Source of the DNA: Cyclobacteriaceae bacterium
GTDB taxonomy: Bacteria > Bacteroidota > Bacteroidia > Cytophagales > Cyclobacteriaceae
Reading direction: 5' to 3'
NCBI GenBank assembly: GCA_020436085.1
Contig: JAGQYM010000042.1
Location: 1 to 40,484 of the forward strand
DNA length: 40,484 nucleotides
This document shows, piece by piece, positions 1-40,484 of the stretch. The translations under genes were made by a program, and so were the position numbers. The first letter of the stretch is position 1, and each line of letters begins with the position of its first letter. The notes under the pieces were generated by a model. It was not told where the DNA came from, ran no database searches, and saw only the letters and a list, made by a program, of their open reading frames with translations.

Positions 1-60
1 GGTGAAAAAGACGGAACCTTTTGACCACCATTGCGTATGGTAGAAAAACTGTATATAAAA

Positions 61-264
61 ATGAGAAAAATCGACATCCTGAACTTTATTACAGATTTTC
101 GAAAAGCTCCAAACGACATCAAAACACGCGACCAGATCGTTTCACATCTCGGAACAGATAAAGAATCCGTGATTTCAGAACTCATTGCTGAATTAGTTCA
201 GAATAGAGTGGTCGCTGAGACCGAACTGAACGGTGAGAAAGCCTACAGGGTAATCGCTCGTTAA
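61..264 (+). CDS. Small hypothetical protein, 67 aa
   Basis: I do not recognise this protein. It is highly charged, has no signal peptide or membrane segment, and looks like one helical bundle ending in a short beta-hairpin (VAETELNGEKAYRV). That layout resembles a small winged-helix fold, but this is only an impression. An in-frame TTG at 31 and ATG at 37 would add up to 10 residues. I chose the ATG at 61 because MRKIDILNF reads like a natural N-terminus; no Shine-Dalgarno decides it. It converges with the metallo-hydrolase gene, with 8 bases between the two stops and no terminator visible. Confidence 0.6.
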   Translation: MRKIDILNFITDFRKAPNDIKTRDQIVSHLGTDKESVISELIAELVQNRVVAETELNGEKAYRVIAR

Positions 265-272
265 TCCTTCCT

Positions 273-1097
273 TTAAAATAAATCAAGCTGCACCGGGGCT
301 ACTATTCCCCGATAGGGTTCTTTTTTGCCCGATCCGCTAGCATTTATTGAATACAACTTAGTCTCTTTATATCGAGAGGCTACAACTATCTCTGTTCCCC
401 GCGTGAGACTATTGAAAAGATTTCTCACGATGTCGGTTGAGTTGTTGTTTCGCGACAAGTGCGAGAGAAACAGATGACTCATGTAGGTAGGGCGATGGTC
501 TACAAATAATTTTGCGGCCTGCAAATTAGAGAGGTGTCCGAAGCCATCGCGGATCCGATTCTTAAGCGCTATAGGATAACTGCCTGCATCCAGTAGTTGT
601 ATGTCATAGTTGGATTCCAAAAATGCCGCGTGACACTGCTCAAAATTGTGAATGACATGTTCTGTGATGTTACCAATGTCTGTGAACACCCCCACATTCA
701 CCGCCTTGTTCGACACGATAAAGTTGTGTGGATCGTGAGCATCGTGTGGTACCGGAAATGCTCTTACGGTCAGATCGCCAACCTTAATGGGTTCATAAGG
801 TTTGAAGTTGTAGGCTTCGATTCCCTTCAACTGCGCTTTCAGTAGTGTCTTGGTTGAGATGTAAACTGGAATCCTATACTTTTTATTGATCGAGGGCAAA
901 CCATAAATATGATCTGAGTGTTCATGGGTGATGAATATTGCTTTTACATTTTGCATGGTGAGCCCCAGACGTCTCAGTCTTCTGTCTGTTTCCCTACAGG
1001 AGATGCCGGCATCCACTAATATTGCCTCACTGTGGCTGGCGATGTAGTAGCAGTTGCCATTGCTACCAGAATTGAGTGAAGCGACAAAAAGAGACAT
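273..1097 (-). CDS. MBL-fold metallo-hydrolase, YycJ/WalJ type
   Basis: This 274-residue cytosolic protein has the metallo-beta-lactamase signature HEHSDH at residues 58-63 (H58, H60, D62, H63), the two-metal site of the fold. The N-terminus (SLNSGSNGNCYYI) and the early Asp in LVDAGIS match the YycJ/WalJ subgroup, described in Firmicutes as a 5'-to-3' DNA exonuclease or mismatch-repair related enzyme and also common in Bacteroidota. Further metal ligands are likely in the VPHDAHDP and HLFLSHLS segments. The length is normal for the family. The gene is alone on its strand and converges with the small gene to its left. The fold is certain; the substrate is inferred from the family. Confidence 0.85.
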   Translation of the reverse strand: MSLFVASLNSGSNGNCYYIASHSEAILVDAGISCRETDRRLRRLGLTMQNVKAIFITHEHSDHIYGLPSINKKYRIPVYISTKTLLKAQLKGIEAYNFKPYEPIKVGDLTVRAFPVPHDAHDPHNFIVSNKAVNVGVFTDIGNITEHVIHNFEQCHAAFLESNYDIQLLDAGSYPIALKNRIRDGFGHLSNLQAAKLFVDHRPTYMSHLFLSHLSRNNNSTDIVRNLFNSLTRGTEIVVASRYKETKLYSINASGSGKKEPYRGIVAPVQLDLF

Positions 1098-1165
1098 GGT
1101 GCAAATAAATCATAAATTGATTAAATAACATCCTGATAGATTCGACTAAAAACACAAGGCGAAAT

Positions 1166-2506
1166 ATGTCGTCATCGATGGAGAGAAGATTAGGGCTTAC
1201 ACAGGCCACAGCAATCAACATGATTGATATGGTGGGTATAGGTCCTTTTATTACGATGCCGATGGTAATGGGGATGATGACGGGCACTAATTTTTTATTT
1301 GCCTGGATTGCCGGAGCAGCTCTTTCTTTTGTTGATGCGATGGTGTGGAGTGAACTTGGTGCAGCGTTTCCAAGGGCTGGTGGAAGTTATAATTTCTTAA
1401 AAGAAGCTTATGGTCGAAACAAAGAAGAAAAAATGATGAGTTTCCTGTTTGTGTGGCAAACGATGATTCAGGCGCCATTAGTAATCGCATCAGCAGCGAT
1501 CGGGTTTGCGTCTTACTTTACTTACCTCGTGCCGCTGGAGCCAATGATGGTGAAAGCGGTAAGTGGAGGAGTGGTAATTCTGATAGTTGTCATGCTCTAT
1601 AGAAAAATTGAAACTATCGGAAAAATTTCTGTGGCGCTTTGGTTCGGGGTGATTACCTCAATGTTTTGGATTATTGGCGGTGGGATCGCTGAAGGCAATT
1701 TCCTGACGCCACTGGAGACTATGACGGAAGGAGCAGGATTGAATTATGCATTTGCAAGTGCGCTCGGATTCGCGAGTGTGAAAAGTGTTTACAGTTATCT
1801 GGGATACTATAACGTGTGTCATTTAGGCAGTGAAATTATCGAACCGGCTAAAAACATTCCAAAGAGTATGTTCCTTTCCATAGCTGGAATTACCGTTTTG
1901 TATTTGGCGATGAACATCAGCGTGGTGAGTGTCATTCCCTGGAAGTACGCGAAGGAAAGCGAGTTCGTGGTTAGTCTTTATATGCAGGAGCTGGCGGGGC
2001 CAACAGCGGCCAAGGTGCTTACTGTGTTGATTTTGTTCATTGCGTTTGCCTCCGTTTTTTCCGCTACGCTTGGCTATAGCAGGATACCTTATGCAGCTGC
2101 CGCTGATGGTGCGTTTTTTAAAGTTTTCGCTACACTTCATCCCACAAAAAATTTCCCTCACGTCTCGTTGTTAGTTCTTGGCGCAGTCGCGTTTGTTTTC
2201 AGTTTGTTGTTCAGGCTTCATGATGTGATCAGCGCGATACTTGCGATGAGGATATTGATTCAATTTGTAGGTCAGGCAATAGGCCTGTTACTTTTGCGGA
2301 AGACCCGACCCGCGGAAGACTTTCCGTATAAAATGCCTTTCTTCCCGTGGCCCATTTACATCGCCATCGGTATGTGGATTTTTATTTTGTGGTCAACGGG
2401 TATTACTCTGGTTATTTCCGGACTTACAGTAATCGCCTTAGGATCGGTTGTATATTTGGCGAAGGCAAGAATAAGTCATGAATGGCCGTTTGCTAAAACC
2501 TTATAA
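1166..2506 (+). CDS. APC superfamily amino acid permease
   Basis: A 446-residue inner-membrane transporter with about 12 hydrophobic segments. The first carries the broken-helix motif GIGPFIT (near residues 24-30), the substrate and ion site in the LeuT-like APC fold. The segments SELGAAFPRAGGSYNFLKEAYG and GYYNVCHLGSEIIEPAKNIPKS are the usual TM2/loop and TM6/loop signatures of the amino acid-polyamine-organocation family. The substrate cannot be read from sequence. The ATG at 1166 is followed at once by the typical N-terminal LGLTQATAINM. It begins a probable three-gene run: the next gene starts 6 bases after the stop, and ArfB follows. Confidence 0.88.
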   Translation: MSSSMERRLGLTQATAINMIDMVGIGPFITMPMVMGMMTGTNFLFAWIAGAALSFVDAMVWSELGAAFPRAGGSYNFLKEAYGRNKEEKMMSFLFVWQTMIQAPLVIASAAIGFASYFTYLVPLEPMMVKAVSGGVVILIVVMLYRKIETIGKISVALWFGVITSMFWIIGGGIAEGNFLTPLETMTEGAGLNYAFASALGFASVKSVYSYLGYYNVCHLGSEIIEPAKNIPKSMFLSIAGITVLYLAMNISVVSVIPWKYAKESEFVVSLYMQELAGPTAAKVLTVLILFIAFASVFSATLGYSRIPYAAAADGAFFKVFATLHPTKNFPHVSLLVLGAVAFVFSLLFRLHDVISAILAMRILIQFVGQAIGLLLLRKTRPAEDFPYKMPFFPWPIYIAIGMWIFILWSTGITLVISGLTVIALGSVVYLAKARISHEWPFAKTL

Positions 2507-2512
2507 ATAGGT

Positions 2513-2725
2513 ATGGTGAAGTTTATAGAATTAACAATAAGTGATGATGATGAGGTGAGGAAACAGCTCGTTAACATAGATAATATCGGAAGGGTATTTC
2601 CAAGCCCGCAGAACGATCGACATAGTATGGTGGAATTGAATTATCACAGTATCAATGACGCGCCAGTTGTGCTTGAGGTGAACTTGCCTTATGAAACTTT
2701 GCGTTCCTATTTTCTGCCGTCATAG
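2513..2725 (+). CDS. Small hypothetical protein, 70 aa
   Basis: I do not recognise this protein. It is acidic and soluble, and begins VKFIELTISDDDE with a predicted beta-rich pattern, ending LPYETLRSYF. The short beta layout with a hydrophobic start is loosely like FlbD-type small proteins, but I would not assign it. It sits 6 bases after the permease stop and 5 bases before the ATG of arfB, so it is almost certainly co-transcribed with both. The tight packing between two real genes is the main evidence that it is coding. Confidence 0.65.
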   Translation: MVKFIELTISDDDEVRKQLVNIDNIGRVFPSPQNDRHSMVELNYHSINDAPVVLEVNLPYETLRSYFLPS

Positions 2726-2730
2726 TGGGT

Positions 2731-3138
2731 ATGCGTATTCCACAGTTTGATGATATAAAAGAAGAGATAGAGTTTTCGACTGCTCGCAGCAGTGGACCGG
2801 GAGGACAGAATGTCAACAAAGTCAATAGCAAGGTTGTATTGCGCTGGAATGTATTGCGCTCAAACCTGTTGGCGGAAGAAGTTAAATCAATTTTAACAGC
2901 TCAGCTAAAATCAAAACTTACATCAGTTGGAGACCTGGTTATTTCGGTGCAGGAGACTAGATCGCAACGTGAAAACAAGGAGCAGGCAATTGTCAAGTTG
3001 AATCACCTTCTGAAACGAAGCCTGACGCCAAGAAAGAAAAGAAAACCAACGAAGCCTACATTGGCATCGAAGGTTAAGCGACACAAGCAGAAAAAATTGA
3101 AATCAGAGAAGAAACAGTGGCGTCAAAAGCCAGAATGA
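2731..3138 (+). CDS. arfB: Alternative ribosome-rescue factor, peptidyl-tRNA hydrolase ArfB
   Basis: A 135-residue protein with the release-factor GGQ motif at residues 24-26 inside SSGPGGQNVNKVNSKV. It has no codon-recognition domain, and its C-terminal tail is very basic (repeated KKRKP, KRHKQKK, KSEKKQWRQK). This is the ArfB/YaeJ architecture: the tail enters the empty mRNA channel of a stalled ribosome and GGQ hydrolyses the peptidyl-tRNA. The length matches the family. A GTG at 2725 is also in frame, but the ATG at 2731 gives the normal start. The last gene of the permease run, it abuts the next minus-strand gene with no base between the two stop codons. Confidence 0.92.
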   Translation: MRIPQFDDIKEEIEFSTARSSGPGGQNVNKVNSKVVLRWNVLRSNLLAEEVKSILTAQLKSKLTSVGDLVISVQETRSQRENKEQAIVKLNHLLKRSLTPRKKRKPTKPTLASKVKRHKQKKLKSEKKQWRQKPE

Positions 3139-3669
3139 CTACCAGTCATCATCCGTTTCTTTCAATTCAAAGTTATCAGCGAAAGCTTTACAAAGCAATC
3201 CGAACGAGTTTGGCTTCATCCAATCCTGTGAAAGTTGTGTGCCATTGTTCTTGCTGCACAGTCCGGTAAAAGGCTCCGGCTCTTTAATTGATTTGTAGCC
3301 GATTTCGCCTGTTACCATAATTTTGCTGAAGGTAACCCGATAGCGACCATCTCTCACTGAAACGGAACCCTTCCCGCTGAATTTTCCGGTCTGAAGTAGC
3401 AAAGGTGTTTCGACCTGGCTGAACTGGAACTTAAGGTAGTCCACGGTGAGGTCTTTAATGTCAAATGTCATTTCGTTGGTTGCGACCTTCAGGTTGGAAA
3501 AGTGTTTGTTCTTTTTATAATATTCTTCAAGTGCAGCATAGGTTATACCTTCTTTCTGATAAACTGCCTGGTATATTACCTCCTGATCCGAGAGTTTGAC
3601 CTCCTCGTAAGACGTAGCTTGAAAGAATGAGATTAAGCCAAAGACTGCGATTGACGCAATAGTTTTCAT
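3139..3669 (-). CDS. Exported hypothetical protein, 176 aa
   Basis: I do not recognise this family. The first about 18 residues (MKTIASIAVFGLISFFQA) form a Sec signal peptide without a lipobox Cys, so the product should be periplasmic or surface-exposed. The mature part has several beta-strand-like stretches (TNEMTFDIKDLTVDYLKFQF and RYRVTFSKIMVTGEIGYKS) and two Cys that could form a disulfide (in GLCSKNNG and GLLCKAF). It is a single gene. Its upstream region contains TATCTTTA (minus strand, 3683-3690), close to the Bacteroidota -7 consensus, but without a clear -33 box. Function unknown. Confidence 0.7.
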   Translation of the reverse strand: MKTIASIAVFGLISFFQATSYEEVKLSDQEVIYQAVYQKEGITYAALEEYYKKNKHFSNLKVATNEMTFDIKDLTVDYLKFQFSQVETPLLLQTGKFSGKGSVSVRDGRYRVTFSKIMVTGEIGYKSIKEPEPFTGLCSKNNGTQLSQDWMKPNSFGLLCKAFADNFELKETDDDW

Positions 3670-3728
3670 TTGTCAAATTTTACTATAAAGATAGTAACGC
3701 GAATGAAAACTGGATAGTATAATATAAA

Positions 3729-3749
3729 GGCGGGCCAAAATGGCCCACC
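3729..3749 (-). terminator. Likely terminator of the arsenosugar cluster
   Basis: On the minus strand this is a 9-bp stem (GGTGGGCCA / TGGCCCGCC, one G-U pair) with a 3-base loop, followed by CCTTTATATT. The stem pairs fully only in the minus-strand RNA; on the plus strand the wobble becomes a C-A mismatch. It lies about 120 bases after the glycosyltransferase stop. The T tract is short, so efficiency is uncertain. Confidence 0.5.
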
Positions 3750-3868
3750 TCGAAGAGAAATCCCTGCATTAGGTTTAGGACTTGATGCCAAAAGACCTCT
3801 TCTAATTTATTATGAAGGTCGAAATATTATTAAGTCAAGTCAATCACCCCTCTAAGGGTAAATGGTTT

Positions 3869-4561
3869 TCATCTGTAGTCGAGAAGCTTCTTATAGTATC
3901 GCGCCATTTTTTGAGGTGGCACGCCAGATAGGTACATTATAAATATTGTGAGGTTTGCCAATTGGACGCGGAGCCAGGAGTTGGAATGATACTTTCTGTC
4001 CGAAACGAGGATGCTTTTGGGAATGATCCTAAACTTATATCGTTTTTGAATTTTTTGAATGAAGTCGTAGTCCTCCATGATTACAAAGCGTTCGTCAAAT
4101 CGACCCAACTCTTCAAAGACATCTCTTTTAATGAACAGCGTTTGGTCCCCACCTCGGCACATGATGCGATTGAACCTCGTAAAGTATGCGTTGATTTTTA
4201 AAATTGATTTTTTCGAATCAAACTGATATCGATAGCATCCGGCATCGAATCCGGAGGTCAGCGCGTCTTTGATATCATTTACAAACGAATCTACCAGTTT
4301 TACATCAGCATGAACAAAGTAAAGAATGTCTCCAGTGGCTTCACCGGCTCCTAGATTCATCTGTGCTGCTCTCGATTTCGTTGCGCAGTGTAAAACACGA
4401 GCTCTCGCTTTAGCAGCAACTTCAACCGTGGAGTCAGTGCTGTTGCCATCGACCACAATTACTTCAGCAACACTATCCGGCCCATGGATGAGGATGAACT
4501 CAACCAGTTGGCCGATGTTCTGGTCTTCATTGAATGTTGGAATGATCACACTTATTTGCAT
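3869..4561 (-). CDS. Family 2 glycosyltransferase, TIGR04283 arsenosugar type
   Basis: A 230-residue GT-A glycosyltransferase. The N-terminus ISVIIPTFNEDQNIGQLVE, the nucleotide-binding VDGNSTDST (about residues 38-46), and the acidic metal motif in YFVHADVKL (in place of a classical DXD) fit the small GT2 subgroup that NCBI names TIGR04283, a marker of arsenosugar biosynthesis clusters. The GGDQTLFIKRDVFEELGRFDE and MEDYDFIQKI segments are the acceptor-side motifs. No membrane anchor is evident apart from a weakly hydrophobic stretch near residues 205-216. It is the last gene of the ArsS cluster, 17 bases after the ArsS stop. The family call is firm; the sugar donor and acceptor are inferred. 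Confidence 0.85.
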   Translation of the reverse strand: MQISVIIPTFNEDQNIGQLVEFILIHGPDSVAEVIVVDGNSTDSTVEVAAKARARVLHCATKSRAAQMNLGAGEATGDILYFVHADVKLVDSFVNDIKDALTSGFDAGCYRYQFDSKKSILKINAYFTRFNRIMCRGGDQTLFIKRDVFEELGRFDERFVIMEDYDFIQKIQKRYKFRIIPKSILVSDRKYHSNSWLRVQLANLTIFIMYLSGVPPQKMARYYKKLLDYR

Positions 4562-4578
4562 GATCTCAAGATTGATTG

Positions 4579-5634
4579 TTAGGTAGTGGCTCCACCGCAG
4601 CTAGACCCTGCGCCAGCGGTGCATCCGAAGCAATGTTGGTTAACCAATATCTCTCTTTCCTCAAGCTTCTCAGTGCTCCACTTTGAAATGTGATTCTCCT
4701 CGTTGGAAACTTTCATGTCCAGCATTTGATTAAAGTCACAGTCAAAGAGATATCCATCCCATCCGACAGAAACGGTATTTCGGCACATGACACCTGCGGC
4801 TGCAACTGGATTGTACGATGAGATCAGTTTCTCCATATACGATTCATAGTTACCGCTCACCAATAGATAGTCGAGGAAGCGACTGATGGGTAAGTTGGTA
4901 ATTGTAAACAACTGATTGAATTCAATTCCATGAGCATCTTTTAATCTTTTTTTGAACTCTATCTCCAGCGATTCCTGCGATCCTGGAAGAAATGCGCCTG
5001 AAGGATTATAAACCAGATTGAGCATGAGATTGGTTCCAGACTTTCCGTATCCAACTTCATTGAGCATGTGGAGCGCCCTTATTGATTTTTCAAATACACC
5101 TTCACCTCTTTGCGAATCTGTTCGCATTGCGGTGAAGTAGGGGAGAGATGAGGTTACTTCTATTCGATGCTTTTTAAAGAAATCCGGTAAATCGTGATAC
5201 TTGGGATTGGCTACGATGATAGTGAGATTACATCTCACAATGATCTTGATGTCGTTGCTGATGGCTCGTATTCCCTCGACAAACCATCTGAAGTTTTCAT
5301 TCATCTCAGGAGCACCACCGGTAATGTCAATGGTGGTGAAATGATTTGCTTGAATCACATCGAGGCATTGTTGCATCGTTTCCCTGGTCATGATCTCTTT
5401 GCGATCAGGGCCTGCATCCACGTGGCAATGTTTGCAAGTCTGATTGCACATCTTACCAACATTCACCTGAAAAATTTCGACCTGCGTAGGTTTAAGTGGA
5501 TATAAATTCGATTCTCTCAGTTTGCTGGCAAATGCGTCTGGCTCAAATCCGGTTGGTGTTTTTTCACTCAGGATTTTGAGTTCATAGGCTACATCCGCCA
5601 GTTCACTTTGCCTTGCCTTCAGTGACTTAATCAT
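4579..5634 (-). CDS. arsS: Arsenosugar biosynthesis radical SAM protein ArsS
   Basis: A 351-residue radical SAM enzyme with the 4Fe-4S motif C63-x3-C67-x2-C70 (MCNQTCKHC), the G-rich SAM segment DITGGAPEMN, and a Cys-rich C-terminus with C335, C338 and C346 in CFGCTAGAGSSCGG. This is the ArsS profile: the enzyme is thought to attach the 5'-deoxyadenosyl group of SAM to dimethylarsenic. Some homologues encode selenocysteine; here the C-terminal positions are all Cys, and the TAG stop follows ATT. Its ATG shares one base with the TAA stop of the upstream peroxidase-like gene (TAATG), so the two are probably translationally coupled. Family assignment is strong; activity here is inferred. Confidence 0.9.
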   Translation of the reverse strand: MIKSLKARQSELADVAYELKILSEKTPTGFEPDAFASKLRESNLYPLKPTQVEIFQVNVGKMCNQTCKHCHVDAGPDRKEIMTRETMQQCLDVIQANHFTTIDITGGAPEMNENFRWFVEGIRAISNDIKIIVRCNLTIIVANPKYHDLPDFFKKHRIEVTSSLPYFTAMRTDSQRGEGVFEKSIRALHMLNEVGYGKSGTNLMLNLVYNPSGAFLPGSQESLEIEFKKRLKDAHGIEFNQLFTITNLPISRFLDYLLVSGNYESYMEKLISSYNPVAAAGVMCRNTVSVGWDGYLFDCDFNQMLDMKVSNEENHISKWSTEKLEEREILVNQHCFGCTAGAGSSCGGATT

Positions 5635-5966
5635 TACATCGAAAGTTCTTTGTATTTATTCATCATTTGCACGCCATGCACAAGGCTGGCCCCGCTTCGG
5701 ATGGCAGCAGCTACGTGGACAGCTTCCATCATTTGCTGTTCATCACATCCTTTTTCCATGGTATCAACGGTATAGGCATCGATGCAATAGGGGCATTGAA
5801 TTGTGTGCGAAACTGCAAGTGCGATCAGTGATTTTTCTCGAGCGGTAAGCGCACCGTCTTTGAATACTTCACCATAGTAGTCAAAAAATTTATCAGCAAG
5901 TGTTTTTTGAAATTCACCAATGTTGCCGAACTTTTTGAGATCCTCAGGATTGTAGTATGTTTTCAT
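5634..5966 (-). CDS. Arsenosugar-associated peroxidase-like CMD protein
   Basis: A 110-residue carboxymuconolactone decarboxylase/AhpD-like protein with the redox motif C58-P-Y-C61 in IQCPYCIDAYT and the helix EKSLIALAVSHT before it. This matches the family NCBI calls arsenosugar biosynthesis-associated peroxidase-like protein. AhpD-type CxxC proteins transfer electrons to peroxiredoxins or act as peroxidases; the role in this pathway is not established. It is the first gene of the minus-strand cluster and overlaps the arsS start as TAATG. The 144-bp region upstream is divergent with the DUF547 gene and should hold promoters for both directions; I could not identify a convincing ArsR-type dyad there. 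Confidence 0.87.
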   Translation of the reverse strand: MKTYYNPEDLKKFGNIGEFQKTLADKFFDYYGEVFKDGALTAREKSLIALAVSHTIQCPYCIDAYTVDTMEKGCDEQQMMEAVHVAAAIRSGASLVHGVQMMNKYKELSM

Positions 5967-6110
5967 GTTTTGGGAGAATAAAATTAGTATTGTTAAATAT
6001 ACGACTGAACTGCCAATACCGGTTCCCGCTCATCTATTCGAACTAAAAATCTCGCATAACTGTAACTAAGAAGACAAAGTATCTGATTTACCTTGAATTA
6101 GATTTAGCTC

Positions 6111-6833
6111 ATGAGAACTTTTCTTTCGATTGCGATGCTATGTTTATGCACTTTGGCGCAGGGTCAGGTGCCCGACCACAAGGTATTTTCTGAATTATTG
6201 GAAAAATATGTGAGTGGTGATGGAGAGGTTAGTTACACCGGTTTTATTCATGACATCGAGCTGTTCCAGAGTTATCTGAATTCTCTGTCACAAAACCCAC
6301 CGACTGCCGCATGGACCGACAATCAACGAAAGGCGTTTTGGATCAACGCGTACAATGCTTTCACGATCAAGTTAATTGCAGATAATTATCCAGTAAAAAG
6401 CATCAAGGATCTGGGTGGATGGATATATAAGGTGAACACGGCCTGGGATATTCGCTTTGTCAAGATTGGTAAGGAAACTTTGGATCTGAATAATATCGAA
6501 CACGAAAAATTAAGACGTGAGTTTGATGATCCGCGCATTCATTTTGCTATTGTTTGTGCATCAAAATCTTGTCCGAAATTATTAAACGAGGCTTATGTCG
6601 CGGAGAAGCTGGATGAGCAATTGGATCAGGCGGGGCGATCATTTTTAGGTGATCCATCAAGAAATAAAATTTCCAAGGATAAAGTAGAGTTATCCAGCAT
6701 TTTCAAATGGTATAAAGGTGACTTTACGAAGAAGTCGTCTTTGATTGAATTTGTGAATCAATACACCCAACAAAAAATAAATCGAGATGCGAATATAAGT
6801 TATCTCGACTACGACTGGAGTTTGAACGAGTGA
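6111..6833 (+). CDS. Exported DUF547 protein
   Basis: A 240-residue protein with a Sec signal peptide (MRTFLSIAMLCLCTLAQGQ) and a full DUF547 domain. Its hallmarks are RKAFWINAYNAFTIKLIADNYP (about residues 77-98), SIKDLGGW, and HFAIVCASKSCPKL with the conserved Cys pair. DUF547 has no agreed enzymatic activity; the conserved Asn, His and Cys have led some to suggest a papain-like fold. The gene is divergent from the arsenosugar cluster. Whether it belongs to that pathway is inference from position only. TAGATTTA at 6099-6106 resembles the -7 promoter consensus but lies only 4 bases before the ATG. The stop is one base from the convergent hydrolase stop. Confidence 0.88.
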   Translation: MRTFLSIAMLCLCTLAQGQVPDHKVFSELLEKYVSGDGEVSYTGFIHDIELFQSYLNSLSQNPPTAAWTDNQRKAFWINAYNAFTIKLIADNYPVKSIKDLGGWIYKVNTAWDIRFVKIGKETLDLNNIEHEKLRREFDDPRIHFAIVCASKSCPKLLNEAYVAEKLDEQLDQAGRSFLGDPSRNKISKDKVELSSIFKWYKGDFTKKSSLIEFVNQYTQQKINRDANISYLDYDWSLNE

Positions 6834-6834
6834 T

Positions 6835-7716
6835 TTAAACTTTTCGCCAAATAGGTCTGGTGAGGCAAGTAGGTCCACCGCCACCTTTCACGCTGATTTC
6901 CTGACCTTGGTACTCGATCACCTTGCAGCCTTGTGCTTCAAGTCTGGATTTTGTTTCATGGTTACCTTTTACCATTAAGCAAACGCGAGACGCCAACGCT
7001 AACACATTGCACCCCATCGAATCAAATTCGTTATCTGGAACTTCCACGAGTTTAAATCCCCTGTTGAGCAAATCATTCCTGAATGATATTGGCATCAGTG
7101 GCGAATAAACCACTGCAAGATCTTTGTCAACCGGACTGAGTATTGACATGAGGTGAAAAACATCGGAAGGTCCTTTGTAATGTGGGAGCGGTACTCCAAT
7201 TACATTGATGCCGTTTGGCTCAAGTAAGTTCTTTAGTTGATCAATACCCTCTCGATTGGTTCGATAGGTAAGTCCCACAGCAATAGTTTTTGTATCGAGC
7301 CAAGCCACATCACCGCCTTCGATAGTTCCTGGAGATTTAATTTCACCGAGAATTGTGATGCCTTCCTTATCATATGCTGACCGCTCGGCTGCTGGCTCAT
7401 TTCTTCTGCCAACCTTGCCCATGTTACAAATGATCATTCCAAAGTCAGTGGCAATGGACGCGTCACGACAGTAAATCGAGTCCATGTTCACGTTGGTATT
7501 CTGAGGTAAGTGGAAGATCCTCGCGCCATTTTTCTTCAATACATCTTCAAATGATTCATACTCTTGATTGGCAATCTTAAGATCGGGCTTGCCGAGGTAA
7601 TTGAGTTCTTGCCATGTATTGCTCAAATGATCGTCATTAACAAAGGCATCAGCTGCTCTTTTTATAAACACTGATTCCAATGTTCCATATTCTGAGTGAG
7701 CTGTTCGGTTGCTCAT
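6835..7716 (-). CDS. Arginine deiminase/dimethylarginine hydrolase family enzyme
   Basis: A 293-residue cytosolic guanidino-modifying enzyme. Visible motifs are the substrate Asp region YCRDASIATD, the EGGDVAWLD loop, RTNREGI, and the C-terminal GGGGPTCLTRP with the nucleophile C284. This group includes arginine deiminase, dimethylargininase (DDAH) and amidinotransferases; the length is closest to DDAH and short ADI-like proteins. I chose the ATG at 7716 rather than the longer reading frame to 7872: it overlaps the permease stop as ATGA, and the extra 52 residues are an antisense-like reading of the permease C-terminus. Coupling to an AdiC-like antiporter suggests arginine or a methylated arginine as substrate. 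Exact substrate unknown. Confidence 0.85.
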   Translation of the reverse strand: MSNRTAHSEYGTLESVFIKRAADAFVNDDHLSNTWQELNYLGKPDLKIANQEYESFEDVLKKNGARIFHLPQNTNVNMDSIYCRDASIATDFGMIICNMGKVGRRNEPAAERSAYDKEGITILGEIKSPGTIEGGDVAWLDTKTIAVGLTYRTNREGIDQLKNLLEPNGINVIGVPLPHYKGPSDVFHLMSILSPVDKDLAVVYSPLMPISFRNDLLNRGFKLVEVPDNEFDSMGCNVLALASRVCLMVKGNHETKSRLEAQGCKVIEYQGQEISVKGGGGPTCLTRPIWRKV

Positions 7717-9029
7717 GATGTGCGATTGCGTTTCCAAATGTTCCACATATAAAAAGGAATTCCGGCAAGGAGCATCAAAAACCCCCAGAATACTGACTGT
7801 TCGCCAGACCCGGCTATCGCCCAGATAGAGAATGCAAAGCCACCGGTCGATAAAAATATTGCTCTTGCCCAACCTCCTGTCTTAAGATGCTTTTCCTCAA
7901 ACAACAACATAAGATAAGATGCGGATGAAAAAAGATAAGGAACGAGTACCATTACGGTTGTAAGCAGGACCAGGAATTGAAATTGCTCTACGAGGCCTTT
8001 AGTATAGTTCATGAATACCAGAACTGAAATGAATATGCTTGAGATAACTATACCCAATGCAGGTGCTCCTTTTGAGTTTTTCTTTTCAAAAACATGAGGA
8101 AATAATTTATCCTTCGCGATTGCGAATGGTACCTGACCTTGTATCAATATCCAACCGTTAAGTGCTCCAAACGCTGAGATCACCACTCCTGCGCCTACGA
8201 GGTAATGGGCACCGTTGCCCCAGATGACTTCTGCTGCATCTGCAAAAGGGGTAACAGAAGTTTGAAGTTTGTCAACGGGAACTATTCCCATAACGGAAAT
8301 CGTACTAAGGATATACACCACGATTGTAATCCAAGTTCCGATCATTGTTGCTTTTGAGATAGTTGTTTCAGGATTTTCTACTTCACCCGCTGGAATAGTA
8401 GCACACTCAACGCCTTGAAACGCAAAAATCGTCATAGCCGCTGTGGCTGAAATCGCAGCAAAGTTGGAGACACCACTGATGTTGAAGGGGAAGAAATTAT
8501 CAATGTCAATAAAAAACAATCCTACAAATGCGATTATCGTGAGAGGTACAAGTTTGAGTAGTGTGGTGATCAATTGAACCTTTCCGCCTTCGCGTACGCC
8601 CATTGCGTTAATCCATGTGAGGCCCCAGACTGCACTTAACGCTGTAGCTACTGCTGCTACAGGATTGGTACCTAGAATCGGTATAAACAAACTTAAACCT
8701 CCCACCAAGGATACTGCAATGGTGGCATTCGTAGTCCAGCAAGAAATCCAGTAGCCCCATGCTACGAGAAACCCGGGGAAATCACCAAAACCTTTTCGCG
8801 TGTAAGCATAGGGACCACCATCTCCAAGTGGCATCATCTTGCTGAGTCTCCCAAAAAGAATAGCAAGGAACAAGGCACCGATTGCGGAGAACACCCAACC
8901 CAGCAGACTTATTCCACCATAGCTGGCAAGGGCTGAAGGCATGAGGAAGACACCGGCTCCAATCATGTTGCCCACCACCAGCGAAGTGCTGGTCCAGAGT
9001 CCTATCTTTTTTGTTGGGGTCTGAGTCAT
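7713..9029 (-). CDS. APC antiporter, AdiC-like (arginine/agmatine/ornithine type)
   Basis: A 438-residue inner-membrane transporter with 12 predicted segments and the basic amino acid/polyamine antiporter signature. It has MIGAGVFLMP in TM1 (AdiC has GSGVFLLP), AFQGVECATIPAGEVENPE at TM6 and the following loop, and GWILIQGQVPFAIAKDKLFP at TM8, the segment that carries the gating Trp in AdiC. The match to AdiC/ArcD2-like exchangers is good but does not fix the substrate. It is the first gene of a two-gene operon and overlaps the guanidino-hydrolase start by 4 bases (ATGA), an arrangement that fits import of arginine or agmatine with export of the product. Confidence 0.87.
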   Translation of the reverse strand: MTQTPTKKIGLWTSTSLVVGNMIGAGVFLMPSALASYGGISLLGWVFSAIGALFLAILFGRLSKMMPLGDGGPYAYTRKGFGDFPGFLVAWGYWISCWTTNATIAVSLVGGLSLFIPILGTNPVAAVATALSAVWGLTWINAMGVREGGKVQLITTLLKLVPLTIIAFVGLFFIDIDNFFPFNISGVSNFAAISATAAMTIFAFQGVECATIPAGEVENPETTISKATMIGTWITIVVYILSTISVMGIVPVDKLQTSVTPFADAAEVIWGNGAHYLVGAGVVISAFGALNGWILIQGQVPFAIAKDKLFPHVFEKKNSKGAPALGIVISSIFISVLVFMNYTKGLVEQFQFLVLLTTVMVLVPYLFSSASYLMLLFEEKHLKTGGWARAIFLSTGGFAFSIWAIAGSGEQSVFWGFLMLLAGIPFYMWNIWKRNRTS

Positions 9030-9083
9030 GGGCGAATCGGAAGATACAGAATAGAAATGGATCGCTGACGAGGGTAGTTAAAC

Positions 9084-9977
9084 TTATTTGTTTGTCATGT
9101 ATTTATAAATCAGCTCCGACACATTAGCCATTGCTCTGATGCCTTCTTCTGGATTTTTTAATTCTTTCGAAAGAGTTATCAATACATACTTTCTCCCATC
9201 AGGTAAAAAGACAATCCCTGAATCATGCCGAACTGCGGTGATGCTTCCTGTCTTGTGTGCAACTTTCACATCTGCCGGCAGTTTGGCCGGAATTATTTCG
9301 TTGAACTCCTGATCCGAAAGGATGTCTATCATTTGTTGATCAGCCTCCGGACTGACTGCCTCGCCCTTCGCCAGTTTTTCAAATAATATCATTAGGTCGT
9401 AGGCTGTAGTTGTGTTGCTCATACCAGCTTCATAAGCTTTCTGATCTTCTACACCTCTTAATACCTGGATGTCGTTTGCGCCAAGCCCCTTCATCGTTGA
9501 CATCACATTTTTTGCACCCACATTTTCGATGATGATGTTCGTAGCCAAATTGCTGCTCACGATGATCATTTGATAAACCAAATCATAAATTGCCTTTTTG
9601 GTGCCAACCTGATTATACAATTCAAACTCGCTATCATCATCGGAGGTCAACTGATATGGGCTACCATCAACAATGCTCTTGAATTCGTTAATTACTGTGA
9701 TGGAGTCTTGAAGAGAGAATTTACCCTCAGCAGCTTGTTTATATACTTCGATGAGCACAGGGGTTTTCATCGTGCTTGCTGCATGAAAAGTTTCTTTCTC
9801 GTTGATGAGGAGTTGTTCATTATTGTCTAAGTTTTCGAAGGCGATTCCGAAGGTGCCCTCCACCTTCGCGAGTTCATCGTTGATGGATTCTTTTAGCAAT
9901 TCCAATTTGGATTTCGACTGACAACTTGTTAAGACGATAATAGAAATCAATGAAAGAAGTGTGTAGGTAGTTCTCAT
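9084..9977 (-). CDS. Class A beta-lactamase-like serine hydrolase lipoprotein
   Basis: A 297-residue lipoprotein. The signal MRTTYTLLSLISIIVLTSC ends in a lipobox with Cys19. The serine hydrolase motifs are S68-T-M-K71, SSN in IIVSSNLATN (in place of SDN), and KTG in VAHKTGSI. The omega-loop region reads RGVEDQKAYEAGMSNTTTAYDL: a Glu sits where Glu166 is expected, but the usual Asn170 is not evident, so true beta-lactam hydrolysis is doubtful. Such proteins are usually annotated class A beta-lactamase-related. I chose the ATG at 9977; the longer frame to 10013 would run through the terminator of the upstream gene. Confidence 0.85.
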   Translation of the reverse strand: MRTTYTLLSLISIIVLTSCQSKSKLELLKESINDELAKVEGTFGIAFENLDNNEQLLINEKETFHAASTMKTPVLIEVYKQAAEGKFSLQDSITVINEFKSIVDGSPYQLTSDDDSEFELYNQVGTKKAIYDLVYQMIIVSSNLATNIIIENVGAKNVMSTMKGLGANDIQVLRGVEDQKAYEAGMSNTTTAYDLMILFEKLAKGEAVSPEADQQMIDILSDQEFNEIIPAKLPADVKVAHKTGSITAVRHDSGIVFLPDGRKYVLITLSKELKNPEEGIRAMANVSELIYKYMTNK

Positions 9978-9990
9978 AATCTTAAAGTTA

Positions 9991-10022
9991 AAAAAATCGG
10001 CAGGTGGTTGCACCTGCCGATT
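9991..10022 (-). terminator. Strong rho-independent terminator after the S10 peptidase gene
   Basis: A perfect 12-bp stem (AATCGGCAGGTG with its complement) closes a 4-base loop; the minus strand continues into a run of seven T. The hairpin starts 23 bases past the S10 peptidase stop. It separates that gene from the downstream beta-lactamase-like gene, which therefore probably has its own promoter or depends on read-through. Confidence 0.9.
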
Positions 10023-10044
10023 GACTCTTTACTGCTTAATTACC

Positions 10045-11517
10045 TCAATATTTCGCTGGCTTTCCGTTGGTGGTTGTTTTCTGAATAAACTCACGCACAT
10101 CATCATTTGCTTTGATGAGGTCTTCATTTCTCAAATACATCATATGACCACTTCTGTAACCTTTCCAGCTAAAGCGATCTTTCATTTTTCCGCTAGGGTC
10201 CATCTGCCACATTGAATACTTCGCATCGAAATAGGTACAAGCACCGTCATAGTATCCTGATTGTATCATCACATTGAGGTAAGGATTCTGAGCCATCGCC
10301 TGCCTCAGGTTGTCGCCAGTATGGTCGTTGGTTCTATCCCATGGATGAACCGGACCAAACATGTTGTACTTGATGTCAGTCTTAAATTTCAAATGCTCTC
10401 TCAGGTAATAATTAATGGCTGGGGTAAATGAATGAAGCCATGAGGTGATCTCTGCATTATAATCCGATCTTTCACCCGCATCCATTTTGTCAATACCAAG
10501 ATATCTTGAGTCAAGTCGTCCGATGGTATAGCCTTTTTCGCGCAGCAATTCTTTCCAGAATGCGTTCATGGAAACGTCAAGGTTGTTTTGCAAAATAAAT
10601 TTTTCAGATAGTCCGGAGTACCTTGCCATTTTTCCAGCGACTTCTTTCTTCTTCGCGTCATCTAAAAACCCTCCCATCGCGATTGCGGGGATAAGTTCGT
10701 TGATCGCGTATTGCTCTGCTTCAGGCAACATGGCAGTCAAGTCTTTTTGTTGAAGGTCGCCTGGCAACATTTTGTGAAACCATGCCGCTGCGGCAAAGTA
10801 AGGAAGTCGGTTGGCAGCATCGACAGCGCCATTTCTTTCTATGCCAAGATCAGTAGGTGAAACCAGGATCACCCCATTCAAATACATCCATTGTGCATTT
10901 TGTAGTTCAAGTGCGAGACCGGATACGCGTGTTGTTCCGTAGCTTTCACCAATCAGATACTTGGGAGATTGCCAGCGGTTCTTTCTTGTTACGAATGTAT
11001 TCAGCCACTCTGCCAGATATTTAATGTCAGCGTTTACACCGAAGAATGTTTCTCTTGGTTCATCTTTGTCGAGAACTCGTGAGTAACCTGTGTTGACAGG
11101 ATTGACGTACACGATGTCAGCGATATCCAATACAGAGTTTGGATTTTCTTTAACACCGTAGGGTTGTATTGGATATCCTTCGGGATCAATTTGCAACACA
11201 CGAGGACCGGTATAGGCCACATGCATCCACACGGATGCAGAGCCCGGGCCACCATTGAAGGAAATTAATAACGGACGTGAGGCTCTGTCTTTAATGTCGC
11301 TTCTTTCATAATAAGTATAGTAAAGTGAAGCGATTACTTTTCCTTTGGCATTCCAAACAGGCTGAGTGCCTGTGGTGGCCGTGTAGGGAAAGCGTTTTCC
11401 TTTTACAGTGACTTCGTGAGTAGTGGTTACCGATGTGTCGGCAGGCAAGTGTCGTTCTTGCGCCAGCACAGATAAAACGATTAATTGAATCAGTAATAAT
11501 GGTATAAGTCTTTTCAT
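10045..11517 (-). CDS. Serine carboxypeptidase, peptidase family S10
   Basis: A 490-residue exported peptidase with a signal peptide (MKRLIPLLLIQLIVLSVLAQ). The oxyanion motif FNGGPGSASVW covers residues 87-97, the nucleophile is S192 in GESYGTTR, and the catalytic His lies in GYRSGHMMYL near the C-terminus. The remaining Asp is probably in the QSGYYDGACTYFD segment. Family S10 enzymes remove C-terminal residues from peptides at acidic pH; Bacteroidota have many such exported members for peptide scavenging. The ATG at 11517 gives a clean signal peptide, so I reject the longer start at 11556. The gene stands alone and ends in a strong terminator. Confidence 0.9.
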   Translation of the reverse strand: MKRLIPLLLIQLIVLSVLAQERHLPADTSVTTTHEVTVKGKRFPYTATTGTQPVWNAKGKVIASLYYTYYERSDIKDRASRPLLISFNGGPGSASVWMHVAYTGPRVLQIDPEGYPIQPYGVKENPNSVLDIADIVYVNPVNTGYSRVLDKDEPRETFFGVNADIKYLAEWLNTFVTRKNRWQSPKYLIGESYGTTRVSGLALELQNAQWMYLNGVILVSPTDLGIERNGAVDAANRLPYFAAAAWFHKMLPGDLQQKDLTAMLPEAEQYAINELIPAIAMGGFLDDAKKKEVAGKMARYSGLSEKFILQNNLDVSMNAFWKELLREKGYTIGRLDSRYLGIDKMDAGERSDYNAEITSWLHSFTPAINYYLREHLKFKTDIKYNMFGPVHPWDRTNDHTGDNLRQAMAQNPYLNVMIQSGYYDGACTYFDAKYSMWQMDPSGKMKDRFSWKGYRSGHMMYLRNEDLIKANDDVREFIQKTTTNGKPAKY

Positions 11518-11654
11518 AGCTGTTGAATAGTAGTTAAATGCGCTAATGGGCAACAAAATTAGAGGCTAATTGGCCGCGATCGTCCTTTGTTTTGTTGAAC
11601 GGTATTTTTCCTTTTTGCATACCTTTATTGATATACGCACCCAACTTCATTGAT

Positions 11655-12257
11655 ATGAGATTATTAACGCTTTTAACAATTCTGGGCCTTTTGGCATCAT
11701 GTCAGCCTGCTGGAAGGGATAGCTTTGAAGTCGGTCAAATTAAAACTCCTCAAGGCGAGATTTTGCTTTGGTTGTATGAGAACACGCCTCACCATCGCGA
11801 GAGTTTCATTGAACTGGCCAATGCGGGCTATTGGGATTCGCTCACTTTCAATCGAGTAATTCCAAATTTCGTTGCTCAAGGTGGGTGCCCTGATACACCT
11901 GAGGGATTTAACGATCCTGAATATTTACTCAAACCTGAGTTTGTTCCTTCGCTTCGTCATGAGTATGGTGCCCTGGGAGCCGGTCGGGACGCCAACCCAG
12001 AAAAACTATCTGCTCGTTGTCAGTTTTATATTGTGCAAAACAAAGACGGTGTCCATCGACTGGATGGTGACTATACTGTTTTCGGCAAAGTGATAAAAGG
12101 AATGGATGTTATTGACACTATTGTGAATGTTGAGCGTGACTCCACGGACCAACCACTTATCCCCGTGACACTGGATGTAAATATTGTCAATATGACCAAA
12201 CAGCAGTTGACTGACATAGGGTTTGAAGTACCGACTATCAATTCTGCCAATCAATAG
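11655..12257 (+). CDS. Lipoprotein cyclophilin-type peptidylprolyl isomerase
   Basis: A 200-residue lipoprotein: signal MRLLTLLTILGLLASC with lipid Cys16, then a compact cyclophilin domain. The active-site segment FNRVIPNFVAQGG supplies R67, F72 and Q75, matching Arg55, Phe60 and Gln63 of human cyclophilin A, so catalysis should be intact. ARCQFYIVQNKDGVHRLDGDYTVFGKVIKGMDVID is the conserved core and loop that follow. It should fold proteins in the periplasm or outer membrane. The ATG at 11655 is chosen over the frame start at 11592 because it gives a proper lipoprotein signal. It is divergent from the S10 peptidase gene. No terminator is visible downstream. Confidence 0.9.
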   Translation: MRLLTLLTILGLLASCQPAGRDSFEVGQIKTPQGEILLWLYENTPHHRESFIELANAGYWDSLTFNRVIPNFVAQGGCPDTPEGFNDPEYLLKPEFVPSLRHEYGALGAGRDANPEKLSARCQFYIVQNKDGVHRLDGDYTVFGKVIKGMDVIDTIVNVERDSTDQPLIPVTLDVNIVNMTKQQLTDIGFEVPTINSANQ

Positions 12258-12566
12258 GAATTCGATGACCCAATCTTCGGGATATTACGTAGCCGCAGTT
12301 ACAATTTCTCCTTAACACGCAACAATACAACCCGCCAGCCGATAGAGAATCATCCGCAGTTTGAGTTTACGAGATATCTGCAGGTGATTGGCAAGGTTTT
12401 GGATTTCTTATCTCCTTGAAATTATGTTGAGAACCTCATGATTGTAATTATACAATCCAATATTTCCGGTGAACCTTGGTGTCTACCATTTGTAAAAATC
12501 CTTCTATATAAGGGATTTTCGAGGGAGGCTTATTATTCTAAATTTTCGCGTTAATTTGGGTTAGGA
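12258..12566. other. Intergenic region with a small dyad
   Basis: This 309-bp stretch holds no open frame or RNA gene that I can support. It contains a perfect 7-bp inverted repeat (GATTGTA-ATTA-TACAATC, 12440-12457) that could be an operator. It also has a weaker hairpin with a one-base bulge (AAATCCTT...AAGGGATTT, around 12496-12519) followed by TTTTCG, a possible weak terminator of the cyclophilin gene. Confidence 0.4.
12440..12457. promoter_or_regulatory. Perfect 7-4-7 dyad, possible operator
   Basis: GATTGTA and TACAATC flank a 4-base AT-rich spacer, giving an 18-bp near-palindrome about 110 bases upstream of the NTF2-like gene. It has the size and symmetry of a dimeric repressor site. 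There is no T tract, so it is not a terminator. A single copy in AT-rich DNA could also be chance. Confidence 0.25.
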
Positions 12567-13430
12567 ATGATTAGATTTTTTGCAGGCGTGTGCGTGTTGG
12601 GTGTTGGTGTTTCTCTTGGTTCTTTCAAAGTTGCAGCACAGAAACTGTCGGGTCCGGTTCAGGAAGTGGTAGACGCTGAATTGGCATTTGCCCAGATGTC
12701 ACGGGATAAGAGCACCAAGGAAGCATTTCTCGAGCACCTTTCAGCCGATGGAGTGATCTTCTCCAATGGGGAACCTGTGAATGGTGTTGACGCATGGAAA
12801 AAAAGACCCCCCGGTAATGGCAACTTGTTTTGGTGGCCAGTCTTTGCAGACATCTCTTTGGCTGAAGATATGGGATACACGACAGGTCCCTATCAAATGA
12901 GCAAGGATAAAAACGGTGACCCCTTTGCCTTTGGATACTATTCCACGGTGTGGAAAAAAAATGGGAGTGGCACCTGGAAAGTGGTGGCTGACCTGGGGAT
13001 CAACTTCGAATCGCCTGAAGAAGACAATCACCCGCTTCGAACCGTGCGAAGATCTTCCAGCAAAGGAAAAAAACCATTACAATCAACAAAAGATGGCTTG
13101 ATATTCATCGAGCAATCCTACACCCAATGGCTTAACGAAACAGGAAACTCATTTTTACCTGAGTACTTCTCCCGAGAATGTAGAATCCACCGCTCTGGAA
13201 GTTGGCCCTACACATCCTGGAAAGTGATTGAAAATATTCAGGAGGATCGTCAGTTCTATTTTGAACCGATCGATGCGGATGTTTCAGAATCCGGAGACCT
13301 GGGCTATACCTATGGCCGGGTGAAAATCGAAAGCAGAGATGGCAATATGGAGAAGGCCAGCTACCTGCGCGTGTGGAAACGGGAACCTGACACCAACTGG
13401 AAAATCGTCCTTGACGTAATCGGTAGCTAG
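12567..13430 (+). CDS. Exported protein with two NTF2-like (DUF4440/SnoaL) domains
   Basis: A 287-residue protein with a signal peptide (about residues 1-24, ending VAAQ) and two tandem NTF2-like domains, about residues 30-150 and 175-287. Each repeat follows the same order: an early helix (VVDAELAFAQMS; IFIEQSYTQWL), a short strand with GV or RIHRSG, a SLAEDMGYTTG / VSESGDLGYTYG strand, and a terminal W-x-V-x-x-D strand (WKVVADLG; WKIVLDVIG). NTF2-like proteins bind small molecules or act as isomerases or scaffolds; no catalytic residues are obvious. Internal duplication is the likely origin. The gene is monocistronic as far as I can see. Confidence 0.8.
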   Translation: MIRFFAGVCVLGVGVSLGSFKVAAQKLSGPVQEVVDAELAFAQMSRDKSTKEAFLEHLSADGVIFSNGEPVNGVDAWKKRPPGNGNLFWWPVFADISLAEDMGYTTGPYQMSKDKNGDPFAFGYYSTVWKKNGSGTWKVVADLGINFESPEEDNHPLRTVRRSSSKGKKPLQSTKDGLIFIEQSYTQWLNETGNSFLPEYFSRECRIHRSGSWPYTSWKVIENIQEDRQFYFEPIDADVSESGDLGYTYGRVKIESRDGNMEKASYLRVWKREPDTNWKIVLDVIGS

Positions 13431-13571
13431 CCTCCAGCCCATTATTCGGCTACTCCAAGCCTCCCTTCACCAGTACCCTTGATTTAATTAAACTTTTAAT
13501 TGCTGATCTCAATTCAGCTACGTAATTTCTATTGCTTTCGCCTGAAGGAATACCCTCAACCGGAATTTCCT

Positions 13572-16500
13572 ATGTCGAGTTTTAAAAAAAGCCCATTAAG
13601 ACTTAGTGCAATCGTTTTCCTGGTGCTAATCGGGGCTACAGTCTTTTTTTCCTACCGGACCTTTCAATTTGCCAAATTGAACGAACGAACCCGTGCCCAC
13701 GAGTTATTGGACGTTTCTAAAAACAGGCTACAACAACTTTTGAGCTACAGCACATCAACAACGCAACTCCTATCATTTTTGGTGAGAGAGTACGATGCGG
13801 AGAAGAATTTTGAGATAATCGCCAAAGATGTTTTTGATACACAAAAGTATATCGATGCAATCGAACTTGTACCCAATGGAGTTATCTGTTGTGTTTACCC
13901 TCTAGAGGGTAATGAGGGTGTGATTGGTTATAACATTCTGGAAGACAAGTCCAGAAATATTGAAGCCTTGGAAGCGATTAAAAGGAACGAACTCTACTTT
14001 GCGGGGCCCATTGAACTCCGTCAGGGAGGAATTGGTATTGTTGGAAGGCTACCCATTGTAAGAGACAATAAATTCTGGGGATTTTCTGCTGTGCTGATAA
14101 AATTGGAAACATTGATTGAGGCCACCGGCCTTGATACGATTTCTAGTGCTGACTATTTCTTTGGTATTTCAAAAGTGAACCCTAACAATGGAAGAGAAGA
14201 GTTCTTTTTGTCGGATTCTGTAACGGTCAATTCAGGATATTCAACTGATATGGTCATTCATCATGGCGAGTGGCGATTGTCGGCCACACCGAAAGACCAA
14301 CTACAACCGCTCAAAGCGACTGTTCCGGTCGTCTCTATTGGCTTAATATTGTCTACTCTGGGCTCTTTCCTCGTATGGTCTTTGGTGAGGATGCCCATTT
14401 TACTCTCCGGAAAATTGCAGGAAAGAAGTTTGTCGTTGAGGGAAAGCGAATTGAAATATGTTGACCTCTACAATCAGTCTCCCACGATGCTGTTGTCAGT
14501 TGACTTGCTTGATCAGCGGATCATCGATTGCAACGACACGTTCACCACCGTTATTGGCTACTCAAGGGATGAGATTCTGCAGAAAACAATAAGTGAGTTT
14601 TATCACCCGGACAGCTTGGATGTGGCCAGGGATGCAATGTACGAGTTGTTGGACAAAGGAGTGTCTGAAGCCAGGGAATTCAAAATATTCACACGGCAAG
14701 GTGTGGTACTTTCGGTAATGCAGAACGCTGTCTTGGTTTCGAATGATAAAAGTCAGCAAAGCTATGTTCGGTATAGTTGGCAGGACGTCACATTCAAAAA
14801 GTTGGCAGAGAAAGACCTGGCACAAATCGAGGATAAATTCAGGTTGCTTGCGGAGAACATCAGTCAGGTATTTTACATTCTCAATCTTGAAACGGGAAAA
14901 GTCGAATATATCAGTCCGGCATTCGAAAGGATCTGGGGAGCATCTATTGACAAGGCAGGAGGGTTTTATGATTGGATTGTAGAAGAAGATCGGGACGGAC
15001 TTGAAAAAGCACTTGAGGCGCAGGCGAGGGGTGAATACAGTGAAGTATACTACCGCATTAGAAGACCCCAAGGAGATGTTCGCCATATTTTTTCAAGGGG
15101 TTATCCGATTAAAAACGAATATGGAGAAGGGCAACGAGTGGCAGGCTTCGCTGAGGATGTGACAGAATCCCGGCTCCGCGAACTGGTAATGAACGGTGAG
15201 AAGCGAGTGCTGGAGTTGATTGCAACAGGTGAGCCAATAAAAACTGTCCTGAATACGATTGCTGTTAACTTCGAAAGATTCTCTCCGGGATCAATTTGTT
15301 CAATTCTGTTGCTATCATATGACGGAAAAACTGTGCATCAAGGTACCTCCCCAAGCTTACCAGCTGAATATGTAAAGGCAATTGATGGGTTAGCTATCGG
15401 CCCCAAGGCCGGCTCTTGCGGTACTGCGGCTTATCTTAAAAAGCAAGTGATAGTCTCTGACATTGAGAATGATCCATTGTGGGAAGACTATAAAGTGCTG
15501 GCGCTACCCCTCGGATTGCGTGCCTGTTGGTCAACTCCTATTATTTCCGAAAATGATGTGGTAATGGGGACCTTCGCCATCTACTATAAACAAGTACGTT
15601 CACCAGAAGCTTTAGACTACGAACTCATTGAAAGAGCTTCCAATCAGGCCAAGATTGCACTGGAAAAGGCACGCACAGAAGAGAGCGTAAAGCAAAGCGA
15701 ACAAAAGTTTTCTTCCGCATTTGAATCGAATGTGGTGGGTCTTTCTATAACAGATCTTGATCGCAGAATTGTTGAAGTCAATCAATCACTGGCAACTTTA
15801 CTCGGCAGAGATCCTAAGGAGATGGTAGGTAGGACTTCTGAGGAGGCGGGAATTTTGAGAGTAGACTTCACTGGCAGTCAGTCTGGTCCCGTGCGAAAAT
15901 ACTTGTATGAGAATGGCGAAGTGCGTAATGCTGAGTGTGAAATCGTGATGAGTGACGGTAAGAGAATACCGGTACTATTGTCTATATCAGGAATCAGTAT
16001 TGAAGGCAAGCATCATTGGCTGAGTACTTTCATCGACATATCGGATAGAAAGAAAATTGAAAATGAATTAGTAGAGAGCGAAAACCATGTCCGTGCAATT
16101 ATTGAAACCGAGCCCGAGTGTATCATGGAGTTGGATGCGAAGGGCAATATTTTAAGTATAAACCCTGCTGGTGTTAAGATGATTGAAGCCGATGTTTTGG
16201 AGAGGGTAGAAGGACTATTCTTTTTAAATATAGTAGAGGCTGAATATCGAAGCGAATTCAAGAAGATAATCGAAAATGTCTTTAATGGGGAGTCAGTTTC
16301 GTTTGAGTATAAGATATCAGGACTTAACGGAACCGTTCGATGGGTGGAGATGAACGCAGTTCCTCTCAAAGATTCGCGTGGACAAATTATCTCACTGCTT
16401 GGAATCACCAGAGACGTTACCGGCAGAAAGCTTGCTGAAGAAGACATGCTGCTAAGTAAGGCTGCGCTAGAATTGGCAGAAGAGTATGCCAATCTTGGCA

Positions 16501-17432
16501 ACTGGGAGATAGATCTGGGTACTGGCCAGGCGCGGTGGTCAAAGCAGATGTTTCGCATGTTTGGCTTCGACCTTGATGGAGAGGTACCTGATTTTGAAAC
16601 TTACCTGTCTCATATTCATCCTGACGATAAAGGAATAGTGGAAGATGCATTCCAAAAGATGAATAAAGGAATTGAGCCAACTGCGAAAATATTTAGAACC
16701 AATCCTGATACCCTAGCCCTCAGATACTTTAAGCCCACTTACTTTCTAGTAAAAGACAAGTTTGGAAAACCGGTGAAGTTCAGCGGGACTGTATTAGACA
16801 TTACCACTTTGCAATTGCGTGAAGAAGCATTAAAAGCCAGTGAGAGGAAGTACCGAACCATTTTTGAAAACACTTCAGAAGGAATCTATCGTTGTACGGT
16901 TGAGGGCGAACTGCTACTGGCTAATCCATCGTTCGTTCAGATTTTCGGATATACTTCCGAAGAAGAAATGAAGTCTGACGTTAAGGACATTGGTGAAAAT
17001 CTCTACGCGGTTGCAGCTGATCGTCAGCGGTTCCTGAGTGAACTGTTGGTGAAAGGTTTTGTAAATAAGGCAGAGGTAAAAGCAAAGACCCGCCTCGGTG
17101 ACACGATCTGGGTGAGTATAAATGCTCACCTTGCCTATAGCGTGGGCAAGACAATCGAATACATAGAAGGGACAATAGCTGATATTACTGAAAGAAGAAT
17201 GAGTCGTCAGAAAATTGATGAGCAATATGAGGCCCTACGCAAATATGCCTTTATCAACTCGCATGAAGTTCGCGCTCATGTTGCTACCTTGCTGGGTCTA
17301 TCAAATTTATTTGCCAGCGAAAGTGTAAATAAGATGGAAAAAGAGAATATCGTTGAACTGATGCAGCAGGAAACTTCCGCTTTGGATATTGTAATCAGAA
17401 AGCTTTCTGTGATTATAAATGAGGTGGAGTGA
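13572..17432 (+). CDS. CHASE/6xPAS/GAF membrane sensor ending in a DHp domain without ATPase
   Basis: A 1286-residue sensor starting at the ATG at 13572. In order: TM1 (about 11-31), periplasmic CHASE-like domain (75-190, with EGNEGVIGYNILED and GGIGIVGRLPIV), TM2 (250-273), PAS1 (293-411), PAS2 (421-534), GAF (541-698, with GSCGTAAYLKKQVIVSDIENDPLW), PAS3 (710-826), PAS4 (836-951), PAS5 (964-1081), PAS6 (1091-1208), then a helical hairpin (1216-1286) with the H-box NSHEVRAHVATLLGL, His1231. No HATPase domain follows: the stop comes right after the second helix and overlaps the next gene. It may be phosphorylated by another kinase, dimerise with one, or signal without phosphotransfer. I see no frameshift. 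Confidence 0.88.
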   Translation: MSSFKKSPLRLSAIVFLVLIGATVFFSYRTFQFAKLNERTRAHELLDVSKNRLQQLLSYSTSTTQLLSFLVREYDAEKNFEIIAKDVFDTQKYIDAIELVPNGVICCVYPLEGNEGVIGYNILEDKSRNIEALEAIKRNELYFAGPIELRQGGIGIVGRLPIVRDNKFWGFSAVLIKLETLIEATGLDTISSADYFFGISKVNPNNGREEFFLSDSVTVNSGYSTDMVIHHGEWRLSATPKDQLQPLKATVPVVSIGLILSTLGSFLVWSLVRMPILLSGKLQERSLSLRESELKYVDLYNQSPTMLLSVDLLDQRIIDCNDTFTTVIGYSRDEILQKTISEFYHPDSLDVARDAMYELLDKGVSEAREFKIFTRQGVVLSVMQNAVLVSNDKSQQSYVRYSWQDVTFKKLAEKDLAQIEDKFRLLAENISQVFYILNLETGKVEYISPAFERIWGASIDKAGGFYDWIVEEDRDGLEKALEAQARGEYSEVYYRIRRPQGDVRHIFSRGYPIKNEYGEGQRVAGFAEDVTESRLRELVMNGEKRVLELIATGEPIKTVLNTIAVNFERFSPGSICSILLLSYDGKTVHQGTSPSLPAEYVKAIDGLAIGPKAGSCGTAAYLKKQVIVSDIENDPLWEDYKVLALPLGLRACWSTPIISENDVVMGTFAIYYKQVRSPEALDYELIERASNQAKIALEKARTEESVKQSEQKFSSAFESNVVGLSITDLDRRIVEVNQSLATLLGRDPKEMVGRTSEEAGILRVDFTGSQSGPVRKYLYENGEVRNAECEIVMSDGKRIPVLLSISGISIEGKHHWLSTFIDISDRKKIENELVESENHVRAIIETEPECIMELDAKGNILSINPAGVKMIEADVLERVEGLFFLNIVEAEYRSEFKKIIENVFNGESVSFEYKISGLNGTVRWVEMNAVPLKDSRGQIISLLGITRDVTGRKLAEEDMLLSKAALELAEEYANLGNWEIDLGTGQARWSKQMFRMFGFDLDGEVPDFETYLSHIHPDDKGIVEDAFQKMNKGIEPTAKIFRTNPDTLALRYFKPTYFLVKDKFGKPVKFSGTVLDITTLQLREEALKASERKYRTIFENTSEGIYRCTVEGELLLANPSFVQIFGYTSEEEMKSDVKDIGENLYAVAADRQRFLSELLVKGFVNKAEVKAKTRLGDTIWVSINAHLAYSVGKTIEYIEGTIADITERRMSRQKIDEQYEALRKYAFINSHEVRAHVATLLGLSNLFASESVNKMEKENIVELMQQETSALDIVIRKLSVIINEVE

Positions 17433-17917
17433 GTATTGATCTGGAAAAATTCGGGGAACTGACCAAAGGAAGGTCGGTAGCAAATAAAAAATTTCTGCAG
17501 GGGTTAAAAACGAAAAATGCTCGTAAAGTGGATGATGCATTTCACGCAGTGCACGATGAAGTATTTGCAGAAATGGATTGTCTTGAGTGTGCCAATTGTT
17601 GTAAAACGACCAGTCCTATATTTTATCAAACAGATATTGAGCGGGTTGCACGATTTCTGAAATTGAAGCCAGGAGCCTTTGTTGAACAATATCTTCGTGT
17701 AGATGACGATGGGGACCACGTGTTGAAGTCGGCACCGTGCCCATTTCTTGGTAGTGACAATTATTGCAGCATCTATGAGGCCCGACCGAAGGCCTGTCGT
17801 GAGTATCCACACACTGACAGAAAGAAGATGGTGCAGATTATGGATTTAACTTATAAGAACACGCTTGTTTGTCCTGCGGTTTTGGAAATGGTGGAGAGGC
17901 TAAAGGCTGAGAAATAA
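17429..17917 (+). CDS. YkgJ-family cysteine-cluster protein
   Basis: A 162-residue protein with the YkgJ (UPF0153) Cys pattern: CLECANCC near residues 50-57 and CPFLGSDNYCSIYEARPKAC around 110-129, followed by REYPH. The Cys set probably binds zinc or an iron-sulfur cluster; the biochemical role of the family is not settled. The GTG start overlaps the sensor stop as GTGA, so it is translationally coupled to the PAS protein, although co-occurrence of the two families may be incidental. No ATG is available near the start of the conserved region, so I accept GTG. Confidence 0.85.
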   Translation: MSIDLEKFGELTKGRSVANKKFLQGLKTKNARKVDDAFHAVHDEVFAEMDCLECANCCKTTSPIFYQTDIERVARFLKLKPGAFVEQYLRVDDDGDHVLKSAPCPFLGSDNYCSIYEARPKACREYPHTDRKKMVQIMDLTYKNTLVCPAVLEMVERLKAEK

Positions 17918-17941
17918 AAAAGCCGCCCTTGAGGGGGCGGC
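17914..17941 (-). terminator. Rho-independent terminator of the thioredoxin gene
   Basis: A 7-bp GC stem (17922-17928 with 17935-17941) has its T run on the minus strand (complement of the A run at 17915-17921). It lies 22 bases past the thioredoxin stop. In the plus direction the hairpin follows the YkgJ gene directly but lacks a T tract. Confidence 0.88.
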
Positions 17942-17962
17942 CATAGAGTTCGCTTGTATTTT

Positions 17963-18286
17963 TTATGCAACCTGTGCTGCTAGCTTTTGTGCCAACACAG
18001 ACTTAGGCACAGCACCAACTTGCTTGTCCACAATCTGTCCGCCTTTGAAAACGAGTAATGTCGGGATTGAGCGGATGCCATATTTACCTGCCACCTCTGG
18101 GTTTTCATCCACATTTAATTTGGCCACTACGGCTTTACCTTCATAATCTCCAGCCAACTCCTCTACTACAGGACCTATCATTTTACATGGTCCACACCAT
18201 TCTGCCCAAAAATCTACAAGTACTGGTTTGTCGCCTTTGATGGTTTCTTCAAAGTTTGAGTCGTTGAGTTCTAATGTTTTACCCAT
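17963..18286 (-). CDS. trxA: Thioredoxin
   Basis: A 107-residue cytosolic thioredoxin with the active site W30-C31-G-P-C34 in [14 protein letters not shown], the buried Asp in VDFWAE, and the cis-Pro segment [11 protein letters not shown]. It reduces protein disulfides and is itself reduced by thioredoxin reductase. Length and motif match housekeeping TrxA. It follows dnaE on the same strand after a 114-bp gap that contains a good candidate promoter, so it can be expressed on its own. It ends in a clear terminator. Confidence 0.95.
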
Positions 18287-18336
18287 TTTGGTATATGTTA
18301 TTAAGTTGAGTTTTTTGAATGTTCAAATAGCCAACA

Positions 18337-18344
18337 CAAATATA
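18337..18344 (-). promoter_or_regulatory. Candidate -7 box of the trxA promoter
   Basis: The minus strand reads TATATTTG, an exact match to the Bacteroidota -7 consensus TAnnTTTG, about 50 bases before the trxA ATG. I found no exact TTTG at -33, so the assignment rests on the -7 box and its position in the dnaE-trxA gap. Confidence 0.4.
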
Positions 18345-18400
18345 ATTGATTTTGTTCCAGCCCGATTTGCAGTCCTCGAAATAGTCAAAAAGCTGACAAA

Positions 18401-21400
18401 TCAATACACTACTTCCACCTCTAAATCGGGTATCCGCTTGATCTTTTTCACCATGTCATTTACTGGCTTTACCCGATATTTTCTCGACATCATCTCGAGA
18501 TTGATGCTTTCGCCCTCATCCTTGATTTTCAGGTAAAGCGGGCAGTTGCCAGAGAATTCAGTACAAAGATCTTCGATATTTGCAATGAGATTTGGGTTGA
18601 TTGCCTGCGTATCAATTTTGAGTTGGATTCCTTTGGTTCGCTTGAGCCCTAGTTCGTTCAGCAGGTCAATATTCTTAATTCTGAACTCCAGGCTCTGGTC
18701 ACCCCAGGTTCTTTTTACAATCATTCCTTCTACAAACAAGAATAGTCCTGGCATGAGGAATGATTTGAACTTAAGGTAGTCTTCACTCCAAAGCATGATT
18801 TCGAACCGCCCTGAGTAGTCTTCAAGGATAAGTTTGCCGAAAGGCTTACCGGTTTTTGTAAGGCGATGTTCAACAGAGGCTACGATGCCGCCCAGTTTCG
18901 TTTCTCTGCCTTCATTTCCCTCCAGTTCAGAGAGCTGACTCAGCGGAGTATTGCAAAAAGCATCCAGTTCAAATTTGAAGTTATCAAGCGGGTGACCTGA
19001 TATATAAACACCCACAACTTCTTTTTCGAAGTGAAGCTTTTCTATTTCGCTGAAGGGTTCGATGGGATCAACCTTTGGCAGTGGCATCTCTGTGCCGGTG
19101 CTACCACCGAACAGACTCACCTGAGCGCTTTGCAATTCCTGTTGCATTTTGTTCGCGTAGCGCGTGAGCTTTTCGGTCAGTGTGATGTCGCCTTCCTTAG
19201 CAAATACAAACTGCCTTCGATGGAAATCGCTAAAGCAGTCGAATGCTCCGGATAAGGCAAGGCATTCGATTGTCTTCTTATTTACAGCACGCTGATTTAC
19301 GCGCTTTGCGAATTCGAAAATGTCTTTGAAGGGACCGTGCTCTTCACGCTCCTGAATGATAGACTCAACAGCAGCCTCGCCTGCACCCTTGATTGCTCCA
19401 AGGCCGAATCGGATCTCACCTTTGTCATTCACCTCAAAGTAAACTCCAGATTCATTCACGTGCGGACCGAGTACTTCTATATTTTGTTTGCGACACTCTT
19501 CAATGAAGAACGTGACCTTGTCAAGGTTGCTTTGCGAGTGCGTAAGTACTGCCGCCATATACTCGGCAGGGTAGTTTGCTTTGAGATAGGCAGTCTGATA
19601 GGCTACCAGTGAATAGCAAGTAGAGTGTGATTTATTGAAGGCGTATTGAGCGAAAGCTTCCCAGTCTTTCCAAATCTTTTCTGCTACGCGCTCGTCATGT
19701 CCGTTCGACTTACACCCATCGATGAACCGGTCTTTCATCTTGTCGAGCACGTCCTTCTGTTTCTTACCCATCGCTTTACGCAGTACGTCCGCATCACCTT
19801 TCGAGAAGTTGGCAAGTTGCTGAGAGAGCAACATCACCTGCTCTTGATAGACGGTGATACCGTAGGTGTCCTTCAGGTATTCTTCCATCTCCGGCAGATC
19901 GTATCTGATCGGTTCTCTGCCGTGCTTTCTCGCGATGAAGTTTGGAATGTATTCCATTGGCCCCGGTCGATACAGGGCGTTCATCGCAATGAGGTCTTCC
20001 AGTTTGTCAGGTTTCAACCCCTTGAGGTAGTTCTGCATTCCTTCGGATTCGAACTGGAATGTGCCTGTGGTTTCTCCTCGCTGATATAGTTGAAATGTTT
20101 TTTGGTCGTCAAGAGGAATGGTATCAATATCGATGTCGATGTTGTGTTTCTTCTTGATGTTCTTTAGTGCTGTTTTAATAATCGTGAGCGTGGTGAGACC
20201 GAGAAAGTCCATCTTCAACATGCCTGCACTTTCCACCACACTGTTGTCGAACTGTGTCACCAGCATGTCGGAGTCGCGCGCAGTGGCAACAGGCACCAGG
20301 GAAGTAAGTTCGTCCGGTGTGATGATCACACCGCAGGCATGGGTGCCGGTGTTTCTTAACGACCCTTCCAGAATGATGGCTTGCTTCAGCACTTGTGCTT
20401 TCAAGTCACTCCCTTTCCTGATATCATTTAGTTCTTTTACTTCTTCAAATGCTTTCTCAAGAGAAGTGCCTGGCCTTTCGGGTATCAACTTTGCCATGTT
20501 GTTGGCCTCTGCGAGCGGCAGTTCCATTACGCGGGCACAATCGCGAATGGATGACTTGGCAGCCATGGTGCCGTAAGTGATGATCTGAGCGACCTGACTC
20601 TTGCCATATTTTTCTATTACGTATTGCAATACCTTGTCTCGTCCCTCATCATCGAAGTCAATATCAATATCGGGCAATGAAATCCTGTCGGGGTTGAGGA
20701 AACGCTCAAACAGAAGATCATAAGCGATCGGGTCGACATTGGTGATACCAATACAATACGCCACAGCAGATCCAGCTGCTGATCCACGACCCGGTCCAAC
20801 GGATACGCCCATTTCCCGTGCCTTGCGAGTGAAGTCTTGAACAATCAAAAAGTAGCCAGGGTATCCCGTTTTTTTGATCGTCTCTAACTCAAAGTCGAGC
20901 CGCTCTCTGATTTCTGTTGTGATTTCAGGATAGCGAACCTTTGCACCTTCATAGGTGAGGTGTTTTAAATATTCGTCTTCTGTTTTGAACTCTTGTGGAA
21001 TCTGGTAGATCGGCAACAAAACATTTTGACGTAAGTCGTATGCCTCTACCTTATCAACGATTTCACTAATCGTCTCAATGGCTTCAGGAAGATCATGAAA
21101 GGTCGATTTCATTTCCTGTTGGTTCTTGAAATAGAATTCATTGTTGGGAAGGCCATAGCGATAGCCACGACCCGATCCGATAGGTGTCGATTGGAACTCA
21201 CCTTCTTTTATACACAGCAATACATCATGCGCGTTGGATTCTTCCTTATCGAGGTAATAGCATTCATTGGCGGCATAATATTTTACTTTGTACTTCTCAC
21301 AAAACTTCAGAAGGGTTTCATTGACTCGTTCCTCTTCTGGAATTCCGTGGCGATTTAATTCAACATAGAAGTCGTTATTAAATACTCCATGCCACCATTG

Positions 21401-22591
21401 AAATGCTTCCTCAGCCTGTCGTTCTCCTACGTTGAGGATGAGGTGAGGAATTTCACTTGCCAAACCACCTGTAGACGCTATTAAACCTTCCCGGTATTTT
21501 TCAACAAGGGCCTTGTCAATTCTCGGGTAGATGCCGTATAAGCCTTCTGTGAATCCAAGGGAGCTAAGTCTTGCCAGGTTGAGATATCCGGTTTTGTTCT
21601 TGGCCAACAGCACTTGCGTGTAGCGCTTGTCCGGATTGTCCTTGGTAAACTTTAGCTTGGTCCTTTCTTCCGCGATGAAAAATTCACAACCAACTATCGG
21701 TTTGATTTCGTGTTTGAGTGCTTCTGTCACAAACTTGAAGGCACCATACATGTTACCCAGGTCAGTCAGTGCCACAGCCGGCATGCCATTGTTTTTTGCC
21801 AGCGTTACAATTTCCTTGACAGGCGGTGTGGCTTGAAGGACAGAGAATTGTGAGTGCGTATGGAGGTGACTAAACGGCCAGTCGGTTAGCTTTTCCTCGG
21901 CTATATTTTGATTGTAGTCAGCCCCCTTTACCTTTTCTCTCTTTGTTGAGTTCCCGGCTTCAAGATTCGGTTGCTCATATTCTATGTCCTCGACCAGCGT
22001 GTCGTCAAAAGGCTTTGTTACCTTTTGCTTGATCAGCCCGAAAAATGATCTTGCCGTTGCATCTACATCGTATGAGGCATCGTGCGCATCGTTGAATCCT
22101 TCTCCAAAGAGTTTCTCATGAAGTTCTGAGAGGCGAGGCATCTTGAGTTTGCCACCGATTCCTCCCTGCAGTTGACAGAACTCTGTGGAGACGATACCGG
22201 TATCTAATCTGTCAATGGCCAGGAACTTGTCGGGTTCATAGGACAGGCGGATAAACTCCGCACCTATGATGTTGATATCAAATTCTATGTTGTGTCCAAC
22301 CAGCAGTCGGGTGGAGTCCAAATCTTTTTTAAAGGCGTCAACAGCTTGCTTCAGCGGAATGCCTTCCTCAGTTGCGCGCTTGGTAGAGATACCGTGTATT
22401 TGTTCAGCCTTAAATGGAATGTCAAACCCTTCAGGTCTGATGATGTAATTATGTTGTGATATGAGTTTGCCTCGGTGGTCGTGAAGTTGCCAGGCGAGTT
22501 GAACCAGTCGTGGCCAGTTTTCAAGGTCAGTTAAGGGCGCAGTTTTATTGTGCGGAATACCGGTGGTCTCCGTGTCGAAGATTAAGTACAT
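18401..22591 (-). CDS. dnaE: DNA polymerase III alpha subunit with fused N-terminal 3'-5' exonuclease
   Basis: A 1396-residue replicative polymerase. Residues about 1-190 are a DnaQ-like DEDDh exonuclease: D6 and E8 in FDTETTG, D105 in HNIEFD, H170 and D175 in HDASYD. Then come a PHP domain (about 240-450), the palm with GPGRGSAAGS and the catalytic PDIDIDF (D641, D643), thumb and fingers, the tandem HhH region, and an OB fold (GGIVASVEHRL...GKLILEDYSGRFEIMLW). The PHP domain has lost likely metal ligands: TDL278 where active members have TDH, and Tyr445 where NDxHY has His. Proofreading is therefore probably supplied by the fused exonuclease. It lies upstream of trxA on the same strand. Confidence 0.95.
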   Translation of the reverse strand: MYLIFDTETTGIPHNKTAPLTDLENWPRLVQLAWQLHDHRGKLISQHNYIIRPEGFDIPFKAEQIHGISTKRATEEGIPLKQAVDAFKKDLDSTRLLVGHNIEFDINIIGAEFIRLSYEPDKFLAIDRLDTGIVSTEFCQLQGGIGGKLKMPRLSELHEKLFGEGFNDAHDASYDVDATARSFFGLIKQKVTKPFDDTLVEDIEYEQPNLEAGNSTKREKVKGADYNQNIAEEKLTDWPFSHLHTHSQFSVLQATPPVKEIVTLAKNNGMPAVALTDLGNMYGAFKFVTEALKHEIKPIVGCEFFIAEERTKLKFTKDNPDKRYTQVLLAKNKTGYLNLARLSSLGFTEGLYGIYPRIDKALVEKYREGLIASTGGLASEIPHLILNVGERQAEEAFQWWHGVFNNDFYVELNRHGIPEEERVNETLLKFCEKYKVKYYAANECYYLDKEESNAHDVLLCIKEGEFQSTPIGSGRGYRYGLPNNEFYFKNQQEMKSTFHDLPEAIETISEIVDKVEAYDLRQNVLLPIYQIPQEFKTEDEYLKHLTYEGAKVRYPEITTEIRERLDFELETIKKTGYPGYFLIVQDFTRKAREMGVSVGPGRGSAAGSAVAYCIGITNVDPIAYDLLFERFLNPDRISLPDIDIDFDDEGRDKVLQYVIEKYGKSQVAQIITYGTMAAKSSIRDCARVMELPLAEANNMAKLIPERPGTSLEKAFEEVKELNDIRKGSDLKAQVLKQAIILEGSLRNTGTHACGVIITPDELTSLVPVATARDSDMLVTQFDNSVVESAGMLKMDFLGLTTLTIIKTALKNIKKKHNIDIDIDTIPLDDQKTFQLYQRGETTGTFQFESEGMQNYLKGLKPDKLEDLIAMNALYRPGPMEYIPNFIARKHGREPIRYDLPEMEEYLKDTYGITVYQEQVMLLSQQLANFSKGDADVLRKAMGKKQKDVLDKMKDRFIDGCKSNGHDERVAEKIWKDWEAFAQYAFNKSHSTCYSLVAYQTAYLKANYPAEYMAAVLTHSQSNLDKVTFFIEECRKQNIEVLGPHVNESGVYFEVNDKGEIRFGLGAIKGAGEAAVESIIQEREEHGPFKDIFEFAKRVNQRAVNKKTIECLALSGAFDCFSDFHRRQFVFAKEGDITLTEKLTRYANKMQQELQSAQVSLFGGSTGTEMPLPKVDPIEPFSEIEKLHFEKEVVGVYISGHPLDNFKFELDAFCNTPLSQLSELEGNEGRETKLGGIVASVEHRLTKTGKPFGKLILEDYSGRFEIMLWSEDYLKFKSFLMPGLFLFVEGMIVKRTWGDQSLEFRIKNIDLLNELGLKRTKGIQLKIDTQAINPNLIANIEDLCTEFSGNCPLYLKIKDEGESINLEMMSRKYRVKPVNDMVKKIKRIPDLEVEVVY

Positions 22592-22776
22592 CAGTAGCAG
22601 TTAGTGGTTGCTAAACTGTAAAAATACGGTTTACGGTCTGTGATGACAATCCATCCCATATTGGGAATATTTTCCACATAATGGACAAAACGAAACACAA
22701 AACCTGCTTTTTGAGCCTTTTTTGGCTGTGGAATAGGGTTTGAGTTATCTCCGGTGTTTTAACAACAAAATGCGTT

Positions 22777-22881
22777 ATGGACTGGTTTAGAAATTTCAAA
22801 GAGTTTATTAAGCGAGAATGGTTCTTGTTTATGATGCTTGGCGTGCTCACGCTTGTGGTTCTACTATTTCAAGTCTTCTGA
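22777..22881 (+). CDS. Possible 34-residue single-pass membrane peptide
   Basis: An ATG-initiated frame encodes MDWFRNFKEFIKREW, a basic amphipathic start, followed by a continuous hydrophobic segment (FLFMMLGVLTLVVLLFQVF) and a stop. This is the layout of small inner-membrane proteins with a cytoplasmic positive N-terminus. The only other support is position: it stands in a 609-bp intergenic region, and a strong terminator on the same strand begins 55 bases after its stop, so something is transcribed here. I recognise no family. A non-coding RNA ending at the same terminator is the alternative. Confidence 0.45.
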   Translation: MDWFRNFKEFIKREWFLFMMLGVLTLVVLLFQVF

Positions 22882-22935
22882 TAATTCAGTTCCTTCTTTC
22901 GAAACATTCTAAAAATCATATTCAAATTGTTTAGT

Positions 22936-22992
22936 AAGGCTTTGGGGAGTATTTTTGATTCGATTCAAAATAACCCCAAAGCCTTCTTTTTT
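22936..22992 (+). terminator. Long rho-independent terminator
   Basis: A perfect 12-bp stem (AAGGCTTTGGGG, 22936-22947, with 22974-22985) is extended inside by an AT-rich pairing of about 8 bp, followed by CTTTTTT. It ends a plus-strand transcript, and the only candidate gene upstream on this strand is the 34-residue peptide frame. Confidence 0.85.
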
Positions 22993-23141
22993 GAGGAATT
23001 CTTTAACAGGAATAACTCGGCAAGGCTCGGACTAAACCTAAGTTGATGACAGACCCGGTTGCGACAGCGAATGATCAAGTAATGATGTCGCCCAACTGTC
23101 AGCATACTTCTCTAATTCAATTTTCAGCACTTGAAATCGCC

Positions 23142-23171
23142 TTTGAAAAGAATAAGCAAGGGATGATTTCG
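23142..23171 (+). promoter_or_regulatory. Candidate sdhCAB promoter
   Basis: TTTG at 23142-23145 and TGATTTCG at 23164-23171 are 18 bases apart, similar to the Bacteroidota pair TTTG-N19-TAnnTTTG but with two mismatches in the -7 box. The predicted start would leave a leader of about 22 bases before the sdhC ATG. The region from 22993 to 23141 shows nothing else that I can support. Confidence 0.3.
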
Positions 23172-23200
23172 TCTGACCACCAAAAAACAACTATAAGCGG

Positions 23201-23872
23201 ATGAAATGGTTAACTAACCTCTTCACAAGTACACTTGGAAGAAAACTGTTGATGGCCCTCACCGGCCTGTTCCTAATTACATTTCTGGCCGTTCACCTGG
23301 CAGGTAACCTGCAATTGCTGAAGGATGACGGAGGTAAGTCGTTCAATATCTACGCGGAGTTCATGAGTACTAACGCGCTGATCCAAACTGTATCCAAAGT
23401 CAACTTCGCACTTATTCTCATTCATGTGATCTGGGCCATTCTGCTGAGTCGCAAAAACAGAGCAGCACGTGGCAGCTCATATGCCGTCAACAATAAGTCG
23501 TCACATTGGACCTCCCGTAATATGGGAATCCTGGGAACGATCGTCCTGGTATTTATCACCATACACCTCAAGGACTTCTGGGCTCAGATGCACTATGGGT
23601 CGGTACCCACTGTAAACTACGATGGTACTGAGGTACGTGACCTCGCCAGTATTGTAGCCATCTGGTTTGATAAGGCCTGGTACGTTGCATTATATGTATT
23701 CTGCATGTTCGCGATCGCATTTCACCTGTGGCACGGGTTTTCAAGTGCTTTTCAAACACTCGGCCTAAACCATGTGAAGTATAATCCTGTTATCAATTTC
23801 GTGGGACGGGCATTTGCAATCATTGTTCCTGCTCTGTTTGCCCTGATACCAATTATGATGTTTTTGAATTAA
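23201..23872 (+). CDS. sdhC: Succinate dehydrogenase/fumarate reductase cytochrome b subunit
   Basis: A 223-residue integral membrane protein with five predicted helices, the single-subunit di-heme cytochrome b558 type (type B) used by Bacteroidota with menaquinone. Candidate heme ligands are H32 (FLAVHLAGN), H75 ([10 protein letters not shown]), the His in [10 protein letters not shown], and the His residues in [15 protein letters not shown]. It anchors SdhAB to the membrane and passes electrons between succinate and menaquinone. Length and helix order match the TIGR02046 family. It is the first gene of sdhCAB, 16 bases before sdhA. Confidence 0.93.
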
Positions 23873-23888
23873 TAGCCATTCCATAACT

Positions 23889-25808
23889 ATGAAGTTAGAA
23901 TCAAAAATTCCGGAAGGACCTTTAGGCGAAAAGTGGACCAAGCACAAATTCAATTTGAAGCTGGTAAACCCTGCCAACAAGAGGAAGTATGATGTTATTG
24001 TGGTAGGCACCGGTCTTGCAGGAGCATCTGCAGCCGCCTCACTTGCCGAACTTGGCTATAATGTAAAAGCATTTTGCTTTCAGGACAGCCCACGCAGAGC
24101 ACACAGTATTGCCGCGCAGGGTGGTATCAATGCAGCAAAAAATTATCAGAACGATGGAGACAGTGTGTACCGCTTGTTCTACGACACCATCAAAGGAGGA
24201 GACTACCGTTCTCGTGAAGGGAATGTGCACCGTCTTGCGGAAGTAAGCGTAAATATTATTGACCAGTGTGTTGCTCAAGGTGTACCGTTTGCCCGAGAAT
24301 ATGGTGGACTATTGTCTAACCGTTCGTTTGGTGGTGCTCAGGTGTCCAGAACATTTTATGCACGAGGTCAAACCGGACAGCAACTTTTGTTGGGTGCCTA
24401 CTCTGCATTGAACAGACAAATTGCCAATGGCAAAGTAGAGATGCACAACCGCACCGAGATGTTGGACCTTGTGATGGTAGACGGAAAGGCGAGAGGAATT
24501 ATCACCAGACATCTCATCACCGGTAAAATAGAAGCGCATAGCGCGCATGCTGTGTTAGTGTGTACAGGAGGATACGGAAACGTTTTTTTCCTTTCAACGA
24601 ATGCAAAGGGATCAAATGTTACTGCTGCGTGGCGGGCACATAAGAAGGGCGCCTTTTTTGGAAACCCATGCTTCACGCAAATTCACCCCACCTGTATTCC
24701 AGTTTCGGGAGATCATCAGTCGAAGCTGACTTTGATGTCAGAGTCGCTGCGAAATGATGGACGCGTGTGGGTACCAAAAAATGCAAAGCCTGGACTTAAA
24801 GCAATGGAAGCAGCCGGCATCCCTGAATCAGAAAGAGATTATTTCTTAGAGAGAAAATATCCGTCATTTGGAAACCTTGTGCCTCGTGATGTGGCCTCAA
24901 GGAACGCAAAATATGTTTGCGATGAAGGACGCGGAGTAGGATCGGGTCTCGCGGTGTTTCTTGACTTCGCTGATGCGATTAAAAGAGACGGTGAAAAAAC
25001 AATCGAGGCTAAGTATGGCAACCTGTTCGACATGTACAAGCAGATCACAGGCGACAATCCGTACAAAGGTCCGATGATGATTTACCCAGCAGTACACTAC
25101 ACGATGGGTGGTCTTTGGGTTGATTACAATTTGATGACCAACGTTCCGGGATTGTATGCACTTGGCGAAGCGAACTTCTCCGATCACGGTGCAAACAGAC
25201 TTGGTGCCAGCGCATTGATGCAAGGATTAGCTGACGGTTACTTCGTGATACCTTATACCATTGGCGATTACCTGGCAGGCATGTCTTACGAAAAAATTTC
25301 CACAGATCGTCCTGAGTTCAAAGAGGCGATGGAAAATGTGAACGGTCGTGTGGGTAAACTCTTAGGTATCAAAGGAAAGAAAACAGTTGACCAGCTACAT
25401 CGCGAGTTGGGGCTCACCATGTGGGACTACTGTGGAATGTCAAGAACCGAAGAGGGACTTAAGACTGCGAAGAAGAAAATTCAAGAGCTCCGTGCAGAGT
25501 TCTGGGAGAATGTGAATGTGGTCGGAGGCTCAGGTGAACTGAATCAGGAGCTTGAGAAAGCTGGCCGCGTGGCAGACTTCATGGAACTGGGTGAACTGAT
25601 GGTGGACGATGCGCTCAACAGAAGCGAGTCGTGTGGTGGTCACTTCCGTGAAGAATCTCAAACTCCGGAAGGTGAAGCCAAGCGTAAAGATGACGAGTTC
25701 TCTTACGTGTCGGCATGGGAATACAAAGGAGACAACCAGCAGGAAGTTCTTCACAAGGAAGAGCTCATTTTTGAAAATGTTAAACTTACCCAGCGTAGTT
25801 ATAAATAG
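23889..25808 (+). CDS. sdhA: Succinate dehydrogenase/fumarate reductase flavoprotein subunit
   Basis: A 639-residue FAD enzyme with the dinucleotide-binding motif [22 protein letters not shown] (about residues 38-59), the covalent FAD site H72 in [11 protein letters not shown], and the substrate-side segments [29 protein letters not shown]-type C-terminal FAD loop, and [16 protein letters not shown] in the helical domain. It oxidises succinate to fumarate (or the reverse) on the cytoplasmic face. The length is typical of the Bacteroidota type-B enzyme, longer than E. coli SdhA. It ends 5 bases before sdhB. Confidence 0.97.
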
Positions 25809-25813
25809 TCGTT

Positions 25814-26563
25814 ATGAAGATTACACTTAAAGTCTGGAGACAAAAGGATAAAAATTCAAAGGGTGCATTTAAAACTTACCCTATCGATGACGTATCGCAG
25901 GACATGTCATTTCTGGAGATGATCGATGTGCTCAACGAGAGCCTGGTAAAGAAAGGCGAGGAGCCAATTGCTTTCGATCATGACTGCAGAGAAGGTATCT
26001 GTGGTATGTGCAGCCTGTACATCAATGGTCGTCCGCACGGGCCGTTGCAAACGACCACCTGTCAATTGCATATGCGCTCATTCAAGGATGGTGAAACGAT
26101 CACCGTGGAACCATGGCGTGCAAAACCCTTTCCTATTGTGAAAGATCTTGTAGTCGATCGCTCGTCTTTCGACAGGATTCAACAGGCAGGGGGATATGTT
26201 TCTGTCAACACCGGTGGTGTGCCTGATGCCAATGAGATTCCTATTCCCAAGAGGATTGCTGATGAAGCTTTTGATTCTGCAACCTGTATTGGATGCGGTG
26301 CTTGTGTGGCTGCTTGTAAGAACGCCTCTGCGATGTTGTTTGTGAGCGCGAAGGTTTCTCAGTTCGCCATGTTGCCTCAAGGCCAGGTAGAACGAAAGAC
26401 AAGGGTAGAAAAAATGGTGGCTCAGATGGATGAGGAAGGATTTGGAGCTTGTACCAACACGAAAGCTTGTGAGGCAGAGTGTCCCAAGGAAATTAAAATC
26501 ACCAACATTGCACGGATGAATAGAGAGTACTTCGCTGCGATGATGAGTTCGACTAACGTTTGA
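25814..26563 (+). CDS. sdhB: Succinate dehydrogenase/fumarate reductase iron-sulfur subunit
   Basis: A 249-residue protein with an N-terminal [2Fe-2S] ferredoxin domain (C58, C63, C66 and C83 in [10 protein letters not shown] and TTCQLH) and a C-terminal domain carrying the [11 protein letters not shown] motif (C158, C161, C164, C168) and [15 protein letters not shown] for the 4Fe-4S and 3Fe-4S clusters. It relays electrons between the SdhA flavin and the SdhC hemes. It is the last gene of sdhCAB and is followed 25 bases later by a clear terminator. Confidence 0.97.
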
Positions 26564-26587
26564 TGTTGATGCTCTAAAAAATAGAAG

Positions 26588-26611
26588 AGCCACCTTCGGG
26601 TGGCTTTTTTT
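26588..26611 (+). terminator. Rho-independent terminator of sdhCAB
   Basis: A 7-bp stem (AGCCACC / GGTGGCT) closed by the stable tetraloop TTCG is followed by a run of seven T, 25 bases after the sdhB stop. Confidence 0.93.
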
Positions 26612-26618
26612 ATGGAAA

Positions 26619-26717
26619 CGTCATTCAGAGTGAGATCCCGCAAAGCGGAATCGATCGAAGAATCTCTTGATGGTTGCCGGATTCTTCGGTCATCCATCGT
26701 CCTCCCTCTGAATGACG
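26619..26717. repeat. REP-like composite palindrome
   Basis: Perfect 12-bp arms (CGTCATTCAGAG at 26619-26630, complement at 26706-26717) enclose a second perfect 9-bp inverted repeat (CGAAGAATC at 26656-26664, complement at 26680-26688). The wording CGTCATTC-AGAG...GAAGAATCTC resembles an intergenic repeat family I know from many Bacteroidota genomes, often near REP-associated transposases. It lies between sdhB and a convergent lipoprotein gene, the usual place for such elements, and may also help terminate both transcripts. Confidence 0.75.
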
Positions 26718-26725
26718 ATAATTAA

Positions 26726-27232
26726 CTATTCGCTCTTACATACCCCAATACCAATCCTTCCATTAGTAGCGTCCTTCGTTGCAATAGCACCAATATTCCC
26801 TCCAGCGAGCACGATATCTCTCTCTGGACCGATGTCTGAAAGGTGAACTTTGATACAAGCTTCAAGGTTGATCAGATCTTTGTACGAGATGGAAGTTTCA
26901 TCGGCCAGCCGCAACAGATTGGTCTTACTTTTTCCGGTGACGCCATTTACTGGCGTTAGCAAGGCAGCTACATCCGCTCCCGGTGTCGATATGTCGCCTA
27001 GGTGGAGGTGAGCGGGCAATTGCACATCACCATCCGTTCCATCCAATTGTATTTCAATTACAGCACTGCCGTCTTTTTTCTCGCTGATGATCACCTGACC
27101 GCTTACATTGAAGCTTGAGCCCTGCTGAAGCGCGTATACCACTTCATTTCCTGTGAATTCGGAAACACTTTCACTTTCCTGGCAGGATATCAAAATAATA
27201 CCCAATACAGCCGCGCTGATTAGCTTTTTCAT
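26726..27232 (-). CDS. CHRD-like lipoprotein
   Basis: A 168-residue lipoprotein: signal MKKLISAAVLGIILISC with a lipobox Cys at residue 17, then a beta-rich domain. Segments such as VSGQVIISEKKDGSAVIEIQLDGTDG and LPAHLHLGDISTPGADVAALLTPV resemble the CHRD fold (a Cu-Zn SOD-like barrel known from chordin), where such an H-x-H lies in a strand. The match is by eye only. It would sit on a periplasm-facing membrane surface; function unknown. The ATG at 27232 is chosen because it gives the lipoprotein signal; eight more codons are open upstream. Confidence 0.65.
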   Translation of the reverse strand: MKKLISAAVLGIILISCQESESVSEFTGNEVVYALQQGSSFNVSGQVIISEKKDGSAVIEIQLDGTDGDVQLPAHLHLGDISTPGADVAALLTPVNGVTGKSKTNLLRLADETSISYKDLINLEACIKVHLSDIGPERDIVLAGGNIGAIATKDATNGRIGIGVCKSE

Positions 27233-27301
27233 ATAAATTCCTCTTAATCCCCTCATTTTGCTGTTTTACTAGTCAAAATTATATTTTTTGAACGATCTTG
27301 A

Positions 27302-27332
27302 GTTGACCAACCGTACGAACAAATTAGATTTG
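27302..27332 (+). promoter_or_regulatory. Candidate promoter of the large LPP20-like gene
   Basis: TAGATTTG at 27325-27332 matches the Bacteroidota -7 consensus TAnnTTTG exactly; GTTG at 27302-27305 is a 3-of-4 match to the -33 TTTG with a 19-base spacer. The leader before the TTG start at 27396 would be about 55 bases. Confidence 0.45.
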
Positions 27333-27395
27333 TTTTCGTTTTTTCAGCCAATTGGCACGGATGTGGATATATAACTTCTAAAAAAATCGAATAGT

Positions 27396-28775
27396 TTGGC
27401 TACCCGAGTTTTTATTGCTTTTCTGATCCTATGTGGCTGTAGTCCTTCTCTGACCAACAGTTCACTCAAGACTGACTTACAGAACCCAAAACCCGCCTGG
27501 CTGAGTGCTAAGCCAATACAAGATCGCTATTATATAGGAATTGGACATAGCGTAAAGGACGGGATTAATAACTACATACAGTCTGCCAAAAAAAGCGCGC
27601 TGGAAGACATCATCTCTGAAATCCGTGTGACGGTTTCATCCACTTCGGTACTCAGTCAGATCGATGCCAACAAAGAGTTTCAGGAGAAGTATGAGCAAAT
27701 CATCAAAACCACGGCTACCGATGAACTGCAGGAGTTTGAGCAGGTAGATGCATGGCAGGACGACCAGAACTACTGGGTCTACTACCGCCTTTCCAAGCAG
27801 CGTTATAAGGAAATTAAGGATGAGCAGAAGCGGAATGCCGTCACGCTGGCACTGGATTTTTTCACGAAAGCAAAACAATCAGAGCGGGCCGGTGATGATG
27901 TGCAGGCACTGGGTTTTTATTTCAAAGGATTTGGCGCCATAGAGAAGTACCTCGCAGAGCCTATCCGCCTGGAGTACGAGGGTAAAGAGATTCTACTGAC
28001 CAACGAAATCTATGCTTCTATTCAGCGGTTGCTAGATAAGATGCAGTTGGTGGCCACACCACACGAGCTGATGCTCAACCGGAGAGTAGTGCAAAGTGCC
28101 CAAACCGTTGTGGTCAGTGCTATTTATAAAGATTCCAAAAAGCCTATCGCAGGACTTCCGCTGAAAGCAGGTTTTGAAAAAGGTGCTGGTGATGTGTTTC
28201 CCGATTATAAAACCGATGAATCAGGTCAAAGCAAGATTCTGATCACGAAAATCAGTTCCAAAGACGTGGAGCAGACAGTTGGAGTGAAGGTGAACATGTT
28301 GAATTTTGCCGGAGAGAACGCGTCAGACATTTATTCACTTGTGGCAGAACGTATGGTAGTGCCCAAGGTCAACGTGCTGCTGAAGGTACAACGGCCTATT
28401 GTGTACATCACTTCAATGGAGAAGACATTGGGAATCAACAAATCAAACGAGCAGATCACCAACCGGTTGAAAAACTTTTTGACCAGCTCAGGATTTGAGT
28501 TTACAGACAATAGGAGTAAGGCAGAGTTGTGGATGGATGTGAACGCCAACTCTGAGAAAGGGGCGGTGTCGGGAAGTATTTACATCACCTATGTCACTGC
28601 GGTGATCAAGGTGGTGTCGCTGGATGGAAACAAGGAAATCTACGCCACCACCCTCGACAGGATCAAGGGCTACAGTCTGGATTATGAGCGCTCCAGCCAG
28701 GAGGCCTATAATAAGTCGCTGGACGTGCTGGAGAAGGAGAAATTGCCGGAATTGCTAAACGCTATACTGCAATAG
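27396..28775 (+). CDS. LPP20-like lipoprotein, 459 aa
   Basis: An outer-membrane-type lipoprotein: signal MATRVFIAFLILCGC with lipid Cys15. Residues about 35-135 (PAWLSAKPIQDRYYIGIGHS... ALEDIISEIRVTVSSTS...) have the LPP20 layout: a P-x-W start, a G-I-G strand, a long helix with A-x-x-D/N-L, and a DAWQDDQNYWVYYRLSKQRYKE strand and helix. The rest is an extension with an Ig-like middle (VVVSAIYKDSKKPIAGLPLKAGFE) and a C-terminal alpha/beta domain. The start is TTG; no ATG in frame gives a signal peptide. The next gene downstream carries a second LPP20-like domain, so the pair may form one complex. Function unknown. Confidence 0.75.
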   Translation: MATRVFIAFLILCGCSPSLTNSSLKTDLQNPKPAWLSAKPIQDRYYIGIGHSVKDGINNYIQSAKKSALEDIISEIRVTVSSTSVLSQIDANKEFQEKYEQIIKTTATDELQEFEQVDAWQDDQNYWVYYRLSKQRYKEIKDEQKRNAVTLALDFFTKAKQSERAGDDVQALGFYFKGFGAIEKYLAEPIRLEYEGKEILLTNEIYASIQRLLDKMQLVATPHELMLNRRVVQSAQTVVVSAIYKDSKKPIAGLPLKAGFEKGAGDVFPDYKTDESGQSKILITKISSKDVEQTVGVKVNMLNFAGENASDIYSLVAERMVVPKVNVLLKVQRPIVYITSMEKTLGINKSNEQITNRLKNFLTSSGFEFTDNRSKAELWMDVNANSEKGAVSGSIYITYVTAVIKVVSLDGNKEIYATTLDRIKGYSLDYERSSQEAYNKSLDVLEKEKLPELLNAILQ

Positions 28776-28855
28776 GAAAGGCCTAAAAAACGCTAAAAAT
28801 CGAGTTGGCCTTATAATTGCATTGATTAACTTGCATAACCAAATATGAAATCGAT

Positions 28856-29422
28856 ATGAAAAAATTCATCAACCTATCCACTATAATCGCGATTGCAGCG
28901 GCTGCAATTATTGCCGGCTGTAAGAGCAAGGAGAAACTTCCTGTAGGTGAGCAAGAAGTAATAGTACCCTGTTCAGGTCCTGACTTCTTTACTACCAACA
29001 AGTACTTCAGGGCAAACTCAATCGGTGAGAGCCAGGACCAGGTAACTTCTAAAAAGAAGGCCTTGACCAACGCTCGCAACGAACTTGCGCAAAGTATTCA
29101 GACTACCGTGAAGACTGTAACTGATAACTATGTGAACTCACGCGAAATGAACAACAAGGAAGAAGTTGAGGAGCGCTTTGAGAGCCTTAACCGTGAAGTG
29201 GTTGATCAGACCTTGTCGGGTGTTCGTACCCTTTGCGAGAAGCTGGTGAAGACCGAACAAGGTACTTACAAGACTTACGTAGCAATCGAGTTGTCAGCTG
29301 ACGAGCTGGTATCAAAATACAATGAGCGCCTTTCCAAGGACGAGCGTCTCAAAATCGATTACGATTATGAGAAGTTCAAAGAAACTTTCGATAAGGAGAT
29401 GGAAAAAATGGGAAATAACTAA
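28856..29422 (+). CDS. LPP20 family lipoprotein, 188 aa
   Basis: A lipoprotein with signal MKKFINLSTIIAIAAAAIIAGC and lipid Cys22, then an LPP20-type domain: CSGPDFFTTNKYFRANSIGES at the start, a long helix (QVTSKKKALTNARNELAQSIQTTVKTV), and the strand TYKTYVAIELSADELVSKYNERL. The C-terminus is a charged helix. LPP20 was named from a Helicobacter surface lipoprotein; the fold occurs in many outer-membrane proteins, and its role in Bacteroidota is unknown. It follows the 459-residue LPP20-like gene by 80 bases and ends in its own terminator. Confidence 0.82.
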   Translation: MKKFINLSTIIAIAAAAIIAGCKSKEKLPVGEQEVIVPCSGPDFFTTNKYFRANSIGESQDQVTSKKKALTNARNELAQSIQTTVKTVTDNYVNSREMNNKEEVEERFESLNREVVDQTLSGVRTLCEKLVKTEQGTYKTYVAIELSADELVSKYNERLSKDERLKIDYDYEKFKETFDKEMEKMGNN

Positions 29423-29443
29423 GAAGTTATAACCCACAGGTTA

Positions 29444-29480
29444 GGGCTCTTCGCGACAAGCGGAGAGCCCTTATTTTTTT
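29444..29480 (+). terminator. Rho-independent terminator after the LPP20 gene
   Basis: An 11-bp stem (GGGCTCTTCGC / GCGGAGAGCCC, one G-U pair) with a 5-base loop is followed by TTATTTTTTT. It is 22 bases past the LPP20 stop and immediately precedes the minisatellite, so the array should not be transcribed from that side. Confidence 0.92.
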
Positions 29481-29942
29481 GTGCTATCGTTTAAGTTGGG
29501 GTGACCGATACAAGCGGTGCAGTAACCATCGTTTGAGTTGGGATAACCGTTGGTAGAGATGAAGTAACGAGTGGTAGAGTTGGGACAACCGTTGGTAAAG
29601 TTGTGGTAAGCGTTGGTAAACCTGGGATAACCGTTGGTAAACGTGAAGTAAGCGTTGGTAAAAGTGTGTTGAGCGTTGGTAAACGTGAGGTAAGCACCGG
29701 TAAAACTGTAGTAAGCGTTGGTGAAGTTGGGATAAGTACCGGTAAAACTGTAGTAAGCGTTGGTAAACGTGAGGTAAGCACCGATAAAACTGTAGTAAGC
29801 GTTGGTGAACGTGGATCTCGCGATGGGCGAGGTGGACCTGGTGTCGGTTGAGTTGGATCTTGTATCGTTTAGGTTGGAGTTGGTATCATCCAGAATGTAC
29901 CTCGCATCGTTTGGGGAGGAGCTCACACCGGGGCCGGTGGAT
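29481..29942. repeat. Degenerate 21-bp-period minisatellite, about 22 units
   Basis: The region divides without a break into about 22 units of exactly 21 bp. The central units are of type A (TAAGCGTTGGTAAACGTGAG, plus G) and type B (TAAGCACCGGTAAAACTGTA, plus G). From 29670 to 29795 they alternate A-B, giving three 42-bp higher-order copies. Both edges use a different, more diverged core (ATCGTTT-AGTTGG). One plus frame (VSVGKRE/VSTGKTV) and all three minus frames are open for long stretches, the longest a minus frame of 151 codons (x-FTNAY repeats). This is expected when the period is a multiple of three and the unit lacks stops, so I do not call a gene. No signal peptide, promoter or start site supports coding. 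Confidence 0.9.
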
Positions 29943-30119
29943 TTACTTTCGGTTTTTGGGAAGCTAGGGCTTTCAACAAAGGGATTGGTTTGTGATACCG
30001 ACCGAAGTGGAGGTATCTCCTCGAGCCATCATGACGGAGGTAGTTTCCGTATCGATTTGTAACCCTATGACTATCCACGCTGTCTAAAACAGTCGACAGC
30101 ATAAAGATGACTGGGTAGG
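29943..30119. other. Intergenic region before the alpha/beta hydrolase gene
   Basis: After the last 21-bp unit the sequence is unique. A weak 6-bp inverted repeat (GCTGTC / GACAGC, 30079-30100) lies 20 bases before the hydrolase start. I see no convincing promoter. Confidence 0.3.
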
Positions 30120-31235
30120 ATGAAACGACTGACAACGATATTAAAACTCTTGGGAGTTGCATTATTGCTGCTCGTCCTGGGGCTGTTCGCATTCTTATAC
30201 TTCAAGAGCCCTGGTACTACTTCGGAATTTCGAGACGCGCGAGGCAAAGTAATAGAGAACGGTATAGCCCGCATGGAGTACGTGACGTTAGGCGGAGTAA
30301 AGCAATTCATCCTTATCCGCGGAAAGGACGTGAACCATCCTGTTCTGCTCATACTGCACGGAGGGCCGGGAAGCCCTGAGCTTCCGATGTTTAGAGAACA
30401 CAATAGTGAGTTGGAGAATCACTTCACGGTTGTGTATTGGGATCAGCGCGGTGCTGGTAAGTCTGTAACCGAAAATGTGGCCGGCAATTTCACCATGGAT
30501 CAGTTCATCGAAGATACTCATCAGCTCACAGGTTATCTTAAGACGATTTTCAGGAAAGAAAAGGTATTTCTGTTAGGCCACTCATGGGGTTCCCTGCTGG
30601 GAGTGCAAACCGTGGCGAGGTACCCGGAGGACTATCATGCCTATGTAGGCACGGGTCAGTTTGGAAATCAACCTAAAAGCGACAGCTTGTCTTACGTGTT
30701 TGCTCTGCAAAAGGCAATACAACTCTCTGACACGTTGGCAATGAATGACTTGACAAGGATCGGAGCGTATGAAGACAAAAACCTAAAAAGGGTAGGGTTT
30801 ATGAACTGGCTGCAGACATCAAGAGTTTATGTTTCAAAATACGGTGGTTCCACCGCTGACCCCAGAGCGGCTGTGAGAATTTTTCTAAGCCCCATCTTAA
30901 ATTGTAAGGAATACACCCTTACCGACAAGTATAACTTGATCATGAATAACAGTCCCTCAGCTTTTGTCAACTCACCGTTTAGTGAGATGGTTCAGACGGT
31001 ATTGAAATTTAATCTGACTCAAGTAGATGAGTTGCAAGTTCCTGTTTACTTTCTTCAAGGCAGGCATGATAAACTCACCAATTTTTCTGTGGCCAAAGAA
31101 TACTTCGATGTCTTGAAGGCCCCTCGTAAAGAGTTTATTGAATTCAATCAATCCGCACATTTTCCAGCGTTCGAAGAGCCCGGGAAGTTTAATGCAGTTA
31201 TGATTGATCGGGTTCTGGAGGAGGGTAGAAAGTAA
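30120..31235 (+). CDS. Membrane-anchored alpha/beta hydrolase (proline iminopeptidase-like)
   Basis: A 371-residue protein with an N-terminal membrane anchor (residues 5-28) and an alpha/beta hydrolase domain. The oxyanion motif HGGPGSPE begins at H80, YWDQRGAGKS is at 107-115, the nucleophile is S155 in GHSWGSLLG, the Asp is in FLQGRHDKLTNF, and the His is in QSAHFPAFEEP. HGGPG plus DQRGxGxS is typical of the prolyl aminopeptidase (S33) group, but the family also contains esterases, so substrate is open. It probably faces the periplasm. The start at 30120 is the only one that gives the anchor. Confidence 0.87.
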   Translation: MKRLTTILKLLGVALLLLVLGLFAFLYFKSPGTTSEFRDARGKVIENGIARMEYVTLGGVKQFILIRGKDVNHPVLLILHGGPGSPELPMFREHNSELENHFTVVYWDQRGAGKSVTENVAGNFTMDQFIEDTHQLTGYLKTIFRKEKVFLLGHSWGSLLGVQTVARYPEDYHAYVGTGQFGNQPKSDSLSYVFALQKAIQLSDTLAMNDLTRIGAYEDKNLKRVGFMNWLQTSRVYVSKYGGSTADPRAAVRIFLSPILNCKEYTLTDKYNLIMNNSPSAFVNSPFSEMVQTVLKFNLTQVDELQVPVYFLQGRHDKLTNFSVAKEYFDVLKAPRKEFIEFNQSAHFPAFEEPGKFNAVMIDRVLEEGRK

Positions 31236-31338
31236 ACTTGCTTTGTAAGGCATTGCGCGTGCAAAACCTTGTGAAGGTGTGAGATAGTGGATATATTCCG
31301 AGCAGAAGTGAAGTGTTATCCATAGTCAATACAAAACG

Positions 31339-32463
31339 ATGAAGATATACTTACTAAAGATATACTTACTAAGTTGTCTGCTTATCCCACTCCTTTTACA
31401 AGGACAACCTGACTCTATCGCAATAATTGCGCGATCGAAAATTAACACACAATCTGAAAACCCTGTTCACAGCATCTTGCTGTACGTAGAAAAGCCGGAC
31501 AAAAGCTATACCTATAATGAAGAGTTTAGAAGCCCTAACCAAGTCGGCAATATTAAACTAGAGAACAGTCAATTCAGGATAGCCAGCAGCACCAAGCTTT
31601 TTGTTTCAGCGATAATTCTACAATTGTCGGAGGAGGGAAAGCTTACATTAAGTGACAAGGCTTCACGTTTTCTCAAAGGCATCGACTATCTCAATTTTGA
31701 TAACATTCATGTATACAATGAGAAAGGCTTTTCAGACCAAATAACAATAGAACATCTTCTTTCCCATCGTTCTGGATTGGCAGATATTTTTTCGGATAAA
31801 CAAGAGACCTTTTTCGACTACGTAATGCAAAACTCTGCGAGACAACATTCACCAAAGTCTGTTGTAGAATTGTATTATCAGTTATCTCTAAACAAAGAGC
31901 CGCATTTTGAACCTGACAAAGGCTGGTACTATTCAGATATGAATTATGTACTCCTTGGTTTGATTATCGAACAAATCGAACAAACTACTTTGCACAAGTC
32001 AATAAGAGACAGAATATTGAATCCACTAAAAATGGATGATACGTTTTTTGAATTTTACGAACCGCGACAACCAAATAAATACCAAGTAGACCAGTATGTT
32101 GGAAGTATAAATTTTTCTAAAATCAACACTTCATTCGATTGGGCAGGAGGGGGTCTTGTGTCAACTAACAAAGACCTGGCAGTATTCATTAAGTCATTGT
32201 TCAGTCTTAAACTGGTCAATAAGCAGTCATTGAATAAGATGATCGATGTAAAGTTCACCAAGGAGCATGAGAATAGGTATGGGTTGGGCATGTATGAGTC
32301 AGAGTATAACGGAAACACCTATTTTGGACACTATGGATTCTATGGTTCATATGTGGGATATTCCCCAAAGACAAACTCTGTAATCTCGTATTGCATAAGT
32401 CAGGCAACACCGGATTTTAGTGTATACGGTTTTATAAATGAAGTTCTTGGGTTAATGAAATAA
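31339..32463 (+). CDS. Exported serine hydrolase, class C beta-lactamase family
   Basis: A 374-residue exported protein with signal peptide (cleavage near LLLQGQ, residue 22). Motifs of the beta-lactamase-related (PF00144) family are S83-S-T-K86 in FRIASSTKLF, HLLSHRSGLADIF, the Tyr of YYSDMNYVLLG (about 195-205), and HYGFYGSYVGYSP, where H-x-G replaces KTG. These proteins are usually D-aminopeptidases or esterases, not resistance enzymes. The signal peptide begins with a tandem 15-bp duplication (31342-31356 and 31357-31371) that encodes KIYLL twice. Base composition looks AT-richer than its neighbours, which could reflect transfer. No promoter was identified. Confidence 0.87.
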   Translation: MKIYLLKIYLLSCLLIPLLLQGQPDSIAIIARSKINTQSENPVHSILLYVEKPDKSYTYNEEFRSPNQVGNIKLENSQFRIASSTKLFVSAIILQLSEEGKLTLSDKASRFLKGIDYLNFDNIHVYNEKGFSDQITIEHLLSHRSGLADIFSDKQETFFDYVMQNSARQHSPKSVVELYYQLSLNKEPHFEPDKGWYYSDMNYVLLGLIIEQIEQTTLHKSIRDRILNPLKMDDTFFEFYEPRQPNKYQVDQYVGSINFSKINTSFDWAGGGLVSTNKDLAVFIKSLFSLKLVNKQSLNKMIDVKFTKEHENRYGLGMYESEYNGNTYFGHYGFYGSYVGYSPKTNSVISYCISQATPDFSVYGFINEVLGLMK

Positions 32464-32642
32464 AAACTGTGCGTTAAAAGGTGTCTACACCCTAGTCAGT
32501 ATGTGCTTTTAATCAAGAAAAAATTGATGTTCTCTTGCTACAGTTTGGGGTTGTAGATGCGAGAGCGTTTGATCAGCCTTTATTTTTAGTTCCGTGCAAT
32601 GGTCCCTGTTTACCAATCAATCGTTGGGTGTAATTGAAAAAC

Positions 32643-33677
32643 ATGACGCCTGAAAGAAAGCTAAAGGTTCAAAACATCCTGATCATTATTATGGTCGGAT
32701 TATGTTTTGGTTTGATCTATAATTATTTGTTCTACCCTCATTCTCTTACCGAATTTCTGGAGGCAGGGAGTATTAGTATTATCCTGGGTTTTTTTGTTGG
32801 GGTATTGGAAGAGTTTATTCTACGAGATGTATTTAGAAATAAACCATTTCTTTTACTGTCAGCAATTCGGGCCCTCTTATACTCCCTACTGGTCAGCGTT
32901 ACCTTAAGTTTGGTTCTATCCATTGAAATCTCAATCGTAGAAGAGGTGAGCTATACAGAAGCACTGTTTCAGTACCTCCTTGGACCTCTGTTTCAGAGGG
33001 ATTTCATCTTTAGCTTTGTGTTCATCATTTTCATGCTGTTTAGTTTACAAGTCATTTTGATTGTTGGGAAATCGAACTTTATCCGTTTGATGGCTGGGTT
33101 GTATCACCAGCCAAGGGAGATATCCAGAATATTTATGTTCGTTGACTTAAAAAACTCAACGTCAATAGCCGAGAGCTTGTCCAACATGGTATTTAGCTCA
33201 TTTATCAGGGATTTCTATTATGACATTTCGGACGCGATCATAATGTTTAAGGGGGAGATTTATCAGTATGTGGGCGATGAAATTGTAGTGGTCTGGCGAG
33301 TGAAAAATCACAGATCGAACAGTGTGAAGTGTTTTTTTAAAATGCAGGAAATAATCGATGGGAAACGCGACAAGTACAAATCAATGTATGGGATTGTGCC
33401 CGAGTTTAAAGCGGGGATTCACGGAGGAAAGGTTGTCGTGACCGCTGTCGGAAAACAGAAAAGGGAAATTGTATATCATGGAGATGTCCTCAATACAGCG
33501 TCTAGAATTGAAGGGAAATGCAATGAACTAAACCAGGATTTGCTTACATCGGAGGATATCATAAAAATGGTAGACGTAGGCTCGGAGTTTATCGTAGAGA
33601 AAAAAGGAGAAATTGAATTAAGGGGAAAGGCAGATAAGCTCAACCTCTTTGGGATACGGAGGGCAAACAAGTACTAA
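32643..33677 (+). CDS. Membrane-bound class III adenylate/guanylate cyclase
   Basis: A 344-residue protein with four predicted membrane helices in the first about 142 residues and a class III cyclase domain after residue 160. Metal-binding Asp are D168 in FMFVDLKNSTS and D212 in YQYVGDEIVVVW; transition-state residues are N284 and R288 in NTASRIEG. The position that usually holds the purine-specifying Lys, four before the second Asp, is Gln here, as in several bacterial subgroups, so ATP versus GTP preference cannot be read. The ATG at 32643 is preferred to the TTG at 32634. The 180 bp upstream is AT-rich with no clear promoter. A cyclic nucleotide receptor is not in this window. Confidence 0.9.
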   Translation: MTPERKLKVQNILIIIMVGLCFGLIYNYLFYPHSLTEFLEAGSISIILGFFVGVLEEFILRDVFRNKPFLLLSAIRALLYSLLVSVTLSLVLSIEISIVEEVSYTEALFQYLLGPLFQRDFIFSFVFIIFMLFSLQVILIVGKSNFIRLMAGLYHQPREISRIFMFVDLKNSTSIAESLSNMVFSSFIRDFYYDISDAIIMFKGEIYQYVGDEIVVVWRVKNHRSNSVKCFFKMQEIIDGKRDKYKSMYGIVPEFKAGIHGGKVVVTAVGKQKREIVYHGDVLNTASRIEGKCNELNQDLLTSEDIIKMVDVGSEFIVEKKGEIELRGKADKLNLFGIRRANKY

Positions 33678-33793
33678 AATGTGTTTGGTGTCTTATACTC
33701 GGATTGCAGTGAGAATTGATAACGTGCCCATAGTGGATACCATCCCCATTTGTTGAGAAAATAATAACTTACTACTCCAACAGTTGAAACATT

Positions 33794-34201
33794 ATGGCAG
33801 GCTACTCTGGAACTCCGCTAGGTAAAAAGTTGGGACTCAAGTCCGGGTTTACCATAAAAGTAAAAAACGAACCTGAAGAATACTGGGATTGGATAGCTCC
33901 GCTGCCTGAGGACATGAAAGTAGCCACCCGATCAAAAAAAGAGAGCCTTGACTTTGCACACTTGTTTGTGAAAGCCAACAAGATCTTTGAAAAGGAATTT
34001 ATCAAGTTCAGGGACGAGCTGAAGAAAACGGGGATGCTTTGGATTTCGTGGCCAAAAAAGTCATCAGGTGTAGTCACCGACCTTAACGAAAATATTATCC
34101 GCGACTTTGGCTTAACCAATGGCATGGTTGACGTGAAAGTCTGTGCGGTGGATGAGACCTGGTCAGGTCTCAAATTTATGTTCAGAATAAAAGATCGCTA
34201 G
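33794..34201 (+). CDS. DUF3052-like protein
   Basis: A 135-residue soluble protein. The start AGYSGTPLGKKLGLKSGFTIKVKNEPEEYW is the typical N-terminus of DUF3052 family proteins, and DFAHLFVKANKIFEKEFIKFRDELKKTGMLWISWPKKSSG is the conserved helix and strand in the middle. No function is established. Its TAG stop overlaps the TAG stop of the convergent anti-sigma gene within the palindrome CTAG (34198-34201), so the two transcripts must overlap. Confidence 0.82.
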   Translation: MAGYSGTPLGKKLGLKSGFTIKVKNEPEEYWDWIAPLPEDMKVATRSKKESLDFAHLFVKANKIFEKEFIKFRDELKKTGMLWISWPKKSSGVVTDLNENIIRDFGLTNGMVDVKVCAVDETWSGLKFMFRIKDR

Positions 34202-34725
34202 AACTGCACCCGTGATCTTCGCTGGAAGAACGGCTTCAGGATAGTCCTATCCAGAAGCAGAAATGCCAGCCCGATATTCAAACCGATGATGCCATTCACC
34301 ACCCACTTGCCATTGAAAGGAATGGAAGGTAAGGATGGCGTGGTAACTCCCGTTGGCAGTTTCATATTTTCAAAAGAGAGTATACCGTTTAGTGAATTGT
34401 AGAGACCTGCATCTACTAGTGTCACGCCAATGCCCAAGGCTACCAGAATTCCCGCAAGCAACAGTAAACCATTACGAGGAGTGATGCCCTGTGTGGCCGG
34501 TATCTTGTGGAGGATGCTCATCACGCGCTGTGTGAAGTGAGATGACGGCTCCATCAGCTGACCCTTCTGCATGGAGCGCTCGATTGTTTTCAGAATTTCC
34601 AATCGGTTCCTCAGTTCTTCAGAGGTTTCAAGGCCTTTCTTCACCTTTTCGAGTTTCTCTCCGATAAGGTTCCCCTCAAGGTAATCCTGAAGCAGTTGGT
34701 CTATTTCTTGTGTTATCCGGTTCAT
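34198..34725 (-). CDS. Putative anti-sigma factor with two membrane segments
   Basis: A 175-residue protein: a cytoplasmic helical N-terminus (MNRITQEIDQLLQDYLEGNL..., about residues 1-80), TM1 (about 82-105), a short loop, and TM2 (about 140-163). The first domain has the size and position of an anti-sigma domain, but lacks the zinc motif HxxxCxxC, so sigma binding is inferred. It directly follows the ECF sigma gene, the usual place for a cognate anti-sigma factor. The ATG at 34725 is 12 bases after the sigma stop; a GTG at 34737 is also in frame and would abut that stop. The product would sit in the inner membrane. Confidence 0.7.
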   Translation of the reverse strand: MNRITQEIDQLLQDYLEGNLIGEKLEKVKKGLETSEELRNRLEILKTIERSMQKGQLMEPSSHFTQRVMSILHKIPATQGITPRNGLLLLAGILVALGIGVTLVDAGLYNSLNGILSFENMKLPTGVTTPSLPSIPFNGKWVVNGIIGLNIGLAFLLLDRTILKPFFQRRSRVQF

Positions 34726-34737
34726 GGTAACTTTCAC

Positions 34738-35295
34738 TTATAAAGTTAATGCCTCTTTCTGTAAAATGCTTGTCAATTCATCGGCCAGTCGCTGCCTGGC
34801 TCTGTGAATCCTCACTTTCGTGGTATTTATTTTTTGTCCCATCATGTCCGCGACCTCTTCCAGCGAGAATTCCTTCAGGTAGAAAAGCTGTAGCGAAAGC
34901 CTGTCGGCCTCGTTGAGCCGGTTCAATGCCTTGTCTATGTATACCTGTTTGTCAGTTTTCTCCATACTCTCATTGTCGTCCGCTGCCTGATGAGGTGTGT
35001 TTTCAATGGACTGAAATACGCGCCTGTTTTTTCGTTTATAGCTGATCGCAGTGTTGAAGACGATCCGATAAAGCCAGGTCGAAAACCTTGCTCCTCTCTT
35101 GAAGCCCCTCAGGTAGTGGAATGCTTTGATAAATGAGTCCTGGGCCACTTCCTCGGCATCTGACCTGTTGCCCACGATCTTGTAGGCGATGGTAAAGGCA
35201 TAGCTTTTATGCTGGTCCACGAGGCTAGCATAAAGATTGTCTTCACCGGCCAGTATGCGGTCGATTAACTCATTTTCTTCTTGTGCTGTGATCAC
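34738..35295 (-). CDS. ECF RNA polymerase sigma factor
   Basis: A 185-residue ECF sigma factor. Region 2 covers about residues 25-95 (YAFTIAYKIVGNRSDAEEVAQDSFIKAFHYLRGFK with ARFSTWLYRIVFNTAISYKRK), region 4 about 125-178 (LNEADRLSLQLFYLKEFSLEEVADMMG, then the helix-turn-helix KINTTKVRIHRARQRLADEL). The start is GTG at 35295; an in-frame stop lies upstream and no ATG is nearby. A motif matching an ECF promoter ends 5 bases before this GTG, so the mRNA may be leaderless. Anti-sigma-like protein follows in the same operon. The trigger is unknown. Confidence 0.93.
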   Translation of the reverse strand: MITAQEENELIDRILAGEDNLYASLVDQHKSYAFTIAYKIVGNRSDAEEVAQDSFIKAFHYLRGFKRGARFSTWLYRIVFNTAISYKRKNRRVFQSIENTPHQAADDNESMEKTDKQVYIDKALNRLNEADRLSLQLFYLKEFSLEEVADMMGQKINTTKVRIHRARQRLADELTSILQKEALTL

Positions 35296-35300
35296 GGGCC

Positions 35301-35329
35301 TTTGACGCGGAGTTTCTCAAGGAAGTTAC
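35301..35329 (-). promoter_or_regulatory. Candidate ECF promoter of the sigma/anti-sigma operon
   Basis: The minus strand reads GTAAC, an 18-base spacer, then GTCAAA (full form TGTAAC-N16-GCGTCAAA). The shape resembles GGAACTT-N16-GTC promoters of ECF sigma factors. The same motif with identical spacing is present on the other strand of this intergenic region. Transcription would start at about the GTG codon of the sigma gene. Confidence 0.6.
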
Positions 35330-35363
35330 ATAAATTACTACAGACATTTTTTTCGGAGGACGT

Positions 35364-35392
35364 GTAACCAGCTTTCAAAGGGGTGCGTCAAA
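35364..35392 (+). promoter_or_regulatory. Candidate ECF promoter of the divergent membrane-protein gene
   Basis: The plus strand reads GTAAC, an 18-base spacer, then GTCAAA (full form TGTAAC-N16-GCGTCAAA), matching the copy that faces the sigma gene. The predicted start leaves a leader of about 16 bases before the ATG at 35415. Confidence 0.6.
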
Positions 35393-35414
35393 AGGGCAAA
35401 ACAACATTTCAATT

Positions 35415-35756
35415 ATGGACGTAGCAGTTTTAGGCGTAATGATCCCAATCATCGGAACGATCGGGGCATTTATCACGATAGTATACCTTCGCAAATTCCA
35501 GAACATGGAGCGAATGGCGATTATAGAAAAAGGACTTGATCCATCACTCTTTAAAATAGAGCGATCTGCAGCCGGGGCGTTGAGGGCATCGCTGTTGCTG
35601 ATAGGTGCGGGTATCGGTTTGCTGATGGGCTACTGGCTGGACAATGCATTCTTCATGGACGAGGTGGCCTACTTTTCAATGCTGTTTCTATTCGGAGGTC
35701 TGGGGCTCGGGTTAGCCTACATGATCGAAGAGAAGAAAAGTAAAGAGAATCGATAA
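35415..35756 (+). CDS. Small membrane protein, DUF6249-like
   Basis: A 113-residue inner-membrane protein with three predicted helices (about residues 3-24, 54-73 and 84-104). Between the first two is a short cytoplasmic segment with the motif ERMAIIEKGLDPSLFK, which I associate with the DUF6249 group in Bacteroidota; these often stand beside ECF sigma genes. Function unknown. It is divergent from the sigma/anti-sigma operon and shares the presumed ECF promoter motif, which suggests it belongs to that regulon. It ends in its own terminator. Confidence 0.75.
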   Translation: MDVAVLGVMIPIIGTIGAFITIVYLRKFQNMERMAIIEKGLDPSLFKIERSAAGALRASLLLIGAGIGLLMGYWLDNAFFMDEVAYFSMLFLFGGLGLGLAYMIEEKKSKENR

Positions 35757-35780
35757 GAAGGTTATTAAAACAGAAGTCAA

Positions 35781-35807
35781 AGCCCTCCGTCATTGAGGGC
35801 TTTTTTT
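35781..35807 (+). terminator. Rho-independent terminator after the DUF6249-like gene
   Basis: A 7-bp stem (AGCCCTC / GAGGGCT) with a 7-base loop is followed by a run of seven T on the plus strand. The convergent transporter gene ends in the same T run, so the hairpin may serve both strands, but the minus-strand T tract is poor. Confidence 0.88.
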
Positions 35808-37260
35808 ATGCGTATAAGTACATCCCGATCGTTAACATCGCGATCGAGATAAGTATCAGGGAGAATAAATTCAGCAGCACTCCAGCTTTCATCATCTGTT
35901 TTACGGAAATGTACCCGCTCGCAAAAAGGATGGCGTTGGGTGGTGTGGAAATGGGCATCATGAATGCACAGCTGGCTGCGAAACTTACCGGCATGGCGAG
36001 AATGATCGGGCTGATATTAAGGCCATCCGCGATGCCGAGCACCACAGGAACGAAAATGGTTGTGAGCGCAACGTTGCTCATCAGTTCAGTCAGGAACATT
36101 GAAATCCCCGAAAGGGCAACTACGAGTGTTCCGGTTGACATCGTACCTTGTTTCGATATTTGATCACCTACCATTTGTACAAGCCCTGCGTCCTCCATTC
36201 CCTGCGCCAAGCACAGTCCACCGCCAAAGAGAAGTAAAATCCCCCACGGCAGGTTCTTCATGTCACTCCAGTCCAGAATAAAACTTGCAGACTTCAGGTC
36301 GATGGGGGTGATGAACATAAGTATGCCGCCAGTCATTGCGATGGTGGTGTCATCGAGCAGATTAGATCCGATTAGAGCATTAAGGTTTTGTCTGAAAATC
36401 CAGAAGAAGCATGTGACGGCAAAAATCACCAGCACACGTTTTTCTTCTTTTGAAATTGCTCCAAGTTCGGCAAGCTTGCCGGAGATGAGTTCATTCGAAC
36501 CTTCAATCGACTTCAGTCGACTAGGATAGAGAATTCTCGTAATGATAATATAACAAGATGCGAGAATGGTTAACATCAACGGAATGCCTATCACCATCCA
36601 TGTGGCGAAGCTCACATCCTGATCGTAGAATCTTTTGATGAACCCAACGGTGACTACGTTTGGTGGGGTGCCGATGATTGTAGCGATACCCCCGATGCTG
36701 GCAGCGTAGGCGATACTCAACATGAGCCCGGTTGCGAAGCGATCAAACTTGGGTTTGTCTACTTCACTTATTTCTTTTTTCAGCAAGCTCGTTACCGAAC
36801 TGGCAATGGGCAACATCATAACCGCTGTTGCTGTGTTGCTTATCCACATGCTGATGAGTGCTGTGGAGAGCATGAAGCCCATGATGATTCCGTTGCCACT
36901 GGTGCCAGTGAGCCTGATAAGATTCAAAGCAATTCGTTGGTGCAAATTATGTTTCTCCAATCCCAGGGCGATCATAAAACCACCCATGAAGAGGAAGATG
37001 ATGGAATCTCCGTAAGGTGCTGCTGCTTCACGAGCTGTTGCGAGGCTAAACAGCGGAAACAGGATCATAGGTAGTAATGCAGTGACAGGAATGGGCGCAG
37101 CTTCAGTTACCCACCAAGTGACCATCCAAGCGCCTAGTGACAGAATTACTACAGCCTTGTAGGTGAGTTCAGTTTGCGAAAGCAAAAAGTAAAAGATGAT
37201 GAAGAGCGCGGGTCCTAGTAGCAACCCGATGACCTTATTTTTTGAGAAGACAGATGCCAA
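35806..37260 (-). CDS. DASS-family (SLC13) sodium:dicarboxylate/anion symporter
   Basis: A 484-residue inner-membrane transporter with about 11-13 helices and both SNT-type motifs of the divalent anion:sodium symporter family: SNTATAVMMLP (near 142) and MSNVALTTIF in the second repeat, each followed by the conserved G-T-P-P-N region (ATIIGTPPNVVTVG; MPISTPPNAILFASG). Known members import succinate, malate, citrate or sulfate with sodium; which one applies here is open. The start is TTG at 37260: an in-frame TGA lies about 30 bases upstream and no ATG precedes the first helix. The gene stands alone between two terminators. Confidence 0.88.
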   Translation of the reverse strand: MASVFSKNKVIGLLLGPALFIIFYFLLSQTELTYKAVVILSLGAWMVTWWVTEAAPIPVTALLPMILFPLFSLATAREAAAPYGDSIIFLFMGGFMIALGLEKHNLHQRIALNLIRLTGTSGNGIIMGFMLSTALISMWISNTATAVMMLPIASSVTSLLKKEISEVDKPKFDRFATGLMLSIAYAASIGGIATIIGTPPNVVTVGFIKRFYDQDVSFATWMVIGIPLMLTILASCYIIITRILYPSRLKSIEGSNELISGKLAELGAISKEEKRVLVIFAVTCFFWIFRQNLNALIGSNLLDDTTIAMTGGILMFITPIDLKSASFILDWSDMKNLPWGILLLFGGGLCLAQGMEDAGLVQMVGDQISKQGTMSTGTLVVALSGISMFLTELMSNVALTTIFVPVVLGIADGLNISPIILAMPVSFAASCAFMMPISTPPNAILFASGYISVKQMMKAGVLLNLFSLILISIAMLTIGMYLYA

Positions 37261-37334
37261 TTTGAGCCGGGTTAAGAGGTTTGATCACCAAGTTAAATTA
37301 GTTCTGAAGGAAAGCAAATGCTTTTGGGATAAGT

Positions 37335-37361
37335 AAAAAAGGCCTGTTGTTAGCAGGCCTT
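37335..37361 (-). terminator. Rho-independent terminator of the RRM protein gene
   Basis: An 8-bp stem (AAGGCCTG with its complement) has a run of six T on the minus strand. It lies 28 bases past the RRM stop and upstream of the transporter gene on the same strand. Confidence 0.9.
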
Positions 37362-37388
37362 GATGTATTTGGAGGTGTGTATTTCGGC

Positions 37389-37637
37389 TTAGTTTGTCTT
37401 CGGATTCGCGGGCTTCACTACGATAGTGCGTCCATCCAATTCTGTTTCGTTCAGAGCCGCAATTGCTTTGTTTCCCTCTTCTTCATTGGGCATTTCAACA
37501 AAGCCATATCCTTTAGAGCGGCCTGTGTCACGGTCAGTGATAATCTTGGCTGAAGTGACTTCACCAAACTGTGCGAATGCGTTTTGCAGTTCGTCCTGTC
37601 CGGTTTTAAAATTTAACCTGGCAACAAAAATGTTCAT
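37389..37637 (-). CDS. RRM-domain RNA-binding protein
   Basis: An 82-residue protein that is a single RNA recognition motif: RNP2 in MNIFVARLNF, RNP1 in RSKGYGFVEM (about 42-51), and the expected beta-alpha-beta spacing between them. Such short RRM proteins are common in Bacteroidota and cyanobacteria; some respond to cold or stress and bind single-stranded RNA. The mRNA appears to have a leader of about 70 bases and its own promoter and terminator, so it is monocistronic. Target RNAs are unknown. Confidence 0.93.
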   Translation of the reverse strand: MNIFVARLNFKTGQDELQNAFAQFGEVTSAKIITDRDTGRSKGYGFVEMPNEEEGNKAIAALNETELDGRTIVVKPANPKTN

Positions 37638-37706
37638 GATAGAGAATTAGTTGATATTTCTGACTTGAATAGGTAAGTACGTCTCACGGATCAAGTCAAT
37701 AGGATA

Positions 37707-37737
37707 CAAAATAAAAATTAATCTATAAATATTCAAG
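37707..37737 (-). promoter_or_regulatory. Candidate promoter of the RRM gene
   Basis: The minus strand reads CTTG, a 19-base AT-rich spacer, then TTATTTTG, close to TTTG-N19-TAnnTTTG with one mismatch in each box. It predicts an untranslated leader of roughly 60 bases. Confidence 0.35.
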
Positions 37738-37746
37738 GAGGTGGGC

Positions 37747-39399
37747 CTAGCTGGTGATCAGCTCACGAGCGTTTTCTTTGGCGAGAGGCGAAGGCTTTTC
37801 TCCGCCTATCATTTTGGCGATTTCGTCTACGCGCTCGTCTTCATTGAGTAGCCTGATTTGGCTGATTGTTTTCTTCGCTTTGGATTCTTTAAAGGCATAA
37901 AAATGGCGGTCTGCCTTGGCGGCAATTTGGGGCAAATGACTTATTGCCAGCAGTTGATGCTTCTGCGCCATGGTTTTCATCATCTTACCAAGCCGGATGG
38001 CAATCTCACCAGAGACCCCCGTGTCGATTTCATCGAGGATAAGGGTGGGTAGGGCAGTTCGCTCGGCCAGAATATATTTGACGCAAAACATGACGCGCGA
38101 AAATTCGCCACCCGATGCTACCTGCGCCAACGGCCTGACTTCGATTCCTTTGTTGGCGCTAAACATCAATTCAATACTGTCAATTCCTGATGGCCCGGGT
38201 TCCAAGGTTTGGTGGTCGACTTTTAGCTTCGCCTCTGGAATTCCCAGCTCTTGCAAGAGCGTTTGCATTTCTTTGCAGAGCGGGTTAAATGTTTTCGCTC
38301 TCGACTGACTTAGTTGATGTCCTGCCTCAACCAGGTTCTTGGATGTCTCGTCAAGTTTAGCCTTCAGCTTCCGCAACTCGTCATCCAGGTTGTCGGTCTT
38401 ATTTGCTTTTTCCTGAAGATTGTCGCGCAGCAAAATCAGTTCAGCTACCGAGCCAAGCCTGTGTTTCTGTTGAAGCTGATAAAGCAGACTCAAACGATCT
38501 TTGATCTCCTCAATTCGTTGTGGGTCGAACTCAATCTTCTGCTCTTCCGTCTCCACCTCGTTCACAATATCAGCCAATTCTATTCGCAGGCTCTCCAGCC
38601 TGTCGGCCAGCTTCCTGTACGACTCGGAGTAGTTGCTGATCGAGTTCAGCAGCGACTTACTTTCGGTGATAATGGCATTGGCTGCTACATCCCCTTGATC
38701 CAGTTGTTGCAGCAGCAGGTTAAACTTGCTTTTAATGTCTTCAGCATGCTCCATGATTTTTAGATCACTCTCGAGCTTGGGTTGCTCGTCTGCCTCAAGG
38801 TTGGCCTGCGTGAGTTCATCCAATTGAAATTTGACAAAGTCAGATTCCTGCTGTAATACATTCGCTTCGTCACGCAATTGTTCGTATTCAGATTTTGCTT
38901 TTAGATAATGCTTCCAGCATTGCGCGTAGGTTGTCCTGAGCTTTGCGTTCGCTGCAAAAGCATCGACAACACGCAATTGAAATTGTTTGTTGCCGAGATC
39001 CAATGTTTCATGCTGCGAGTGGACATCCATCAGTCGCGAGCCAATGCGTTTCATGATGTCCAATGTCACGGGCGTGTCATTGATGAATGCCCTGCTTTTT
39101 CCTCCGGGACTTATTTCCCGCCTGAGCACGGTTTGGTCATCGTAATCGAGATCCTCGGCTTCAAATATTTCCCTGAGTGCGTATTCTTTGATATCAAATG
39201 TTCCCTCTGCAACACACTTCTCAGCTTCGTTCCACAAAACTTTCGTGTCGGCCCGGTTGCCAAGTAAAAGACCGATGGCACCCAGCATGATCGACTTACC
39301 GGCACCTGTTTCGCCCGTCAGCACATTCAGATGACCAGACAAGTCCATCTCGAGATGGTCGATCAGGGCATAGTTTTTTATCGTGAGGTGGGTGAGCAT
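37747..39399 (-). CDS. recN: DNA repair ATPase RecN
   Basis: A 550-residue SMC-like ATPase with Walker A GETGAGKS (29-36), a long coiled-coil middle (about 150-370), the ABC signature ASGGEFSRVM, and Walker B PTLILDEIDTGVSG near the C-terminus. RecN acts early in double-strand break repair, tethering DNA ends. Length and motif order are normal. It is downstream of the DUF4835 gene on the same strand, an arrangement shared with other Bacteroidota. The gap to the DUF4835 stop is 118 bases, so it may have its own promoter. Confidence 0.96.
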   Translation of the reverse strand: MLTHLTIKNYALIDHLEMDLSGHLNVLTGETGAGKSIMLGAIGLLLGNRADTKVLWNEAEKCVAEGTFDIKEYALREIFEAEDLDYDDQTVLRREISPGGKSRAFINDTPVTLDIMKRIGSRLMDVHSQHETLDLGNKQFQLRVVDAFAANAKLRTTYAQCWKHYLKAKSEYEQLRDEANVLQQESDFVKFQLDELTQANLEADEQPKLESDLKIMEHAEDIKSKFNLLLQQLDQGDVAANAIITESKSLLNSISNYSESYRKLADRLESLRIELADIVNEVETEEQKIEFDPQRIEEIKDRLSLLYQLQQKHRLGSVAELILLRDNLQEKANKTDNLDDELRKLKAKLDETSKNLVEAGHQLSQSRAKTFNPLCKEMQTLLQELGIPEAKLKVDHQTLEPGPSGIDSIELMFSANKGIEVRPLAQVASGGEFSRVMFCVKYILAERTALPTLILDEIDTGVSGEIAIRLGKMMKTMAQKHQLLAISHLPQIAAKADRHFYAFKESKAKKTISQIRLLNEDERVDEIAKMIGGEKPSPLAKENARELITS

Positions 39400-39517
39400 A
39401 GATCAAATCGGGCCAGACGACCGGATTACAATATTAAACCAAAATTGGCAATAGGATTACAATTTGCCTCACGGACCGATGAAGAAACCGGGAGCCGTGG
39501 GTCAGGTATAATTTCGG

Positions 39518-40408
39518 CTAGTTGGAGATGATCTTTTGGTAGATATTTCGCTTCGGATCCAGCGTATTTAAGATGTCGTAGGCTTCCCTGCGAACGCTCA
39601 GATTGCCATCCGAGAAGATGTTTACCAATTCAGTGGATTTCGTGTCAAAGAATGAGATCACAAAAATGGCGTTGGGGTAAATGGTCCAGACGGTCTTCAC
39701 ATTTTTTAACACCTCCAAAACCACCTGACGACTTTGATCTGGTGTTTTATCAAATGAATCCAACGCCTGGCGATGATACCGGTAGGTGTTCTTCCTCAGT
39801 TCAACCATCTGCGGATTATTCAGATTTTCAATTAGTGCATAGCGGTTGCGGTTGCTGCCCAGTGCCTGCCACCCGGGCCGGTTCGAACTTTGGGCGTTAT
39901 TCACGACAGTAAGCGCTCTTTGAAAATAGGGAGTGCCACCCAGCTCGCTGAACGAATCGTAGTCCATGCCCAACACGATGTAGGCATAAAATGCCAGCAT
40001 GGAGGTCAGGTTGTTGATGTAGGTGTTGTCGTTATATTCCAGTGGCAGGGATTCGATGTATTCAAATTCCCACTCCCTGTCGGCAAAATTGAAAAGCACT
40101 GATTCGTAATTCGTATTGTACACCGGCCGTGCAGAGGTGATCTGAGCGTTGGCTGTGAAATTGCCGATGGAAGGCATTTTGGTAATGTTCAGAAACAGGG
40201 TGCCATTGATCTTTTCGTAGTTCTTATAAGAGTCGTTGGTCCATTTGCGGGTGTTGAGGAAGTTGGCAAATGCACGTTCCATATCTTTAAACACCGCCCG
40301 ATCTGTAGTCTGTATCTGCTCGGCATTCACGATCACCTTAAAGTTGAGCTCCTGCGCGACACCGCCCAAAGCAGTAAATAGAAATAATATGGAGAGAAGC
40401 CTAGTCAT
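39518..40408 (-). CDS. DUF4835 family protein (PorD-like)
   Basis: A 296-residue exported protein (signal MTRLLSILFLFTALGGVAQ) that matches the DUF4835 family by its core: an N-terminal ELNFKVIVNAEQIQTTDRAVFKDMERAFANFLNTRKWT, VYNTNYESVLFNFADREWEFEY, LAFYAYIVLGMDYDSFSELGGTPYFQRA, and a C-terminal helical part. I recall this family being renamed PorD in the type IX secretion context, but cannot confirm it here. Its ATG overlaps the coaBC stop by 8 bases (ATGACTAG), and recN lies downstream. The coaBC-DUF4835-recN order is frequent in Bacteroidota. Confidence 0.85.
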   Translation of the reverse strand: MTRLLSILFLFTALGGVAQELNFKVIVNAEQIQTTDRAVFKDMERAFANFLNTRKWTNDSYKNYEKINGTLFLNITKMPSIGNFTANAQITSARPVYNTNYESVLFNFADREWEFEYIESLPLEYNDNTYINNLTSMLAFYAYIVLGMDYDSFSELGGTPYFQRALTVVNNAQSSNRPGWQALGSNRNRYALIENLNNPQMVELRKNTYRYHRQALDSFDKTPDQSRQVVLEVLKNVKTVWTIYPNAIFVISFFDTKSTELVNIFSDGNLSVRREAYDILNTLDPKRNIYQKIISN

Positions 40409-40484
40409 AGAGACTCACTATGGCATTAACGATGTCAGCGGCCACATCTTTCTTACTTTTCAGAGAAAATTTTTGGATCTCGCC
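40401..40484 (-). CDS. coaBC: 3' end of coaBC (phosphopantothenoylcysteine decarboxylase/synthase), partial
   Basis: The minus-strand frame that enters from the right edge reads GEIQKFSLKSKKDVAADIVN, then AIVSLYD and stops. This resembles the usual CoaBC C-terminus, where a short strand and L-x-S-K-x-x-V-A-x-x-I-x-x-x-I helix close the synthase domain. Only 27 residues are inside the window. The stop overlaps the DUF4835 start. The call also draws on the conserved coaBC-DUF4835-recN order. Confidence 0.7.
   Translation of the reverse strand, partial: GEIQKFSLKSKKDVAADIVNAIVSLYD

Follow-up and report, generated by a model that had tools for sequence, protein, structure and literature searches.

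It is established that ECF sigma factors usually autoregulate and that a comparison of upstream regions can reveal their promoters (PMC3817407). In the autoregulated operons described there a conserved promoter lets the sigma factor transcribe the operon that encodes it and its anti-sigma factor, and the same is predicted here for a locus within a 40,484-nt stretch of DNA from a Cyclobacteriaceae bacterium (contig JAGQYM010000042.1, hereafter the window). The locus differs from the operons of that account in having a second, often divergent target, a gene of the DUF6249 family, whose promoter comes close to the sigma-facing one in conservation, and in the fixed distance between promoter and start codon of the sigma gene. 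A sigma operon together with a divergent partner carrying the sigma factor's own promoter type is also known from the EcfG/NepR/PhyR locus of alphaproteobacteria, but the partner PhyR is described there as a partner-switching response regulator (PMC8103513), whereas the DUF6249 protein is a small membrane protein. The ECF21 Das/Dma pairs of Bacteroides likewise combine a Bacteroidota ECF sigma factor with a membrane anti-sigma factor encoded beside it, and neighbouring genes rise upon loss of the anti-sigma factor (PMC13088901). However, Dma proteins are described as ending in an outer-membrane beta-barrel, and the anti-sigma factor of the pair reported in PMC9308784 is also of the beta-barrel type; as the anti-sigma factor found here has only about 175–178 residues and an all-helix model with no such barrel, we rejected membership in the ECF21/Dma pairs. 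Starts with a CGT box at −10 have been mapped for SM6 of Flavobacterium psychrophilum, including an ECF/anti-sigma pair (PMC9723704); this set resembles the locus in its promoter box and differs in that it also takes in type IX secretion genes. The literature that we searched, which did not extend to the 2021 ECF reclassification, held no description of a sigma/anti-sigma/DUF6249 unit. Thus, the principle is known, ECF autoregulation being textbook knowledge, and what is new is the promoter code, the conserved DUF6249 target and a probably leaderless start.

The sigma factor gene (34738..35295, minus strand) starts with GTG and encodes 185 aa with the Pfam domains Sigma70_r2 (residues 24–91 of 184) and r4_2 (118–169), both above the cut-off. 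With only regions 2 and 4 and a size within about 180–200 aa the protein belongs to the ECF sigma factors (group 4), and its nearest solved relative is SigW (E 6.8e-20). The next gene of the operon (34198..34725, minus strand) was listed with a GTG start at 34737, the likely start being the ATG at 34725, as this methionine is invariant in the alignment, partly since the starts nearest to Met were chosen. Its product alone matched no Pfam or NCBIfam model above cut-off and no Pfam model at E ≤ 1e-3. The HxxxCxxC motif is the hallmark of ZAS anti-sigma factors; the protein has no cysteine at all and falls outside this zinc-binding class. A profile built from 25 sequences matched RsiW (PDB 5wuq) at positions 6–78 with an E value of 5.9e-6, and the structure model (mean pLDDT 79.5, pTM 0.38) shows four helices at the N-terminus and two long ones after them. 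A Foldseek search with this model also ranked RsiW first, with probability 1.00 but an E value of 0.22. Profile match and model together give the features of a Class I anti-sigma factor, namely a domain of about four helices, a gene adjoining that of the sigma factor and a membrane anchor; on this basis the third gene of the unit encodes an RsiW-like membrane anti-sigma factor. Bacillus SigW/RsiW is therefore the best solved-structure match for both proteins, the differences being the missing cysteine, the two long helices after the domain and the TGTAAC/CGTC promoter. The divergent gene (35415..35756, plus strand) encodes a small membrane protein of 113 aa that belongs to DUF6249 (PF19762, 67.4 bits against a cut-off of 33). 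It was modelled as three helices (mean pLDDT 90.3, pTM 0.60), and the search of this fold against the PDB gave no convincing match; a search for DUF6249 on plasmids gave none at all.

Between the sigma and the DUF6249 gene lies a gap of 119 bp (35296–35414), for which an earlier note on this DNA had described TGTAAC-N16-GCGTCAAA once per strand, each copy pointing towards its own gene. Positions and directions proved correct. The sigma-facing promoter covers 35301..35330 on the minus strand (−35 box TGTAAC at 35330–35325, N16, −10 box GCGTCAAA at 35308–35301), with 8 nt from CGTC to the GTG start, and the DUF6249-facing promoter covers 35363..35392 on the plus strand (TGTAAC at 35363–35368, N16, GCGTCAAA at 35385–35392), with 25 nt from CGTC to the ATG. 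The 18-base spacing between GTAAC and GTCAAA is the same on both strands, and the two matches to GTAAC-N18-GTCAAA, 35301–35329 (minus) and 35364–35392 (plus), are the sole ones in the window, as the note had also stated from inspection by eye; spacers varied from 14 to 20 added none. Shuffling the window gave 0.01 expected matches, and two copies occurred in 0 of 100 shuffles. The genome-wide scan proposed in the note turned out less clear, as two of its three matches lie at the locus and the reversed pattern used as control also gave three. The stricter pattern TGTAAC-N16/17-GCGTC occurs twice in the genome, both times in the sigma/DUF6249 gap, with a reversed control that also reached two. 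The genome-wide count of the motif alone is thus not above chance; what does exceed it is a facing pair within 92 bp in which each copy precedes a gene. Since the bare counts do not exceed those of the reversed patterns, the case rests on pairing and placement. The third exact match to GTAAC-N18-GTCAAA (G000:C146:13069–13097; L003, L217) is without the CG of the −10 box.

Changes of gene order among related genomes serve as a natural experiment on the two promoters. In a set of 58 genomes of the genus, our own included, the sigma factor was found in 46 (E ≤ 1e-30) and DUF6249 in 45 (E ≤ 0.001), presence being discordant only in G012, a genome that is 76% complete. Copies of the exact motif in these genomes number 145, of which 42 face sigma, 41 face DUF6249 and 62 are located elsewhere. 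At the divergent loci the sigma-facing motif is present in 38 of 38 cases and both motifs are present in 34 of 38, so that the comparison of this intergenic region in relatives suggested by the note found the boxes conserved. The close co-directional operons, in which DUF6249 precedes sigma, carry the motif only before DUF6249 (5/5), and the distant co-directional paralogues in G021 and G059 have neither motif (2/2). Two genomes (G072 and G078) have the genes unlinked on different contigs, and each gene has kept its own motif; in G004 the two contigs that carry the genes break off near them, and each holds just a degenerate copy of the motif. An ECF-type promoter conserved before the own gene or operon in relatives, as expected for autoregulation, is therefore found at the genus loci. 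Genomes with the sigma factor hold 2.89 motif matches on average (133 in 46) and those without it 1.0 (12 in 12), the corresponding values for the reversed pattern being 4.37 (201 in 46) and 3.58 (43 in 12). As the extra matches track the sigma factor while the density of exact matches outside the locus is similar in both groups (50 in 46 genomes carrying sigma, 12 in 12 lacking it), these sequence counts support the view that the two promoters form the core regulon of the motif.

Farther out, we read 80 sigma relatives from the genome collection for the motif and for neighbouring genes, and DUF6249 is present in 67 of these loci at E ≤ 0.001, including Pedobacter, Chitinophagaceae, Marinifilum and Kordia. 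GTAAC-N14–19-CGTC lies within 250 nt before sigma in 50 of 79 wider loci and is absent from 29, at least 5 of which are co-directional; distant others among them show, by eye, a GTAAC box and then a different −10. Column conservation was calculated for 29 upstream regions which align from codon 2, over 60 nt upstream, anchored on the start codon only and without use of the motif. Columns −35 to −28 and −13 to −6 reach 0.62–1.43 bits, the spacer 0.06–0.60. Because the spacer columns carry so little information, we rejected shared ancestry of the whole gap as a simple cause of the conservation. Together with the tracking of gene order, the conservation supports the interpretation already put forward in the note, namely an ECF −35/−10 pair with one promoter per gene.

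The motif conservation, the linkage, the gene-order dependence and the anti-sigma homology are results of the comparison; the sigma factor that reads the motif, the direction of regulation, the 5' ends and the trigger are inferred. It is very likely that the locus encodes an ECF sigma/anti-sigma pair under positive autoregulation, that DUF6249 is its conserved target and that both promoters are read by the local sigma factor. The two motifs would be the −35/−10 elements recognized by RNA polymerase with this sigma factor, which in the resting state would be held by the membrane anti-sigma factor and would be freed from it by a putative envelope signal. Freed sigma would then transcribe its own operon, whereby sigma is amplified and the anti-sigma factor restored, and it would also transcribe the divergent DUF6249 gene as an output or a feedback part of the unit. 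The predicted sigma mRNA would begin at, or a few bases from, the GUG start codon, and the predicted DUF6249 mRNA would have a leader of roughly 15–45 nt. If correct, this defines the promoter code, which reads TGTAAC-N16-GCGTC-A/C among close relatives, for a phylum whose ECF sigma factors are poorly charted; the core regulon is small and conserved, and the role proposed for the DUF6249 membrane protein can be tested.

Is the circuit confined to these genes? The strongest alternative, which we regard as possible though not as the probable case, keeps the same circuit but assigns it a wider envelope-defence regulon that also takes in a family of MacB-like permeases and, depending on the species, DUF2807 and DUF5694 genes. 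In its favour, 19 of the 62 exact matches outside the locus precede permeases, and all 19 are found among the matches (E ≤ 1e-140) to one permease of our own genome; the one submitted to a Pfam scan carries MacB_PCD and FtsX domains. Our own genome has 127 MacB_PCD matches, taken as roughly 60 genes, and the permease share of the non-locus matches suggests an enrichment far above what the number of permeases would lead one to expect, the reversed motif being a control of counts and not of position. With one mismatch allowed, our own genome has 8 matches (against 19 for the reversed pattern), 6 of them outside the locus. Two of these copies fit a wider regulon: one (C147:42281–42310, L293) lies 47 nt before the ATG of a permease of the same MacB-like family, the other (C187:4726–4755, L295) precedes the ATG of another MacB-like permease by only 10 nt, close enough to resemble a leaderless start. 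A motif model trained on the sigma loci gave scores of at least 8 for 4 of 70 permease upstream pieces from our own genome (L218, L225, L261, L275). Upstream of the best match to the permease family it reached this score in 21 of 35 sigma-carrying genomes, compared with 0.4% of 1500 random 203-bp pieces, but also in 4 of 9 genomes lacking sigma, which speaks against reading by the local sigma factor. This tally omits the 12 of 58 genomes that have no match at E ≤ 1e-140 and leaves out the second copies G000b, G059b and G064b; a wrong start served as anchor for G001, G017, G059 and G069, and these four are counted as misses, no start was found in G015, and the pieces from G020 and the second one from G029 were too short.

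Also against a wider regulon, besides the similar density of non-locus matches with and without sigma, stands the base after CGTC. Of the 19 permease promoters 18 have T at this position, compared with 0 of 93 motifs at the close sigma/DUF6249 loci, the latter being distinct strings within these loci that are not each assigned to one gene. This difference suggests that the CGTC-T promoters of the permeases belong to a sister ECF sigma factor of neighbouring specificity. Because the sigma-facing promoters of distant relatives also read CGTC-T (e.g. L087, L105, L106 and L108), reading of the permease promoters by the local sigma factor is nevertheless possible. The base after CGTC could thus serve as a natural test of how sister ECF promoters are told apart. 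For the claims made from the window alone this means that the core promoter pair stands, as it tracks its genes in relatives, whereas the idea of a self-contained three-gene module is supported only in part; in the same way, the sigma factor driving its own operon and the small membrane protein is backed by motif and gene order in relatives, but a promoter of this kind is not confined to them. The idea that our own genome has no sister promoters at other sites is contradicted by the one-mismatch copies before permeases and by the model scan of the permease upstream pieces, and we rejected it.

Several further sites were seen during these scans. The sister promoter TG(T/C)AAC-N16-GCGTC-T precedes the one MacB-like permease family in many genomes of the genus (L293 in our own and 19 loci among L146–L216), and it is also present in some genomes lacking sigma. 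The exact motif precedes DUF2807-type genes in some relatives (L177 by Pfam, L195 and L199 by likeness) and DUF5694-type genes in others (L210 by Pfam, L160 by likeness). From our own genome 6 DUF2807 genes (7 matches) were scanned and one showed an ECF-like site of another type, TGCAAC...GCATCT (L351, G000:C55), perhaps another ECF promoter class. At L218 (G000:C113) GTAAC...CGTC-TAA is located 84 nt before the PF12704 match 2446–3069 of another permease-like gene. A weak ECF-like site at L275 (G000:C169:48870–49570) precedes the gene of a membrane protein of 116 aa in which a MIEKG stretch resembles DUF6249, and a permease gene comes next.

Transcription from ECF promoters begins several bases downstream of the −10 box. 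The sigma mRNA would therefore begin at or near the start codon, and we conclude that it is probably leaderless, as the note had proposed for the GTG start. The distance from CGTC to codon 1 is 8 nt in 33 of 42 genus promoters that face sigma, and in 43 of the 50 wider loci with the motif the first in-frame start is found 8–13 nt after CGTC, the distance from CGTC to the DUF6249 match in the genus being 23–53 nt. This first in-frame start is GTG in 24, ATG in 25 and TTG in 1 of the 50 loci, and loci with another codon in place of GTG often have ATG as the next one. The proposal is supported by this fixed geometry of promoter and start and by the next in-frame start of our own sigma gene, which is codon 26, inside sigma region 2. 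That the mRNA is not leaderless, being made from another upstream promoter or translated from a start further inside, is unlikely on these grounds and also since many of the sigma relatives align from codon 2 onwards. It is favoured by the three Marinifilum loci, which by distance are not leaderless as their first in-frame start lies 88–117 nt after CGTC, by the mapped mRNAs of a flavobacterium, 5.5% of which are leaderless (PMC9723704), and by the inefficiency of non-AUG leaderless starts in E. coli as cited in PMC3616915. For the latter two reasons a conserved leaderless GUG would be notable, and the fixed distance from promoter to start allows a direct test of leaderless non-AUG initiation in Bacteroidota.

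A more far-reaching version of the preferred reading, which we consider tentative and rather doubtful, is that in this ECF family the start codon is fused to its own promoter across much of Bacteroidota, giving a leaderless GUG or AUG sigma mRNA, and that the membrane partner DUF6249 is made from the matched leadered promoter. A disturbance of normal initiation would then affect the leaderless sigma and the leadered DUF6249 mRNA in different ways, and DUF6249 would be no ordinary target but would serve specifically for feedback on the membrane anti-sigma factor.

As our own genome gives 35 first-look sigma candidates, another ECF sigma factor could read the motif pair. The promoters would then be real but read mainly by that factor, and the local sigma would be a cascade target without autoregulation. 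The sister promoters in genomes without the local sigma fit this idea and sigma–sigma cascades are mentioned in PMC3817407, but the motif pair tracks the local sigma factor, with the higher number of matches per genome given above, and the motifs stay with both genes through rearrangements, which makes a cascade quite improbable. Chance, or a repressor operator instead of a promoter pair, has a negligible probability: GTAAC and GTCAAA are short words whose genome-wide counts equal the reversed controls, and it is not these counts but the window shuffles, together with the placement before the first gene of an operon, that led us to reject a chance origin, with conservation, ECF-like spacing and orientation to each gene pointing in the same direction.

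Two minor observations concern the neighbourhood of the unit. At 31 of 32 loci examined farther out the gene after sigma encodes a protein of similar build with at least two predicted hydrophobic helices (simple hydropathy window), the one without being L080. This gene is shorter (127–141 aa) at L087, L088, L092, L097, L098, L100, L105 and L108, where most of the N-terminal helical part is missing from the protein but a PSxxF-xxx-(V/I)M stretch is retained along with two hydrophobic helices; as a guess from the sequences, this stretch may be the sigma-binding core. Between the DUF6249 gene and the convergent symporter gene of the window, a GC-rich hairpin with a T run (35780–35806) can be read from the sequence as a likely terminator.
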